A stretch of DNA of 64,000 nucleotides from Thermoplasmatales archaeon (lineage in GTDB: Archaea; Thermoplasmatota; Thermoplasmata; Thermoplasmatales; Thermoplasmataceae): assembly GCA_026127925.1 (NCBI GenBank), contig JAJSLM010000001.1, forward strand, positions 62,001-126,000, in the 5' to 3' direction. The position numbers were made by a program, and so were the translations under genes. Shown here one piece after another: positions 1-64,000 of the stretch (positions within the stretch are counted from its first letter, which is position 1; each line of letters opens with the position of its first letter). The notes under the pieces were generated by a model. That model ran no database searches. It worked only from the letters and a program-made list of their open reading frames with translations, and had not been told where the DNA came from.

Positions 1-169
1 AAATTATATCTCCAAGTGTAGTTTTTCCTGATCCTGAATCTCCAAAAATTGCAAAAATATCACCATCCCTGAATATGGCGCTGACATCTTTCAGAGCATA
101 AAATTTCTCCTTCTTTATCCTACTTTGTTTTACAATGTAATATCTTTGAACGTCTTTTACCTCAATCAT
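1..169 (-). CDS. ABC transporter ATP-binding protein, oligopeptide type (partial)
   Basis: This is the N-terminal part of an ABC ATPase, cut by the window edge. The start ATG is at 169. About 56 residues are visible: a first strand (MIEVKDVQRYYIV), an ALKDVS segment and a Walker A motif GDSGSGKTT. The start overlaps the stop of the upstream ATPase (162-164) by 8 nt, so the two are translationally coupled. Paired ATPases of this kind normally energise oligopeptide/dipeptide importers (OppD/OppF), so this is likely the OppF-like partner. The signature and Walker B motifs lie outside the window. Confidence 0.85.
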   Translation of the reverse strand, partial: MIEVKDVQRYYIVKQSRIKKEKFYALKDVSAIFRDGDIFAIFGDSGSGKTTLGDII

Positions 170-1100
170 TGTACCATTCCGGATATCTCACGCATCTGTA
201 TCCATGATTTCCATCCTTCATATACGGTATATCTGATCTGCAGATTTCCTTCATGTGCCTGCACTTTCTTAAATAAACGCATCCACCGTCAATTCCGTTA
301 TCAGTATCCGCGTATCTTCTATGTTTGCTATTTAATGAAGGTACCGAGCTTATAATTTCTTGTACATAAGGATGATGCGGCCTGTAAATTACTTCATTCC
401 ATGTCCCGTCCTCAACAATTGTCCCATTCCTCATGACATAAACCCTGTCACATAGCTGAAAAACTGGTATAATGTCGCTGTTTATCATAATTATTGAAGT
501 GGAAACGGTCAATTCCTTGAGGAGCTCAAGCAATCCTCTTATTGCTGAAATGTCAAGCCCTGTTGTTGGTTCATCAAGAAGCAGAATCTCCGGCTTAATC
601 ATCAAAGCCATAGCGATCAATACTCTGTGCCTTGTTCCATCACTAAGCTGCACAGGGAGCATGTCCATAATATCCATCGGCAATCCGAGATGGTTGAATA
701 TCCTTTCTACATCCGAACGATCGTATTTCCCGCCATTAAAGAGTTTCTTTATCTGGAATTCCACCGAATATCTTGGTTTCAAAATATTCATTGAATCTTG
801 CCTGACATATATCCTCTTTTTCCTGAAATTCAAATAGTTATCCATTGAAAATATACTTTCGCCTTTATAGAAAATATCACCACTACTTCTTAAAAGTTCT
901 CCAGTTATTGCCCTGAGCAATGTGGTCTTTCCCGATCCGATCTCGCCTATTATACCAACGATCTCACCTTTATTCACATAAAGATTGATATCTTTCAAGA
1001 TTTCAGTATAGTCATTCTCACTTTTATATCCACAGCTGAGGTTTTGAATCTGGAGTTCAGGTGAAAATTTACTTTTAGATTCACTGATCTCCATTTCCAT
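162..1100 (-). CDS. Oligopeptide/dipeptide ABC transporter ATP-binding protein (OppD/DppD-like)
   Basis: A 312-residue ABC ATPase. It has Walker A GEIGSGKTT (residues 52-60), a Walker B stretch ending in DEPTT near 176-180, and a cysteine-containing C-terminal extension (about 275-305) typical of OppD/DppD subunits. The signature reads LSDGT at 152-156 instead of the usual LSGGQ, a visible departure at the ATP-sandwich motif. The gene overlaps the upstream APC permease by 20 nt and the downstream ATPase by 8 nt, so the three look co-translated. No ABC permease or solute-binding gene is visible here; these may lie beyond the left edge. Substrate is inferred only from family. Confidence 0.85.
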   Translation of the reverse strand: MEMEISESKSKFSPELQIQNLSCGYKSENDYTEILKDINLYVNKGEIVGIIGEIGSGKTTLLRAITGELLRSSGDIFYKGESIFSMDNYLNFRKKRIYVRQDSMNILKPRYSVEFQIKKLFNGGKYDRSDVERIFNHLGLPMDIMDMLPVQLSDGTRHRVLIAMALMIKPEILLLDEPTTGLDISAIRGLLELLKELTVSTSIIMINSDIIPVFQLCDRVYVMRNGTIVEDGTWNEVIYRPHHPYVQEIISSVPSLNSKHRRYADTDNGIDGGCVYLRKCRHMKEICRSDIPYMKDGNHGYRCVRYPEWYND

Positions 1101-2691
1101 GTTCCTCGTCTACAAGATTTACTGATTTTCCTGCTCTTTCCATTAATTTAGGTTTCCTCGACTTCATTCTCAATGCATAGTATATACAGAATACCGTATA
1201 AATAACAATAGCCACAACTGCTTCTGCTACTGGATAAACGAAAGTAACGGCGCTTTCATAAAGAACAAATATGAAAATAATCGTAGCTATGACAGGGAAA
1301 GCATAATGTGATATTCCATGAATTATAAAATCAAATGCACCCGTGTGCTTTTCCTTAAGTCTTCTGAATAAAGTTATTACGCTTGTGTTTAGGAGTACGT
1401 GTGTTATTATTAACCCCCCTAAGGCCATGGTGGTGAGGAAATCAAAAGAACTTTCCAGGGCGCTAACGACATTGCTGCTCGTTGCGCTACTGAAGATCAA
1501 AGATGAAACCGGGATGCCTGCTCCGGCCGTTACAAGAAAGGTTGCAACCACAGCAACAACGGAGGACACGATAGCAACAAACCATAGTGCATTTGATGGT
1601 GTCGTATATTTCTTATGGATTTTTGAGAAAAATGATGGAAGGATGCCATCTCTCCCCATCGCAAAATAAACCCTACCAGCATTGGCCTGCATAGCAACCG
1701 AATCCGAAAAGGCTGAGTTAAAAGCAACTAGGGTGAACATGACCCCTCCGATCACGCCAGTGTAAGCCACTGCAACAAGAACGCCAGGGATTGTCTGTTT
1801 CAAAAATCCATTGATTAATGGGACAGAGGTTCCCCAACCAACTATCTGGGCGTATGCCACTTCAGTAAGGACAAGCCCCACCATCAGAAGACCTACAGTC
1901 AGAGACCTTGTTATGGCTTTAGGATGATTGGCCTCCTCACCAAGTGGTGCAGATCCTCCATACCCAATGAAACTTGTGAGGCCGAAGACCATCCCCAATC
2001 CGATCCCCGCAAAGACACCACCGTTCGGAGCGAACAGCGAGTTGAATTGTGGCCATGCATATGGGTTAAACACGTTTATCGTGTTATCCGGCGCCTTGAT
2101 GATTTCTATTGCAGATATTACGGCCAAAAATATCAATTCAAAAAATGATGCAAACTTTATGTACTTCATCTGTGGCCTGATACCGACTATAGCTATGGCG
2201 ATCGGCACTATTATCACCACCAGGATGAACGGTATCCATATCCAGGCGGGCATTCCAAAATGCAGGAAATATTCTACCGCACCGGGAAGAAAAACTCCGG
2301 CAACGAAAACTGGTATTGCTGCAGTACTTACTATCTGGTACATCGGATACATCAGCCCAGCGGTGACTGCAGGAACTGGTCCGTAGGCATGTGCAATGTA
2401 TCCATAATAACCGCCTGCGCTTGCATGTCTCTTTGAGAGATGGTAAAGTGTATTCACCTCGAGGAACATGGTTAAGGTAGCAACTAGGAAGGCAAGAGGA
2501 GTTAGGATCATAGCGAAAGCAGCAGATGAAACGACAAATGCAACGGAGTCGCATGCTGGTGCCATTGCGGCAATCTCTTCAGCAATTGCCCCCCATGTTC
2601 CTACCTCTCCTTTCTTGAGCCTGTACACTTTCGTTTCTCCGACATAATCATCGTCTTCTTTAACAACGTTTCTCTGTTCCATTTGGTCCAA
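1081..2691 (-). CDS. APC-family amino acid permease
   Basis: A 536-residue integral membrane protein of the amino acid-polyamine-organocation superfamily, with roughly 12 hydrophobic segments. The N-terminal stretch just before TM1 (GTWGAIAEEIAAMAPACDSV) and the glycine-rich TM1 and TM6 regions fit APC carriers, which move amino acids by proton or sodium coupling. It is first in a minus-strand operon, with its 3' end overlapping an OppD-like ATPase by 20 nt. This suggests joint control of amino acid and peptide uptake. The substrate cannot be read from the sequence. The 247 nt upstream are AT-rich and hold the promoter region shared with the divergent esterase. Confidence 0.85.
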   Translation of the reverse strand: MDQMEQRNVVKEDDDYVGETKVYRLKKGEVGTWGAIAEEIAAMAPACDSVAFVVSSAAFAMILTPLAFLVATLTMFLEVNTLYHLSKRHASAGGYYGYIAHAYGPVPAVTAGLMYPMYQIVSTAAIPVFVAGVFLPGAVEYFLHFGMPAWIWIPFILVVIIVPIAIAIVGIRPQMKYIKFASFFELIFLAVISAIEIIKAPDNTINVFNPYAWPQFNSLFAPNGGVFAGIGLGMVFGLTSFIGYGGSAPLGEEANHPKAITRSLTVGLLMVGLVLTEVAYAQIVGWGTSVPLINGFLKQTIPGVLVAVAYTGVIGGVMFTLVAFNSAFSDSVAMQANAGRVYFAMGRDGILPSFFSKIHKKYTTPSNALWFVAIVSSVVAVVATFLVTAGAGIPVSSLIFSSATSSNVVSALESSFDFLTTMALGGLIITHVLLNTSVITLFRRLKEKHTGAFDFIIHGISHYAFPVIATIIFIFVLYESAVTFVYPVAEAVVAIVIYTVFCIYYALRMKSRKPKLMERAGKSVNLVDEEHGNGDQ

Positions 2692-2938
2692 CCTTTGATT
2701 ATTAATTAGTGTAATATTTATGTGATTAGTATATACCTAATATAGTGATTGTATTTAAAACTTATTTGAACATAACTAAGAAGCATGTCTCTCAACGAGG
2801 ATTGATCTTAAGTTCAGAATTCGAGCATTTATAGCCAGTTCTTGAGTTCATAAGAGGCTAAAAAAAGATCATTCAATTTCCCATGGTTCTAAATTAGCAA
2901 GTCCGTAAGTAAATAAATATGATTCAGTTACAGATGTT

Positions 2939-3919
2939 ATGGAAAAATCATTAATACTTGAAAAATGGGAACTTGAGAGTGACGAGCTTAAAGATAACTC
3001 TCTCGGGGATCCTGCAAGACGCGAAAACTACATACTCTATCCAGAAAAAAATGAAAATCTCCCGATCGTAATATTCCTTCCGGGAATGATGGGAACATCT
3101 ATCGGGGCCTTGCTTAATTATGACCCATTTTCAGAGAATCTTAACGCAAGGATAAACCGGCTTTATTCCTCAGGAATATTGAAGGGAAGCATATTCGTGT
3201 TTCCTGATGTAGAATCCAGCGTCGGAGGATGTCAGTACCTGAACTCAAGCGTAGCTGGAAACTATGAAAATTACATAGTGAAAGAAATGATCCCCCAACT
3301 GAAAGAAAGATTCAAGTCCGATTCTGTTGGTGTTCTTGGGAAATCTTCGGGCGGATACGGATCAATAACTCTTGGGATGAAGCATCCAGATGTAATAAAT
3401 GCGGTTATGGATCATTCTGGTGATGCCTATTTCGAGTATTGCTATCTTCCCGACTTTCCCAAGGCAAGGAAGGAAATAGAGAAATATGGAACTGCAGAGA
3501 AATGGTTCCAAAATTATTTAAAGAAGAATAACAGAAAACTTGCGGTCGATATGGACGTTCTGAACATAGTGGCCATGTCTGCTTTTTACTCCTCGCATGA
3601 GGGCGTTATTCAGCTTCCATTTGACATTTACAGCGGGGAGATCCTGGATAAAGTCTGGGATCGATGGCTGGAAAATGATCCAGTCAGGATGCTCAACAGG
3701 TACTCCGAAAGCCTTGAGAAAATGAAATTTGTTGGCATTGACGTCGGCCTTAATGACCAGTTTAATCTACTTTTGGGCTCAAGGATAATGCACAGGGAAC
3801 TGGAGAAGAAAAAAATAACGCACTTCTATGAGGAATTTGAGGATACACATTTCAACATACAGTACCGGTATGATATTTCTATTCCGAAAATGGAGGCATC
3901 TTTGTTAACGGGCGAATGA
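2939..3919 (+). CDS. Alpha/beta hydrolase, esterase-D/acetylxylan esterase-like
   Basis: A 326-residue predicted cytoplasmic serine hydrolase. The nucleophile elbow is GKSSG with Ser136, after a strand GVL, and an oxyanion-type loop (FLPGMMG) lies near residue 46. A histidine in DTHFN near the C-terminus is the likely catalytic His. The order fits the esterase D/feruloyl esterase branch, but the substrate is unknown. It is transcribed away from the APC permease and converges with an MFS gene only 13 nt away. No signal peptide is visible. Confidence 0.8.
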   Translation: MEKSLILEKWELESDELKDNSLGDPARRENYILYPEKNENLPIVIFLPGMMGTSIGALLNYDPFSENLNARINRLYSSGILKGSIFVFPDVESSVGGCQYLNSSVAGNYENYIVKEMIPQLKERFKSDSVGVLGKSSGGYGSITLGMKHPDVINAVMDHSGDAYFEYCYLPDFPKARKEIEKYGTAEKWFQNYLKKNNRKLAVDMDVLNIVAMSAFYSSHEGVIQLPFDIYSGEILDKVWDRWLENDPVRMLNRYSESLEKMKFVGIDVGLNDQFNLLLGSRIMHRELEKKKITHFYEEFEDTHFNIQYRYDISIPKMEASLLTGE

Positions 3920-3932
3920 TAAATGCTCAAGA

Positions 3933-5114
3933 TTATGCGATCTGCCGTATCGGACGAGGCGATCTTGAAGCGAGGGTGAGGGCCAATATCGATACTGCAA
4001 GACACGCGAATGATATTAGGAAGACGATGATCATTCCGCTTCCAGTGATTATAAAGCCTATGATATTTCCAGCTATAAAGCCACCAAGAAACTGACCTGT
4101 ATGCTGGAAAGTGTTGAAGAACCCAATATTTGCACCGTATTCATCCAATCTTGAAAATCTTATGACGAGCGGAGGAAAAACAATCTCGTACATTGAATAG
4201 CCAATGAAAAATAAAAATGCACCTATTTCCAGAGGATATAAATTCCTGTATATCTCAGTAATAGGAAAAATGAGGATTGTGGATAGCAGCACAGCAGAAA
4301 TAGAGATAACAGGATATTTTATCCCTTTTGACTTTTCGTATAGCCCTGCGAGTGCCACTGAGATGGCACCACCTATCAGTGCAGGAATAAATAGTGCAAG
4401 TATGAAATTCGAGTGCGTGAATATCGTCGTTAGCACAACCTGGAAATAATAAAAGAACTCGATCATTATGAATGAAACAAAGAAACCGGCAATGCCTATT
4501 GATATTGTTCTTGTATTCACGATGCTGACCCTGAACTTTTCTGCCCTTCTCATTACTGGTGCCTTCAGTGGGATCATTATGATGATGGATATCAGCCCAA
4601 GAATAACAGAGACCAGAAACACGTCTCTCAGCCCTATGTAGTATCCTATTGTTGGGCCTGCAAGAAGCCCAAGAAGAAACGCAAGGCCGACAGGTATCCC
4701 AAGTAGAGCCATAGCTGTATTCCTCTTGTTCTCTGGAACGCTTTCCTGAACAAGAGAAACTCCGGCAGATCCAACGGCTCCAGCCCCAGCTATGAATCTT
4801 CCTATTATCAGGACATAAATATCTGGATATATGAAGCAAATAAGATTTCCGACGATGTATGGGATCATAGCGATCATAATTGTAGATTTTCTTCCTATCC
4901 TGTCGGAGAGCCTGCCAAAGACAAATTGAAACAGAGCCATTGCCAGACCATAAATGCCAAAGGCGAGGGCAACAAGAAAAGGAGAATTGCTTATGGAATG
5001 TGCGTAAATTTCAAGTACAGGGAGAATCATGAATATGCCGAAGAGGCGCACAATCTCTATCAGGCCGATTGTGCCTATTACATATTTTTGCCTACCGTTG
5101 AACCCCCCTAACAC
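3933..5114 (-). CDS. MFS transporter
   Basis: A 393-residue major facilitator with about 12 transmembrane segments. The loop after TM2 carries GRLSDRIGRKSTIM (about residues 67-80), the hallmark MFS motif A. The length and lack of extra helices fit a 12-TM drug/metabolite:H+ antiporter type such as DHA1, but substrate is not predictable. It starts with ATG at 5114. An orphan hairpin repeat lies in the short gap upstream, between this gene and the S49 peptidase. Confidence 0.85.
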   Translation of the reverse strand: MLGGFNGRQKYVIGTIGLIEIVRLFGIFMILPVLEIYAHSISNSPFLVALAFGIYGLAMALFQFVFGRLSDRIGRKSTIMIAMIPYIVGNLICFIYPDIYVLIIGRFIAGAGAVGSAGVSLVQESVPENKRNTAMALLGIPVGLAFLLGLLAGPTIGYYIGLRDVFLVSVILGLISIIIMIPLKAPVMRRAEKFRVSIVNTRTISIGIAGFFVSFIMIEFFYYFQVVLTTIFTHSNFILALFIPALIGGAISVALAGLYEKSKGIKYPVISISAVLLSTILIFPITEIYRNLYPLEIGAFLFFIGYSMYEIVFPPLVIRFSRLDEYGANIGFFNTFQHTGQFLGGFIAGNIIGFIITGSGMIIVFLISFACLAVSILALTLASRSPRPIRQIA

Positions 5115-5185
5115 GGTGCAGAATATCGCCCCATTGTATAAAAGACAATTAATCCTAAGGTATACTGGTAGGGTTAATTACTTAC

Positions 5186-5228
5186 AATTTTTGAGCAAGA
5201 AAGCTCCGATCTTTAGAGAGAAGAGCAT
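5186..5228 (+). repeat. Orphan hairpin repeat, copy A (TnpB right-end-like)
   Basis: The segment contains TTTTTGAGCAAGAAAGCTC followed by CGATCTTTAGAGAGAAGAGC. GAGC and GCTC can pair around a 6-nt loop, and CTC can pair with a downstream GAG around a CTTTAG loop. A closely similar segment occurs at 21357-21399, and the CTC-CTTTAG-GAG pattern recurs at 21739-21762 and about 42096-42120. The CTTTAG-loop hairpin resembles right ends of IS200/IS605-type TnpB elements. No transposase gene is adjacent, so this is probably a relic end. Confidence 0.5.
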
Positions 5229-5236
5229 GCCAGCGT

Positions 5237-5983
5237 TCAGAATATCCTGAAAAAATCCTCCTCCAGTTTATAAAGAAACTCCTCCACAAAGTAGCTTCCA
5301 ATAAGTCTCCTTATGAAGGGTCTTGGTGGTGCAAAGGTCCTTGGGCTCGGTTTCAGTTTAAGCTCTTTGCCTAATGCATCCATTGCATTCCCAAAGTCCC
5401 CTATTTCATCTATCAAGCCATTTTCTTTCGCGTCTATAGAGGAAAATATCTCCCCTGTCGCAATCTTGTCTATTTGTTCTCTAGCAAGTTTCCTGCTCGC
5501 CATGACCTCATCCCGGAATATAGAGAACATATGGTTCATGATCCTCTCATATTTCGCGTCCATCTCTTTATTGGATTGAGAGAACGGAGAAAGCATGTCC
5601 TTGTATTTCCCGACCTTCATGATCCTGACGTCAACACCAATTTTTTTCATGAGCTCCCTCACGTTGGGAACTATGCTTATCACACCTATGGATCCGACAA
5701 GGGACGTGTCAAGAGCATAGATCCTTCTTGAAGCTGAGGCAATCCAGTAAGCTCCAGATGCCCCTACACTTTGTATTGAGGCGTATGTAGGTTTTGTAGA
5801 ATTTAGCTTCTTTATCTTTGAGTAAAGGATCTGGCTTGAGGTTGCATCTCCGCCACCTGAATCTATGAAAAGCACAGCTCCTTTTATCCGCCTCTTTCTT
5901 GTAACGTAATCTATTATTGGTGATAACTCTCTGACTGTTCTCTGATTTATGGTTCCTGTGATATCAATTCTTGCTATATTCAT
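5237..5983 (-). CDS. sppA: S49-family serine peptidase (SppA-like), no membrane anchor
   Basis: A 248-residue S49 (ClpP-fold) peptidase. The nucleophile is Ser76 in SVGASGAYW and the general base is Lys128 in VGKYKDMLSPF, the Ser-Lys dyad of SppA. The protein begins directly with the first beta strand (MNIARIDITGTI), so it lacks the N-terminal transmembrane helix of typical SppA and would be cytosolic or peripheral. SppA enzymes clear cleaved signal peptides; how a soluble form reaches them is unclear. It is a monocistronic-looking minus-strand gene. Protein-initiation (GTI) and substrate-groove (DSGGGDATSS) motifs are intact. Confidence 0.85.
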   Translation of the reverse strand: MNIARIDITGTINQRTVRELSPIIDYVTRKRRIKGAVLFIDSGGGDATSSQILYSKIKKLNSTKPTYASIQSVGASGAYWIASASRRIYALDTSLVGSIGVISIVPNVRELMKKIGVDVRIMKVGKYKDMLSPFSQSNKEMDAKYERIMNHMFSIFRDEVMASRKLAREQIDKIATGEIFSSIDAKENGLIDEIGDFGNAMDALGKELKLKPSPRTFAPPRPFIRRLIGSYFVEEFLYKLEEDFFRIF

Positions 5984-6041
5984 GTATAGTAAAGTTAAAT
6001 TGGTGTATATTTAGTTTCACAGATTTTTTTTAATGGAAAAA

Positions 6042-6986
6042 TCAGATGGTTTTCCACTTTACGATTTTTCCGGAGTCTTTCCTGTCTATCCTTCCAAGGT
6101 TGTAGAGGTGTACAAGATGCGAAATTGCTTCGCCAACTGCGAAAGTGGTTTCCATAACGTTCATCGATTTCATGGATCTGTTGCTGCTCCATCGCATCTC
6201 GCCAGCGACTTGGTATGAGGATTTCCATCTATCAAGGCAGATTTCCTCAACCTCCTTAAGCCTTGAATAGTGGTGGGCCTTTATCTCGTCAATCCTCTTC
6301 CCAATGGCTCTGATTTCCTCGCGGTGTCCGGGAAAAATTATCCGTGGATTCATGCCCTTAATCTTCTCCAGACTATCCATGTAATGTCCAAGCATGTCCG
6401 ATTCAAAAGTGTAACTGCTTATATTTGGTGTAATTTTTGATATTATGTGATCTCCTACAAACATGGCACTGCTGTCTCTAAGAAGAATCGATATCGAACC
6501 CATGGTGTGGCCCGGATTCTCTATCACAGATACGTTACTGTCTATATTCTCCTCCTTGAGCATCCTGTCTATTTTCAAGCTGGCATAAACATCGACTCTC
6601 CTCTGATCAGAGAACATTTCGCGTTCGTGTTCCACCACAGATTTAGGGACATCATTGTCCAAAAGAAATGAAAGAATACGCTCCCAGTATCCATTCGGAT
6701 CGTCTTGCATTGACTGTATAGTAAGTGCATCCCTTTTACCCATAGCTATTGGTATTCCATACTGTTTGCTTATTGCCATGGCACCACCAACATGATCTAT
6801 ATGGAGGTGCGTTAGCACAAGCATCTTCAGATCGTCAAGTTTTATGCCCTCCTCATTGAGCGAGGCAACAGTGCGATTAGACATTCCTGAATCAATTAAT
6901 ATCTCAGAATCCTCTATTTTGTAGACATTTGCCGTTTTCAATGCCCTTATCTCTATGGGCACGACAATTTTCCTTATGTTCTTCAT
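6042..6986 (-). CDS. MBL-fold metallo-hydrolase
   Basis: A 314-residue metallo-beta-lactamase-fold protein with the complete metal-binding set: THLHIDHVGG (about 58-67), a second-shell His in NPGHTMGS, Asp in FVGDHI and a last His in FPGHREEI. About 80 residues after the core form a helical C-terminal extension, as in glyoxalase II-like or lactonase-like hydrolases with an added winged-helix-type domain. The reaction is unknown: thioester, lactone or phosphodiester hydrolysis are all possible. It lies between sppA and gyrA on the same strand with clear gaps. Confidence 0.85.
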   Translation of the reverse strand: MKNIRKIVVPIEIRALKTANVYKIEDSEILIDSGMSNRTVASLNEEGIKLDDLKMLVLTHLHIDHVGGAMAISKQYGIPIAMGKRDALTIQSMQDDPNGYWERILSFLLDNDVPKSVVEHEREMFSDQRRVDVYASLKIDRMLKEENIDSNVSVIENPGHTMGSISILLRDSSAMFVGDHIISKITPNISSYTFESDMLGHYMDSLEKIKGMNPRIIFPGHREEIRAIGKRIDEIKAHHYSRLKEVEEICLDRWKSSYQVAGEMRWSSNRSMKSMNVMETTFAVGEAISHLVHLYNLGRIDRKDSGKIVKWKTI

Positions 6987-7092
6987 GATTATGCCTTCTC
7001 TGAACTCAAAGTATTGAAACTTTCAGCATAAGGATGTCAAATCCGTATTTGTCTTCATGCCCGGTTGGCTTCCAAATTGAAAAAACGGTACA

Positions 7093-9492
7093 CTACGGAT
7101 CAGTTTCCTGGGTATCTACTGAGGATATGCTTATCACTCTATCATCTTCACCAACATCGATTAGTTTAACACCGGATGTAACCCTGCTTTGGATCTTCAC
7201 ATCTTTAACAGGAATCCTTATGCTCTTTTGTTGTTGCGTCACTATGATGATGTTCTGGGATTCTTGAACAGGGATTGCTTTTATCAGCTTGCCCGTTCTC
7301 TCGCTCTCCTTGAAAACGAGCATACCTGAGGTTCCGCGGTGATGAAGGTTAAACGCATTTATTGGTGTACGCTTCCCGATGCCATACTCAGATATGGTCA
7401 GAACATCCTGATCCTCACTGCACATGAATCCCGAGATTATGTATTGATTCTTACCGAGTCTCATTGCTCTTACACCCCTTGAACTCCTCCCTGTTGGGCG
7501 TACTTCTGAAACATCGAAAGCCGAAGCCTTTCCTGCACTGGAAATTGTGAAGACTACATTTTCTTTGCCTATGTTCTCAACGGAAGCTACCTCATCATCT
7601 TCATTCAGTGTGATAATTCTCAATCCAGAGGATCTCATGTTCAAGAGCGACTTCATGAAAGTCTTTTTCACAAATCCACCCTTGGTTATGATCATTAAGT
7701 AATCATCCTCTTTTCCCGAGGCCTTCATGACCTGCTGTACACTCTCTCCTTCGCCTAGCTTGACATAATAGGAAGCGGTAACGCTTACAGAAGTCCTTGA
7801 TTTCTTGTCGATTTCATATGCCTTTATTTTCAGGACTCGACCTGAGTTGGTAAAAAGGAAGAGGTCATCATGCGAGTTGCATGGAACTATGCTCTTAACG
7901 GTATCTTCTCTTACGGTAGATGTGATTATACCCTTCCCGCCTCTTTTCTGGGCGCGGTACTCGTTGAGCGATACTCTCTTGAGAAACCCGGTTTCGCTCA
8001 AAACGATGATGTCACTTTCATTTGGAATAAGATCCTCTATGGTCCTGCCTCCCGCCGAGCGAAACATGACATTCGTCCTGCGTTCGTCTCCAAACTTTGT
8101 TTTTAGAAACTGGATCTCCTCCTTGACAACTTGCCTTTTCTTCCCTTCATCAGCGAGAAGTATGTCCAGATCCTGAATCTTCTGTCTCACAGTGGCCAGC
8201 TCATCCTGAAGTTTCGAGGATTCGAGTGACGTGAGTCTTTGAAGTTTCATGTCCAGGATAGCGTTTGCCTGTACCTGGTCAATGTCCAGGAGGGATTGAA
8301 GAGCCAATCTTGCTTCCGCAGTATCCTTTGATTTCCTTATTGCATCTATTACCTGTTCGATCCTAGAAAGGGCCGAGGAGAGGCCAAGGAGAATGTGTTC
8401 CCTTTCTCTCAGCCGATTAAGGTCGTATTTTGATCGCTTTGTTATGATATTCAGCCGATGATCTATAAAATTCTGGATCATTTCCCTCAGATTCAGCGTT
8501 TTCGGTTCATTGTTAACCAACACAAGATTGTTTATGCTTATCGAAAGCTCGAGATCGGTATGCTCATAGAGCTGGTTCAGTATCAGCGGCCTCATATCGT
8601 TGTCTCTCACCTTAACAATTATGTGCATGCCATTTCTGTCGCTCTCATCCTTTATGTCTGTAATTCCTCTAATCACCTCGTTTTTAACGAGCTCAGCGAT
8701 GCCCTGAATAAAGATGGATTTGTTTACTGTATACGGCAGGGATTTAATCTCTATCATCTTTTCTTTCGAAAGGTCCACCTCGCCCTGGCAAACAACCTTA
8801 CCGCGCCCAGTGAGATAAGCGTCTATGAGACTCTGTGACTGGAACAACACACCTCCACCGGGAAAATCAGGGCCCTTTACAAATCTAAGGAGTTCCTCAA
8901 CAGAACAATTTTGATTGTCAAGCTGGTAATCTATTGCGTCGCATACTTCATTAAGATTATGCGGGACCATGTTAGTCGCCATCCCCACTGCTATACCAGA
9001 TGCACCATTCAGGAGAAGATTCGGAACTTTAGAAGGGAAGTACTCAGGCTCGCTCAGTGTTCCATCAAAATTCAGTCTTGATGGTACCGTGTCCTTTTCG
9101 ATGTCGGCAAGCATTTCCTCTGAAATTGGTGAAAGTCTCGCCTCTGTATACCTCATCGCTGCCGGGGAGTCCCCGTCTATTGATCCAAAATTCCCCTGGC
9201 CATCTACCAGCGGATACCTCAAGGAGAAATCCTGTGCCATTCTGGCAAGAGCGTCATATATTGCAGCATCTCCATGAGGGTGGTACTTACCCATGGTTTC
9301 CCCAACGATTCTTGCGCATTTTTTGTATGGCTTGTCATGCGTTAGATTGAGCTCACTCATGGAATAAAGGATTCTTCTTTGAACGGGCTTCAAACCGTCC
9401 TTAATATCTGGTATGGCACGGTTTACTATAACACTCATAGCATATTCGAGGTATGATGTTTTTATTTCTTCTTCAACAGGTTTCTTTTCCAT
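7093..9492 (-). CDS. gyrA: DNA gyrase subunit A
   Basis: A 799-residue bacterial-type gyrase A. The catalytic tyrosine is Tyr115 in [13 protein letters not shown]. The N-terminal winged-helix and tower domain are followed by a beta-pinwheel C-terminal domain containing a GyrA-box-like QKRGGKG motif near residue 550. It is a little shorter than E. coli GyrA because the acidic tail is missing. With GyrB it introduces negative supercoils using ATP. The gene begins 10 nt after the gyrB stop, so they form an operon. Gyrase in Thermoplasmatales is accepted as an ancient transfer from bacteria. Confidence 0.97.
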
Positions 9493-9502
9493 TTTTATCA
9501 GC

Positions 9503-11446
<1,944 letters not shown>

Positions 11447-11597
11447 TCAAAATTACCTTAACTTATCTAATTCCTTATGCAAGATTACATAAGAATTTTC
11501 TTATTATAATCGGAAAAAAATGTTTCTTACGGGTCAATTTTGAAAGAAAGTATCAAAATGGTGAATTCATCCTTTTGGCACAAAAATGCGTTAAACG

Positions 11598-11846
11598 TCA
11601 TGTTATCGGTTTTCTAACGTAGATATCAAATTCATCCCCGTTTTCTCTAACGTCGGTAAGTGCAAGCTTGGTACCGCGCGCGAGACTCTCAAAGATCTCC
11701 CTTGAATATGGAAATCTATCCTTCATTACTAATATTTCTGCATCCTGCCCTGGTTCCAGTGATATTGATAGACCTTTCATAACGCTTTTGAGGTAATTGA
11801 AAGGATCGCCGCCGCAAGCAACATTTCTCTGGTCTTCAACAATCAT
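11598..11846 (-). CDS. TusA/SirA-like small protein lacking CPxP motif
   Basis: An 82-residue protein whose pattern (DQRNVACGGDPFNYLKSVMKGL, then PGQDAEI and a closing DIYVRK strand) follows the beta-alpha-beta-alpha-beta-beta plan of TusA/SirA/YeeD proteins, which relay persulfide sulfur. The usual CPxP is replaced by ACGGDP, keeping one cysteine near residue 11. It may therefore still carry sulfur, or may be a diverged fold relative. It stands alone between GluRS and gyrB on the minus strand. Function is inferred only from fold-level similarity. Confidence 0.55.
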   Translation of the reverse strand: MIVEDQRNVACGGDPFNYLKSVMKGLSISLEPGQDAEILVMKDRFPYSREIFESLARGTKLALTDVRENGDEFDIYVRKPIT

Positions 11847-11918
11847 AATTTCATAATGTCTTACAGAAATAAAGAGTTTGAGAATAGCGATTTTTTTGGG
11901 TGAAAATAATGAAATTTC

Positions 11919-13571
11919 CTAGGAATGTGTAAAGTAGGCAATTCCTGGTGAAATCACGTTAACATACCCATATCTTTCGAGCTGGCAAAAGCCAAAAAAC
12001 GTTTTTCCATGGGGTTCCATAATCCCGATGTCTTTCGTGCCGTCAGGTTTCAGAACTTCAAACTGAACGCCATTTTCTGGTGACCATTGCAATATTTTGG
12101 CGTTCTTTATTGGATCGTTCCCAACATAAACCGCGTTTTCATTCTCTCTTTTCACGTTGCAGAGATCTTTGAGCCTAACGACGGAAGATTCATCAACAGT
12201 TTTCCAATCTGATGAGGGAACATAAACATCCGCATTTTGGGGGATGGTGTATTCTCTGGTTCCAAGAGATTTGTTGGATGGATGATTTGGTATCTTTGTA
12301 GTTATTTCCTTCGTATTGCTTATATGGAGTCTGAGTGGATTTGGCACAAAAAACAATCTTGGAGTCTCGTAATCCGCGATGTTCTTATTCATGGAATTAA
12401 ATATTTCAATGGAAAACTCAGCATCTATCTCTCTCATACCTGATTCTATCCAGTACCTCCTGAATGTTTCCGGTTTGAATCCGCGCTTTCTAAACGTCAT
12501 GATAGTTGCGAGTTTTATGTCATCCCATCCAGAGTAAAGGCCACTTTTTATCCCCTTTTTAATGATCGACGTCTTCAAAACAAACCCTGGGAACTTTACG
12601 AGCCCATAGTGATAGTATTCAGGAATTTTCCAGGAATTATAGTTGAATATGTACAGCTGCCTGTAGGTATTGTTGAGGTGGTCTTTTCCCCTTATCACAT
12701 GCGTAAGGCCCAGTAGATGATCATCGATGGCAACTGAAAAGTTCATTGTAGGGTAGAAAATGAAATCCTTTCCCACTCGTGGGTGTGCTGTCTGAACAAT
12801 CCTGAAAGCTATCCAGTCCCTGATAGCAGGATTCGGGTGGTTAAGATCGGTCTTAATGACAAGGACAGCCTCTCCCTTTTTGAACTTCCCAGATAGAATT
12901 TTATCAAAGAGTTCCAGGTTTTCGCTGGCACTTGTGTTCCTGTGAGGACACGCGATAGATTTCAGAAGTTTGGCCTTGAAATCACTCTGTTCGCATGTGC
13001 AGATGTAGGCATGGTCCTCGCTCAGGAGTCTTCTGGCTTCTGCGTAATACAGGTCAAACCTGTCTGACTGTATAACGATCTTATCGAAGTTTACGCCGAG
13101 CCACTCGAGGTCTTTTGGTATCTGATCATACGCAATGGGATCGATATTTTCCGGATTTGTGTCTTCTATTCTCAATATGAGCGAGCCACCGTAACGTTTT
13201 ACGTACTCATCGTTTAGTATTGCCATTCTGGAATGGCCTATGTGAAGTGGTCCGGAAGGGGATGGAGCCATTCGCATGACCACCTTTCCTTGAACATTTT
13301 CAAGATCTGGAAGGCGATGCTCCTGTACCCTCTTTTCTTTTACAAGAAATTCCGGATAGCGATCCTGAATGATCGTCTTGATCTGATCAAATGAAAGGGA
13401 ATTGATCTCCTTTACTATTTCCGAGACCTTTGAAGCGACACCTTTTGTATCTTTTCTAAGTTCGGGATTTTCAGCAAGTATTTTGCCAATCACGGCTCCT
13501 ATTTCCGCCGTTCCATTATGCTGGTATGCGTTTTTTAAAGCGTGTTTCCTGATCTCATTATCTAGATCCAT
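11919..13571 (-). CDS. gltX: Glutamyl-tRNA synthetase (archaeal type)
   Basis: A 550-residue class I synthetase of the archaeal/eukaryotic GluRS-GlnRS branch. The HIGH motif is intact in PSGPLHIGHSR (His110-His113), and the KMSKS counterpart is LKTSIIKKG. An N-terminal helical extension of about 90 residues precedes the Rossmann domain, and the C-terminal half is the beta-barrel anticodon-binding type seen in archaea. In archaea lacking GlnRS it charges both tRNA-Glu and tRNA-Gln, with GatDE correcting the latter. It overlaps the upstream Nog1-like GTPase gene by 10 nt. tRNA-Glu(TTC) also lies in this window. Confidence 0.95.
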   Translation of the reverse strand: MDLDNEIRKHALKNAYQHNGTAEIGAVIGKILAENPELRKDTKGVASKVSEIVKEINSLSFDQIKTIIQDRYPEFLVKEKRVQEHRLPDLENVQGKVVMRMAPSPSGPLHIGHSRMAILNDEYVKRYGGSLILRIEDTNPENIDPIAYDQIPKDLEWLGVNFDKIVIQSDRFDLYYAEARRLLSEDHAYICTCEQSDFKAKLLKSIACPHRNTSASENLELFDKILSGKFKKGEAVLVIKTDLNHPNPAIRDWIAFRIVQTAHPRVGKDFIFYPTMNFSVAIDDHLLGLTHVIRGKDHLNNTYRQLYIFNYNSWKIPEYYHYGLVKFPGFVLKTSIIKKGIKSGLYSGWDDIKLATIMTFRKRGFKPETFRRYWIESGMREIDAEFSIEIFNSMNKNIADYETPRLFFVPNPLRLHISNTKEITTKIPNHPSNKSLGTREYTIPQNADVYVPSSDWKTVDESSVVRLKDLCNVKRENENAVYVGNDPIKNAKILQWSPENGVQFEVLKPDGTKDIGIMEPHGKTFFGFCQLERYGYVNVISPGIAYFTHS

Positions 13572-14536
13572 CTTGAATCACTGTTTATCTTGTTGAGCAT
13601 AATCTCCTTAAGTTCTTCGATGCCTTCTCCGGTCAAACACGATATCTGAATATCTTCCTTCTTTTCCTGCTTTATGTCACATTTGCTCTGTGCTCGAATT
13701 ATTGGGATCTTAAAATTACTCTTTATTTCGTTGTAAACATTTTCCTGTTCCTGGCTGCTGTATCCAGATGAACCAGAGTGATCAAACAGAAAGATGAGTA
13801 TACCCTCCAGATCCTGAAGGCATAGTATGGATTTTCTCTCCATCTCATTTCTAGATTTCATTGGCCTGTCAAGAATTCCTGGTGTATCGATGATCTGAAT
13901 CCCGCGATTCCCAATATTCATGTATCCTATAAACAGGCTCTGGGTTGTAAATGGGTAAGGGGCTATTATCGGAGAGCTTCCCGTAAGTTTAGAAAGAAGG
14001 GAAGTTTTTCCAACGTTTGGTAATCCTGCTACAATGAATGTCGGATAATCCATTTTGATGTCTGGTATTTCTTTAATTTTCGTTCTACATTCTGCAAGGA
14101 ATGTGAGGTCCTTGTCTAGGTCCTTGACTATGGAGGCAAACCTTCCGTAGAATTCCTTAAGATCCTTGTTAAGTTCCTGTACCGTTTTCCTTTTCTTTGA
14201 ACTCTTTATCTTAAGATTCGCAAGTTCAACGATCTTATCTGATGCCCACTGAACGTGACCGAGGCTGATCTTGTATTGGTCGAGGTCAATCATCAGTCCT
14301 ATCATGCCTCTGTAGAATGGATAAAGGCTGTTCAAGCTGGGGAATTTGCTAATGAGCTTCCTGAAATATGCCGTGGAAACACTTTCCACGGTTGATATCT
14401 TGTCTATGACCTCACTCTTTATTTTTTTTATAAAATCAGGGAAATAAGGCTCCGAGATTTTAGAGGACTTCAGTAATGCTTTGTCGATTATTTCCTGCGG
14501 TCTCAACACAGTTGGTATTCTTGAAAATGCACTCAT
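13562..14536 (-). CDS. Nog1-family GTPase
   Basis: A 324-residue OBG/Nog1-type GTPase. G1 is GLPNVGKTS (171-179), G3 is DTPG (217-220), the G4 position reads SKCD rather than NKxD, and G5 is SCLTGEG. The N-terminal about 160 residues, with YFRKLISKFPSLNSLYPFY and the following helices, match the Nog1 N-terminal helical bundle. Nog1 proteins act in large ribosomal subunit assembly. The gene sits in a tight operon: 3 nt after a DUF1059 gene and overlapping gltX by 10 nt, all translation-linked. Confidence 0.88.
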   Translation of the reverse strand: MSAFSRIPTVLRPQEIIDKALLKSSKISEPYFPDFIKKIKSEVIDKISTVESVSTAYFRKLISKFPSLNSLYPFYRGMIGLMIDLDQYKISLGHVQWASDKIVELANLKIKSSKKRKTVQELNKDLKEFYGRFASIVKDLDKDLTFLAECRTKIKEIPDIKMDYPTFIVAGLPNVGKTSLLSKLTGSSPIIAPYPFTTQSLFIGYMNIGNRGIQIIDTPGILDRPMKSRNEMERKSILCLQDLEGILIFLFDHSGSSGYSSQEQENVYNEIKSNFKIPIIRAQSKCDIKQEKKEDIQISCLTGEGIEELKEIMLNKINSDSRWI

Positions 14537-14539
14537 AAA

Positions 14540-14722
14540 CTATGATATTTCCTTAATGGCATTTTTTACTTTTTCAGTCATCGCATCAGTAAAGTCCCAC
14601 ACGTTGTGCGCATACCTCAAATGAATCTTGAACATAGGAAGTATGTCCTCAGCTCTCCCCTCTTCAAGAACATAAGAGCATTGATAGCCCAGATCTGAAC
14701 ATTTGCATTGATATTTTGCCAT
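14540..14722 (-). CDS. DUF1059 small metal-binding protein
   Basis: A 60-residue protein with cysteines in KCSDLGYQC followed by a helix carrying HLRYAHNVWDF. The Cys-x-Cys...Cys and His arrangement is that of DUF1059, predicted small metal-binding proteins common in archaea and bacteria. It heads the operon with the Nog1-like GTPase and gltX. Its biochemical role is unknown. Confidence 0.8.
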   Translation of the reverse strand: MAKYQCKCSDLGYQCSYVLEEGRAEDILPMFKIHLRYAHNVWDFTDAMTEKVKNAIKEIS

Positions 14723-14794
14723 AAGAGAATATGCTATCTAGGTTTAAAAAGATGTCAGGCTAAAGTTGAAATGCTAAAAAATAAGGAACATTAT

Positions 14795-15043
14795 TTATTC
14801 TGGAGCCTTGAGAAAACTTGGAAATTTCCTCAATATAACTATCTCTCCAACTGCCCTTATCCACCTGTAGGGTATGCTTATTGCTGACCCACCCTCTACG
14901 AGCTGAGGATTTGGCGATTCAACATAAAGACCGTAAATGTTTTGTTGCTCTAGATCGAGTATTAAATCGGAAACGTCCCCCACTAAAATACCTTTGTCCG
15001 TATAAACAGGCAAGCCAAATAGTTCAGTCACTTCTGTCATCAT
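14795..15043 (-). CDS. PRC-barrel domain protein
   Basis: An 82-residue protein with the PRC-barrel plan: LFGLPVYTDKGILVGDVSDLILDLE, then a YGLYVE strand and a final basic IPYRWIRAVGEIVIL segment. Stand-alone PRC-barrel proteins are frequent in euryarchaea. Some associate with RNA or with the cell-division machinery (CdpB-type proteins), others with photosynthetic or RimM systems in bacteria. Its position 72 nt upstream of the DUF1059-Nog1-GluRS operon, on the same strand, gives no firm clue to role. Confidence 0.8.
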   Translation of the reverse strand: MMTEVTELFGLPVYTDKGILVGDVSDLILDLEQQNIYGLYVESPNPQLVEGGSAISIPYRWIRAVGEIVILRKFPSFLKAPE

Positions 15044-15354
15044 AGTACAGAGTAAACATTTATTAAGATATAAATTAAACGGTCATGTCTATGTCGGACA
15101 TCAATATATTTATTCTGTGATAGCGTAAAAGAAGTAGATTAAAATATTAGCAATAATTAATAATCCGAATGTGAATTTAAGGAATTATTCAAGACGTTTA
15201 AATTCCGTGAAAGGTGCGAAATTCAGTTTAAAAATAGAACGAGAAAGAATTCACTAAATAATTAACTTCTTACAAGAAATTATGTAAAATATGCAAACAG
15301 CAGATAACCACATATCAATTGCACATGCGCTGTGGGCAGGAAGTGGATATGAAA
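15044..15354. other. Intergenic stretch, AT-rich, no gene seen
   Basis: About 310 bases without a convincing reading frame. It holds the promoter region of the PRC-barrel gene and the 3' flank of the DsrE gene. An 11-bp perfect palindrome ATGTCGGACAT occurs at 15091-15101, just before an AT-rich TATA-like stretch (15104-15111). It could be a small operator, but such a short palindrome can arise by chance. Confidence 0.4.
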
Positions 15355-15672
15355 TTAGAGGACCAGATACATATAACCTTCCTGCTTTCTTTTAATTATT
15401 TCCTTCAGACTCGCGGGAACATAAACTACGCCTTCTGCAAGTTCATCTTTTTCTATGTTTCTAGCCTGCATCGATGTTCCGCATGCTACAACTTGAACTT
15501 TTTTATTTTCAAGCATGCTTCTTATTCTATTCTTTTGAGTCGTCGCTGCAATTCCTCCGTTAAGATATACTACCTCAACAAGTTCCGTTTCTGGCATTTC
15601 TGACAGATGTTCAGCGGCAGTTATGGACATAGGTATCTTATCTTCTGAATCTACGGATAAAATTATTTTCAT
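15355..15672 (-). CDS. DsrE-family protein
   Basis: A 105-residue DsrE/DsrF-like protein. It starts with the strand MKIILSVDSED, followed by a helix, the strand VEVVYLNGGIA, a helix with LENKKVQVVACGTSMQAR and a final VPASLKEIIKRKQEGYMYL. The cysteine in VVACGTSM is at the position that carries sulfur in DsrE/TusD-type relay proteins. ATG at 15672 gives the family-standard start; a longer frame from 15696 would add eight unlikely residues. Substrate and partners are unknown; the TusA-like gene 3.5 kb away could be a functional relative. Confidence 0.78.
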   Translation of the reverse strand: MKIILSVDSEDKIPMSITAAEHLSEMPETELVEVVYLNGGIAATTQKNRIRSMLENKKVQVVACGTSMQARNIEKDELAEGVVYVPASLKEIIKRKQEGYMYLVL

Positions 15673-15696
15673 ACTAGTCACGCCATTTCCAATCAT

Positions 15697-16101
15697 AATA
15701 AGTAATCGCGGTTATTTAAAGGATTTTTTATTGTAGAGCTGAAATTATGTATAATTTTATCAATTATTGGTATGGATATCATCAATTGCAAATTTAAGAG
15801 GAATTATGAATTCATTCCAGGCCTCAAGAAGGGGCTGAACTCATGCGTAAGAATAGCATAATAGTGTAATGATAATGTCTAACAGGACCTCCATATATTC
15901 ACAATAGCGATAACTGTCGGGTCTTCCATGTAGCGTTGTTTAAAAGTAAACGAATCTGCAACGGTGTGTTACCGCCTCGCTGAATTGTGATCCCAGAATA
16001 CATAGAATTGATGTTGATCTTTACTTTTTGGTCCCTTAAGCATCCCATCAAAGTCTCTCCTAAAGTAAAATTTAATATTTTCATTTACGCTAGCTTATGT
16101 T
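15697..16101. other. Gap with only doubtful short reading frames
   Basis: This AT-rich stretch has no gene I can support. A 61-codon minus-strand frame (15899-16084) and a 29-codon plus-strand frame near 15772 show no recognisable domain and have poor start signals. Given the broken transposase 600 bp downstream, decayed mobile DNA is plausible. The last 40 bases include a TATA-like TTTAATATTT near 16070 that could serve the short genes that follow. Confidence 0.35.
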
Positions 16102-16170
16102 ATGCACATAGAACATTCTCCACCAAAACCCTATAGACGTTCTAAAAAGACGGGAACGAAGGGGTGCTAA
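16102..16170 (+). CDS. Possible 22-residue basic small protein
   Basis: A 22-codon frame (MHIEHSPPKPYRRSKKTGTK plus two residues) runs from ATG 16102 to TAA 16168-16170. A TATA-like element lies about 28-30 bp upstream of the ATG, the spacing for a leaderless transcript, and the next gene starts only 4 nt after the stop. The peptide is strongly basic and proline-rich. It could be a real micro-protein, a leader for the membrane protein downstream, or chance. No homology is claimed. Confidence 0.3.
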   Translation: MHIEHSPPKPYRRSKKTGTKGC

Positions 16171-16174
16171 TGGA

Positions 16175-16420
16175 ATGAGCAAATATATAGATAATCTAAG
16201 CCTATTAGCGATGGGATTCGCATTTGCATCTATTTGCACAGGTGCGTTTGGGAGCGTAATTTTATCTGCATACGGATCAACAATGGAAAACACATTCTTT
16301 ATTTTCGGCATTTTCTTTTTTCTAATATTTTCACTTGCAGCGGTCATACTCCATAATATGAAGGATTCTAACGAGTCAAAGGAGCAAAAAGGAAAAGAGA
16401 AAAACCATGGAGAAATATGA
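16175..16420 (+). CDS. Small two-TM membrane protein, unknown
   Basis: An 81-residue predicted membrane protein: two hydrophobic helices (about 8-33 and 40-62) followed by a charged lysine/glutamate-rich tail (NESKEQKGKEKNHGE). I recognise no family. It sits just after a possible 22-codon frame and before a decayed transposase, in a region of low gene density. The clear two-helix plus polar-tail pattern argues that it is a real gene, but it could also be a fragment. Confidence 0.5.
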   Translation: MSKYIDNLSLLAMGFAFASICTGAFGSVILSAYGSTMENTFFIFGIFFFLIFSLAAVILHNMKDSNESKEQKGKEKNHGEI

Positions 16421-16683
16421 GGAATAATGTACTGGAGCAGTCGGTTAAAATGGGAACGAAGAACAACCAGAATTTCGTTCAGCTTCCCTTCGATACATTG
16501 ATCCATCAGATCATCTTGTCGGCTTTAGATCATATTTCCTGCAGAGATCTGCGACGGATATGGTACTGCTCATCCCCTCCAGGACGATCTTCCCATTCTT
16601 AGGTGTGTATACTCTGTTTTCTGCCATTTACGAGGCATGAAACAACATGGACATAATTAATTTCGTATTTTATTCAGAGATGC

Positions 16684-16981
16684 GTGAAACATTTCAATCT
16701 GGATCACTTTTATTCCGGCGAAAATGCACAAAAATCAACCGGCGATTACAACATGCTTTTCACATACATGTTCCTGAATCTTCTTTCACTGTATCTTCAC
16801 TTCCAGATTCTGAACATGATCGATTGGAAATACAGTGTGAGGGATGTTTTTCTCATACTGTCAAGAATCAAGATCTAAAGGATGGAGAAAGGAGACATTA
16901 TGAGCGAGGCACCAAAAAAAAGCGAAAGACCTTGTGGCGGATCTGAAGATTGATCTTGACATGTTATGTAAAAAAGCTTGA
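16684..16981 (+). pseudogene. Degenerate DDE transposase, C-terminal remnant
   Basis: The frame from 16684 reads like a C-terminal helical domain of an IS4/IS1634-type transposase (FNLDHFYSGENAQKSTGDYN, then helices ending SVRDVFLILSRIKI). It meets an in-frame TAA at 16876-16878 and continues in the same frame as RMEKGDIMSEAPKKSER. After an indel near 16930 it resumes in another frame as LVADLKIDLDMLCKK before a stop at 16979-16981. One nonsense and one frameshift mark it as dead. Scraps further upstream (16417-16600) may belong to the same element. Confidence 0.6.
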
Positions 16982-17222
16982 ATTAAGGTTTAAATTTACG
17001 TTAACCCTGGATCGTTTATCACTGATGGTGTACTGAATTTGCAGTTAAACTGAGTACGCCCACAGAGGGTTATTGTTATCGTTTTCAGGAACACAAAATG
17101 CGAGAGGGCTGTGTTCCACTGTTGTTTTAAGCGAATAATTCACTAACTTTTTATTGTAAAATTCTATTCATAATTCTTTACCTCAAGTAAAGCTAATATA
17201 GACACAGGCAATTATATTTCAT

Positions 17223-17450
17223 ATGGTTAAAAAGGTTAAGATTAGTTCAAAAGGGCAGATCACACTTCCTAAAGATTTGAGGGATAAATACCACCTGAGC
17301 TATGGAGATAGCGTTATTGTATCATATTCTGAAGAAGGCATTGTTATCAGACATGCGAAGGGTACTTTGAGAGGGATATTAAAAGGCAAGGTGGACAGTG
17401 AAGGATTCGAGAAAGACATTAAAGCCCTAAGAAAAGAGTGGAAGTTGTGA
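17223..17450 (+). CDS. vapB: AbrB/MazE-type antitoxin (VapB)
   Basis: A 75-residue swapped-hairpin AbrB protein. The N-terminal KVKISSKGQITLPKDLRDKY is the classic SpoVT/AbrB DNA-binding motif, and the C-terminal tail (SEGFEKDIKALRKEW) is the toxin-binding arm. It would bind and neutralise the PIN toxin encoded directly downstream and autorepress the operon. Its TGA overlaps a GTG start of vapC by 4 nt. An AT-rich stretch lies just upstream of the ATG. Confidence 0.88.
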   Translation: MVKKVKISSKGQITLPKDLRDKYHLSYGDSVIVSYSEEGIVIRHAKGTLRGILKGKVDSEGFEKDIKALRKEWKL

Positions 17451-17848
17451 AAAACTTCATAATAGATACAGTTGGGCTAGTTAGATATTTAGAGGATAAT
17501 TTGCCAAGTCCTGCATCTGATATATTTTCTCTAGCCGAAATGGGAGAGGCTTCTATTCTGGTACCGCAGATAGTGATGGGAGAATTCATTTATATTGCGA
17601 TGAAAGGGAGGCTAAGATTGGCCGATCCGAGGGGTGCTGTCAAGCAAGTCCTAGATGAACTGAGAGGGACATCTTTTATATTCCAATCCAGTTTTCCAGA
17701 AGATGGATGGGATGTTTTTCTGTCTCTCGGTATTCCCGAACTACATGACAGGTTAATTGCCGCAGAGGCAATGACTCGAAGTTTATCACTCATTTCGAAC
17801 GATCCTGTATTTCGAAAAGTACACGGTCTCGAGGTAATTTGGGAGTAA
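17447..17848 (+). CDS. vapC: PIN-domain toxin (VapC)
   Basis: A 133-residue PIN-domain ribonuclease. Acidic residues expected in the active site are visible: Asp in FIIDT, Glu in IVMGEF, Asp in LHDRLIAAEA and Asp in ISNDP. VapC toxins cut tRNA or rRNA when released from VapB. I chose GTG 17447, which gives a GTGA overlap with vapB; GTG 17438 would add three residues. The pair is followed 25 nt later by the 3' end of tRNA-Leu(CAA) on the other strand, next to decayed mobile DNA, and so looks like an accessory insertion. Confidence 0.87.
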   Translation: MKNFIIDTVGLVRYLEDNLPSPASDIFSLAEMGEASILVPQIVMGEFIYIAMKGRLRLADPRGAVKQVLDELRGTSFIFQSSFPEDGWDVFLSLGIPELHDRLIAAEAMTRSLSLISNDPVFRKVHGLEVIWE

Positions 17849-17872
17849 GATTTAAACAATTTAATATAAATA

Positions 17873-17957
17873 TGCGGAGGGCCGGATTCGAACCGGCGGA
17901 TCCCTACGGAAACAGATCTTGAGTCTGTCGCCTTTAACCTGGCTCGGCAACCTCCGC
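17873..17957 (-). tRNA. tRNA-Leu(CAA)
   Basis: An 85-nt class II tRNA. The acceptor stem pairs GCGGAGG with CCTCCGC, the anticodon loop CTCAAGA gives anticodon CAA, the variable arm is long as required for leucine, and the T arm is GCCGG-TTCGAAT-CCGGC. No intron and no encoded CCA are seen; the discriminator base is A. Confidence 0.95.
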
Positions 17958-18040
17958 TTACCCCGTTAACGCCTTTACATTTAATTTTAGTATGTTTATA
18001 GGAGGAAAAGTTGATTACAGGTAGAAATATACATAAAGTG

Positions 18041-18048
18041 ATATAAAC
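18041..18048 (+). promoter_or_regulatory. TATA-like box upstream of pcc1
   Basis: ATATAAAC stands about 20-25 bp before the first Pcc1-like codons. This is the distance from an archaeal TATA box to a transcription start, so the transcript would begin almost at the coding region, as in leaderless genes. Its position argues that translation starts near 18059-18070. Confidence 0.4.
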
Positions 18049-18064
18049 GGTTCCGGAAATAGAC

Positions 18065-18274
18065 ATTGAACTTAAAATCGAATGTGCAAAGGATGATGCT
18101 GAGAAGTTATACAAAACACTTCAGCCTGACAACCCTGATACGATATCTATGGATATGGTTGAAGATGGACTATTGATAAAAATAATAAGGCTTAAAGTCA
18201 CTTCCCTGTATAACGTTGTTGATGATGTTCTTAGGAATTATGAGGTTTACGAAAATATAAGGAAAAAAGAGTGA
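18065..18274 (+). CDS. pcc1: KEOPS complex Pcc1-like subunit, non-canonical start
   Basis: The frame reads IELKIECAKDDAEKLYKTLQ ... IRLKVTSLYNVVDDVLRNYE ... and ends TGA at 18272-18274. Strand-helix-strand-strand-helix order and the motif of a hydrophobic strand followed by TSLYNVVDDVLRNY are those of Pcc1, the dimerising subunit of KEOPS that makes t6A37 on tRNA. An in-frame TAA at 18038-18043 bounds the frame upstream, and no ATG, GTG or TTG occurs before the conserved region; only ATA (18059) or ATT (18065) are near. Sua5, which supplies the threonylcarbamoyl-AMP substrate, is encoded at 41003. The start coordinate is therefore tentative. Confidence 0.72.
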   Translation: MELKIECAKDDAEKLYKTLQPDNPDTISMDMVEDGLLIKIIRLKVTSLYNVVDDVLRNYEVYENIRKKE

Positions 18275-18302
18275 GTTATCTTGTTGTAACCCAAGTGATA
18301 GT

Positions 18303-19256
18303 TCACTCAACTTCCTCTATGTTTAGAGAAAGTTTTTCTGTTATCTCCTTATATCTGTTCCTTATCGTTACTTCAGTAACACCGGCAACATCGGCCACAG
18401 ACCTCTGTGTTCGCCTTTCCTGTGACATTAGTGCAGCTATGTATATTGCTGCGGCTGCTACACCAGTTGGACCTTTGCCTGAGGTGAGGTCATTGTCTTC
18501 GGCCATCTTAAGAATCTCCGTAGCTTTTTTCCTGGCTTCCATGGATAGCTTCAACTTGCTGCAGAACCTGTTAACGTAGTCCTCAGGTTTTGATGGCATT
18601 ATGTTGAGTTTGAGATATCTGCTCATTATCCTGTATGTTCTACCTATCTCTTTTTTCTTAACCCTAGTAACACTCGCTATTTCATCCAGCGTTCTTGGCA
18701 CGTTAGTGATCCTGCATGCTGCGTAAATTGAGCCAGCAACAACACCTTCGATGCTTCTTCCTCTAATCATGTTCTGTTTTACTGCCTTTCTGTATATTAC
18801 GGCTGCGGTCTCTCTTACATCCTGAGGAATACTCAAATTTGAAGACATTCTTTCAAGCTCCTGAAGAGCCTGTGACAGATTTCTCTCTGCAGCATTTGAA
18901 ACCTTTATTCTTTTCTGCCACTTTCTTAGTCTGTAAAGTTGTGCTCTATTTCGAGTAGGGATAGATTTTCCAAACGAATCTTTATTTTTCCATGATATGT
19001 CTGTTGAAAGTCCCTTATCGTGTATTGTGTATGTCATTGGCGATCCAGTTCGTGCGCGGCTTTCAGTCTGTTCAGAATCGAACGCTCGCCACTCCGGACC
19101 CTGATCGATATAACTCTCATCAATAACAAGACCGCAATTTTTGCAAATTAGCTCACCACGCTCGTAATCTCTTACTAATTGCGTGGATCCACACTCAGGA
19201 CACTTTTCTATTTCCTCTATGTTTTTCTTCTTTTGCTCATTTTCCATTTTTATCAC
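18303..19256 (-). CDS. tfb: Transcription initiation factor TFB (copy 1)
   Basis: A 317-residue TFIIB homologue. The zinc ribbon has Cys19, Cys22, Cys38 and Cys41; next come the B-reader/B-linker region ([11 protein letters not shown]) and two cyclin folds, the second with the typical [18 protein letters not shown]. It bridges TBP-DNA and RNA polymerase. A GTG start at 19256 directly abuts the gar1 stop; ATG 19247 is an alternative. It is in an operon with gar1, an order found in many archaea. A second TFB gene faces away 500 bp upstream. Confidence 0.95.
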
Positions 19257-19472
19257 TTAACATCTCACACTCAGGTTGCTATAATCACTTATTTCTTCGT
19301 TGAAGTTGATCAAGGCATAAGGATTTGAAACTGGGCCAAATATTCTTGTGACAGTGCCTATTGGTCTTTTGCCACCGTCAAACACTTTAGCCTTTATTTT
19401 GATGCATCCCTTAATATGGATAACGATTTGGTTTTTCATGACATGAATAACTTCCAAGTGATCATCCTGCAT
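19257..19472 (-). CDS. gar1: Gar1-like H/ACA RNP protein
   Basis: A 71-residue beta-barrel protein with the Gar1 core: VFDGGKRPIGTVTRIFGPV followed by NPYALINF. Gar1 is part of the H/ACA ribonucleoprotein with Cbf5, Nop10 and L7Ae, which guides pseudouridylation. It lacks the glycine/arginine-rich tails of eukaryotic Gar1, as in other archaea. Its stop touches the tfb start, so the two are co-transcribed; this neighbour pair is itself strong supporting evidence. Confidence 0.85.
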   Translation of the reverse strand: MQDDHLEVIHVMKNQIVIHIKGCIKIKAKVFDGGKRPIGTVTRIFGPVSNPYALINFNEEISDYSNLSVRC

Positions 19473-19683
19473 AAACTGAATAGTAAATTCTACTATTTAA
19501 ATCATTCGTAAATCTCTTAAAAAGTTTTGCAAGCAATATATAATTACTTCTCATATCTCGGAATACAGTCCACAAGCACATAAACACAAAAAGATTGCGT
19601 AATATTTTAATTGATTTCCTACTTCGGTTATAGTAATATAAAGATTATCCCTTAAGCCATAATGCTATTTTTTGTGCACTCAC

Positions 19684-19700
19684 ATTTATATATATTATAC
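19684..19700 (+). promoter_or_regulatory. TATA element upstream of second tfb
   Basis: ATTTATATATATTATAC lies about 65-78 bp before the ATG at 19762, so the transcript would have a leader of some 40 bases. The 289-nt region between the divergent gar1-tfb operon and tfb2 must carry both promoters. A TAGGTG sequence just before the ATG may act as a ribosome binding site. Confidence 0.45.
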
Positions 19701-19761
19701 TTAGAAAAGGTTTAATACATGAAAGAATGTCCTTTTAACAATTCTTTTGTTAGGTGTATAA

Positions 19762-20688
19762 ATGACAGTTGAAGGACAGGAAACAACAAAGAGATGCACG
19801 GAATGCGGTTCCGAGCATCTCGTGAGAGATTATGAGAGAGGAGAGCTAATCTGTAACGACTGTGGCATGGTCCTAGAGGATTCGTTTATTGATCAGGGAC
19901 CTGAATGGCGTGCCTTTGACTCCGAGCAGGATGACAGGAGGGCCAGAACGGGGTCTCCAATGACTTTCCTGAGTCACGACAAAGGTTTGGCAACGGAAAT
20001 ATCCTGGTCAAATAAAGACTATTATGGAAAGAGAATACCGCACAAGAACAGAGCACAGATATACCGTGTAAGAAAGTGGCACCAGAGGATTAGGGTAAGC
20101 AATGCAGCTGAAAGGAATCTCTCTCTTGCTTTGCAAATGTTGAATGATAATGGTGCAAAACTTGGTACTCCTAAAGACATTAAAGAGACTGCTGCGCTTA
20201 TTTATAGGAAAGCAGTTGAGAAGAATCTTATTCGTGGCAGAAGTATTGAGAGCATAGTATGCGCGTCCATATATGCTGCTTGCAGAATGGTAAACCTTCC
20301 CAGGACGCTTGATGAAATTTCAAAGGCTTCTGAGGTCAACAAGAAGAAGATTGGCAAAGCTTATAGACATCTTGCCAAGGAGCTGAGCTTAAACCTAAAA
20401 CCGACAACTCCATATTCTTATGTTGCGCAGTTCTGCAGCAAACTCGACCTAGATAAACAGGCAATTATTGTGAGTGAAGACATCGTTAGAAAGTCTATCG
20501 AGATGGGTATTTCTTCCGGAAAGGGTCCGACAGGGGTTGCTGCAGCTTCCATATACATTGCTTCTGTTATGGTAGGGAAACCGAGAACGCAAAAAGAGAT
20601 TGCTAGAGTTTCTGGAGTAACTGAGGTAACAATAAGAAACCGTTACAAGGAAATAAGCAAATCTCTTGGAATCCAAGGAATCGAATAG
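19762..20688 (+). CDS. Transcription initiation factor TFB (copy 2)
   Basis: A 308-residue TFB paralogue. The zinc ribbon is Cys12, Cys15, Cys31 and Cys34, followed by the same [11 protein letters not shown] motif and two cyclin repeats ending [17 protein letters not shown]. By eye it is very similar to copy 1 throughout, with the greatest differences in the N-terminal tail, the stretch after the linker and parts of the second cyclin fold. Paralogous TFBs in archaea direct different promoter sets or stress programmes. It is followed 15 nt later by guaAA on the same strand. Confidence 0.95.
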   Translation: MTVEGQETTKRCTECGSEHLVRDYERGELICNDCGMVLEDSFIDQGPEWRAFDSEQDDRRARTGSPMTFLSHDKGLATEISWSNKDYYGKRIPHKNRAQIYRVRKWHQRIRVSNAAERNLSLALQMLNDNGAKLGTPKDIKETAALIYRKAVEKNLIRGRSIESIVCASIYAACRMVNLPRTLDEISKASEVNKKKIGKAYRHLAKELSLNLKPTTPYSYVAQFCSKLDLDKQAIIVSEDIVRKSIEMGISSGKGPTGVAAASIYIASVMVGKPRTQKEIARVSGVTEVTIRNRYKEISKSLGIQGIE

Positions 20689-20703
20689 CCTGGGCACAAA
20701 AAG

Positions 20704-21270
20704 ATGAGAATCAACGTTGTCGACAACGGAGGTCAGTGGACGCATAGGGAGTATAGAGTCCTAAGGGACCTTGGGATAGAGTGTGAGATAATCCCAAATG
20801 ATTCTCCATCTTCAAAAGCAGATAATCTTGATGGCTTGGTGCTTTCTGGCGGCGCTCCAAGTATACAGGACGAACTCAATAAGTTAGGAAATATTGGTGA
20901 AATCATTGACGATCACACGTACCCAATTTTAGGAATATGTGTCGGGGCACAGTTTATAGCTCTGCATTACGGGGGAAAAGTAGGTCCTGCAAGAAATCCG
21001 GAATTTGGAAAAGCAGAGGTTGTAATAGCAGAAACCGCTAGGATTCTAAAGGGACTGCCCGAAAAGATCACAGCATGGGAAAACCACAACGACGAAGTAA
21101 AAGATCTTCCGAAGGAATTCGAAACCCTCGCTTCGTCGAGTACATGCAGGATAGAGGCTTTTGAGCATATTAAGAAGCCAATATTCGGGATACAATTCCA
21201 TCCGGAAGTAGAGAATACTCAGTATGGAAAGGAGATATTCCAAAATTTTATTGAGCTGTGCAGAAAATAA
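20704..21270 (+). CDS. guaAA: GMP synthase, glutamine amidotransferase subunit
   Basis: A 188-residue class I glutaminase. The triad is Cys79 in GICVGAQ and His166/Glu168 in FHPEVENT. In archaea GMP synthase is split: this subunit hydrolyses glutamine and passes ammonia to a separate ATP-pyrophosphatase subunit (GuaAB), which is not in this window. The N-terminal INVVDNGGQWTHREYR is typical of the archaeal form. It begins 15 nt after the second tfb and is probably co-transcribed. Confidence 0.93.
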   Translation: MRINVVDNGGQWTHREYRVLRDLGIECEIIPNDSPSSKADNLDGLVLSGGAPSIQDELNKLGNIGEIIDDHTYPILGICVGAQFIALHYGGKVGPARNPEFGKAEVVIAETARILKGLPEKITAWENHNDEVKDLPKEFETLASSSTCRIEAFEHIKKPIFGIQFHPEVENTQYGKEIFQNFIELCRK

Positions 21271-21356
21271 AGAAAGCTATCATTTCTGTTATAAGGTTTG
21301 GCAAATTTACATTGCGGAGACGATCTTTGGTTTACGCTTTATATTTCACAAATTTA

Positions 21357-21399
21357 CAGATTTTTTGAGCAAGAAAGCTCTGGTCTTTAGAGAAGAGAT
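21357..21399 (+). repeat. Orphan hairpin repeat, copy B (TnpB right-end-like)
   Basis: TTTTTTGAGCAAGAAAGCTC followed by TGGTCTTTAGAGAAGAG matches copy A at 5186-5228 over about 40 nt with few differences, in the same orientation. It carries the same GAGC/GCTC pairing and CTTTAG-loop hairpin. It lies immediately before a decayed TnpB-like segment. Confidence 0.5.
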
Positions 21400-21490
21400 G
21401 AATTACGAAACTTTTATGTATCGCAAAAACATTGAAATTCAAGTACAAAACTTCTTCGGTGAAAATCCTGACAAAGTCGTGCATGAAATC

Positions 21491-21765
21491 TACATGCATC
21501 GATTGGTCCGAAAGGACTCCGACATGAGGTTGAGAAGGTCTCCGTTCCGGTGTCTGAGTTGAGGAATGGGTTGAAGACACATCCCGATTGCATGCAGACA
21601 GGGATGTATGCAAGTGAAGCATTGATGCCCATAGAGATGCAACTTTCGGGATTGGAAGGACATCAAAGCCCGGTAATGGGTTTTCTCAAAACCGCCCAGA
21701 GCGTGAGGAACGAAGTCGAAAACGGAGTAAAAGTGAGAACCTCCGATGCTTTAGGGAGGAGGTTA
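21491..21765 (+). pseudogene. Relic of IS200/IS605-type TnpB 3' end with right-end hairpin
   Basis: One frame stays open through IGPKGLRHEVEKVSVPVSEL, RNGLKTHPDCMQTGMYASEA and LSGLEGHQSPVMG, which reads like the variable C-terminal tail of archaeal TnpB proteins. Then come GTGAGGAACGAAGTCG-type sequence and a strong hairpin, CCTCC (21740-21744) pairing with GGAGG (21755-21759) around GATGCTTTAG. In intact elements the TnpB 3' end and right end form the omega guide RNA scaffold. No nuclease domain is present, so only the tail and right end survive. Confidence 0.5.
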
Positions 21766-21767
21766 TG

Positions 21768-22523
21768 TCAGTCTCCGTCATTTGAGTGTTTTTTAAAAAA
21801 TTCAAGTATTAATTTTGAAGCAAGATCCGGTTTCTCCCTATGAATTGCGTGACCTGAATCCAGAATGCTGTACTCTGAGTTAGGGAAGGAATCCCTCAGG
21901 TCATCAAGCATCCTTTTCCCGAATAATCGATCATATTTTCCCATCAGCAGTAGAACAAAATTGTTTGAAACTCTATCTATAGTTGTAAACTCAATTATCT
22001 CGGAAAGCAGGGGTGCTAGTCTTTCTGGTAAGAAAGGATTTTCATTTTCATACTCTTCGATCTCTCTTTCATGCATCTCAAAAAATTCGGGGGAAAATAC
22101 ATCTTTAGCTGTTTGACCAGGCACCGTTGCCCACTTCATGATCATGTTCGCTACCTCATTGTCGAATCCAGAGGTGGGCGACATTAATGCAGCATTTTTT
22201 AGTGCATCTCCAAAGTCGAATAAGGTCTCTTCTAGTATAATTGCTCCGAGGCTCACACCAACTCCAGAAAACTTACGAAAACTGTTCTCCCGCATGATTG
22301 CAACCATTTCGTAAGATAATTCTCTGAGAGAAAGTGAGAAATTGTCGCTTTTCCCATGACAGGGAAGATCTACAAGAATCCTTGTATAATCATCGTCAAG
22401 ATCGTATGCGATACGCTTCATCGAATCTAAAGATCCACCAAGTCCATGAAGTAAGATAATTCCCGGCCCATTACCGTTGAGTTCGTACCAGATCTTATGG
22501 CCATTTTTAGTTGTATGGAACAT
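21768..22523 (-). CDS. Alpha/beta hydrolase
   Basis: A 251-residue alpha/beta hydrolase. It has the oxyanion motif LLHGLGGS (about 25-32), the nucleophile Ser91 in GVSLG and a catalytic His in DSGHAIHREKP near the C-terminus. It is of the small cytoplasmic esterase/lactonase/BioH-like size. The substrate cannot be assigned. Its 3' end runs up to the right-end hairpin of the TnpB relic, so that insertion ended just beyond its stop codon. Confidence 0.85.
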   Translation of the reverse strand: MFHTTKNGHKIWYELNGNGPGIILLHGLGGSLDSMKRIAYDLDDDYTRILVDLPCHGKSDNFSLSLRELSYEMVAIMRENSFRKFSGVGVSLGAIILEETLFDFGDALKNAALMSPTSGFDNEVANMIMKWATVPGQTAKDVFSPEFFEMHEREIEEYENENPFLPERLAPLLSEIIEFTTIDRVSNNFVLLLMGKYDRLFGKRMLDDLRDSFPNSEYSILDSGHAIHREKPDLASKLILEFFKKHSNDGD

Positions 22524-22688
22524 CGGTAGTGAATTCTAACATAGTATTAATCTAAAGTGGCCTGGTCATTCGTGGAAGTCATTTTTCAAGTTCTAGACAC
22601 TCTTCTCGCCTGAAGCCTTCAACAGACCGTCTTCAGAATTCTTCATAGTTATTCGCTTAAAGAGTAATGGTGTGGCAATGTGCTGATC

Positions 22689-23459
22689 CTAAGCTCCAAT
22701 TCTTACTCTTCTGTACATGATCATTGCAAGGATGAAGAACAGTGCCATGATTCCGGTCATTTCAAGTGTTGTCGTCATAGTTGCTGAGTTTATGCCGGAC
22801 ACCATAGAATCCCTGACTATGTTGCAGACTAGGCTGACAGGGTTCACCGATGAAATAGCTCTTAGCCAGGTTGGTGTTGATGATGTTATTGGATAGAACG
22901 CTGTGCTGGCAAAATCAAGGAAGAAGAACAGAACTATGGTTATTGTATTGTAAGCTTGCATGGATTTTGCTACAACTGCTATTATAAGAAATAGAGAAGT
23001 GAAAAATACAGTCCCTATTATTAGCGCGATTATTATGTAAGGAATTGAAAGGGTAGATAGTATGAATGTTGCATTTGCTGAAAAGGCAAATCCAAGCATT
23101 ATTAGACTCCCCCCAAGGGAGAACACGATTGATACAAAGACAACCCCAAGAAGGTAATCAGATCTTCTGAACGGACCAACCATCAACTGTTCAAACATGC
23201 CCCATCTTCTGTCCGCCCACAGGAGGCTTCCACCGATGTTCCCAGCCGTGAGAGTCTGCATCCCTATAATTCCGGGTGCTAGAAACGAGACGTATGATAT
23301 TTTTACCGTTCCATACTCAAAATCCGGGACAATGCCCTGAAACATGAGGCCAAGTACAAAGAAATATAACACAGGAAGACCAAGAAGAAAGGCTAGAGTT
23401 CCTGGATCTACGTTTACCCTGATATTTCGTATCGTAAGTTTAATCGATGAAGGAATCAT
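22689..23459 (-). CDS. ABC-2 type transporter permease
   Basis: A 256-residue membrane protein with about six hydrophobic helices and the ABC-2 layout: a long extracytoplasmic-free N-terminal half and a last helix after DSMVSG. It starts directly next to the ATPase gene (shared base at 23459), so the two form one exporter. Related pairs (DrrAB, NodIJ) export drugs or polysaccharides. The cargo here is unknown. Confidence 0.85.
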   Translation of the reverse strand: MIPSSIKLTIRNIRVNVDPGTLAFLLGLPVLYFFVLGLMFQGIVPDFEYGTVKISYVSFLAPGIIGMQTLTAGNIGGSLLWADRRWGMFEQLMVGPFRRSDYLLGVVFVSIVFSLGGSLIMLGFAFSANATFILSTLSIPYIIIALIIGTVFFTSLFLIIAVVAKSMQAYNTITIVLFFFLDFASTAFYPITSSTPTWLRAISSVNPVSLVCNIVRDSMVSGINSATMTTTLEMTGIMALFFILAMIMYRRVRIGA

Positions 23460-24412
23460 TATCGGGCCACCACCTGGAGAAATACGTCATCTAAAGTCGG
23501 GTTATTTGTAGAAATGGTTTCAATGCTAACGCCAATCGATCCAAACAAACTGAGGATTAAGGGCAAAGTTTTACCCATGTTCTTTATTATAAACTCAGAC
23601 TCCTTCTCGCTTATTGAATATGCCTGAATATCAGAAATTTTGGAGAATTCTCTCTTTAATCTCTCTATTAAATCTGAACCCACTTCCAAACTGAACTTCA
23701 TTTCGACCTTCCTCAGATCGCCATAAGAGTTCTTCAAAGAAACCGAAGTACCTTCTGCAGAGATTATACCGTTATTCATAATCCCGATTCTATCGCATAG
23801 GTAATCAGCTTCCTCAAGTATCTGTGTTGTAAAAAGAACAGTAAGGCCCTCCTTGGCCTTATTTCTGACAAAGTTAAGGACGTCCCTTCTCATTATTGGA
23901 TCCATACCGACAGTAGGTTCGTCAAGGAACAGCACTTCCATATCATGCATGAATTCTCTAGCAACCTGAACCCTCTTTTTCTCGCCACCTGAAAGCTCAA
24001 ACATTCTCTTTTTCCGTAAGTGTCCGATTTTGAAGAGGTCCATGAGGTATTCCATTCTGTTCGAAGCTTCTTCCTTAGGTATTTCCCACAGAAGCTGGTA
24101 AATCTTGAAGTTACCTTCAACTGTAGTGAAATCGAAAGCTTCACCCTGTTGTACGACTCCAATGAGTTTTCTTATTTTAGTTGCTTTATGAACTACATCC
24201 ATCCCGCACACCTCCGCATTTCCTGAGGTAGGAGGAATCAATGTTGTCAGAATCCTTATTGTGGTAGTTTTTCCCGCGCCATTTCTCCCAAGAAGGCCAT
24301 AGATCTCTCCCTTGGAAACAGAAAACGTAAGTCCATCTACTGCGTTTGTTTTGTTGTTATAAGATTTAACAAGATTATTTACAGCAATTTTGAATTCACT
24401 GCTATTGCTCAC
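23459..24412 (-). CDS. ABC-2 type transporter ATP-binding protein
   Basis: A 317-residue DrrA-like ATPase. Walker A is GRNGAGKTT (42-50), the signature is LSGGEKKR, and Walker B is LFLDEPTVGMDP; a C-terminal DUF4162-like domain (about 220-317) is typical of drug-export ATPases. It is the first gene of a two-gene operon with the permease. It is not linked to the peptide-type ATPases at the left end of the window. Confidence 0.93.
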   Translation of the reverse strand: MSNSSEFKIAVNNLVKSYNNKTNAVDGLTFSVSKGEIYGLLGRNGAGKTTTIRILTTLIPPTSGNAEVCGMDVVHKATKIRKLIGVVQQGEAFDFTTVEGNFKIYQLLWEIPKEEASNRMEYLMDLFKIGHLRKKRMFELSGGEKKRVQVAREFMHDMEVLFLDEPTVGMDPIMRRDVLNFVRNKAKEGLTVLFTTQILEEADYLCDRIGIMNNGIISAEGTSVSLKNSYGDLRKVEMKFSLEVGSDLIERLKREFSKISDIQAYSISEKESEFIIKNMGKTLPLILSLFGSIGVSIETISTNNPTLDDVFLQVVAR

Positions 24413-24622
24413 ACAACCTTATTCTGAACAATATTAAATAACCTCTTCTTGGAATATTCCTTAAAGATGCTTTCTATGGGTAACAGAGCCGGAAATAAAG
24501 AATAGCACCAAGAATATCCTTAACATGATTTAAAAGGTATCCAAGTCGACGAGTGTTGAGAGTCTAGTTATAATCTACGATAAGCTTAACAAACACGCAC
24601 ATAAGAAATTTTGATCACGCAA

Positions 24623-24901
24623 TCACTTTTTTATGTGCTTATATGCGTATACAAACGTGGCTACATACACGGAAACGAATGCAACAATGAAAAACACAGA
24701 AAGAGGATGCGTGTAAACAGACATATAAAACTTTATTCCTGTATGTATTCCTCCACTTCCGCTCGCATTATGATTTGTTAGATTCTGTATTTGGTAATTT
24801 TTTTCAACAGCGAATATGCTCGTAAACTGGTAGATCAAAAACAAAAGCAAAAGTACTGTGTCCGAGAGGAAAAGAATAAAAAATTTTCTTAATGGTTTCA
24901 T
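24623..24901 (-). CDS. Small two-TM membrane protein, unknown
   Basis: A 92-residue protein with one hydrophobic helix at about 8-30, a polar, glycosylation-sequon-bearing loop (NLTNHNASGSGG) and a second helix at about 64-86, ending in a basic tail. The order suggests both termini inside and the loop outside. I recognise no family. It stands alone between the ABC exporter and an MFS gene, with more than 200 bp on either side. Confidence 0.55.
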   Translation of the reverse strand: MKPLRKFFILFLSDTVLLLLFLIYQFTSIFAVEKNYQIQNLTNHNASGSGGIHTGIKFYMSVYTHPLSVFFIVAFVSVYVATFVYAYKHIKK

Positions 24902-25267
24902 TTCATCGTACTCCTAAAATTAATAGTACGAAAATGCATAATTACTTTATCCTTGCAAACCCCTTAGTTTCTGTCAAGGCGGTATTTTTCTTACTTTGAG
25001 AACTAGTTGGATGTACTAACTAATGTTTTCTTGATTCTCAAATCGATCCTTCTTATGCAAGATATCTAATAAATAGTACGGGCCAAGACATTACAAGGTT
25101 AAGGAGAAATATTGTCAGTCTAAGGAGTTCGATGACAGATCTGTAGACCAAGAAGAGAAAATAAGATTCTAGTGTTCCAGATCAATCTATTAATGGTTCG
25201 CATCTGGAAACTGATTTACAGATTCACTAACGAAAAAATGCTTATGTCTCGAGTGTATAGGCTTGGG

Positions 25268-26569
25268 ATGGAGAATCAACCTTTATCAACCGTGTACTGG
25301 AGGAATGTTGTAGCTGCATGGTCTGGATGGGTAATGGATGGATACGTTACCAGCGCATATGCTCTTGTAACAGTCACTGTTGTAACGAGGCTTCTTATGC
25401 CACCTGATTTCGGCCTAGTCGGCGCGTTGTTCGGCCTGGCTTTGATATCTGTACCACGTATCTTTGGTTCGTTAATATTTGGCAATTTTCTGGGGGACCG
25501 GCTTGGCAGGAGGACAATGCTCACTGTTACCGTGGTGGGATTTTCACTTTCGAGCTTTCTTATCGGTTTCCTACCGACGTACAAAAGTTACGGAAACCTG
25601 GCAACTGCTCTCCTTTTCACCCTTTTGATTCTTGTGGGTCTTTTCGCCGGTGCCGAATATGGCGGTGGAACGGCCCTTGCAACTGAGAGCGTTCCTGCAG
25701 AAAAGAGGGGCTTCATCGGCTCTTTCGTGCAGAGCGGCTTTGGCATAGGGTATTTTATAGTTACATTGGTATACATAATACTAACACTCGAATATCCTGG
25801 AAATGCGTTCGAAACTATCGGATGGAGAATACTTTTCTTCACAACACTTATCCCAGGAATAATTGCACTTATCTCTAGGCTTGGTGCAAAAGAATCCCCT
25901 GTGTTTAAAAACATGAAGGAAACAAAATCCATACAGAAAGAACCTGTAATATCAATGTTCAAGAACGCTCCAAAATATGTTGTGCTTGGAATAATAATTT
26001 GCGCTGGATTACTGTTGGTAAATTCAGGAACTATAAGTTTCTATCCAACTGTTATGGAGAGCAATGCCATTTCAATCACAACTGTAGGGTATATCCTTCT
26101 TGTAGCAAACGGAGTTTCGCTTATGGGGGTATGGATAGGTGGATTCTTATCTAACTACATACCGGGCCGGAGACTTGCACTTTTGATCTACTCTTCTATA
26201 TTCCTTGTTTCAATATACCCCCTTACAATCCTTGGCACGTCTTTTCATTCTATTTCTGACCTATACATAAGCTATAGCATACAGTCATTTCTCATGGCCG
26301 CAATATTTTCCACGCTTCCTAGTTTCCTTGCAGAGAGCATAAGCAAGAAATTCAGAACAACTGGCATCGGATTCATTTACAATTTTGGAGGTGCGATAGG
26401 TGGATTCGCTCCGCTTTTCATCGAATTGATTATTCCGCATTACGGAACATTCAACAGTTGGATCCTAGTCCTCTTCGTCGCCACCGTGGCGCTGTTGATA
26501 GCTATTATGCTGTCTAAAGAAACCTGGTCAAAATCAAAAAGTGGTCATAAAGATAGCATAACAGAGTAG
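25268..26569 (+). CDS. MFS transporter (sugar/metabolite:H+ type)
   Basis: A major facilitator of 433 residues from ATG 25268, or 465 if the upstream ATG at 25172 is used. About 12 helices are visible, with the motif GDRLGRRTML after TM2 and ESVPAEKRG in the TM4-5 region, both typical of the metabolite:H+ symporter/sugar porter branch (ProP/KgtP/PcaK-like). I prefer 25268 because MENQPLSTVYWRNVVAAWSG is the family-like beginning. The substrate is unknown; carboxylic or aromatic acids are possible. Confidence 0.85.
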   Translation: MENQPLSTVYWRNVVAAWSGWVMDGYVTSAYALVTVTVVTRLLMPPDFGLVGALFGLALISVPRIFGSLIFGNFLGDRLGRRTMLTVTVVGFSLSSFLIGFLPTYKSYGNLATALLFTLLILVGLFAGAEYGGGTALATESVPAEKRGFIGSFVQSGFGIGYFIVTLVYIILTLEYPGNAFETIGWRILFFTTLIPGIIALISRLGAKESPVFKNMKETKSIQKEPVISMFKNAPKYVVLGIIICAGLLLVNSGTISFYPTVMESNAISITTVGYILLVANGVSLMGVWIGGFLSNYIPGRRLALLIYSSIFLVSIYPLTILGTSFHSISDLYISYSIQSFLMAAIFSTLPSFLAESISKKFRTTGIGFIYNFGGAIGGFAPLFIELIIPHYGTFNSWILVLFVATVALLIAIMLSKETWSKSKSGHKDSITE

Positions 26570-26653
26570 GTCGGGCAACACAATCAGCTTAGGGATGGGT
26601 AACTTTTACTATTGTCGGAGGCATTACCATGTCAAAGGGTAATGGTGGTTTAA

Positions 26654-27568
26654 TTGGTTGAAAACGTGATCATAATAGGTTCAGGTCCAGCAGGACTCAC
26701 ATCCGCTATATACACGTCGAGGGAGGAATTTTCTCCTTTAGTAATAAGCGGCACGAACGCTGGAGGTCAACTGCTTCTGACATCGTCTGTTGAGAATTAT
26801 CCGGCGTTTCCAGACGGAATACTTGGCCCGGACCTCATAACGCTCATGAGAAAGCATGCTGAGAAATTCGGTGCTCGTTTTGCTGAAGGTGATGTCATTT
26901 CGGTGGATTTCAAAGGCAATCCGCTCAAGATTAAGACGACCTATGGGAACTATGAATCCAAGACTGTTATAGTCGCAACAGGGGCTTCTGCAAAATGGCT
27001 TGGAATCCCATCTGAAAGTTCTTTCATAGGCAAGGGCGTTAGCAGCTGTGCAACTTGTGATGCTCCTTTTTTCAAGAATAAGTCTGTGGTAGTTGTTGGA
27101 GGTGGAGACACAGCTATGGAAGATTCACTGTTTCTCACAAAGTTTGTGAAGTCTGTAACTATTGTGCACAGGAGAAACGAATTCCGGGCATCGAAAATTA
27201 TGCAGGAAAGAGTACTCTCAAACCAAAAAGTTAGTGTTATTTATAATGCCGTTGTGGAAGAAGTGGAAGGCGATATGAAAGTCAGGAGCGTTGTCATTCG
27301 AGACGTAGAGACCAACAAGACAAGCGAGCTTCAGACGGACGGTGTGTTCGTTGCAATAGGGCATACTCCGAACACCAATTTTCTAACAGGACAGCTTGAA
27401 CTTGACAGTAAAGGTTTCATAGTTACAACGGAAGAAGTGAAAACAGCTATTCCTGGGGTTTTTGTTGCAGGTGATGCTGCTGATAAAAAGTACAGGCAGG
27501 CTATTACAGCAGCTGGAAGTGGTGCTAAGGCGGCTCTTGAGGTAAGGGAATATCTTCAGAATCATTGA
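26654..27568 (+). CDS. trxB: Thioredoxin reductase
   Basis: A 304-residue flavoprotein. It has the FAD motif GSGPAGL (10-16), the redox pair Cys132/Cys135 in SCATCDAPF, the second nucleotide motif VVVGGGDTAMED and the closing GVFVAGDA. It passes electrons from NAD(P)H to thioredoxin. In Thermoplasma the enzyme is known to prefer a reductant other than NADPH; whether that holds here cannot be seen. The start is TTG 26654, as in-frame ATG is absent at the conserved N-terminus. Confidence 0.93.
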   Translation: MVENVIIIGSGPAGLTSAIYTSREEFSPLVISGTNAGGQLLLTSSVENYPAFPDGILGPDLITLMRKHAEKFGARFAEGDVISVDFKGNPLKIKTTYGNYESKTVIVATGASAKWLGIPSESSFIGKGVSSCATCDAPFFKNKSVVVVGGGDTAMEDSLFLTKFVKSVTIVHRRNEFRASKIMQERVLSNQKVSVIYNAVVEEVEGDMKVRSVVIRDVETNKTSELQTDGVFVAIGHTPNTNFLTGQLELDSKGFIVTTEEVKTAIPGVFVAGDAADKKYRQAITAAGSGAKAALEVREYLQNH

Positions 27569-27666
27569 TTGTTTATACTTTTTCAAAAGAATTTGTTTTG
27601 GACTCCTTTTCTGTAAAATTTCAAAGCGAAATTGCAAAAACAATTTTTCAATCTAAAAATAAAATG

Positions 27667-27738
27667 TGCGGATGCCGGGATTTGAACCCGGGTTAAGGGC
27701 TTGGGAAGCCCCTGTGATAACCACTACACTACACCCGC
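27667..27738 (-). tRNA. tRNA-Gly(CCC)
   Basis: A 72-nt tRNA. The acceptor stem is GCGGGTG with CATCCGC (one G-U pair), the anticodon loop TTCCCAA gives CCC, and the T arm is CCGGG-TTCAAAT-CCCGG. No intron or encoded CCA is present; the discriminator is A. Confidence 0.95.
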
Positions 27739-27773
27739 TCATGAAAGGTAGATAAAAAAGGAGGTTAAAAAGT

Positions 27774-29024
27774 CTAGTACCAACCTCTTGATTTAGCTGC
27801 GTCTGCCACTCTCTTAACAGCCACGATGTATGCAGCAGTCCTGGTGTATACGCCGTATTTCTTTGCTGTGTCGAGAACAGCTTTGGTAGCTTCTGTCATC
27901 CTGCTGTCCAGTTTCTTGTGTACGTCTTCTTCGGTCCAGTAATCGCCTGTGTTATTCTGTACCCATTCAAAGTATGACACAGTGACACCGCCAGCGTTCG
28001 ACAGGAAATCTGGTAACACCAGAATTTTATTTTTCTCGAATATTTCGTCGGCCTGCGGAGTGCTAGGCCCATTTGCAAGCTCCAGGATTATCTTGGCCTT
28101 AACTTTGCCAGCGTTTTCTGCGGTAAGTTGTTCCTCTATTGCAGCTGGCACAAGAACGTCCACCTTTAGCTCGAGCAGTTCCTCGTTAGTGATGTTCTTA
28201 GATCCCGGGAAGTTCACGACCGAACCAGTCTTCTGCTTGTGTTCCAGAAGCTTATCATAATCGACTCCGTTCTCCACATAAATTGCCCCTTTTGTGTCGG
28301 AGACCGCCACAACCTTGGATCTGAACAGTTCTTTCGCAAGTTTCACTGCAAATTCGCCCGCGTTCCCGAATCCCTGGACGGCAATCGTTGCTTTCGAAAG
28401 ATCAAGACCTATTGATTTTGCTGCTTCTCTTAGTACGTACAAACCTCCACGTGCTGTAGCATCTCCTCTTCCAAGAGATCCCCAGTTTTCAAGCGGCTTA
28501 CCCGTAATAACGCCGGGAGCAGAATGTCTTACGATTTTTTCGTACTCATCCATCATCCAAGCCATGATCTGTGGTGTCGTGTAAACATCTGGTGCGGGTA
28601 CGTCTATCTCTGGACCGATAAAGTCTGCTATTGCTCTTATATAGCCTCTGCTTAACCTTTCCAACTCACCCTTGCTCATTTTCTTGGTATCGCATATTAC
28701 GCCGCCCTTTGAACCACCAAGTGGCAGATTCAGCATTGCTGTTTTCCATGTCATCCACGCAGAGAGTGCCTTAACTGTTGAGAGGGTCTCTTGCGGATGG
28801 AATCTTATTCCACCTTTTGCTGGTCCCCTTGCAGTGCTGTATCTAACACGGAACCCGGTGAAAACTTTTGTTTCGCCGTTGTCCATCTTCACAGGTATGC
28901 TCACCTGAAGAATTGCTTGGGGTTGACTGAGTAACTCTAGCGCTTGCTTATCCAATTTCATCACGACTGCAGCTTTTTTTAATTGCTGCAGGGCTATGTC
29001 AAATGGATCTAAACTTTCTGGCAT
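27774..29024 (-). CDS. gdhA: Glutamate dehydrogenase
   Basis: A 416-residue Glu/Leu/Phe/Val dehydrogenase. The substrate site includes [11 protein letters not shown] and the catalytic-lysine region [10 protein letters not shown], with the Rossmann fold at [11 protein letters not shown]. The length matches hexameric archaeal glutamate dehydrogenases, which interconvert glutamate and 2-oxoglutarate plus ammonia with NAD(P). It is a single gene, separated by 36 bp from tRNA-Gly and by 147 bp from a divergent dehydrogenase gene. Confidence 0.95.
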
Positions 29025-29170
29025 ATTTTCACCTAATACCTTTTATCAAAGGCAACATGATATTTCATGGCTATAGTTTAATATTTCACGACATTTAATA
29101 GCATGACTACATGTATCATCAGACATTCCAATAATGCAATATTTTTATTTCTGGCTTTAATTGACCGATC

Positions 29171-30061
29171 ATGAGAATAACTATCCTAACAGGAATGGAA
29201 GTTAAGGAATCTGTTCTTAAACAATGTTCCGATATAGTTGGATCAAAAATCACCCAAAATCAGCCAGATGGGGCAGAAGTCCAGATCGTGACCAACCATT
29301 TTGTTCCGACTCCGAATCTCAGACTCGTTCAAACGTTAAGTGCTGGTGTCGATCATTTTGATTTTTCAATACTTCCAAAGGGGGTAACGGTGTGCAGCAA
29401 TGCCGGTGCATATTCTGATCCTGTTGCAGAACACGCATTTGCTCTACTTCTGGCCAATGAGAAGAAAATTTGCAAATTCGTTCGAAAAGCACAAAACGGA
29501 GTATTTGAACGCGAAACGGTTGGCACTTTATCTGGAGCTACACTTGGCATTTTTGGTTTTGGAGGCATCGGTAGGAGTGCGGCGAGGATTGCAAAAGCCT
29601 ATCGTATGAGAGTCGTCGGTTATTCAAGACATCCGGTTGAAGATCCCAACCTGGATGAATTCGCTAGCAGCGTCGAAGAATTATTCTCAAAATCAGATAT
29701 TGTTTTGATATCCATTCCATTGTCGAACCTGACGAGGGGGATCGTCTCCCGCGACCTCCTGAAAAAATTCCATGGTAATGTGATAATAAATGTTGCAAGG
29801 GCGGGAGTTGTAAATGAACAGGATATGCTTGAATATCTTAGAAATAATTCAGATTTCTATTATCTCACAGATGTCTGGTGGAACGAGCCAAATGTTTCCT
29901 TTCCAATTCCAGAAAATGCAATTCTGACCCCTCATGTCGCAGGAAACGTTGATGAATCCATAAGTTCATGGCGATTCATCTATGCGTGCAAAAACATAAA
30001 AAAATTTATTGATGGATACCCTGAAAACGTTGTAGATGTTTCCGAATATGCAAAAAAATGA
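29171..30061 (+). CDS. D-isomer-specific 2-hydroxyacid dehydrogenase
   Basis: A 296-residue NAD-dependent dehydrogenase. The nucleotide-binding motif is GFGGIG (129-134), the active-site arginine lies in NVARAGVV, and the catalytic histidine is in LTPHVAGN. The length is short for the family (about 310-330). The physiological substrate (glyoxylate, hydroxypyruvate or a related 2-keto acid) cannot be told apart. It is divergent from gdhA, so the two promoters share a 146-bp region. Confidence 0.88.
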   Translation: MRITILTGMEVKESVLKQCSDIVGSKITQNQPDGAEVQIVTNHFVPTPNLRLVQTLSAGVDHFDFSILPKGVTVCSNAGAYSDPVAEHAFALLLANEKKICKFVRKAQNGVFERETVGTLSGATLGIFGFGGIGRSAARIAKAYRMRVVGYSRHPVEDPNLDEFASSVEELFSKSDIVLISIPLSNLTRGIVSRDLLKKFHGNVIINVARAGVVNEQDMLEYLRNNSDFYYLTDVWWNEPNVSFPIPENAILTPHVAGNVDESISSWRFIYACKNIKKFIDGYPENVVDVSEYAKK

Positions 30062-30077
30062 AATTTTCTTAGAAATT

Positions 30078-32546
30078 TTAGAATTCGAAAAGCGTTGACT
30101 GCTGCTTGGAGGTTTTTTCCTCATCTTTAATCGGTCTTGCAATATCTGATGAAAATTCCATTAATTTTGACTGGCTAAATGGAATAACCTTTCCGTAGTC
30201 TTCTTCCAAGCCTTCCAGGACTCTGTTCAACGTTTCTTCTATTCTGCGCGCATAATAGTCCCAATCAGGTCTGTCCGTAAATGGGGCACCGTCTATGAAT
30301 GGCTCGACTTCCTGCGGTGTTTTCCTACTGTTTGTGACAATCCAGGAAACTTTCATTCCAGGAATAAAAGTCTCTCCGCGCTCAATGAGTTTCTTTGCAA
30401 TTCTAACATTTGCCAGGGATTTTTCGTCCTTGTATTCACCGTGTTCACCGAACTTCTTCACGCTCCTGGATATAACTAGCTTTGAAATATCGATCGACTC
30501 GTCCCCCCTTTTTACCATGGTCAGCAAGTCGTTCCTGTAGTTTATTGCTCCATCCACATCTCTGTTCATTATGAACTCGAAAACTTTTGAAAGCGCTTCG
30601 CTTTGCAGATCGAAGGAATCGGTCCTTCTCACCTCATAGCCACGGATGAGGATCTCACCTTTTTGCGTCTCAGGATATACTATACGTCCTGCATATCTCT
30701 TCTTTGCTCCATGCGAAAAGAACGGATCCATTACCTTCTCAAATTCCAATATTACACCCTGCTCCCTGGAGAGGCGTTCACTGAGTGAATTTCCGACCTT
30801 GACAGCATCCTCTGTGCTCTTGCTCTGCGATTCTATGAATATACTGTCTGTATCTCCGTATATAACACGGTAATTTTCGCGTTCCAATGATTCAATTAGT
30901 GAAGTTATCGTGTTCCTGGCGTAGGCTGTTATGGCACCTCCTATCTCTATGTTAGTGAACCTGTAGAATGACGAGGCCATAACTCCATAAAACGTGTTCA
31001 TGAGGATCTTAATTGCTCCCTGGACGCCATCAAGATAATCCCTCTCATCTCCAGATACCACTTTCATCTTCTTCTTTATCTTGTCTCTCTCTTCCATTAG
31101 GTTCCGCAACAGTCCAGGTATGAGGCCTTCTTTCTGCTGCGTGCTCAAAAATCTTATATTGTTGGGGGCAACGATGTCACCTTTTGAATCAAGGGTGGTA
31201 AAGCAGATATTGTACTTCATCATCATCGATGGATACATGCTCTTGAAGTCCAGTACTATTACATTGTCATATATTCCGGCACCAATGCTGTGCACGTAAC
31301 CTCCTGTAATTGGGGACTCCTTCAGGCTGCGGTTAGTCATGGGTACGCCGATACCGGCCCTGTCAGCCTTCCTAATTAGAAGCGAATCTACATAATTGCT
31401 TGTTCCGCCATTAGTAACATCGTCCAATGGCAACTTAGTTACAGTGCTCATAAAGAGATTGCGGTCTATAATTCTCAGTTTAAGGAGTATCTTCAAAGTC
31501 AGGTCTGCATCCTTGATGCAGTATGCAGTCACCTCGTCGGGCCGATTGTTCCACTCTTCCTCAATTTTCAAGCGATTGATATTGTCCTTTCCCTCTCCCA
31601 GCATCTTCATGGCTACATAGTTCAGGGTCTCGTGCTTGGGCTTAAGAACCTTCTTTACTGCCCACCAGGTGTCAAGGATTATTCGTCCGTGCAGCCTCCA
31701 GTACTGATTCTGGACTCTGCGGGGTTCTTCAAAGTCTCTCCCAATAGTGAATGGGATTCCGTAACTGTTCATGCGCTCTTCAATTACGGGTAGATCGTAG
31801 CCGTCGCTGTTGTAGCCCGTAAGTATATCCGGATCCCTCTCATTTATGAGGCGGACAAAGTTCTCAAGGATTTCATTTTCCTTTCCCCTAATGGCTCCTT
31901 TTTCCCATTCCTTACCATTAAATATTGAATAACCAATTACAAGAATTCGCCCATATTTCTTCATTTCTTCGGGCGTTATAGCATTTTCTATGTCAAAGCT
32001 CAGGATTTTCAGGGGTGGATTGAATTCTGGAATATTTGAAATACTCTTGATCCTCACAACATAATCGGTAGTGAATTTAGTTTTGTCCATCGGATCGATT
32101 TCTCCATCAATCTCAACGCAAGACCCAAGGTCCATGTCGTATATGAATCTGTGATGAAAGGGGATGTCCGCGGCGAGAACCTTGAACTTGGGCTGGCAGA
32201 TCTCCCTTAAAGACGGAACTTTCCACGGGGACTTGATATAAATTCTCTTGACTCTTTTTGTTTTTCCGTCAACCCATAGTTCTTTCTCCTCTTCCCTCTC
32301 GTACTCCTCGTTTGAGCGATATAGATTCATGCATGTTTCGTCCGGTTCGACTATATCAAAGTAAGGCTTGAATCCAAAGTAAAGAGCGGTGGCAGAAGAA
32401 CCTTCCTCAGTCCTTCCGAAAAGCTCTACGGTAACGTCACTTGCTCGGTACGATGCCGCAAGTATTCGCATTTTCAGTTTCATTCGAATGAATATACCAT
32501 TTAGGGCTTTAACCTCTTCGTTTTCTCTTACTCTAATCTGAGGCAA
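30078..32546 (-). CDS. polB: DNA polymerase, family B
   Basis: An 822-residue replicative-type B-family polymerase. The exonuclease motif SFDIENA is near residue 190 and YNSDGYDLPVI follows; polymerase motif A is DFKSMYPSM (around 430) and motif C is YGDTDS (around 565). It both polymerises and proofreads. The frame opens with TTG 32546; ATG at 32483 or 32471 would remove up to 25 residues that look atypical and may be the true start. It ends with a PIP-like QSTLFEF at the extreme C-terminus, which would bind the PCNA clamp. Confidence 0.95.
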   Translation of the reverse strand: MPQIRVRENEEVKALNGIFIRMKLKMRILAASYRASDVTVELFGRTEEGSSATALYFGFKPYFDIVEPDETCMNLYRSNEEYEREEEKELWVDGKTKRVKRIYIKSPWKVPSLREICQPKFKVLAADIPFHHRFIYDMDLGSCVEIDGEIDPMDKTKFTTDYVVRIKSISNIPEFNPPLKILSFDIENAITPEEMKKYGRILVIGYSIFNGKEWEKGAIRGKENEILENFVRLINERDPDILTGYNSDGYDLPVIEERMNSYGIPFTIGRDFEEPRRVQNQYWRLHGRIILDTWWAVKKVLKPKHETLNYVAMKMLGEGKDNINRLKIEEEWNNRPDEVTAYCIKDADLTLKILLKLRIIDRNLFMSTVTKLPLDDVTNGGTSNYVDSLLIRKADRAGIGVPMTNRSLKESPITGGYVHSIGAGIYDNVIVLDFKSMYPSMMMKYNICFTTLDSKGDIVAPNNIRFLSTQQKEGLIPGLLRNLMEERDKIKKKMKVVSGDERDYLDGVQGAIKILMNTFYGVMASSFYRFTNIEIGGAITAYARNTITSLIESLERENYRVIYGDTDSIFIESQSKSTEDAVKVGNSLSERLSREQGVILEFEKVMDPFFSHGAKKRYAGRIVYPETQKGEILIRGYEVRRTDSFDLQSEALSKVFEFIMNRDVDGAINYRNDLLTMVKRGDESIDISKLVISRSVKKFGEHGEYKDEKSLANVRIAKKLIERGETFIPGMKVSWIVTNSRKTPQEVEPFIDGAPFTDRPDWDYYARRIEETLNRVLEGLEEDYGKVIPFSQSKLMEFSSDIARPIKDEEKTSKQQSTLFEF

Positions 32547-32643
32547 AGAAACATTTCATGCAAGAATAATCGGATCACTGCGGGAAGGCATACGATAGCA
32601 ATTAATACATCCTTAACGTACATTTTAAAGAGATGATTAATTT

Positions 32644-33828
32644 ATGAGCAAAATTTTAGAACTTGTCGGGAAGCATGACTCTTATAGATCAGAGACCCTC
32701 AACCTTCAGGCATCAGAAAACATACTGAGTCCAAATGCAAGGAAAGCCCTGTCGTCAGATATGGCTTCAAGATATTCCCTAACACTTGAGCATGAAGGCT
32801 ATAACGCATATGGTGGGACAAAGTACATGGAAGAGCTGCTTGAAGAAGTGGAAAAGCTGGCCTGTGAGGTCTTTAGATCAAAGTATTCAGAGGTGAGACC
32901 GCTTGGTGGACACATTGCAGCGGAGGTGGTTCTGCTGTCACTTGTAGATCGGAAGCGCAATATAATGTCTATATCGGAAGCCAACGGAGGATACACTGGG
33001 TACCAGAATCAGTACCTTCCGCAGATAATGGGATTCAGCAATTATAACATACCATATGACGGGCCTAAGCAAGAAATCCTTCTCGAGGATCTTGAACGAT
33101 TGCTTGAATCACTTATGCCACGTCTGATTGTACTAGGGCAGTCATTCTTTGTTAAACATTATGATCTGAGGTCCCTAAGGAATCTTTGCCACGATCACGG
33201 CTGCAAACTGGCGTACGACGGTTCACATGTTATGGGCCTGATAGCAGGTGGCGCTTTCCAGTCGGATGTGTTGAACTACGTTGACGTATTGTTCGGTTCA
33301 ACACATAAGTCTTTTTTCGGTCCGCAGGGAGGCATAATATTGACGAATGATGAAGAGATTATAGAATCTATTAGAAGAAACATAACATGGAGGGCTATGG
33401 ATAACTATAACCCCAGCAGGCTTGCATCACTGGGTGTCGCTATGGAAGAAATGAGACAGTACGGCAAAGACTATACCAGAAAGGTGGTAAAAAATTCTTT
33501 GGATCTGGCAAAATCCCTCTCAAATGCAGGGCTGACACCAAGATTTTCTCCCTGGTATACGGAGACACACCAGATCTTACTGTCTGAGGTTGCTCTTTTA
33601 CCTCTTGGGACCAACTTTGAAGGATTTAGTAATATATTAGAAAGAAATTACATTGTGGTCGACCGTGAAGGGCGAATAGGGACGTCAGAAATTTCCAGAC
33701 TCGGCATAGACGAAGTTGAAGAGATTGGGGAACTAATAGTTTCCGCGCTGAAAGGAAATGACGTTTCCGAAAGGGTGAAAAAGATCCGAAGAGAAGCAGA
33801 AATACATTATTGCGAGGGAGTTGAATGA
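32644..33828 (+). CDS. glyA: Serine hydroxymethyltransferase-like PLP enzyme
   Basis: A 394-residue fold-type I PLP enzyme related to SHMT. It has an N-terminal NLQASENILS segment, the cofactor Asp in YDGSHVMG (about 192) and the Schiff-base lysine Lys222 in GSTHKSFFGPQGG. It is shorter and more divergent than bacterial GlyA, as in other Thermoplasmatales, so a glycine/serine (pterin-linked) or related aldolase reaction is inferred from family. Its last codon overlaps the CBS gene start by 4 nt (ATGA). Confidence 0.85.
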   Translation: MSKILELVGKHDSYRSETLNLQASENILSPNARKALSSDMASRYSLTLEHEGYNAYGGTKYMEELLEEVEKLACEVFRSKYSEVRPLGGHIAAEVVLLSLVDRKRNIMSISEANGGYTGYQNQYLPQIMGFSNYNIPYDGPKQEILLEDLERLLESLMPRLIVLGQSFFVKHYDLRSLRNLCHDHGCKLAYDGSHVMGLIAGGAFQSDVLNYVDVLFGSTHKSFFGPQGGIILTNDEEIIESIRRNITWRAMDNYNPSRLASLGVAMEEMRQYGKDYTRKVVKNSLDLAKSLSNAGLTPRFSPWYTETHQILLSEVALLPLGTNFEGFSNILERNYIVVDREGRIGTSEISRLGIDEVEEIGELIVSALKGNDVSERVKKIRREAEIHYCEGVE

Positions 33829-34922
33829 AAGTAAAAGAAGTGATGACAAAGAATAACCTGGTTACAGTTAAGGCATCTTCACTGGTGTCGGAAGCATGGA
33901 ACAAGATGAAGGAAACTGGTATCCATCAGGTTCCCGTTGTTTCTGGGAACAAGTACGTCGGAATGCTTAGTTATCGGGAGCTGCTAAGGAGAAGAAGCAT
34001 CAGGCCAAGCTCTAAGGTGGAAGCTTTTATGGCGAAAACACCGAAAGTTGATGAGAACGAAAAGTTCGAGACGGCCATAGATCTTCTGAAAGATTCCGGA
34101 ATGGCAGCAATACCGGTGGTTCGTAAAGGCGGCGTTCTCGTCGGAATATTTTCCAGATCGGATATTCTGAAGAACATAGATACAACACATGGCATGAGCA
34201 GTGTTCCAGTTACGGACCTGATGTCTGATGATCCTGTTGTCGTTAAGGAAACGGACATGATTCCAGAGGCTATAGAAAAAATGAGGAGCCTTGATGAATC
34301 TGAAATTCCGGTTGTTGATGATAAAGGAAGACTCTCGGGAATCCTTATGATCAAGAACATTGATTCAAGGGCAATGTTCCAGGCGGAAGAAAAGAAACGG
34401 CGGGATTATGGTCAGCCCCAAAAGCTCGAGATTGAAGCACGGTCGTATATGCAGGAACCATATAGTGTTACGAGGGAAGCGACGATCGGAGAATGTTCTA
34501 AATTGCTCATTGAAAACAAACTGCATATGATCCCCGTTGTTGATGACGGAGGAAAACCGGTTGGCGTGATCGATGTTTCAGATATCATAAACTCGATAGA
34601 TACCGGTAAAAAGAAGTCTGGCATACTTGTGCAGGTCTCAGGTCTCGGCCCGTGGGACGACGATCTATACGACACAATATTTTTTGAATCCGGGAAATTT
34701 ATTTCTCAGATCCAGAGACTTTCAGGTATTTCAAACGGTACATTTACAGTGCACGTTACTAAGTATGAAAACGGAGGTCGAACGAAGTATTCTGTTCGAA
34801 CCAAACTTTTTGGAGGCAGTTTCAATATGTCCGTGGACGACCATGACTGGAACTTTGGTAAATGTATCTCCCGCATTTTTGAAACCTATGAGGGCAGGAT
34901 CAAAAAGAGCAAGGTGAGATGA
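33825..34922 (+). CDS. Four-CBS-domain protein with C-terminal HPF-like domain
   Basis: A 365-residue protein. Four CBS repeats are visible at about 1-57, 65-117, 129-178 and 206-260, forming two Bateman modules that usually bind adenine nucleotides. The last about 100 residues run strand (GILVQVSGL), long helix, three strands and a final helix (WNFGKCISRIFETYEGR), the order of ribosome hibernation factor HPF/YfiA. That assignment is my inference. The gene is translationally coupled to SHMT and precedes tldD/tldE. Confidence 0.85.
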   Translation: MKVKEVMTKNNLVTVKASSLVSEAWNKMKETGIHQVPVVSGNKYVGMLSYRELLRRRSIRPSSKVEAFMAKTPKVDENEKFETAIDLLKDSGMAAIPVVRKGGVLVGIFSRSDILKNIDTTHGMSSVPVTDLMSDDPVVVKETDMIPEAIEKMRSLDESEIPVVDDKGRLSGILMIKNIDSRAMFQAEEKKRRDYGQPQKLEIEARSYMQEPYSVTREATIGECSKLLIENKLHMIPVVDDGGKPVGVIDVSDIINSIDTGKKKSGILVQVSGLGPWDDDLYDTIFFESGKFISQIQRLSGISNGTFTVHVTKYENGGRTKYSVRTKLFGGSFNMSVDDHDWNFGKCISRIFETYEGRIKKSKVR

Positions 34923-34994
34923 ACGTCCGGGGAACTCATTGATCGGATTATTGATTATACATCCCAGAGATGCAGATACTCGGAAGCACGATAC

Positions 34995-36308
34995 ATGAAA
35001 ATAAGCTCAAATAGCCTTTCTTACAGAAACGGTTCATTTGAAGGCACGGATTTTACTTCAGAGAAGGGCTACGCTGTCCGCGTTTTGAACAACTCAATCG
35101 CGATAGCTTACAGTGATTCTGAAGATTGGGACACGGCAAAGGAATCTATCGATCGGGCACTCAGGAAATCAGAGGCAAACGGAAAGAATAATATAAGTTT
35201 GGGAAACGCTATGAAAGATAACTGGGTTGTTCAAGAAAAGAAGAAGATTGAGGATTTTTCGCTCGAGGACAAAATATCCATCCTGAAAGATAACGACAAG
35301 GAAATGGAGTCAGGAGGGACTGCTGTTCGAATAAACGGCATGGGGGACAAGATCATAGAGCAGAGATATATGAACTCAATTGGATCTGATATATCTGGAA
35401 AGATATATCGTGTGTCCTACATCTATGTTATGGGATTTGTAAACGGCGGGAATTTTGAACAATCGATACAGCAGTTCGGTGCTTCCTCTGGTTTCGAATA
35501 CATAGATTCGCTAAACTTGGCGAAGAGGATAGAAGACGATGCAAAAGGACTGAAGGAATCGGCGGATGCCAGACAAGCAAAAGAGGGAGATTATGATATT
35601 ATCGTGGGGCCGGAAATATCAGGCATAACAGCGCATGAATCCTGTGGCCATCCAACAGAATACGATCGGATCATTGGAAGAGAAGGAGCACAAGCAGGAG
35701 AATCGTTCTTAACTGGAAAAAAATTCCCATACAGAGTCGGATCAGACGAAGTAAGCATAATAGATGATCCTACCTACCCGCTGAGTTATGGATTCTATCG
35801 GTACGATGATGAGGGAACTCCTTCACGTAAGAGATATCTTTATAAAAACGGCATGACGAATGAATTTATACTAAACCGAGAAAGCGCTTATCTCCTGAAT
35901 ACGGAATCAAATGGAGGAGGGCGTTCGTCTTCTTGGGACATGGAACCACTTGCAAGAATGAGTACGACATACATAGAACCAGGAGATTATTCGTTTGAAG
36001 AACTCATAGAGGGGATAAAACACGGCATATATATCAAGTCTTTTACTGAGTGGAACATTGATGACATTCGTTTCAATGAAAAATATGTGGGTAAAGATGC
36101 GTTTTATATAGAGAATGGAAAGATCACTTCCAGAGTTAAAAGGCCAACGATCGAAACCAACACTATAAAATTCTACAGCTCAGTAGATGCTGTTGGAAAA
36201 GATCTGGAATTCACTGCCGGGACATGCGGTAAGGGAGATCCGGAACAGGGGGTCGAAGTATGGATGGGCGGGCCGCACATCCGTCTCAGGAAGGTGCATA
36301 TAAAATGA
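34995..36308 (+). CDS. tldD: TldD-like metalloprotease subunit
   Basis: A 437-residue TldD. The zinc motif HESCGH (His214, Glu215, His219) within GPEISGITAHESCGHPTE is intact. TldD and TldE form a heterodimeric protease that degrades unfolded peptides and matures some peptide antibiotics in bacteria. ATG 34995 opens the frame. The stop overlaps the start of tldE by 4 nt. It lies 72 nt after the CBS gene, in one plus-strand operon. Confidence 0.92.
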   Translation: MKISSNSLSYRNGSFEGTDFTSEKGYAVRVLNNSIAIAYSDSEDWDTAKESIDRALRKSEANGKNNISLGNAMKDNWVVQEKKKIEDFSLEDKISILKDNDKEMESGGTAVRINGMGDKIIEQRYMNSIGSDISGKIYRVSYIYVMGFVNGGNFEQSIQQFGASSGFEYIDSLNLAKRIEDDAKGLKESADARQAKEGDYDIIVGPEISGITAHESCGHPTEYDRIIGREGAQAGESFLTGKKFPYRVGSDEVSIIDDPTYPLSYGFYRYDDEGTPSRKRYLYKNGMTNEFILNRESAYLLNTESNGGGRSSSWDMEPLARMSTTYIEPGDYSFEELIEGIKHGIYIKSFTEWNIDDIRFNEKYVGKDAFYIENGKITSRVKRPTIETNTIKFYSSVDAVGKDLEFTAGTCGKGDPEQGVEVWMGGPHIRLRKVHIK

Positions 36309-37615
36309 CTGAATTAGAAATTCAAAATTTGACCAATAAACTGGAGGACAAGGGATTCACAGAGTATGCTGTTACCTCGATAAACAGCCGTGTAGAGCAG
36401 GTAAGATTCTCCCAGAATTCGGTTGATTTGACTAATTTGTGGAATGAAGCGAATTTTCATGTTTTTGTAGCCATAGGAAAAAAGATCGCCTCAACATTCC
36501 TTAAGGACCTCGGAGAGATGGACAACACTATAGATAAGCTGTGGAAATCTGCAAACTCATCCCCCGAAAACCGTTCATTCTCGGGTATAAATCCAGAGAA
36601 ACAGAAATATGCCTATAATGTGAACCATCGTGCGGTGCAACACGATCTTAATGAGTTCTCCCAAGCAGCGATCCAGTCAGCTCTGGAAAACGGTGCCGAG
36701 CGAGTAGCAGGAACAGCTTATAATATTTTTGAAAAGGTAAGAACCAGCACAAAGTACAACAAATGCGAGTACACTACTGGGGGTATAGAGTTGAATATAC
36801 GATCATTCAGGGGTGGATTCAGTGGGCAGGAGGGAATCCACTGGGGACTTCAGAGTAACGTTACAAAATCAGATTTTGAGAGGATGGGTTTTGAATCTGC
36901 GGAAACCGCGAGGGTAACCGAGAGGAAGGAATCCATAGAACCTGGAAAGTACACAGTGATAATGTCACCTTATGTTATAGGGAATATAATCTCTAGTTGT
37001 GCAGAATCCCTTTCGTACTATTCTGTTGAAACCGGCATGAGCAGCTTCGGTGACCAGATAGGTCATAAGGTTGCCGCTGAGGGCGTGAATCTCGTCGATG
37101 ATCCTCTGGATTCCACCGGTGATGGTTTCAGGGCATGCGATGATGAGGCGACAGCAACGAAAAGGAACCATATCATCACCAATGGCCAATTGAACACTTT
37201 CTTTCATTCTTACTCAACGGCTGTAAGTTCAGGTTCCAGGACAACTGGAAATGCCGGAATAATATCTCCGATGCCATGGCAATTAAAGCTCCTTCCGGGA
37301 AGGACAAAATTATCCGATATGATCTCAGGTATGAAGAATGGCCTTCTCATTGAAAATTGCTGGTACACCCGCTTCCAGGATTACAGGAACGGCATATTTT
37401 CAACAGTTCCTAGAGACGGTGTATTTCTTGTCCAGAACGGGGCAATAAAAGGGGATCTGAGCGGTATAAGAATAAGTGATTCGTTCCGGAACATCCTCTC
37501 TAACATAGAAGAGATCTCATCCGAAACGAAGAATGCAAAATGGTGGCAGGAAGTTTCTTCTACCAACATGCCTTATGTGAAAGTAAAAAATGTAAATATA
37601 TCGCGCGCCTTCTAA
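36305..37615 (+). CDS. tldE: TldE/PmbA-like metalloprotease subunit
   Basis: A 436-residue partner of TldD, lacking the HExxxH motif as expected for TldE/PmbA. I chose ATG 36305 (MTELEIQNLTNKLEDKGF), which overlaps the tldD stop as ATGA; an upstream in-frame ATG at 36260 would add 15 residues encoded within tldD. Family features include the late SSGSRTTGNAGI and GRTKLSDMISGMKNGLLIEN stretches. It ends the SHMT-CBS-tldD-tldE operon and converges with the M1 aminopeptidase. Confidence 0.9.
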   Translation: MTELEIQNLTNKLEDKGFTEYAVTSINSRVEQVRFSQNSVDLTNLWNEANFHVFVAIGKKIASTFLKDLGEMDNTIDKLWKSANSSPENRSFSGINPEKQKYAYNVNHRAVQHDLNEFSQAAIQSALENGAERVAGTAYNIFEKVRTSTKYNKCEYTTGGIELNIRSFRGGFSGQEGIHWGLQSNVTKSDFERMGFESAETARVTERKESIEPGKYTVIMSPYVIGNIISSCAESLSYYSVETGMSSFGDQIGHKVAAEGVNLVDDPLDSTGDGFRACDDEATATKRNHIITNGQLNTFFHSYSTAVSSGSRTTGNAGIISPMPWQLKLLPGRTKLSDMISGMKNGLLIENCWYTRFQDYRNGIFSTVPRDGVFLVQNGAIKGDLSGIRISDSFRNILSNIEEISSETKNAKWWQEVSSTNMPYVKVKNVNISRAF

Positions 37616-37629
37616 GACTTGAAAGCCTT

Positions 37630-40020
37630 TCAGGCTTTCGACATTATTTTTTTAAGTCTGTTATATACCTGCAGTGTCTCAAGGCCTTTGTCAATTCCAT
37701 GGGAGTAGGCGGGTTTTCTTATTTTCTGCAGTTTATTCTTTAGCTTCTTTTCATAATCCAGGCCAACGAATGGGATCACTGCCTCAAGGAATCTGTAGGT
37801 ATAACCAGTTCCGCTGAAAAATTCCTCCATCGTGTTCACAACATCTTCCAATGAGTCAAGCAGGCTTTCCCTCATGACTTTGTTCCTGGAAAGCATTATG
37901 AAAAGAGATATGGAATCCTGCTTCTTTATATCACCTTTTCCCACCATGCCAACAAATTTGTTGAAGTAGCTTTTCCTGCCAAGGAATGACATACCCGCAA
38001 TCAGTGTTGTCCTGTCCGCGTCCGCCTTTGACTGTTTCAGGAGTTTAACGAAAGCATCAAGGTCGTTACTGTTGCGTGCATAGCCGATGGCTATGGCCCT
38101 TCTCAAGTCGGTATCAGATTTGAAGAACTTGCTGAAGCCCTTGGAGATCTTCTTCGCGAAGTCCTTGTCTAATATAGAGAGATTCGCAGAAATTGTTCCG
38201 CGAAGAATAGAGTCATTCTCAGATTCTCCTTCCTTTTTAGTTTCTCCCAGTCTCTTTAACTGTGTCTTGTAGAATTTGAGTGCCAGATTCTTGACGTTTC
38301 TGTTCTTTTCGTCTACAAAATTAAGAAGAGCGAACTGCTGGCATATTTCAGTGTTAACAACATAGTTATCTTCATCGAGAAATCTCTCCATGGTGTCCAG
38401 ATAGTCCTTGAGTTTTATCTTTCCAGCCTCAAGAAGGGCGAAAGTATCGTTTACTATACCCCACCTATCAAGATAGCCGAAATTTTTCGCTCTTCCTAGG
38501 ACTTCCTTCAAAAGCTTTCCCTTATATTCAACCCTGTAAAATCCAGATTGTTCATAGTTCAATTTAAGGAATCCATCTGCCTTGATCCTCATTTCACTCT
38601 TGTTGAAGAGCGCACTTTCTTTTCCATTTTCCCTGAGGACTGTTAGTGGAATATTTCGTGGCTGTTCCTTCACTTTCTTGTTCAGCAGAAATCTCTCTTG
38701 AGATAGCTTTATTTCCTTCCCTACGAGCTCAGCAGTTACAAGAGGGTAACCGATTTTCTTGATCCACGAGCCCATAATCTTTGAAACCGGCAGGCCGGAA
38801 ACATCCTCTATCGCTTTCCAGAGGTACTCGCCCTTTGCATTCCCGTAGCTGTGTTCTTTCAGGTATTTTCTTATCCCGTCTCTGAATTTATCAGGTGAGA
38901 CATAATTTTCAATCATTCTCAGAACGCTGGCTCCCTTCCCATAACTTATCTCATCAAAGATCTGCGAAATATCATCAGGATTTCTTACATGAGCCTGGAT
39001 CGGATGTGAATTTACCAAAGCATCTCCATACAGCGCTCCGGCCGTTTCATCTACAAGGAATTTTCCAGTGAATAGCCATTTCTGGTGAAGCTGATCGACG
39101 AATTTGAAAGCCATGAATGTTGCAAAACTCTCGTTGAGCCACAGATCATCCCACCATTCCATTGTGACCAGATCACCGAACCATTGATGGGCAATTTCAT
39201 GTGCAACTACCTCTGAGACTCTCTGTCTCCCTGCAGTTGTAGTGCTATCGTTAACCAGAAGCGCAGTCTCCCTAAATGTTATCGCGCCCCAATTTTCCAT
39301 GGCACCTGCAGCGAATTCCGGCACGGAGATCAAATGCAGTTTCGGCAACATGAATTTTATTCCGTAGTATTCCTCATATTTTGCTATGATATCTGCCGCT
39401 TCAGTAGCTGGGAAATCCGTAGAATTTAGTAAGCCCTTTGGAGCGGTTAGCATTATTTTCAATGGCCCAGATTGTTTCTCAATGGAATCAAATGTTCCAA
39501 TGCCAATATACAGTAAATAAGTGGACATTCTTGGTGTGTCCTCAAAAACAACTATCTTCTTTCCTTTCTCGGTCTGTGAGCTTTTTATTGGCATGTTCGA
39601 AATTGCATCAAGGTCTTTGTCTATCGTTAACTTTAATGAAAATACAGCCTTTTTAGATGGATCGTCAACACATGGAAACGCATGTCTTGCGCCTGTAGAT
39701 TCAAACTGGGTTGTTATCATTCTTCCAGTCTTATAGTCCGCAACATAAAGTCCTTCCAATCCTTTTGATATTTTTCCTGAGAATTTGACTTCAACCTCGG
39801 TCTTACCGGAAAGAATCAGACCCGTCTCTATGGCTTGCTTCTTTTTGTTTTCCTTGAACTTCAAGGTTTCTCCGGCTGAAACAATACTGTCAATGGAGAG
39901 ATCTACAGAGTTAAGAACGAATTTCTCCTTTTTGCCTGAAACCGTAATAATTTCATGTCCTACATATTCAAGATTCTTATAATTTAAATCAAGTTCCAGC
40001 TGATATTTTTCTATTTCCAT
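37630..40020 (-). CDS. M1 aminopeptidase (tricorn-interacting factor F2/F3-like)
   Basis: A 796-residue M1 aminopeptidase. GAMEN occurs at 229-233 and the zinc site is HEIAH (264-268) with Glu287 in WLNESF. The length matches tricorn factors F2 and F3 of Thermoplasma, which trim peptides released by the proteasome and tricorn into amino acids. It is a cytosolic enzyme without a signal peptide. Which of F2 or F3 it is cannot be told from one copy. It starts with MEIEKYQLELDLNYKN. Confidence 0.93.
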   Translation of the reverse strand: MEIEKYQLELDLNYKNLEYVGHEIITVSGKKEKFVLNSVDLSIDSIVSAGETLKFKENKKKQAIETGLILSGKTEVEVKFSGKISKGLEGLYVADYKTGRMITTQFESTGARHAFPCVDDPSKKAVFSLKLTIDKDLDAISNMPIKSSQTEKGKKIVVFEDTPRMSTYLLYIGIGTFDSIEKQSGPLKIMLTAPKGLLNSTDFPATEAADIIAKYEEYYGIKFMLPKLHLISVPEFAAGAMENWGAITFRETALLVNDSTTTAGRQRVSEVVAHEIAHQWFGDLVTMEWWDDLWLNESFATFMAFKFVDQLHQKWLFTGKFLVDETAGALYGDALVNSHPIQAHVRNPDDISQIFDEISYGKGASVLRMIENYVSPDKFRDGIRKYLKEHSYGNAKGEYLWKAIEDVSGLPVSKIMGSWIKKIGYPLVTAELVGKEIKLSQERFLLNKKVKEQPRNIPLTVLRENGKESALFNKSEMRIKADGFLKLNYEQSGFYRVEYKGKLLKEVLGRAKNFGYLDRWGIVNDTFALLEAGKIKLKDYLDTMERFLDEDNYVVNTEICQQFALLNFVDEKNRNVKNLALKFYKTQLKRLGETKKEGESENDSILRGTISANLSILDKDFAKKISKGFSKFFKSDTDLRRAIAIGYARNSNDLDAFVKLLKQSKADADRTTLIAGMSFLGRKSYFNKFVGMVGKGDIKKQDSISLFIMLSRNKVMRESLLDSLEDVVNTMEEFFSGTGYTYRFLEAVIPFVGLDYEKKLKNKLQKIRKPAYSHGIDKGLETLQVYNRLKKIMSKA

Positions 40021-40143
40021 AGCTAGTTATAGTTTTTTATTATTATAAATTTGCGATAAATGATCACGGATAACCAGTTAATTAAAGCAGGGGGATCAAT
40101 AGTATTTCTGGAATCTTATCCTACGTTCTGCCACCGTACTTAC

Positions 40144-40725
40144 TCAGCCGTAAAAATATATATAAACAGCAGTAAGAAGTAGCGCAATAACTACAATACG
40201 ATCAACGGTCATAGGTGAAACTCTTGACAAGCCTTTGATCAAACCAATATTTACCAATGCGACTATCAAAAGAAGAAATATCGCACTTGAGATTACAAAG
40301 ACCACACTTATTAAAGATATAGAAAAATAACCGTAGCTCGCAGCAGCAAGAAGAATCGGAAGAAACGCCGGATCCGGAAATACGCTTACAAGCAGGGAAG
40401 TATTTTCAAAACCCTTTTTCTCATGGGATTCTCTTATGCTGTTGATCAGAATGTATATTGCAACTACAATTATAATTATGACAGAAGCGATTCTAATCTC
40501 TTTTGTTCCAAAGGCATATACCCCGAAAAAAACGACTATTAGGGCAAGTGCTGCGGATGTGACACCATGCAAGAATCCGAGCAGAAACGCGATTGCCCTT
40601 ACTCTCTTAGTACTAAATGACTTCTTAAGGGAGAGCGCAGTGAGAGGAATCCAGTGATCCGGCGCGATCATATGAAGCATTGAAAGAAGCGTTGCCACAA
40701 GCGCCAGGACAAGCACGGGATTCAT
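40144..40725 (-). CDS. NicO/UreH-like multi-pass membrane protein
   Basis: A 193-residue membrane protein with about six helices. The first helix carries LHMIAPDHWIPL and the second region has LGFLHGVTSA. These histidine-bearing motifs match the metal-binding HxxxxDH and H-G signatures of the NicO (RcnA)/UreH family of nickel/cobalt transporters. Metal export or uptake is inferred. It stands alone. Confidence 0.65.
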   Translation of the reverse strand: MNPVLVLALVATLLSMLHMIAPDHWIPLTALSLKKSFSTKRVRAIAFLLGFLHGVTSAALALIVVFFGVYAFGTKEIRIASVIIIIVVAIYILINSIRESHEKKGFENTSLLVSVFPDPAFLPILLAAASYGYFSISLISVVFVISSAIFLLLIVALVNIGLIKGLSRVSPMTVDRIVVIALLLTAVYIYFYG

Positions 40726-40823
40726 TATTCTGGATTCTAACTCTCTTAAAGCATTTTACATTCTAGGGAAATTTGCGCATTCCAACACATACAAATAACA
40801 GCTGCTTTTATCATGAAATTTTG

Positions 40824-40955
40824 ATGAATGGCCATCCCTACGTTTTCGAGAATCCAGTGCCCAAACTGTACAGTGATTTTACCCGGCTTATCATAAGAAA
40901 ACCTGAAGTATCATTGATATCGATTCGAAACACTCATTACCCAGATCTGTATTAA
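40824..40955 (+). CDS. Possible 43-residue small protein or gene fragment
   Basis: From ATG 40824 a frame reads MNGHPYVFENPVPKLYSDFT, then RLIIRKPEVSLISIRNTHY and ends at 40955. It could also extend to a TTG at 40773. The regular hydrophobic/polar pattern looks coding, and the gap between flanking genes leaves room for it. I recognise no family, and it could be the tail of a decayed gene. Confidence 0.3.
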   Translation: MNGHPYVFENPVPKLYSDFTRLIIRKPEVSLISIRNTHYPDLY

Positions 40956-41002
40956 GAGAGAAGGCGTCAAACACGGTAGCGTACATAATAAAAACTGATC
41001 AG

Positions 41003-42034
41003 ATGCATCCCGATACAAACGCGGTTCTTTTCGGTGCGAACATAATCAACAACAATGGATTGGTAGTTTTTCCTACAGAAACTGTATATGGACTTGGTGC
41101 CAATGCCCTTTCAGCTTATGCATGCCGTAAAATTTATCTCACAAAAGAGCGCCCGGCTGACAATCCATTGATAGTTCATGTATCGTCACTGGAAATGTTA
41201 CATAAGATAACTGTGGGCATTGATCCTGAGGTTGAAAGTAAACTTGGAGAAGTATGGCCAGGACCCGTAACGATACTCTTCCAAAAGAGCGATAATATTC
41301 CAGATATTGTTACTGCAAATTCACCACGAGTAGCAGTAAGAATGCCCGATAATCCACTGGCGCTTCAACTAATTGAGAAGTCTGGTGTGCCTATAGCAGC
41401 TCCCAGCGCAAATATTTCAACCAGAGCAAGCATAACAGATTCGAAATACGCTATAGATGAACTTAAAGATCGTGTTGATCTTATCTACGACTCTGGACCC
41501 ACTAAATTTGGTCTGGAATCGACAATACTCGATCTTTCAGGAGAAGTTCCAACCCTGCTTAGGGCGGGCTCAAAGACTGTGGAGGAACTGGAGCCTATAT
41601 TTGGAAAGATATTTGTCTCAGAAGTAGCGAGAGGAACTTACGAGAGTCCGGTCGCAATAACTCCGGGGATGAAATATAAACATTATTCTCCTGTTAAGAC
41701 CCTGATATTGGTAGACGAGAATGTATTCGACGAGATATCCATGAATAGCGATCTGAAAGGCGAGGTCCTTATGATAGGATCAACTGAGCATTGCAAAAAT
41801 TCTATTCTTGACACTTTCGACCTTGGATCAATTGGAGACCTAAGGACAGTAGCCGCCAAATTATTTATCGCTTTCAGGGAACTGGACAAGAGAAATGAAA
41901 GGATCGGCGTCATTCATCCTTTCCCAGAGTACGGGTACGGTCTCGCGATAATGAACCGTATCAGGAAAGCATCAAGCTACAAAATACAGAATCTGAAGGA
42001 ATTCGAAGAAAAACTTTCCGAGACAGACTCATGA
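41003..42034 (+). CDS. sua5: Threonylcarbamoyl-AMP synthase (Sua5)
   Basis: A 343-residue Sua5. The YrdC domain (about 1-200) includes FPTETVYGLGANA, KERPADNPLIVHV and PTKFGLESTILDLSG; a C-terminal Sua5 domain (about 225-340) has FRELDKRNERIG and a PEYGYGLAIMNRI-type end. It makes threonylcarbamoyl-AMP from threonine, bicarbonate and ATP, which KEOPS then transfers to A37 of ANN-decoding tRNAs. The Pcc1-like KEOPS subunit is at about 18065. It is a single gene. Confidence 0.93.
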   Translation: MHPDTNAVLFGANIINNNGLVVFPTETVYGLGANALSAYACRKIYLTKERPADNPLIVHVSSLEMLHKITVGIDPEVESKLGEVWPGPVTILFQKSDNIPDIVTANSPRVAVRMPDNPLALQLIEKSGVPIAAPSANISTRASITDSKYAIDELKDRVDLIYDSGPTKFGLESTILDLSGEVPTLLRAGSKTVEELEPIFGKIFVSEVARGTYESPVAITPGMKYKHYSPVKTLILVDENVFDEISMNSDLKGEVLMIGSTEHCKNSILDTFDLGSIGDLRTVAAKLFIAFRELDKRNERIGVIHPFPEYGYGLAIMNRIRKASSYKIQNLKEFEEKLSETDS

Positions 42035-42095
42035 TTTGTTTTTTTGAGTTATAGGGTCTACAGTGAAGTTTGTTTTTGGGGCTTGTAAAAAATTG

Positions 42096-42120
42096 CTGTA
42101 CTTTAGAGAGAAGGTAAGGC
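42096..42120 (+). repeat. Possible fourth TnpB right-end-like hairpin (copy D)
   Basis: The segment GCTGTACTTTAGAGAGAAGG shares CTTTAGAGAGAAG exactly with copy A and follows a TTTTTGGGGCTTG stretch reminiscent of TTTTTGAGCAAG. It is weaker than copies A-C and lies between Sua5 and RadA without a transposase. Confidence 0.3.
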
Positions 42121-42190
42121 GGCTTTTCTAAATGTAGAATATATACACTAGCACTAATGCAATATTAAAAATAATGTGGAAATTGTCAGA

Positions 42191-43159
42191 TTAGACACCG
42201 TCAGTGATGCCATCCTCCGATATCTGTATCACAGTTTCACCCTCGGGAAGATAGGGCGAATCTATCAGTCTCGCGATTCTCTTTCCGCCTTTACTCTTCC
42301 TAAGGTATATCCTGAATGTTGCAGTATGTCCTACCACATTCCCACCAATAGGTGCAGTTGGGTCTCCAAAGAATACATCTGGCCTGGCAGAAACCTGATT
42401 CGTAACTGCAATAACAGCGTTATAAATGGTTGAAAACCTCAACAGATCGTGCATATGCCTGTTCAACAGCTGCTGTCTCTCTGCGAGGGAGCCTCTTCCA
42501 AGATATTCAGACCTGAAATGAGACGTAAGGGAATCTACAATTAAAAGCCTAATCGGAAACTCCTTTGCTAACTCTGCTGCCCTTTCCCCGAGAAGTATTT
42601 GATGGTGGGAGTTATATGCCCTTGCTACATGTATTCTTTTTAGTACCGCATCTGGGTCAAGGTTTTTGGCTTTGGACATCTGAATGATCCTTTCTGGTCT
42701 GAAAGTGTTTTCAGTATCTATCATAAGAACGTCAGAGTCAAAACCACCAGTCTCCGGGGACATCGTGGCATTCACTGCCGCCTGGTGCATGATCTGAGTC
42801 TTTCCTGAACCGAACTCACCAAAAAACTCTGTTATCGCCTGGGTCTCAAATCCACCACCAAGCAAGGCATCAAGATTCTTGCTTCCTGTTGTGAGTTTCT
42901 GGACACTTTTCCTTCTTTCAAGAATCTCCTCACCTGTTTCAAAATTACCAACATCCGCAAATTTCCTAGCCGCAGCTATAATTTTTGCTGCGCTTCCCTC
43001 CGCCACTCCGGCCAGATCCGAAAGATCTTTTGGGGATGCAACGGCGAGTGTCATCAAATCATCATAACCGTTCTCTCTAAGTTTCTCTGCAGTGGCTTCT
43101 CCGACTCCTGGCAAATCCTCTATTTTATACTTTTTTGGCTGTTCTTCATCTTCTGGCAT
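42191..43159 (-). CDS. radA: DNA repair and recombination protein RadA
   Basis: A 322-residue archaeal RecA/Rad51 homologue. Two helix-hairpin-helix regions (about 12-65) precede the core with Walker [10 protein letters not shown] (114-122) and Walker [10 protein letters not shown]; the polymerisation motif AxxA-like region precedes the core. It catalyses strand exchange in recombination. The start ATG abuts the gap stop (43159/43160), so radA follows gap in one transcript. Confidence 0.95.
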
Positions 43160-44176
43160 TTAAATCGCTCCTTTTCCGATATTCATTGATGCATCAGTCT
43201 TGGCAATGGATTCCTCCTGATTCGCTAGTTGCATCATGGCTCTGATCGCATCTACGTTTTCCGGAACTACGTCACTTTCCTGATGAATAGCTTGGATATA
43301 ATTCAATCTCTTTTCTTTTACCGTAATGCTCTCTTTCCATACGGCAATTTCGTAGAGATCGGATCGGTCCCTACCCATTTCACGCGCTAGATCCATAATC
43401 TGGGCAGTGGATACAATTCCTTTCTTTCCAGAGACAAGGAGAATTCTTCTTTTTTCCTTCAGCAGATTAGTGACCTGTTCAGCTGTGGTAGAATTCTTCA
43501 TTTCGACCTGAACGGTATGAACGTGCATAAGCGTTGTTGGTGCCTTAATGGCCACGGTATTCACATCTACGTTCCCGAGAACCGTTTTAAGGTCTGGAGC
43601 ATGGTGGGAGGGAAATTTTAGGCTGGGTTCAAGCGCGTTAATTGGGCCGGCCTTGCTATCGTTTGGGTCAGCTCCCCTCCGGACGAGCACTGCATTTATG
43701 TGTTCAATGCCAAAATGGTCTCTTACAACGGATAAAGTTCGGGCCAGCCCCGTTGTGTTGCATGATACAACTCTGACGTATTTTTTTCCAAAGGCATCGT
43801 TATAATTTGAGTAAGCATTGAAACTTGTCTCAGCTATGGTCGGTTCTTCCCCACCCTGAAATATGGCTGGTTTATTGTGCGCCTTGTATACTTCTAGATC
43901 CTTTTCTCCGTTGCCCTCTGGTGAAGCATCAACGATGATGTCGGAATCATCTATCAAATTATCCAGGGTTCCGGCGCAACGCATGCCAGCTTCTTTAAAG
44001 TTATTCAGGGCCTTCTCATCGCTGCAAAAAACTTTGAACTCACGGCTTGCCTCTCCAGCCAGATAATCTGGTTTGGTTTTAAGTATCCCTGAGACATGCA
44101 TATCAGACTGTATAGAAACTGCCCTTGCAACCCTTCTTCCTATAGTTCCATATCCCACTATACCAACTTTAATCAT
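43160..44176 (-). CDS. gap: Glyceraldehyde-3-phosphate dehydrogenase, archaeal type II
   Basis: A 338-residue phosphorylating GAPDH of the archaeal class. It begins [15 protein letters not shown] with the Rossmann GxGxxG, and the catalytic Cys139 is in [11 protein letters not shown]. The ATG at 44176 is the family start; an upstream frame to 44227 would add 17 unlikely residues. Type II enzymes usually work in gluconeogenesis in Thermoplasmatales, where sugar breakdown uses the non-phosphorylative Entner-Doudoroff route. It forms an operon with radA. Confidence 0.94.
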
Positions 44177-44270
44177 ATTAGTTGCATATCCATAGCATAA
44201 ATATAAACTGTGGAGTCCTAGCTTCAAAAATTTATTTATAATACCTTGACAATTGTGAATTAGTTAATTT

Positions 44271-46442
44271 ATGCGAATAATTGTATTAAGTTTATTAATT
44301 GTCTGCGTTCTTATTAGCGTCCCTTCTTTCATCCATGTAAGTGAAGCTGGGCCTTCTACTGGGCTCAACTATGATTATAACTTTACAAAACTCCCGATTA
44401 ACAGTTTTCCAAGCAATAATTCAACGATGACATTTGAAAGATTCACGAGCGGATCTTTTTCAAATGTTTCTGTACAAAACGGCTCTGGAAAACGCGGGTT
44501 GCGAATTTACGGTCTTCCTTCAAATGGAAGGGGATACACGGGAATAAAAGTTCATATATCGCATAGTGCAAATTTCTCCCTAAAAATGACCTTTTCATGG
44601 AACGCGGCTGCAAATCTTATGGACACCGGAGAAGTGGTGACTATAGGAACTCGCTCAGCTAATAGTTCACTTGTACGATTCGGTCCTCTCTATAATAAGA
44701 CAGCAGTCGCTGGTAGCGGAAATGATCGAGCTGTGTGGAGCGAACCCAGGTGTTCTGAAGTATACACTCTAGAAATTTCCCATATGGACGCAGATCCAGG
44801 GCGTCTATTCCTCTCAATTAACGACGGCTGGAACTCATCGTCACTTATGCAGTTTCCCTTAACAGACAATTCTACTTTTATAGATGGCACGATCAACCTG
44901 ACCGTAATGGGTATTTATTCCAATATAACTATTTATAATCTTTATGTGGGTCCACCGTCAAGATCCATTTATCCGATCGCTCTTTCTGCAGATCAAATGG
45001 TCTACAAATCAAAAAAAATTGAACTCAACTATCCAGAGGAAAATAAAAGTCTGGCAAATTCCGGTCCAGTGATCGATCAAAATTTGAGCGATATCATATT
45101 TCTTAATATTCAAAATGATACCATATCCTCACTGAACTATGAGAATCGCACGACAAGTAGTATAGCTAATATTGGCAATTACAGTGTGAGAAGCCTGGAG
45201 TATTCCGAATCATATGGCGCCTATTACTTATTTCACAACAGAGGCCGCGCAGAAGTGATCGAAGTCAATTTGGAAAATCTTTCCACGAAGGTAACTAAGT
45301 TCCTTATCGAAAATGGAAATTACTCAAGGTTCTTCGTACTAAATGATCTCTACTTACTCATGACAAGTAATGGTACAGTCATAATCACTCAAGACATTCA
45401 TAATTTCGTAAGTGAACTTCATTCTATCAGCCTAGGAAACAACATAATATACGCCGGCATTCATCATAATAGTTTCATCGTTCTCTGGGATAACAAATCA
45501 CTAAATCAGATTAGCAGGCTTACTGTTTTTTCCGATGGAAATTGGACTGAAACAGAATTTGGTGAATTAAGTACTGTGACCAATATAGAAACCTCCAATA
45601 CATCGGCATACGGTACAATCTTTCTTAAGTATGCGTCATTTGAAAACGAATCTCTTTTCCGCTATTTTTTTAGTTACCCGGATTTACCGTTCTCTGAATT
45701 GATCAGCTTCAACTTTACAAGATTCTGGGACTACGGTAACAACATATTACTTGAAAGAAATGGGGCACTTTACATTGAGAGAAACAAAACTATAGATCAA
45801 ACAAATGTAGTAATACCGGAAGGAAGTTCGTTATACCTGAGCTCAAATCTTGACTACGGATTAATAACGCAAGGAGATAATTTCACTATTCTATACCAAG
45901 GAACGTTATTCAACAAAACTAATTCAACACTTCTTAAAATTACGAGCAATGATATTAAAATGCACTGGCTTATGTTCATGGGTATCGGCTATTTTAGAGT
46001 CTCAATCAATAACTTGAGTTCCGCAAATGCAAGTGTGAAATGGTGGATCGATGGTAACGTAGTCTCAACAACACATTCTTTTAATTACTTTCTTTTGCCT
46101 GGGTATCACACAATAGCAGTCACAATTAAGTACAAAAATCAGACCGTTTCAACAAGCTCGAGAATTTTCGTTTTCGGTTTTTTGCCTGAACTGACTGTTG
46201 CTATTGTTTTAGTTGCGATAATATCGAGGAATAGATTTTACTTGAATCATGATCCAGAGGCTATCAAGAACCTTATAAGCTCTAATGCTGGAAAGAGCAA
46301 GAACGAAATAGCTCACTTGGCCAAAAAATCTAGACTGAGTGTTTCAGCAGTCAGGAGGGCGATCAGAGAAATGGCTCGATCCGGAGAAGTTTCAATAAAA
46401 GAGGATCTGGACGGGAAGCTATATGTTATGATGAAGAAATGA
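44271..46442 (+). CDS. Membrane sensor-like protein with C-terminal winged helix
   Basis: A 723-residue protein. A signal/anchor helix (about 2-26) is followed by about 610 extracytoplasmic residues rich in Asn-X-Ser/Thr sequons: a lectin-like beta sandwich (about 55-235), a propeller-like strand-rich region (about 245-560) and an Ig-like domain (about 575-632). One transmembrane helix (about 633-651) leads to a cytoplasmic winged HTH (about 660-723) with GKSKNEIAHLAKKSRLSVSA. This would be a one-component membrane-bound regulator. Domain names are from pattern only. It lies 97 bp upstream of a small surface-protein gene. Confidence 0.7.
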   Translation: MRIIVLSLLIVCVLISVPSFIHVSEAGPSTGLNYDYNFTKLPINSFPSNNSTMTFERFTSGSFSNVSVQNGSGKRGLRIYGLPSNGRGYTGIKVHISHSANFSLKMTFSWNAAANLMDTGEVVTIGTRSANSSLVRFGPLYNKTAVAGSGNDRAVWSEPRCSEVYTLEISHMDADPGRLFLSINDGWNSSSLMQFPLTDNSTFIDGTINLTVMGIYSNITIYNLYVGPPSRSIYPIALSADQMVYKSKKIELNYPEENKSLANSGPVIDQNLSDIIFLNIQNDTISSLNYENRTTSSIANIGNYSVRSLEYSESYGAYYLFHNRGRAEVIEVNLENLSTKVTKFLIENGNYSRFFVLNDLYLLMTSNGTVIITQDIHNFVSELHSISLGNNIIYAGIHHNSFIVLWDNKSLNQISRLTVFSDGNWTETEFGELSTVTNIETSNTSAYGTIFLKYASFENESLFRYFFSYPDLPFSELISFNFTRFWDYGNNILLERNGALYIERNKTIDQTNVVIPEGSSLYLSSNLDYGLITQGDNFTILYQGTLFNKTNSTLLKITSNDIKMHWLMFMGIGYFRVSINNLSSANASVKWWIDGNVVSTTHSFNYFLLPGYHTIAVTIKYKNQTVSTSSRIFVFGFLPELTVAIVLVAIISRNRFYLNHDPEAIKNLISSNAGKSKNEIAHLAKKSRLSVSAVRRAIREMARSGEVSIKEDLDGKLYVMMKK

Positions 46443-46539
46443 TCGTGCCCTTACAGTATTCGTGAAAAAGTAGTCCACTGTTCTATGGAAGAGGTCATTG
46501 GAAAATATTTATTACCGGATTTACATAAGGGAGAGAATA

Positions 46540-47115
46540 ATGAAAAAGTTGAAACTAATCTCAGTCGTGGTCCTTGCCGTTGTTCTATTAGGAACAATAG
46601 GTATTGCGGGAAATTCTTCCGCTACTGTTCCTACGCTTCCGCTTCCTCCATCAAGTCTACCAACAATGACTTATTACACTACGAACGGAACCGGTTATGC
46701 AATCAATACTACATTGTGGGCAGAACTATTCTTCGATGTTATAGACAATTCTTCATACGTTTCTTTTAACTGGAGTGCTAACAGTACGCAATACCTTATA
46801 GTATTTGATTTAAGTTATACTGGACTAAATGCGTACGGGCTTCAGTTCATCTCAAGTCTCTCGTCTATAGGAGCTCCAACTGTTCCCCATTACAAACAGG
46901 CCTTCAACATGACGAAGAACATGCTATCACAGGCCAAGAATAACGGGAAAACTGTTACAAACATAGTTGCTCTAGATTATGGTTCATTCCCTGGGTTTTC
47001 TTGGTCCACAGTCAATATCAAGAGTAATTTAACCGAGTATAGGGACATAGGCATAGTTGTGGCAATAGTTGTAGCGATGTTCGCGCTTTATTACTATTTC
47101 AATAGGAAAAAATGA
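46540..47115 (+). CDS. Membrane-anchored small surface protein, unknown
   Basis: A 191-residue predicted exported protein. It begins MKKLKLISVVVLAVVLLG, a signal peptide, continues as a Ser/Thr/Tyr/Asn-rich ectodomain and ends with a hydrophobic helix (IVVAIVVAMFALYYYF) and NRKK, a C-terminal membrane anchor. The ATG at 46540 follows GGGAGAG, a ribosome binding site; a longer frame from 46498 is less likely. It lies 97 bp after the winged-helix membrane protein on the same strand and may be its partner or target. No family recognised. Confidence 0.7.
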   Translation: MKKLKLISVVVLAVVLLGTIGIAGNSSATVPTLPLPPSSLPTMTYYTTNGTGYAINTTLWAELFFDVIDNSSYVSFNWSANSTQYLIVFDLSYTGLNAYGLQFISSLSSIGAPTVPHYKQAFNMTKNMLSQAKNNGKTVTNIVALDYGSFPGFSWSTVNIKSNLTEYRDIGIVVAIVVAMFALYYYFNRKK

Positions 47116-47242
47116 TTCAGCTCAGGCCAGATGTAAGGAAATAAATCGCCACTATACCGCTTTATTCTTTAATTCTTGTTTAAATAATCGCGAGTAATTA
47201 TTAACCCTGGTGATTGTGTCAGAAAGTGAGAATGAGTTATTT

Positions 47243-47689
47243 ATGGCTGACAGCATGCTTGGTAAATTGGCCAAATGGTTACGTCTTATGGGGTACTCGG
47301 TAAAGTACGTTTCTAACGGTGTTTCCGACGATGAAGTAATTGATTTGTGCCGGATAGATAGTCTATTTCTTTTGACAAGAGACAAGGTTTTGCATGAACG
47401 GTACAAGAATTCTATGCTGATAGAATCCGATGAATTTCACGAACAGATAAAACAGGTAATTCAAGTTTTCAAACCCGACGAAACAAAATATTTCACACGT
47501 TGCTCGCTATGTAACTCGACTTTGTTTACTGTACCAATATCGGCCTTTGATGGTGAGATCCCGGAAAGTGTTCGTTCACTATATGGGGAAGTCTATGAGT
47601 GCAGTGGATGTGGTAAAGTTTACTGGAAAGGAACGCATTACATTTCTATAAGAAAAACGATAGCGAACATAACAGGAAAACCAACATGA
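47243..47689 (+). CDS. Mut7-C RNase domain protein
   Basis: A 148-residue protein of the Mut7-C (DUF82) family, a PIN-like ribonuclease fold with a zinc ribbon. ADSMLGKLAKWLRLMGYSV is the diagnostic N-terminus; aspartates in SDDEVID and TRDKV and the cysteine pairs CSLC and CSGC are visible. ATG 47243 fits the family; GTG 47210 would add 11 residues. It overlaps pelota by 4 nt, which suggests a linked role in RNA decay or quality control. Confidence 0.88.
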   Translation: MADSMLGKLAKWLRLMGYSVKYVSNGVSDDEVIDLCRIDSLFLLTRDKVLHERYKNSMLIESDEFHEQIKQVIQVFKPDETKYFTRCSLCNSTLFTVPISAFDGEIPESVRSLYGEVYECSGCGKVYWKGTHYISIRKTIANITGKPT

Positions 47690-48729
47690 AAATTATAGAA
47701 AATCGGCAGGATCCTGATTCGGTTTTTATTAGAATCGATTCCAACGACGACTTATGGTACCTGAAGAACATTATCTCGGATGGAGACTACGTCAAGGCCA
47801 CAACATATAGGCGAGTTGAAAAGAAGGATGATATGCCCAGGCAAAAGGAGACTGAAAGGATACCTGTAAATGTTGGAATCCGAGTGGAAAAGGCAGAGTT
47901 CCAGGATTTTACAAATAATCTCAGAATGCTTGGTGTCGTCGTAAATGGCCCTGAAGATCTTCTTGGGAAACACCAATCAATGGTATTCGGTATAGATGAT
48001 ACCTTCACGCTCGCTAAGAAAAAATGGTCACCAGAACAGAGGAAAATGCTTAGGGAAGCGATTGAGACTAAATTTTCAGAAACATTGTACTTTTTACCGA
48101 TCGACGACGAAGGTGCTGACCTTTTTTTGGTACGTAGCTATGGAATGCAAAACCTTGGTCGTGTTGAATCGCACCGTCAAGGAAAAGATTTCGACAGCAC
48201 GTATTCTGACGAATCGTTCCTGAAAGAGATAGCGGGAATGATAAATGGGGTCATACCCGAAAACTCTATTTTGGTTGTACTAGGACCCGGATTCGAAAGA
48301 GTGCATTTTGAGAAATTCTTCAGCACATTCAATATTAAAAAGATAAAAGTATTCAATTATGCTTCTAACCGAACGGATGAGGGAGCAATCATAGAATTTC
48401 TGCAGTCAGAGATCTCAAAATCTATTCTAAAAGATATAAGGCTGAGAAAGGATGTTACTTTAGTTAATGATTTTCTTAGGCACTTGAAAACCGACGGCCT
48501 TGCAACTTACGGATTCTCTCAGGTGCTTAATGCGATAGAATCAGGTGCTGTTGATACACTGCTAGTCAGTGAAACAAAGTTCAGGAATATTGACAGTAAG
48601 GATTTGATAGAAACTGCGGAGAGATATAACAGTTCCATCCACATTGTAAGCGATTCTACAGAACAGGGGAAAATACTCCAGAGTTTTGGTGGATATTGCG
48701 CAATATTGAGGTTCAGCATTTCTAATTGA
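47686..48729 (+). CDS. pelA: Pelota homologue, mRNA surveillance factor
   Basis: A 347-residue archaeal pelota (Dom34). The N-terminal Sm-like domain begins MKIIENRQDPDSVFIRIDSN, followed by central and C-terminal eRF1-like domains. With aEF1A in archaea it binds stalled ribosomes in the A site and, with ABCE1, splits them. The GGQ loop of eRF1 is absent, as expected for pelota. It overlaps the Mut7-C gene (ATGA). Confidence 0.94.
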   Translation: MKIIENRQDPDSVFIRIDSNDDLWYLKNIISDGDYVKATTYRRVEKKDDMPRQKETERIPVNVGIRVEKAEFQDFTNNLRMLGVVVNGPEDLLGKHQSMVFGIDDTFTLAKKKWSPEQRKMLREAIETKFSETLYFLPIDDEGADLFLVRSYGMQNLGRVESHRQGKDFDSTYSDESFLKEIAGMINGVIPENSILVVLGPGFERVHFEKFFSTFNIKKIKVFNYASNRTDEGAIIEFLQSEISKSILKDIRLRKDVTLVNDFLRHLKTDGLATYGFSQVLNAIESGAVDTLLVSETKFRNIDSKDLIETAERYNSSIHIVSDSTEQGKILQSFGGYCAILRFSISN

Positions 48730-48831
48730 CAATGATTTTATGTAAAACGTGATCCACTTTAATCCGATAATGTGAATTGTGCAATAGGTTCGGAAAGTTA
48801 AATATAATTTGCAATCCTTACAGTTTGCCAC

Positions 48832-48906
48832 GCTCCGATGGTGTAGTCCGGCCAAGCATACCGGCCTTTCAAGCCGGCGACCCGGGTCCGAATCCCGGTC
48901 GGAGCA
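48832..48906 (+). tRNA. tRNA-Glu(TTC)
   Basis: A 75-nt tRNA. The acceptor stem GCTCCGA pairs with TCGGAGC, the anticodon loop CTTTCAA gives TTC, and the T arm is CCGGG-TCCGAAT-CCCGG. No encoded CCA; discriminator A. An accessory island with a broken IS and an AbiE pair begins just after it. Confidence 0.95.
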
Positions 48907-49069
48907 CTCTATTGAAAGTATAATGCCATACTACATCTGCAATTATTCTCTTACCAATACTATAAACGTATTTATTACAGTACCTCCGAACCGAGTTAAC
49001 TTTTTAGACAGCAATGGCTATCCTTATTCGGAGAAAAGGAAAGAGTGGCCCTCCGCCCACAGTCTTTAT

Positions 49070-49872
49070 TCAGGTCTGTTTGCGGGTTCTTTCCTTTCTC
49101 TCTACGTTATTCCCCATCACGGTACATGATTCACTCAACTCTATGAGATACTTCTTTAAGCTCACCTCCTCATGATAAAAAAGATACCAGATTGATTCAA
49201 CAAGCTGCTCGTATGCGAAGAGAAAATACCTGACGCGGATATCCTTGCTCTTTGTCTTTATCCTGCACTCATCCTGTACCCTGAACATGGTCTCAATGCG
49301 CCATCGGAACTTGTATTTCGCGATGATCCGATCGAGATCTATATCTGAAGAATTTGTGGCGAAGCACCAGTCGTAATATTCTTCTGATCGATGGTCGAAT
49401 ATCTGCTTCAGGAATGCAAGATACACGGAATCCTCAACCTTTCTTCCCTCCCGGTAAATGGAGAATTCATAGAGCATCACTTTTTTCTCCCTCTCGTACA
49501 TGAATGAGAACTCATCCTTCACCTGAGGATTCTTCGGGACGAAGATGAGATAGTTTATTTTCCGTTCGTTCAATGACATGATCAGGTCCTTTGAATAAAA
49601 TCCCCGATCAAACAGTAACAGGTCTATGTGGCCCAACATCGATAGGAGAAGATCAAGAATTACCGAGATCTCTAAGGGCATGTCATTGCCCATTGGTGAT
49701 GGTATTGATATTACGGGGAGCCTCAGATCGCTATTTACCCGACTAGCTGTCAGATATGAGAATCTTCCAGTTACGCCATGATCACATGTCCAACCATGTA
49801 TCCACGAAGAATCCCTGTATGCCTTCTATCTCGAGTCTGTTCGTAACATTCATTGGTATCTTTTTCATTAGA
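49070..49872 (-). pseudogene. Broken IS4-superfamily transposase
   Basis: The C-terminal 207 residues are intact: LLLFDRGFYSKDLI carries a DDE aspartate, and KFRWRIETMFRVQDE is the catalytic-glutamate region of IS4-type transposases. Upstream the same-strand sequence continues as TCDHGVTGRFSYLTASR and PVISIPSPMGNDMP. Before that, in another frame, an ATG at about 49872 begins MKKIPMNVTNRLEIEGIQGF and reaches a stop within DTWLDM. A frameshift near 49793 splits the gene, and most of the N-terminal half is absent. This is an inactive insertion sequence copy. Confidence 0.75.
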
Positions 49873-50115
49873 TATCAAATAGATCTCTTAAAGCTATGAA
49901 TAAATATTTCAATCGATTAGGAGGAAGGAGAAGAATAAATTATTGTATTATCCAGATGATTATCTTCGGAGATACTGTTTCCTGCTCAAAAAATTGTAAT
50001 ATTCGTTGTTTGTTTGGTTTCTAGAGATTTTAATTCTATACTTGTGTCACATAATCACCATATTTGTGGGTATAATGCTACACAAACTTTATTTTCATTT
50101 ACCATATTTGCCTGT

Positions 50116-50739
50116 ATGGTTTACAACAGAGTTCTGGATACACTAGAAGAATTACAGTTACACGGAAAGACCGTCTTCACAATAAATGATGCATCAATGC
50201 TTATGAAAAAACCAAAAAAATATGTTTCCAAGCTATTATCTTCCAACAGAAAGGTGAAAAGAATTGAAAGGGGATTGTATTTCATAAGCTCTGCAAGTGG
50301 AGATAATATCTATGAAATTGCATCCCAGATTGTTTTTCCATCATACATCAGTCTATTCGCTGCATTTCAGTATTATTCAGTAACAGATCAGATTATTAGG
50401 AAATACAGCGTAATATCAATAAAAAGGCACAGAGAGATTAACCTTGGTGAGAATATAATTGAATTCAGGACATTGGGAAAAGAAAGATTTTTTGGATTCA
50501 ATAAAGTACAGAACGTTTACATTGCTTCCATAGAAAAGGCAATCATCGACTCTCTTTATCTGAATATTCCTACTTTCTCATATGTAAAAGAAGCTTTTGA
50601 ATTATCTCGACAGAATTCAAAACTGAACCTCAAAAGGTTAAAGGAGTACGCCGATAGAATGAACTCAGGAAATGTTAACAGGAAACTCCCACTACTGCTT
50701 CATCATGAAGATGAAAGTAGAATGTCGGAGGGCGATTAA
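50116..50739 (+). CDS. AbiEi-type antitoxin/repressor
   Basis: A 207-residue protein with an N-terminal winged helix (LDTLEELQLHGKTVFTIND) and the AbiEi-like body (RGLYFIS, ASQIVFPSYISLFAA, IEKAIIDSLYL). It is the antitoxin half of type IV AbiE toxin-antitoxin systems, which repress their own operon and give phage abortive infection in bacteria. I chose ATG 50116; the frame extends to 50014 but lacks family-like sequence there. It is followed one base later by the toxin gene. Confidence 0.82.
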   Translation: MVYNRVLDTLEELQLHGKTVFTINDASMLMKKPKKYVSKLLSSNRKVKRIERGLYFISSASGDNIYEIASQIVFPSYISLFAAFQYYSVTDQIIRKYSVISIKRHREINLGENIIEFRTLGKERFFGFNKVQNVYIASIEKAIIDSLYLNIPTFSYVKEAFELSRQNSKLNLKRLKEYADRMNSGNVNRKLPLLLHHEDESRMSEGD

Positions 50740-50740
50740 G

Positions 50741-51535
50741 ATGATTGATGTGGGTGATCTTCTGAAACAGTCAGGGAGATTCAGAGATGCAAGGCAGCTC
50801 GAAAAGGACTATCTTCTTACACTTTTACTCTTCGAGATATACAGAGTTTTTGACTACAAACTAATTTTCAAAGGGGGCACATCGCTAAAATACTTCTACA
50901 ATCTTAACAGATTTTCTGAGGATCTTGATTTCTCTTACATAGGAGAAAATAGCTCAGTTGAAAGAGGCAAGATAAACAGGAAATTTGAAGTAGCTATTGA
51001 AAGCGTAGGAAAGCAGTATGTAATAAAAAGAATGGAACACAGGGGACGCAAGGAAAATGGCACTGTTGTAGGGATTAACTTTGAACTAAGAGTTCAGGGT
51101 CCTCTCTATGAAGATTCACGGCAGATGCAGAACGTAAGTGTTGATATAAGCCTAAGAGGGGATGTTCTCTTGGAATCTGAAAATAAGTACATGCTTCCAT
51201 CTTACCAGGATATTCCGCTTTTTCTGGTACCTGTAATGAATCTTGAAGAGATTGCAGCAGAAAAAGTTGCATCCATAATGGAAAGAGATAAGATCAGGGA
51301 TATATACGATCTATATTTCCTCCTATTCCTGAAGAAAGTGAAATATAATGAGCCATTGGTTATTCAGAAAATGAGTAGAAGGTTAGAGAAATTTGATAGG
51401 AATAAACTAAGGGAAAAGATACATATTGCTTCAAGTCTGATGAAGTGGAATTCGGAACTATCATATCTTGTTAATCCCCTACCTGACAATTTATCCGTTG
51501 TTAGAACACTTGAAGAGATAATTGGATTAAACTAG
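50741..51535 (+). CDS. AbiEii-type nucleotidyltransferase toxin
   Basis: A 264-residue nucleotidyltransferase of the AbiEii/AbiGii (DUF1814) family. FKGGTSLKYFYNLNRFSEDL (about 44-62) bears the GGTSL and DxD (Asp61, Asp63) nucleotide-binding motifs, and IAAEKVASIMERDKIRDIYDL is a family stretch (about 170-190). Related toxins add nucleotides to tRNA acceptor ends. The start ATG lies one base after the antitoxin stop. It is very probably co-expressed with AbiEi. Confidence 0.88.
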   Translation: MIDVGDLLKQSGRFRDARQLEKDYLLTLLLFEIYRVFDYKLIFKGGTSLKYFYNLNRFSEDLDFSYIGENSSVERGKINRKFEVAIESVGKQYVIKRMEHRGRKENGTVVGINFELRVQGPLYEDSRQMQNVSVDISLRGDVLLESENKYMLPSYQDIPLFLVPVMNLEEIAAEKVASIMERDKIRDIYDLYFLLFLKKVKYNEPLVIQKMSRRLEKFDRNKLREKIHIASSLMKWNSELSYLVNPLPDNLSVVRTLEEIIGLN

Positions 51536-51812
51536 AATTTAAATTAAATTCAATGGGTAAGAATAGATATGGCGGGGAATCATTTTTCGAATTTTTCTGG
51601 TTCTTTGAATCTTACATTCCGCACTTTTCAACACCCTATTTTTTTATTTTCACTGCAGCGGCTTGAACGCTTATTTTCTCCATTTCGGAAATCGTTTTTT
51701 TTACACCATTCTCATGTTGCTGATCCACTCTTCAATTACACTGGTCTGATCCCCTGTTAACCTGACAGTTTTTGTTTTCCTGTCAACCATTCCTTTCTAG
51801 TCATAATAAGGT
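51536..51812. other. Gap with decayed sequence, no gene seen
   Basis: On the minus strand there are several short open segments, such as VRLTGDQTSVIEEWISNMRM near 51700-51770, separated by stops. They look like gene remnants but I cannot assign a family. This is the 3' flank of the AbiE pair. Confidence 0.4.
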
Positions 51813-51980
51813 TCATGCAGCTAACATGGATCCACTCTCTTCGAACGGTTTTTTGAGCTCATTCAAGGAATTCTTCTTCGGTATGATGAATATCTTCGTG
51901 TTTTCCGAGAAGTCATCAAGGATGCTTGTCCAGAGCATAAGTCTCGGAACTTCTTCGTAGCATTTAATTCGAAGGGGCAT
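51813..51980 (-). CDS. Possible 55-residue protein or gene fragment
   Basis: ATG 51980 opens a 55-codon frame (MPLRIKCYEEVPRLMLWTSI ... KIFIIPKKNSLNELKKPFEE ...) ending TGA at 51813-51815. It overlaps the end of the upstream membrane-protein gene by 17 nt, so translational coupling is possible. The pattern looks coding, but the family is unknown and the abrupt C-terminus suggests a fragment of a longer gene, fitting the decayed sequence beyond. Confidence 0.35.
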   Translation of the reverse strand: MPLRIKCYEEVPRLMLWTSILDDFSENTKIFIIPKKNSLNELKKPFEESGSMLAA

Positions 51981-52443
51981 TCTTTTCTACGTGAGCGATT
52001 CTCTTTTTCTTATCAGACCTTTTCTCAAATGCTTTGAAGATATCTGCAATTATGAAAAAAACTTCAGACAGTATTATGAGGTAAAGTGCCGTACGGAAAT
52101 CCATAAGGACGTTAAGACTAATTCCGTCAACAGATGGATGAAGGGAAAGAAAACCGCTTCCAAAAATGAGGAAAAGTATGACAACTTCAACTGTGAGATA
52201 CCCGGCCGATATCAATGAATTATACCATTTTCTCTTGAAAAGATGTTGCATGAAGATAAGAACAAGAAAAATCACTACAAGCGTCAGGTAATATGTGGTA
52301 GTTACGAAGAGGAAAAGCGGTATTCCTAGTTTCATGAAATAATTGTGTACATAGGGAAGAGCGTAAAGGAATATGATACCGGACACTATGGTGTACACTA
52401 TAGCCGAAGCTACTATGCCGGCAGTAATCTCACGTTCCGACAT
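51964..52443 (-). CDS. Four-TM membrane protein, unknown
   Basis: A 159-residue protein with about four helices (AGIVASAIVYTIVSGIIFLY, then three more) and a basic cytoplasmic tail ending RIAHVEKNAPSN. I chose ATG 52443 (MSEREITAG); a longer frame to 52503 lies inside the upstream gene. The start overlaps the end of the split surface-protein gene by 14 nt, so the gene depends on translation of that frame reaching its far end. No family recognised. Confidence 0.6.
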   Translation of the reverse strand: MSEREITAGIVASAIVYTIVSGIIFLYALPYVHNYFMKLGIPLFLFVTTTYYLTLVVIFLVLIFMQHLFKRKWYNSLISAGYLTVEVVILFLIFGSGFLSLHPSVDGISLNVLMDFRTALYLIILSEVFFIIADIFKAFEKRSDKKKRIAHVEKNAPSN

Positions 52444-53119
52444 TTTTCTCACTCCATTCAATGGGTCCAAGCCTAAAGTATAGGTCAATTGTAGTCGGCG
52501 CATTCTTCATATGGAAACTTCCAGAAAGATTGTAATAGTTGCCAGTGCTAAGAGAGCTAAATGATATGTTACCTATGGGGCTTGTCTGGTTGTAGATGAT
52601 TATCTGCCCTGTGGGGATGCTCACCTATGTGAAATATGTAAAAGCAACAGAAATATCATATTTACCGGATCCGGCTGATTTCACACTTGTAACATTAAAT
52701 CCATACACAGGTGCACCAATAGTAAAGTTATGTTGCAACTCTGTTGTGATAGTAAAAAGGTATCCTGGGAGTTTTATTGGTAGGTTCTCGGATATTGTTG
52801 CATTGTTTCTTGGCCAGCCACTTTTATTCAAAGCATTCAATGAGATCGAAAAAGGAACGGTCTTGCTCACGTTGTTCCCTGGAGCGAAATCTATAGATGT
52901 GTTTCCTATAATTATCTGCTGAGACATGAAACCGCGATTCATACCAGAAACTGTGAAATTCAAAGAAATATCACTATTATTATAGCTTAATCCATTTTCT
53001 CTAAAGCTGAGGTTCCTCATCGTTCCGTACGCGGTGTTGTATACAAAAAGGACTGAAACTACAATTACTATTACAATGAAAACAGCGCCGATAACATAGA
53101 AGACACGTGAAAGTTTCAC
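52430..53119 (-). CDS. Membrane-anchored beta-repeat protein split by in-frame TAG
   Basis: From ATG 53119 the frame encodes an N-terminal anchor helix (about 7-28) and sequon-rich beta strands for 164 residues, then TAG at 52625-52627. The same frame continues at once with GTG (52624) for 64 codons to TGA at 52430. Two beta repeats are visible: YNNSDISLNFTVSG...QQIIIGN in the first, and GKYDISVAFTYFT-stop-VSIPTGQIIIYN in the second, so the stop lies inside repeat 2. Either a recent nonsense mutation, a real re-initiation on GTG, or readthrough would explain it. Confidence 0.55.
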
Positions 53120-53248
53120 GGTACTGTAATATCTTCCCTATTATAACTTTTCCACACGTTCAAAGTTTTTACCTATAAATTAGATTATATACCTACAACC
53201 TATTTAAGAAATGAGATATTATTGTTGCCTAACATAGAATTATTCGCA

Positions 53249-53806
53249 ATGTCAAACGTATTCGGATACTCTACGGCATCTTCCGTCCCTACTTCAATAA
53301 ACTCCAGTAGTTATGCTATTTTTTTCCTAATTATTGCTATATTTCTCGTAATGAGGACGTACAGGGGCATTGCTGGAAGAAGATTCAATACATCGAGGAT
53401 ATACAGAACTCCAATAATTTATGGTCTTCTACTTGTTTTTTTTGTTGTGTACCTTGAATATTCTCATCCCCTATTCTTCCTTACTCTCTTGTTTGTTCCT
53501 GCAGGGTTTCTAATAGGGCTAAGATTCGATATAAGGCCAAAATTCTTCTATAACAGCCAGCAGTTGTACTATAAGCGTAACCCGCTTGTCTTAATAATCT
53601 GGTTAATTTCATACTTAAGCAGATTGTCTTTGGAATTTCTATATCCTTCAAATATTTATGCTAACCTAACAGTGGATTCGCTACTCGCATTAACGACCGG
53701 CATAATAATCAGCGAGGCAATAACTTTAGTGAAGACATATAAAATTTTTGTAAAAGAGAGTCCGAGACCGAATCAGGATCAGAGTGATTCATTCCAAGAT
53801 GAATAA
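53249..53806 (+). CDS. CcdC/DUF1453-like membrane protein
   Basis: A protein of 185 residues from ATG 53249, or 194 from TTG 53222. It has about five helices and a conserved-looking central segment RGIAGRRFNTSRIYRTPIIY, then RFDIRPKFFYNSQQLYYKRN. The order of RxY-type basic loops between helices resembles CcdC/DUF1453 proteins, of unclear function. It is divergent from the split surface-protein operon, sharing a roughly 100-bp promoter region with a TATTATATAC-like sequence near 53183. Confidence 0.55.
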   Translation: MSNVFGYSTASSVPTSINSSSYAIFFLIIAIFLVMRTYRGIAGRRFNTSRIYRTPIIYGLLLVFFVVYLEYSHPLFFLTLLFVPAGFLIGLRFDIRPKFFYNSQQLYYKRNPLVLIIWLISYLSRLSLEFLYPSNIYANLTVDSLLALTTGIIISEAITLVKTYKIFVKESPRPNQDQSDSFQDE

Positions 53807-53993
53807 GACTGAATTAACCGATCAAGAAAGAGCGAAAAACATTTAACATGTTTTGGAAATTTTACCAGGAATAAAATTCTTAATATTAACTTTGTAACAT
53901 AAATATTTTAGATAGATTAACATTCAAATGTAGAATGATTTTCCGAGTGTTGCGTTCTGATAAAGTTTAAATTTTGAATAACATTTTAAATTT

Positions 53994-55574
53994 ATGACCA
54001 ACACAGTTGTACTTACAGCTGATAGAGGTTCTTTTACGAGTTACTCGGGAATATCAACAATGGGGTATGTTGCGTGTATGCCCGCCCGTTTGGTTCCAAG
54101 AGCTATGATGAATTCATTATTTACACCACCAGAGAACGGGCATATAGATGGTGAAACATTTGTCGCTCCATACGCGCTAAGAAAAGTAGAAGCTGCGCTC
54201 TATAAATTTGGGATAAAGGACGTGAAGGTGGTTCCCCCAGATCTTCTTTCAAGAGCAGTGGATGAGACCACTAAGGTGGTTGGGATCTCAGTTCACGATC
54301 CTCTCGGCTTGAGTCCTGTGACATTCAAGCTTACAATGCTTTTTGGCGGTGGTCCAAGTTGGACAGCTCAGTTTTTTTCTGAACTCAGTGAAAAAATATC
54401 CCTTCTCAAGAAAAGATACAATTTTAAAGTATTCGCGGGCGGCCCAGCCACTTGGCAACTTGAACTTGAACGACCGGAGTGGGTAGACACCATATTCACT
54501 GGTGAAGCAGAACTGGATCTTCCACCTTTGGTTGCGAACGCTATAAGGGGCGGAAATATGCCTAGATCTATTGTAGGGCGGATACCGAAGTTGGAGGAGA
54601 TCCCCACGATAATTAAACCTGCACGCTTCGGCGAGGTTCAGGTAACTCGAGGATGTCCCAGAGGATGTCAGTTCTGCTCAATCACACCAGAAACCTTCAG
54701 GACGATTCCGATAGAAGACATAAAGAAAGAAATATCGATAAATTTACAGGCGGGTTTGAAAAACGTTGAACTTCTTACGGATGATATATTGCTCTATGGG
54801 TCTAAGAGATTAGGCACAAATCATGATGCGGTCGTGAATCTTTTCGAGGAAGTCAAAAAGATGGGAATCGAGCAGATATATTTCCCACACATTTCATCGC
54901 CTGCTGTTCTAGATTCACCCAAAACGGTCGCTGATCTTAGCGAAGTCGCAGAATATGATAAATATAAGAGCGAGGCTCCAGTTGTAGGTCTAGAAAGCGG
55001 TAGTGTTAAAATCATTTCTAAATATTTGCACGGTAAGCCTTTTCCGTGGGGTCCCGAAGACTGGGGGAACGTCATACTCGAATCCACACCGATAATGAAT
55101 GATGCATACATAACTCCGTGTTACACCATGACTATAGGCTTCCAGGAAGAAACGAATGAGGATGTTCAGGATACGATAGATCTCGTCCAATCGATAATAG
55201 ATAACCATTATAAAGCCTGGGTATTTCCTCTTCCTGTAATTCCTATGGGCACGTCAAGGATACGGAATGATCCATTCCCGGTTATGGAAAAGCTTCCGAC
55301 GAAGTATTGGGAACTCCTATATATTTCATGGAAGTATGATCTTAAGATAACAAGGGAAATAATGCCTGAGATGACAAAGCGGTTTAATAGTCGTATCCTC
55401 GGCAACGTGGTGAATCTAATGACCGATAAGATATTCACACACATAGAAAATGTATTCAAGGAACTCATGGAAACGAATGGAATGAAATCGAGAGAGTATA
55501 GCAAGATTGATCTAAACAACGTAATGGGGCTAATCAGGTCGATGTACTGGATAGGAAAAGCTTCATTCTCATAA
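53994..55574 (+). CDS. B12-binding radical SAM protein (Ta0216-type)
   Basis: A 526-residue radical SAM enzyme. An N-terminal cobalamin-binding-like domain (about 1-190, with VVGISVHDPLG and VFAGGPATW) is followed by the iron-sulfur motif CPRGCQFC (Cys221, Cys225, Cys228) in VTRGCPRGCQFCSITPE. The canonical DxHxxG of B12 domains is not seen. I recall an uncharacterised family of this architecture named after Thermoplasma acidophilum Ta0216; the match is from memory. Possible chemistry is methylation or rearrangement of an unknown substrate. It converges with a second radical SAM gene. Confidence 0.85.
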   Translation: MTNTVVLTADRGSFTSYSGISTMGYVACMPARLVPRAMMNSLFTPPENGHIDGETFVAPYALRKVEAALYKFGIKDVKVVPPDLLSRAVDETTKVVGISVHDPLGLSPVTFKLTMLFGGGPSWTAQFFSELSEKISLLKKRYNFKVFAGGPATWQLELERPEWVDTIFTGEAELDLPPLVANAIRGGNMPRSIVGRIPKLEEIPTIIKPARFGEVQVTRGCPRGCQFCSITPETFRTIPIEDIKKEISINLQAGLKNVELLTDDILLYGSKRLGTNHDAVVNLFEEVKKMGIEQIYFPHISSPAVLDSPKTVADLSEVAEYDKYKSEAPVVGLESGSVKIISKYLHGKPFPWGPEDWGNVILESTPIMNDAYITPCYTMTIGFQEETNEDVQDTIDLVQSIIDNHYKAWVFPLPVIPMGTSRIRNDPFPVMEKLPTKYWELLYISWKYDLKITREIMPEMTKRFNSRILGNVVNLMTDKIFTHIENVFKELMETNGMKSREYSKIDLNNVMGLIRSMYWIGKASFS

Positions 55575-55654
55575 TTATTTGATCTTTCAACTAATGAGGT
55601 TTCTTATTTAACCTAATAATTATTTCTATAGTGTGGAAAGTGAATATTTTTTGT

Positions 55655-56674
55655 TCAGGCACTTGAAGCCTCAACGCGAACGTAATCCATCAACCCGTCT
55701 ATTATTCTCTCTTTTATCATTGAAGGGTTCTTCCACGTAAAAAGTGATGGTTCCAGATAGCAAGATAATGCACACTTATTGCAGCTCTCGTATTCTTCCC
55801 AGTTGTAGTTGTTCCATACCTTTACGATGTCCACGTCCCAAACCTTCGAGCTGCCGTTGTACTCATTCAGGACATAACACGGCATCACTAGGTTTCCCAA
55901 GGGATCGACATTCATTGTTAACCATGGCTTGCATTTCCATTCAATGCCATTGAACCAGGAATTTGATACTGCTTGAAAATATTCCTTGGAATTGACGATC
56001 TTGTATCCCTTCTCCTTCATTAATGCAAGTGTCTGTACAGCTTCCTTCAGCTTATCCATACCCGGAGACTCCTTTTCTGCCGTGGAATAATTATACGCAA
56101 TCTGGAAATTTATCCCAACTCCCAGTTTTTCCGCCAGTAAAACCAGGTCCTTGGCCTGAAAATAATTTTCCTCAGTTATCGTTGAACTGAGTGAAAGGGA
56201 TATGTGGCCACGAGCAGCTTTCACGCCCTCTATCGCTTTGTCAAAAGATCCAGAGACACCACGCATCTTGTCATGCAGAGGGCCAACTCCGTCTATCGAC
56301 ACGAACATGTAATCAAGGTAATCTTCAATACTCTTCAATTTGCTCTTCAGAAGCCACCCATTGGTGACCATAGAGGTATGGAATCTCTTATGAGATTCAG
56401 CAAGTATATCTTGAACATCGTTCCTCAGCAGAGGCTCTCCACCTTCGAATCCAAGGAATGAGACGCCGGCTCTTCTCATGGCTTCCATCATTTTGACCTC
56501 TTCCTCTACAGTTAAGAGTTGTTCATCTTTTCTTCTCCAGAATGGGCACATCTTGCACTCAAGGTTACACCTATATAGGAGTTTATGGCCAGCAATCAAG
56601 GGTGCTTTGCTTCCATTGAATCCTTTCAACTTCCTCTCTATAGTCCTCCACAAAACTGGTCTGATTACTGCCAT
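55655..56674 (-). CDS. Radical SAM protein with C-terminal cysteine cluster
   Basis: A 339-residue radical SAM protein with the cluster CNLECKMC at Cys36, Cys40 and Cys43, numbered from ATG 56674; the upstream ATG at 56692 would add six residues. A C-terminal SCNKCALSC plus an earlier CKPW suggests auxiliary cluster ligands (SPASM/twitch-like). The GFEGGEPLLRNDV motif is the usual SAM-binding GGEP. Many such proteins modify peptides or make cofactors. Its partner is unknown. Confidence 0.82.
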   Translation of the reverse strand: MAVIRPVLWRTIERKLKGFNGSKAPLIAGHKLLYRCNLECKMCPFWRRKDEQLLTVEEEVKMMEAMRRAGVSFLGFEGGEPLLRNDVQDILAESHKRFHTSMVTNGWLLKSKLKSIEDYLDYMFVSIDGVGPLHDKMRGVSGSFDKAIEGVKAARGHISLSLSSTITEENYFQAKDLVLLAEKLGVGINFQIAYNYSTAEKESPGMDKLKEAVQTLALMKEKGYKIVNSKEYFQAVSNSWFNGIEWKCKPWLTMNVDPLGNLVMPCYVLNEYNGSSKVWDVDIVKVWNNYNWEEYESCNKCALSCYLEPSLFTWKNPSMIKERIIDGLMDYVRVEASSA

Positions 56675-56734
56675 AGTCACAAAGCATGACACGGTATATA
56701 AATCTGATTACAACAATATGTTGACTTTCATGGA

Positions 56735-56744
56735 ACATAAATAC
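56735..56744 (+). promoter_or_regulatory. TATA-like element upstream of DinB-like gene
   Basis: ACATAAATAC stands about 20-29 bp before ATG 56764, the spacing for a leaderless transcript. This supports the choice of that ATG over the upstream TTG at 56749. Confidence 0.4.
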
Positions 56745-56763
56745 ATTTTTGTCATGCAAAAAT

Positions 56764-57261
56764 ATGTTTTCTACATTAGAATATTACAACGAATTTTCAC
56801 TGCACAGAAAATTGACCCTAGATTTGCTCCTGTCAATTTCTGACAGTCGATTATCTGAGGCCCCTATATCTAAGGCTGGTACTATTGGGAAACAATTTAG
56901 GCATTTAATTGATATATCAAAATGTTACATCGATGCTCTTGAGAATCAAAAACTCGTATTCGAAAGAAACGATATTGATCATTCTCTAGAAATAGATAAA
57001 CCTAGACTAATAATTGAATTAAAATTGACTGCGGAGCGACTAAAGAGCTTCATTGAATCAGCAGATCCCTTAGAGTTCTCTCAAGAAGTTATTGATTGCC
57101 TAGAATCTAAGAAATATGTAGGTGTCGAACGAACTTCCCCAAGAATTATTGTTAGGTGGATGATAGAGCATGAGATATTTCACGAAGGACAGCTGGCGCT
57201 ATACATAAGAAATTTTGGAATGCACTTTCCAGAATCATGGGTTACATGGGGCTTGGGATAA
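56764..57261 (+). CDS. DinB-like four-helix protein
   Basis: A 165-residue DinB/YfiT-type protein. Histidines expected to bind metal occur in KQFRHLIDIS and in MIEHEIFHEGQLALYIRNFG, the order seen in the DinB superfamily (thiol transferases, bacillithiol or mycothiol S-transferases and unknowns). ATG 56764 is favoured by a TATA-like box. It is divergent from the radical SAM gene at 55655. The catalytic role is unknown. Confidence 0.75.
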   Translation: MFSTLEYYNEFSLHRKLTLDLLLSISDSRLSEAPISKAGTIGKQFRHLIDISKCYIDALENQKLVFERNDIDHSLEIDKPRLIIELKLTAERLKSFIESADPLEFSQEVIDCLESKKYVGVERTSPRIIVRWMIEHEIFHEGQLALYIRNFGMHFPESWVTWGLG

Positions 57262-57304
57262 ATTGAAGGCATATTTTCCCATTCTTATAGACCTTACCGC
57301 GGGA

Positions 57305-58708
57305 TCATCCAGATCTGTGCTCCTTTCCCCTAATAAATGAAAGAAATGCAGCTATTATAAGAATGATAAGGGAAACATAGAGTGCTGCATGAATTCCAGC
57401 CATAAATTCTGTTGTGACATTTCCAAGAAGCTTTCCAATGCCTGCAAAGACTTCAAATGCAACACTTCTCGGTACACTAAGGCTTGCAATAGAGATCGCA
57501 AGAACAAAGCTACCCAACATACCTATGTTTGACATGGTTCTGAGAAACCCCGAAGTCATGCCATAAAATTCTCTTGGTGAATTTGCCATGACTGCGCTGT
57601 TGTTTGCCGGAAAGAACATTGAACTTCCAGTACCAGTGAAAAAAGAGGCAACAAGTATCACATAAAGAGGAGATACAACCGTTAATGTGATATAAACAAG
57701 AACCGAGAAGGCCATAATGCTTAAGCCGACCGTTGCAGGAATCCTTGAACCGATCCTGTCAGTAAGTCTGCCAAAAAGGGGGCCAAGAATGCTGCCGACA
57801 ACATATCCTGGAAGGAGAAGAAGTGAACTATAAAATGGCGTTAATCCCCTGATTCCTTGAAGATACATTATTATGATGAACACGACAGCCAAAAAACCTA
57901 AGCTTTGAAAAAATGAAGCCATTATGGAAAAACTGAGGATTCTAATATGAAATATCTTTTTTGGAAGTAATGGGTTCTTGACCTTGTTCTCAATATACAG
58001 GAAGACGAATATGACTGCGATCCCTAGAAGTATGAGCATCTCATTGAATAGATCAACCCCATGCAAGGAAATGTCCGTTGCAGCATATGAGATAAGGATC
58101 AAGGCGCCGCCAAGGGAAAATGCGCCAGGCAAATCAAGTTTGTTTGCTACTGGTGATCCACGTTTTACATATTTCAAAGCATAATACAGCGCGAAGGCGC
58201 CAATGGGCACGTTAATGTAGAAAATATATCTCCAACCTATAAATGTAGTGATAACGCCACCCAAAATTATGCCAATCATTGCGCCGGAATTGTATCCGAC
58301 AGATGTATATCCGAACACTCTCCCTCTCTTATTTGGCGGAAAATTGTCCGCGACTATTGCACCGCTATTTGCCTGTATCATAGCAGCGCCACTGCCCTGT
58401 AATACTCTGAAAGCAATGAGTTCAAAAATAGTTGCGGAAGCACCACATAAAGCTGAGCCAATAGTGAAGAGAGCAATTCCAGTGTTGAACATTTTCTTAC
58501 GCGTCAGTAAGTCACCCAATCTCCCCAACTGAGTTGTTCCCACAGCTATGACAAGAAGGTAGATCAGTATTATCCATATTGAAATAGAAAGTGGGGCATT
58601 AAGTTGAACAGTTATAGTTGGGAGTGCAAGTATCACTATTGTAGAATCAACTGCACCCATCAGCACGGCAGTCAATAATGCAATTATCAGTTTCGAATCT
58701 TTATCCAT
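57305..58708 (-). CDS. MFS drug transporter, DHA2 type
   Basis: A 467-residue major facilitator with about 14 helices. Motif A is LGRLGDLLTRKKMF and the antiporter motif C region is GSGAAMIQANSGAIVADNFP; the opening MGAVDSTIVILALPTI is typical of EmrB/QacA-type drug:H+ antiporters. It is monocistronic. The substrate is unknown. The 450 bp upstream contain no gene. Confidence 0.9.
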   Translation of the reverse strand: MDKDSKLIIALLTAVLMGAVDSTIVILALPTITVQLNAPLSISIWIILIYLLVIAVGTTQLGRLGDLLTRKKMFNTGIALFTIGSALCGASATIFELIAFRVLQGSGAAMIQANSGAIVADNFPPNKRGRVFGYTSVGYNSGAMIGIILGGVITTFIGWRYIFYINVPIGAFALYYALKYVKRGSPVANKLDLPGAFSLGGALILISYAATDISLHGVDLFNEMLILLGIAVIFVFLYIENKVKNPLLPKKIFHIRILSFSIMASFFQSLGFLAVVFIIIMYLQGIRGLTPFYSSLLLLPGYVVGSILGPLFGRLTDRIGSRIPATVGLSIMAFSVLVYITLTVVSPLYVILVASFFTGTGSSMFFPANNSAVMANSPREFYGMTSGFLRTMSNIGMLGSFVLAISIASLSVPRSVAFEVFAGIGKLLGNVTTEFMAGIHAALYVSLIILIIAAFLSFIRGKEHRSG

Positions 58709-59159
58709 CTTGTCATACTCGTTTAGAAACAGTAATTATATCTTATGGCTTAAACGCGTTGATTTCAAGATACTCACAACTATTTCATTCTGCACTCATA
58801 CTTACCGTTACCTATACGATTGAGAGGAGATGAGCTATAATTTTATCTTACATTTCGTATCAAAAATGTAGCCGTATTCTATCTTTTTAGGTCGATACAA
58901 AGATTATGGTGTTCCGGTTTAGCAATCCCAATCAATTCAATTAGAATGGGCATTACTAAAGTGATAGGATGATGGTTATAAAAGAGAATTCAAGACATCA
59001 ATGATGAAGAAATTATTTGGAATATTTGCTTTATCATTAACCTCTAGGTAAAATGAAATAATAGATAAGACTTTAATAGACTGAAAACAAATTCCAAGTA
59101 ATTACTGAGTTCTACCGAACGATTGTAATCTGATCCCGACCATCGGATATGGAGGTAAA
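58709..59159. other. Intergenic stretch, no gene seen
   Basis: About 450 AT-rich bases between the DHA2 transporter and the HtrA-like protease, on whose 3' side it lies. I see no reading frame with coding character, no tRNA and no clear repeats. It includes the DHA2 promoter. Confidence 0.5.
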
Positions 59160-60140
59160 TTAGTTATTTCCGTTTTCAATATACAACTCCGGCATTTCCT
59201 CCATTTGTATTTTAGCGGAGACTATTTTATTTTTCCTTATCACAGTAAATTCCGCAGTTTCACCTATTTCTATATTCGCAAGTGTTGAAAGCAAGGTCCT
59301 CATAGAGTCTACCTTCATTCCATTGATTGAAACTATTGTGTCGTATAACTCCAGGCCGGATTTATGGGCAGGTCCGCCGCGCGTCATTCTCAATATCATT
59401 ACGCCATTTTTTGTGGGCAATTTGAGTCGCTGGGATATTTCATCCGTTACTGCAATTCCAGAAATGCCAAGCCATGGTCGAACGACACGTCCAGATGTGA
59501 GTATCTGCTCTACTACCCTGTTAACTGTGTTCGATGGTATTGCGAATCCTACACCCTGTGCAAATGGAATCATAGCCGTGTTTATGCCTATAACATTTCC
59601 AGACAGATCGGCAAGTGGTCCGCCACTGTTTCCAGGATTAATAGCGGCATCTGTCTGTATTAGTCCTTCAAATATAAAATCGGACCATGGCATTGGTCTT
59701 CCAATGGCACTTACTACACCGAGAGAAACTGTTGGAGCCCCGGGGAGCCCAAGAGCATTTCCAACAGCTATCGCGAATTGGCCTGCCTTAAGGTTATCAG
59801 AATCAGCAAATTTGACTGGACTCATTCCATTTGCTTTTGTCTTTAATAGAGCTAAATCAGTCAGCGAATCTGCACCAATTATTTCAGCATTCAAGATAGT
59901 ACCGTCAGGTGCGATTACTTCAGTTTCCTGGGATTCGTCAATAACATGGTTGTTTGTTAACACGTATCCACTTGTACTTAGTATTATTCCACTTGCAGTT
60001 GATTCTGTTCTTAAAGGCAAAGTATTTCTGTAGGCTTTTATTTTTCTACTGTTTATCTGTACGACGCTCTTACTAACGGTATCCACTACTTCAATAACTT
60101 TAGTCTGAATATCTTCAGCATTCATTTTTATCATGCACAA
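59160..60140 (-). CDS. HtrA/DegP-like serine protease with PDZ, no signal peptide
   Basis: A 326-residue S1C protease. The triad is His65 in LTNNHVID, Asp95 in DLALLK and Ser172 in NPGNSGGPL; one PDZ domain occupies about 225-315. The N-terminus (MCMIKMNAED) is polar, with no signal or membrane helix, so the enzyme should act in the cytosol. HtrA proteins degrade damaged proteins. ATG 60125 (MNAED) is an alternative start. It is divergent from the HxlR regulator 43 bp away, so both may be co-regulated. Confidence 0.93.
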   Translation of the reverse strand: MCMIKMNAEDIQTKVIEVVDTVSKSVVQINSRKIKAYRNTLPLRTESTASGIILSTSGYVLTNNHVIDESQETEVIAPDGTILNAEIIGADSLTDLALLKTKANGMSPVKFADSDNLKAGQFAIAVGNALGLPGAPTVSLGVVSAIGRPMPWSDFIFEGLIQTDAAINPGNSGGPLADLSGNVIGINTAMIPFAQGVGFAIPSNTVNRVVEQILTSGRVVRPWLGISGIAVTDEISQRLKLPTKNGVMILRMTRGGPAHKSGLELYDTIVSINGMKVDSMRTLLSTLANIEIGETAEFTVIRKNKIVSAKIQMEEMPELYIENGNN

Positions 60141-60183
60141 ATTAAGATCAGGTTATTATACCCGGAAGTATCATTAGGGATAC

Positions 60184-60651
60184 ATGGTTTCAACAAGTCA
60201 ATCACCCCTCCCTGACGGAAATGGTCTCATCGAGAAGAATAAGATGAACGGTTACATCTTACCGATCGAATTGGCAAGTCTTTCTAGCAACATTCATAGC
60301 GAAATCCACGTACTTAATGATCGATGGACTTTACCAATCATTTTTTTGCTTGAAAAAGAAAAAAGAATGCGATTTTCACAAATAAAAAGATCACTTAGGG
60401 GAATAGGTGGTCGCAGTTTATCAAGGGCCCTCACTTCACTTGAATCTGTTTATCTAATCGATAGAACAGTAACCGATTCAAACCCGCCTGCTGTATATTA
60501 TTCACTCTCCACTAAGGGAGTAAGCCTTGTCCCTATACTACTGGAACTTTTTGAATGGAAGGATAGGTTGGAATCTAAACCTTATCCTGCAACAGAGGAG
60601 ATCGTGATAAAGGAACCTACGCATATCAAAAAAGAATCCGTTACAAGATAA
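60184..60651 (+). CDS. HxlR-family winged-helix regulator
   Basis: A 155-residue protein whose central part (VLNDRWTLPIIFLLEK, RFSQIKRSLRGIGGRSLSRA) matches HxlR/MarR-type DNA-binding regulators; the turn GGRSLSRALTSLE is the recognition helix. A short N-terminal extension precedes the domain. It is divergent from the HtrA-like protease 43 bp away and might control it. The signal it senses is not visible; no redox cysteine is present. Confidence 0.85.
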   Translation: MVSTSQSPLPDGNGLIEKNKMNGYILPIELASLSSNIHSEIHVLNDRWTLPIIFLLEKEKRMRFSQIKRSLRGIGGRSLSRALTSLESVYLIDRTVTDSNPPAVYYSLSTKGVSLVPILLELFEWKDRLESKPYPATEEIVIKEPTHIKKESVTR

Positions 60652-60747
60652 GCGATTGCACGATCACTTATTAGTGGCTAAATTGTTATTATAAATTGAA
60701 TACCGCAACATCGCAAAATTTAAAAAAACCGTCGTCATTTCATCATC

Positions 60748-61407
60748 ATGGCGAATTATGAGATTGTTGGGAATGAAGTGCAGTACCTGAAAGTGGGATT
60801 GAATCAAGGAGAATCAATGTTTATTGAACCAGGTCATCTTATTTACAAGACTCAGGGTGCAAGACTTGATACTCAGAGTGGTGGTCTAAGAGGGGCATTT
60901 TCTCATATGCTCGCTGGTTCCGCCATTTTCTTGCTGAAAGTTGAGGGACCCGGTGAATTCGGGTCCGCAGGTTTTTTGCCTGGCAAGATACAGAGGATAG
61001 ATTTGAATGGAAATTCAGTATTGGCTGAATTCAACGCCTTTCTGTGCATGGACTCAACGGTAAATTACTCCACAAAATTTGCTGGGATGTGGCAAGGGGT
61101 ATTCGGTGGCGAGGGTTTTTTCCTTGAAAAATTCACAGGAACTGGTGCATTAATGCTTCATGGTCACGGCCATGTAATAGAAATGAATCTCAAACCTGGA
61201 GAGGAGATACAGGTAGAATTGAGCCATGTCCTTGCCTTTGATGATTCAGTTCAGTATAACGTATCAAGAATAGGTGGTCTTAAGACAATGGTCTTGGCAG
61301 GAATGGAGGGAGAAGGTCTCTTCTTTGCAAACATGGTTGGTCCAGGACGAGTCTGGCTTCACACGATTTCGCTCTTTGAACTTGCGGCCAAGCTTGTTCG
61401 GAGATAA
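60748..61407 (+). CDS. AIM24/TIGR00266-family protein
   Basis: A 219-residue beta-rich protein of the TIGR00266 (AIM24) family. MFIEPGHLIY, GGLRGAFSHMLAGSAIFLLK, FAGMWQGVFGGEGFFLEKF and GPGRVWLHTISL are family-type glycine/aromatic repeats. Bacterial relatives have been linked to stress response, and yeast Aim24 to mitochondrial organisation, but the molecular role is unknown. It stands alone in an AT-rich area. Confidence 0.85.
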   Translation: MANYEIVGNEVQYLKVGLNQGESMFIEPGHLIYKTQGARLDTQSGGLRGAFSHMLAGSAIFLLKVEGPGEFGSAGFLPGKIQRIDLNGNSVLAEFNAFLCMDSTVNYSTKFAGMWQGVFGGEGFFLEKFTGTGALMLHGHGHVIEMNLKPGEEIQVELSHVLAFDDSVQYNVSRIGGLKTMVLAGMEGEGLFFANMVGPGRVWLHTISLFELAAKLVRR

Positions 61408-61882
61408 ATGAAATATGGAATATCCACAAAATATTCAACAAATATATAATAAATAGACAATGCTTTTATTCATACCGCTCCATTCATTCGATAACGATCT
61501 TCTACAAATTCATACTCGTTTCCCAAGATGAGTTTTAAACATTATTTACTGGTAACTCGATCATTGGTGTCGGTAAATATACTGTACATTTAGCGTTTTG
61601 TAAATTGTTAAATTAGATCTTCCGCAATGATCAAGCTATAAGGAAATAGGCAAATGGCTGTTTTCCCTAAATAGTTTTCAAAATATCTTTAGAATGGATT
61701 TTAGGCTTTATCAACTGTTGAAGAAAGAAAACATCAATAATCGTTAAATTATTTTTATTTGAAAATGGCACAGGTATCGTTAAAAGTTGTCTGAATAAAA
61801 AAAAGACTGGAATGGCTTATCTGGGGTTTTTAATGTTCGAATCGAATGAATACTATTCTAATCGCTGCATTCGAGGAGACCA
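61408..61882. other. Intergenic stretch, AT-rich, no gene seen
   Basis: About 475 bases with many in-frame stops in all frames I checked. Nothing resembles an RNA gene or an insertion sequence. It contains the promoter of the small membrane protein that follows. Confidence 0.5.
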
Positions 61883-62149
61883 ATGATAATTGATAAGCGT
61901 TATGTTCACATATACAAGAGTATATACGCCATAAAATCAGTCATGCTAATCTTAATTGGTTTTATGGCCTTTCTTTCATTAATCCTTTTTATGTTTATTT
62001 TTCCCGGAAACATAGTCTTGTTAATTCTATTTATTACACTTATTTCTTTATTTGCAATATTCGCAGCTGCACACGGCCATTACGCGTTTGAAGTACTTCC
62101 TGATAACTACAAAAAACCGAGACATTTAAAAAAACGAAATTTTTATTGA
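61883..62149 (+). CDS. Small two-TM membrane protein, unknown
   Basis: An 88-residue protein with hydrophobic helices at about 16-36 and 41-63 and a short cytoplasmic tail ending HLKKRNFY. A GAGGAGACC sequence before the ATG could serve as ribosome binding site. No family recognised. Its stop lies 4 nt from the 3' end of tRNA-Leu(TAA) on the opposite strand. Confidence 0.55.
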   Translation: MIIDKRYVHIYKSIYAIKSVMLILIGFMAFLSLILFMFIFPGNIVLLILFITLISLFAIFAAAHGHYAFEVLPDNYKKPRHLKKRNFY

Positions 62150-62153
62150 AAAA

Positions 62154-62238
62154 TGCGAGGGATGGGATTTGAACCCACGAACCCCTACGGGACAGAATCT
62201 TAAGTCCTGCACAGTTGGCCAGGCTTTGTTACCCTCGC
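62154..62238 (-). tRNA. tRNA-Leu(TAA)
   Basis: An 85-nt class II tRNA. The acceptor stem is GCGAGGG with CCCTCGC, the anticodon loop CTTAAGA gives TAA, the variable arm is long, and the T arm is GTGGG-TTCAAAT-CCCAT. No intron or encoded CCA; discriminator A. Confidence 0.95.
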
Positions 62239-62573
62239 AGTGTATCGGTTGATAACTGAGACATATATTAAAAGTGTGAAAGCTGAAAAGGGAGAGTAAT
62301 AACATATAACAGGAGTTTATAGTCTTTATATCCTTCTTAAGGCCACTAAGGTGGTGCTCACAAGTGGAGTAATATTTTCTTTTATTGTCTCTATAGCGTT
62401 TCGGTTGCTGTTCGGCTGCTTTTAAAGACATAGAAAAGCTATCTGCAAATCAAATACAATTGGGAATTGTTTTACGACAGAACCAATTTCTTTTTGAGAA
62501 ATCTCCACGCGGGTTGGAGTTTAGTTTTATCTGAACGTCAAAACCTTATTAGGTGAAGAACATTACCATATGT
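62239..62573. other. Intergenic stretch, no gene I can support
   Basis: About 330 bases between tRNA-Leu(TAA) and the small protein that follows. A 24-codon plus-strand frame near 62350 (VVLTSGVIFSFIVSIAFRLL then four residues) looks like a single hydrophobic helix but has only GTG starts and no clear signals. A longer minus-strand frame overlaps the tRNA and is rejected. Confidence 0.4.
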
Positions 62574-62849
62574 ATGATGCCTGGCATGATCCCCCCTGGG
62601 GGCGAACTTGTTGAATTCGAGTTAGAAGAGGAACCAAAATGGATAACTGTAAAGCTCAAAGATGGATCTGTTATTCAAATCAAGATGGAGATAGTTGCAA
62701 TCCTTAGAAACGGAAACGATCAGAATACCGGATTGCCGTTGTACATGGTTCAGGCTACAAACATAATAAGAATGATGAAAGTACCAAAAGAGCTGATTAA
62801 AAAAGGGTCTCCAACAGACGACAGTAAGAGTCAACCTCTCTACCGGTAA
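62574..62849 (+). CDS. Small protein of unknown function
   Basis: A 91-residue protein from ATG 62574; GTG 62553 would add seven residues. It has MMPGMIPPGGELVEFELEEE, then beta-strand-like WITVKLKDGSVIQIKMEIVA and VQATNIIRMMKVP, and a polar tail. This looks like a small beta-barrel or OB/SH3-like domain. I recognise no named family. It is followed 39 nt later by an Lrp-type regulator on the same strand. Confidence 0.6.
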   Translation: MMPGMIPPGGELVEFELEEEPKWITVKLKDGSVIQIKMEIVAILRNGNDQNTGLPLYMVQATNIIRMMKVPKELIKKGSPTDDSKSQPLYR

Positions 62850-62888
62850 TCACTGGGAATGCTTTTATCTCGGATATAATATCGCTCT

Positions 62889-63281
62889 GTGGACGAAATA
62901 GACTGGTCTATTGTAAATATTCTGAAAGAGAACTCAAGAACAACAAACTCTAACATCGGCAGGAAACTCAATATTTCTGAGGGAACAGTGCGAAAAAGAA
63001 TCAAAAATATGCTTAAGTCAGGCGTTATTAAGAAATTTACAGTTGTCGTTAAAAATAATGGAATTGAGGGTATGGTATTGCTCACCTTAGACTCAAAGAA
63101 AGCTAAACACGTTAATGATATAATTACCAAAAAATTTGATGAAGTTTACGAATTCTCGGGTAAATACGACGTAGCTCTTCAGGTGAACTGCAGTTCTCTG
63201 GTCGAACTTAATAACATAGTAGATGAACTCCGTTCAATCGATGGTGTGAGGGAGACGAACACATTGGTACGGCTTCATTAA
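62889..63281 (+). CDS. Lrp/AsnC-family transcriptional regulator
   Basis: A 130-residue Lrp/AsnC regulator. The N-terminal HTH is IDWSIVNILKENSRTTNSNI and GRKLNISEGTVRKRIKNML, followed by an RAM-type ligand/oligomerisation domain (about 60-130, with FSGKYDVALQVNC). The start is GTG 62889. Such regulators bind amino acids or related effectors in archaea. The target is unknown; it could be the small gene upstream. Confidence 0.88.
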   Translation: MDEIDWSIVNILKENSRTTNSNIGRKLNISEGTVRKRIKNMLKSGVIKKFTVVVKNNGIEGMVLLTLDSKKAKHVNDIITKKFDEVYEFSGKYDVALQVNCSSLVELNNIVDELRSIDGVRETNTLVRLH

Positions 63282-63492
63282 AGCTGTCCCTATACATTTA
63301 GAAAATATATGAATAGAAAGATCAGTAGTCTGTTTCAACGCGATCACGAATAGATATTTCAGATTCCGTTTTAGTTGATAGCTATTCGTGATTCATTAGA
63401 CTCAAAGTATTAGCTGTCTATTTATCATGATCTGAAACATTTAACTGAGAAAGGTTAAATATCTTCTGATAATCGCAGAGAGAGGTATTTAC

Positions 63493-63762
63493 ATGGCTGA
63501 CGAAAACATAATCTACGTGGGTAAAAAACCAACAATGAATTACGTGCTTGCCGTTGTGACGCAGTTCAATAACGAAGCGAATAGAATTACAATAAAGGCC
63601 AGAGGAAAAGCGATCAGTAAGGCAGTAGATATAGCGGAAATAACGAAACGAAAATTTTTGCAAACTCTTACTTACGAGAAAATAACCCTAAATACTGAAA
63701 CGCTCGAAGGGGAAAGAGGGACGTCAAACGTTTCTTCAATAGAAATAACATTAGCAAAATAA
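63493..63762 (+). CDS. albA: Alba DNA/RNA-binding protein
   Basis: An 89-residue Alba. IYVGKKPTMNYVLAVV carries the basic pair of the DNA-binding loop (Lys11, Lys12), and ITIKARGKAISKAVDIAEIT is the core second motif. Alba coats DNA and RNA in archaea and is controlled by lysine acetylation in some species; the modified lysine region is present. A GAGAGAGGT sequence just before the ATG acts as ribosome binding site, and a TTAAATAT TATA-like box lies about 40 bp upstream of it. Confidence 0.93.
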   Translation: MADENIIYVGKKPTMNYVLAVVTQFNNEANRITIKARGKAISKAVDIAEITKRKFLQTLTYEKITLNTETLEGERGTSNVSSIEITLAK

Positions 63763-63873
63763 AATAGGTAGATAAGCTTCCTCTATAAATCCTACTTCTA
63801 TTTGCGACGATTATTTTGGCACGTCTCATCAGGAATTCATTAATATTAAATCAATCATTGTAATAAGGAGTAT

Positions 63874-64000
63874 ATGACTGACTTTCAGGAATGGCAATCC
63901 GGCTTGCATGGTATTGTATCCGAAATAAACAAGCGGTTGCTTGAGAGTATAGATACTACCCAAAAAGATCTTAGCCGGATGGCGAAGTATACAATTGAAG
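63874..64000 (+). CDS. Probable polyprenyl diphosphate synthase (N-terminal part)
   Basis: ATG 63874 opens a frame that runs off the window after 42 codons: it includes GIVSEINKRLLESIDTTQKD and LSRMAKYTIE. The helix with KYTIE just before the edge resembles the stretch preceding the GGKRLRP motif of E-type polyprenyl (geranylgeranyl) diphosphate synthases, which supply archaeal lipid chains. The catalytic DDxxD motifs are outside the window. AAGGAG precedes the ATG. Confidence 0.45.
   Translation, partial: MTDFQEWQSGLHGIVSEINKRLLESIDTTQKDLSRMAKYTIE

Follow-up and report, generated by a model that had tools for sequence, protein, structure and literature searches.

The window, the whole stretch of 64,000 nucleotides that was analysed, carries two adjacent genes on the plus strand. 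The first encodes a membrane-anchored regulator-like protein (REG) and the second a small surface protein (SM), with 97 bp between the REG stop codon and the SM ATG. The features of the locus were as follows:

44177..44270, no strand: divergent intergenic region between the GAPDH gene (minus strand) and REG (plus strand), an arrangement that recurs in most family loci
44271..46442, plus strand: REG, membrane-anchored regulator-like protein, 723 aa, short form of a family of ~1250 aa
44271..44357, plus strand: REG signal peptide region, residues 1-29 (hydrophobic 1-27; helix 2-15 in AlphaFold2, AF2)
44358..44960, plus strand: REG lectin-like (ConA-type) jelly roll, residues 30-230 (AF2; Foldseek)
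45054..45950, plus strand: REG probable beta-propeller, residues ~262-560, of which 431-557 are poorly modelled (AF2; Foldseek)
45951..46172, plus strand: REG juxtamembrane Ig-like domain, residues 561-634 (AF2 strands; weak BiPBP_C match)
46173..46241, plus strand: REG single transmembrane (TM) helix, residues ~635-657 (hydropathy 629-653; AF2 helix 638-657)
46242..46439, plus strand: REG predicted cytoplasmic winged helix (wHTH), residues 658-723, basic (AF2; HTH_24 below cut-off; Lrp/AsnC cross-matches)
46500..46539, plus strand: SM probable core promoter (GGAAAATATTTATTA, BRE/TATA-like), nearly leaderless (conserved in the sister genome)
46540..47115, plus strand: SM, 191 aa, with a signal peptide, a compact ectodomain and a C-terminal TM helix ending FNRKK (AF2 pLDDT 87.4)

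We compared both genes with a same-genus relative. The dN/dS values of 0.22 for REG and 0.07 for SM showed purifying selection, in the case of REG on every domain, and by this measure both are real genes. The relatives of the organism place it in Thermoplasmatales. Whole-genome searches found REG in the window's own family of this order; outside the family, matches covered only the Ig-like repeats of the model or were short stray segments. Nearly every genome of this Thermoplasma-group family had a single REG gene: of 35 good genomes in the family, 33 gave a single strong copy with a profile of the REG tail. No significant Pfam or NCBIfam family was found for REG, which forms a real, conserved, single-copy family.

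Across the family, REG was usually ~1250 aa long. In the window's genus it is shorter and lacks model positions ~549-1057 (~510 aa, mostly Ig-like repeats), while the nearest relatives of this genus in the SM tree have the long form. Forms of ~710-765 aa with a similar stretch missing also occurred in Acidiplasma and in some Ferroplasma-type genomes, others of that genus being long. Because short forms occur both there and in the window's genus, and close relatives are long, the shortening probably happened more than once. At two loci, L115 of Thermogymnomonas acidicola (6564-9854) and G008:C8 (about 95826-99134), REG was split over several frames; these copies reflect either a pseudogene or sequencing errors.

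Hydropathy analysis of REG showed only two hydrophobic stretches, residues 1-27 and 629-653. The ectodomain between them contained 32 N-X-S/T sequons compared with 12.4 ± 3.0 when its own residues were shuffled, and this surface receptor is probably sugar-coated. The AF2 model of REG was built from 36 sequences with a mean pLDDT of 65.7, and residues 431-557 were unreliable, so that no blade count is claimed for the propeller. Foldseek searches against the PDB matched the jelly roll to legume lectins and ERGIC-53 (TM-scores by target 0.42-0.61) and the propeller region to BamB and TolB propellers, and one REG orthologue gave a weak match to Beta-prop_ACSF4. Ig/PKD-type matches were found in REG orthologues. 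These folds are those of binding modules; however, because the TM-scores were modest, the lectin and propeller labels are assignments of predicted fold and not of function.

Other proteins with the Ig-like domain found next to the membrane in REG, some of about 390-450 aa and some larger, had no wHTH tail in the cases read. At loci L197-L200 (G002, G032, G009 and G045), a secreted protein of 390-450 aa shared with REG this Ig-like domain as well as a C-terminal TM helix, but not the wHTH, and the portion before its Ig-like domain resembled, by eye, an NlpC/P60-type enzyme domain.

The ~66 C-terminal residues of REG were modelled by AF2 at pLDDT 85-88 as three helices (662-671, 677-686 and 691-703) followed by two strands (707-711 and 717-721), which is the H-H-H-E-E order of a winged helix. 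By the usual topology, we infer that this domain faces inside. None of the Pfam HTH models reached its cut-off for REG, with HTH_24 scoring 18.9 bits (E 0.0011) against a cut-off of 21.9. A profile of 27 REG tails searched against the PDB matched, after two designed proteins, MCM wHTH, LrpA and MarR-type chains at E 0.009-0.5, with the MCM C-terminal winged helix as the best natural solved-structure match. The next matches of the profile in the window's genome were an Lrp/AsnC regulator at 62889-63281 and an HTH_24-TRASH protein. Across Thermoplasmatales genomes, we read 11 of the weak matches outside REG (two in the window's genome and nine in other genomes, leaving G022 and G258 unread). Of these, ten passed the cut-off of a Pfam HTH family, and the remaining one showed weak wHTH-type matches (MCM5_C and PaaX). 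These cross-matches were mostly transcription factors of the Lrp/AsnC type, and no paralogue of the REG tail was found on other proteins of the same genomes, where the weak matches were HTH proteins.

The net charge of the tail was positive in all 36 sequences (pI 8.2-11.6; 10.2 for the window's REG). The residues of helix 3 varied between orthologues. The most conserved element was an acidic wing turn, D-x-D/N-G, in which D712 was invariant; this is unusual for a DNA-contacting wing and counts against DNA binding. By prediction and homology, the fold of the tail is established as a winged helix of HTH ancestry; DNA binding by the tail is likely.

SM was read from the ATG at 46540, since homologues and the promoter position support this start over a possible TTG at 46498 (205 aa). 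Its dN/dS of 0.07 was close to those of GAPDH (0.05) and pelota (0.06), a constraint that, in this comparison, is like that of housekeeping genes. An SM homologue was present in 58 of 61 relatives and in all 36 good ones. Across a sample of the phylum, the SM profile found the gene in 21 of 21 good genomes of the order and in none of 173 genomes outside it, and none was found in viral contigs. Invariant features included W60, N97, G100, A121-F122 and the C-terminal Y..FNR. The AF2 model had a pLDDT of 87.4, with its core above 95. We found no significant Pfam or NCBIfam family for SM and no fold match in the PDB with Foldseek, whose matches all had E above 1 and low TM-scores and were rejected as chance.

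In outer families of the order (loci L129-L137), a loop of SM reads DATGDGYTNQEKL and resembles a calcium-binding TSP3/dockerin loop, and it looks degenerate in the window's family. The Ca-binding loop suggested by DATGDGYTN in these families was set aside, being without Pfam support. In the same outer families, SM adjoined a different conserved gene set with apparently PurL/PurQ-like genes upstream.

The initial annotation had described a 723-residue protein with a signal, a sequon-rich ectodomain, one TM helix and a winged helix, followed by a membrane-anchored surface protein. Hydropathy, the AF2 model and the sequon excess agreed with the first part, and SM as read from the ATG at 46540 with the second. 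Structure prediction, which that annotation had named as a check, gave a DNA-binding-type fold for the tail, in keeping with the profile matches to HTH proteins. The same annotation had taken conserved linkage of the two genes as a further check, and here the outcome was divided. REG and SM were adjacent in 37 of 58 family loci. Unlinked copies in the family were limited to a few clades, chiefly Ferroplasma and Acidiplasma, and in the E-plasma group SM was inverted in place relative to REG, therefore no shared transcript is possible there.

Counted from SM, REG lay immediately upstream on the same strand in 33 of 67 named loci, adjacent and convergent in 4, and in the same locus at ~4-10 kb in another 4. 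It was not in the locus in the remaining 26, nine of which belong to outer families that lack REG, and some of the absences at the few loci that end close to SM are uninformative. SM thus occurred without REG in other families of the order. In the Ferroplasma-type clade (L091, L094, L097, L100, L104, L108, L110, L113 and L123), a different secreted protein of ~1100 aa stood divergently beside SM in REG's place; it had a C-terminal TM helix and a short basic tail, and no wHTH was seen in it.

The full block consisted of GAPDH and RadA in divergent orientation, then REG, SM, a UbiX-like flavoprotein, a Mut7-C RNase and pelota, with the UbiX-like gene absent from the window. SM remained with UbiX, Mut7-C and pelota when REG was elsewhere. 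Judged by these gene orders, the adjacency of REG and SM is ancestral in the family and is partly explained by block synteny. As the two genes sit together within a stretch of synteny that is itself conserved, it is plausible that they work as a pair, but their adjacency is no proof of it.

We aligned both intergenic regions with the sister genome. The region between GAPDH and REG was well conserved. Before SM, the core promoter (about 46500-46540) was kept and the upstream spacer had diverged; similar boxes were found upstream of SM across loci. This comparison showed no conserved inverted or operator-like repeat in either region, and the palindrome TTGACAATTGTGAA before REG was rejected, not being kept in the sister genome. 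Binding of REG at the SM promoter (46443-46540) has no sequence support yet, because only the core promoter is conserved and there is no inverted repeat.

Downstream in the window, a tRNA-Glu gene (48832-48907) was accompanied by part of a DDE transposase (49070-49693) and by a gene for an AbiEii-type toxin (PF08843) at 50672-51535. Before the toxin gene was a 241-aa ORF, which may be its AbiEi-type antitoxin in a type IV toxin-antitoxin system. The stretch 48832-51535 is possibly a small mobile island.

Archaeal surface-layer and adhesin proteins carry propeller and PKD/Ig domains, and REG is like them in its ectodomain modules and sequon density. However, to our knowledge a cytoplasmic winged helix is not part of this kind of protein, and REG has one. 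In bacterial regulators of the ToxR/CadC type, an OmpR/PhoB-type wHTH at the N-terminus is linked through one TM helix to a C-terminal sensor outside. REG shares the single TM helix and, by prediction, the outside sensor and the inside winged helix, but not the type, as its order is reversed, its C-terminal HTH is Lrp/AsnC-like and it has no Trans_reg_C Pfam match. Nor is REG an Lrp/AsnC regulator: the relation is confined to the HTH, without an AsnC_trans_reg (RAM) domain.

HTH regulators tethered to the membrane are well known from archaea (PMC10269533, PMC6396743). One published class is that of the transmembrane transcription regulators (TTRs), of which a census by Demey et al. 2023 counted 1,384 in archaea; each TTR joins a predicted DNA-binding domain to a TM region within a single polypeptide, most commonly with a single pass (PMC10269533). 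REG is likewise a one-component protein with at least one predicted TM region, and its wHTH fold and HTH profile homology give it a predicted DNA-binding domain, though below Pfam gathering scores. The census used recognised DNA-binding domain models (PMC10269533) and may have missed a sub-cut-off tail such as that of REG. REG differs from TTRs in its large lectin/propeller/Ig ectodomain, and its function is predicted. If the regulator reading is right, REG works like a TTR. ArnR and ArnR1 of Sulfolobus acidocaldarius are studied archaeal membrane-bound HTH regulators with an N-terminal HTH, a HAMP and sensor domain and two C-terminal TM helices (PMC6396743). REG is also a membrane-bound HTH protein of an archaeal acidophile, but with its C-terminal wHTH, one internal TM helix and large outside domain it does not belong to the ArnR family.

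The initial statement that no system of this form had been described was therefore too strong for the class, as TTRs (PMC10269533) and ArnR/ArnR1 (PMC6396743) are known; the particular architecture of REG was not found in the literature searched. That literature, mostly outside subscription papers, gave no description of the REG family or of SM. Membrane-anchored wHTH regulators are thus already known as a class; what is new is the REG family with its lectin, propeller and Ig ectodomain, reversed domain order, family-wide conservation and unannotated SM companion.

We favour, with some reserve, the reading of REG as a one-component transmembrane regulator specific to its clade. Its ectodomain, with lectin-like, propeller and Ig-like parts, would meet a ligand outside the cell, which may be a glycan, a surface protein or another cell. 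Such contact would change how the winged helices tethered to the membrane are placed or paired, and these would then bind DNA near the membrane and change transcription. The DNA binding, the ligand and the regulon of REG are things that we only infer. The divergent promoter that REG shares with GAPDH-RadA in most loci is a layout often seen with regulators and counts for this reading, as do the predicted wHTH with its HTH cross-matches, the basic tail, the single conserved copy under purifying selection, the binding-type folds outside and the archaeal precedent of tethered HTH regulators. On the other hand, the non-obligate linkage to SM, the sub-cut-off HTH, the variable helix 3 and the lack of an operator repeat count against it. 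As a rival, REG would be a surface glycoprotein or adhesin in which the winged helix, by contacting proteins or tethering the nucleoid, fixes the envelope to something inside and does not regulate genes. The propeller and the Ig/PKD-like repeats resemble S-layer and adhesin modules, homologous Ig-like domains sit on other secreted proteins without the wHTH tail, the wing turn is acidic and helix 3 is variable, a single-copy and near-universal gene is as expected for a structural part, and winged helices such as the MCM C-terminal one need not be transcription factors. However, the tail is basic in all orthologues examined and cross-matches mostly Lrp/AsnC-type transcription factors, and we regard an adhesin as unlikely, if still a serious competitor.

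Release of the winged helix by regulated proteolysis, to act as a soluble factor, would suit the single TM helix and short linker, which are compatible with intramembrane cleavage. Nothing else specific points to it and no cleavage motif or dedicated protease was identified; we consider it highly improbable. A dedicated two-gene sensory pair, with SM as co-receptor or ligand presenter, would be compatible with the regulator reading, and in its favour the two genes adjoin each other in 37 of 58 family loci, some of them with changed surroundings. Yet SM is found throughout the order, also where REG is missing, and a probable core promoter of its own precedes it. In Ferroplasma, Acidiplasma and others, where the two are separated, SM stays with UbiX, Mut7-C and pelota, so that the adjacency may be passive synteny; we think such a pair unlikely.

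SM does not depend on REG, although within REG's family the two may be partners, or REG may act on SM as its target. It is probably a basic envelope component of the whole order. The least expected part of the locus is this order-universal protein without a known fold, and as an unannotated, order-wide protein with a confident model and no solved-fold match, it is a good candidate for an envelope part and may merit study apart from REG. A further reading, which we consider distinctly doubtful, is that acidophilic archaea of this clade sense their surface through REG and SM together: a lectin/propeller receptor that binds glycans or cells would control genes directly from the membrane, with the order-universal, new-fold SM as its partner. 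If the regulator reading is true, REG would be a single-copy, family-wide candidate for one-protein sensing of the surroundings by Thermoplasma-type archaea.
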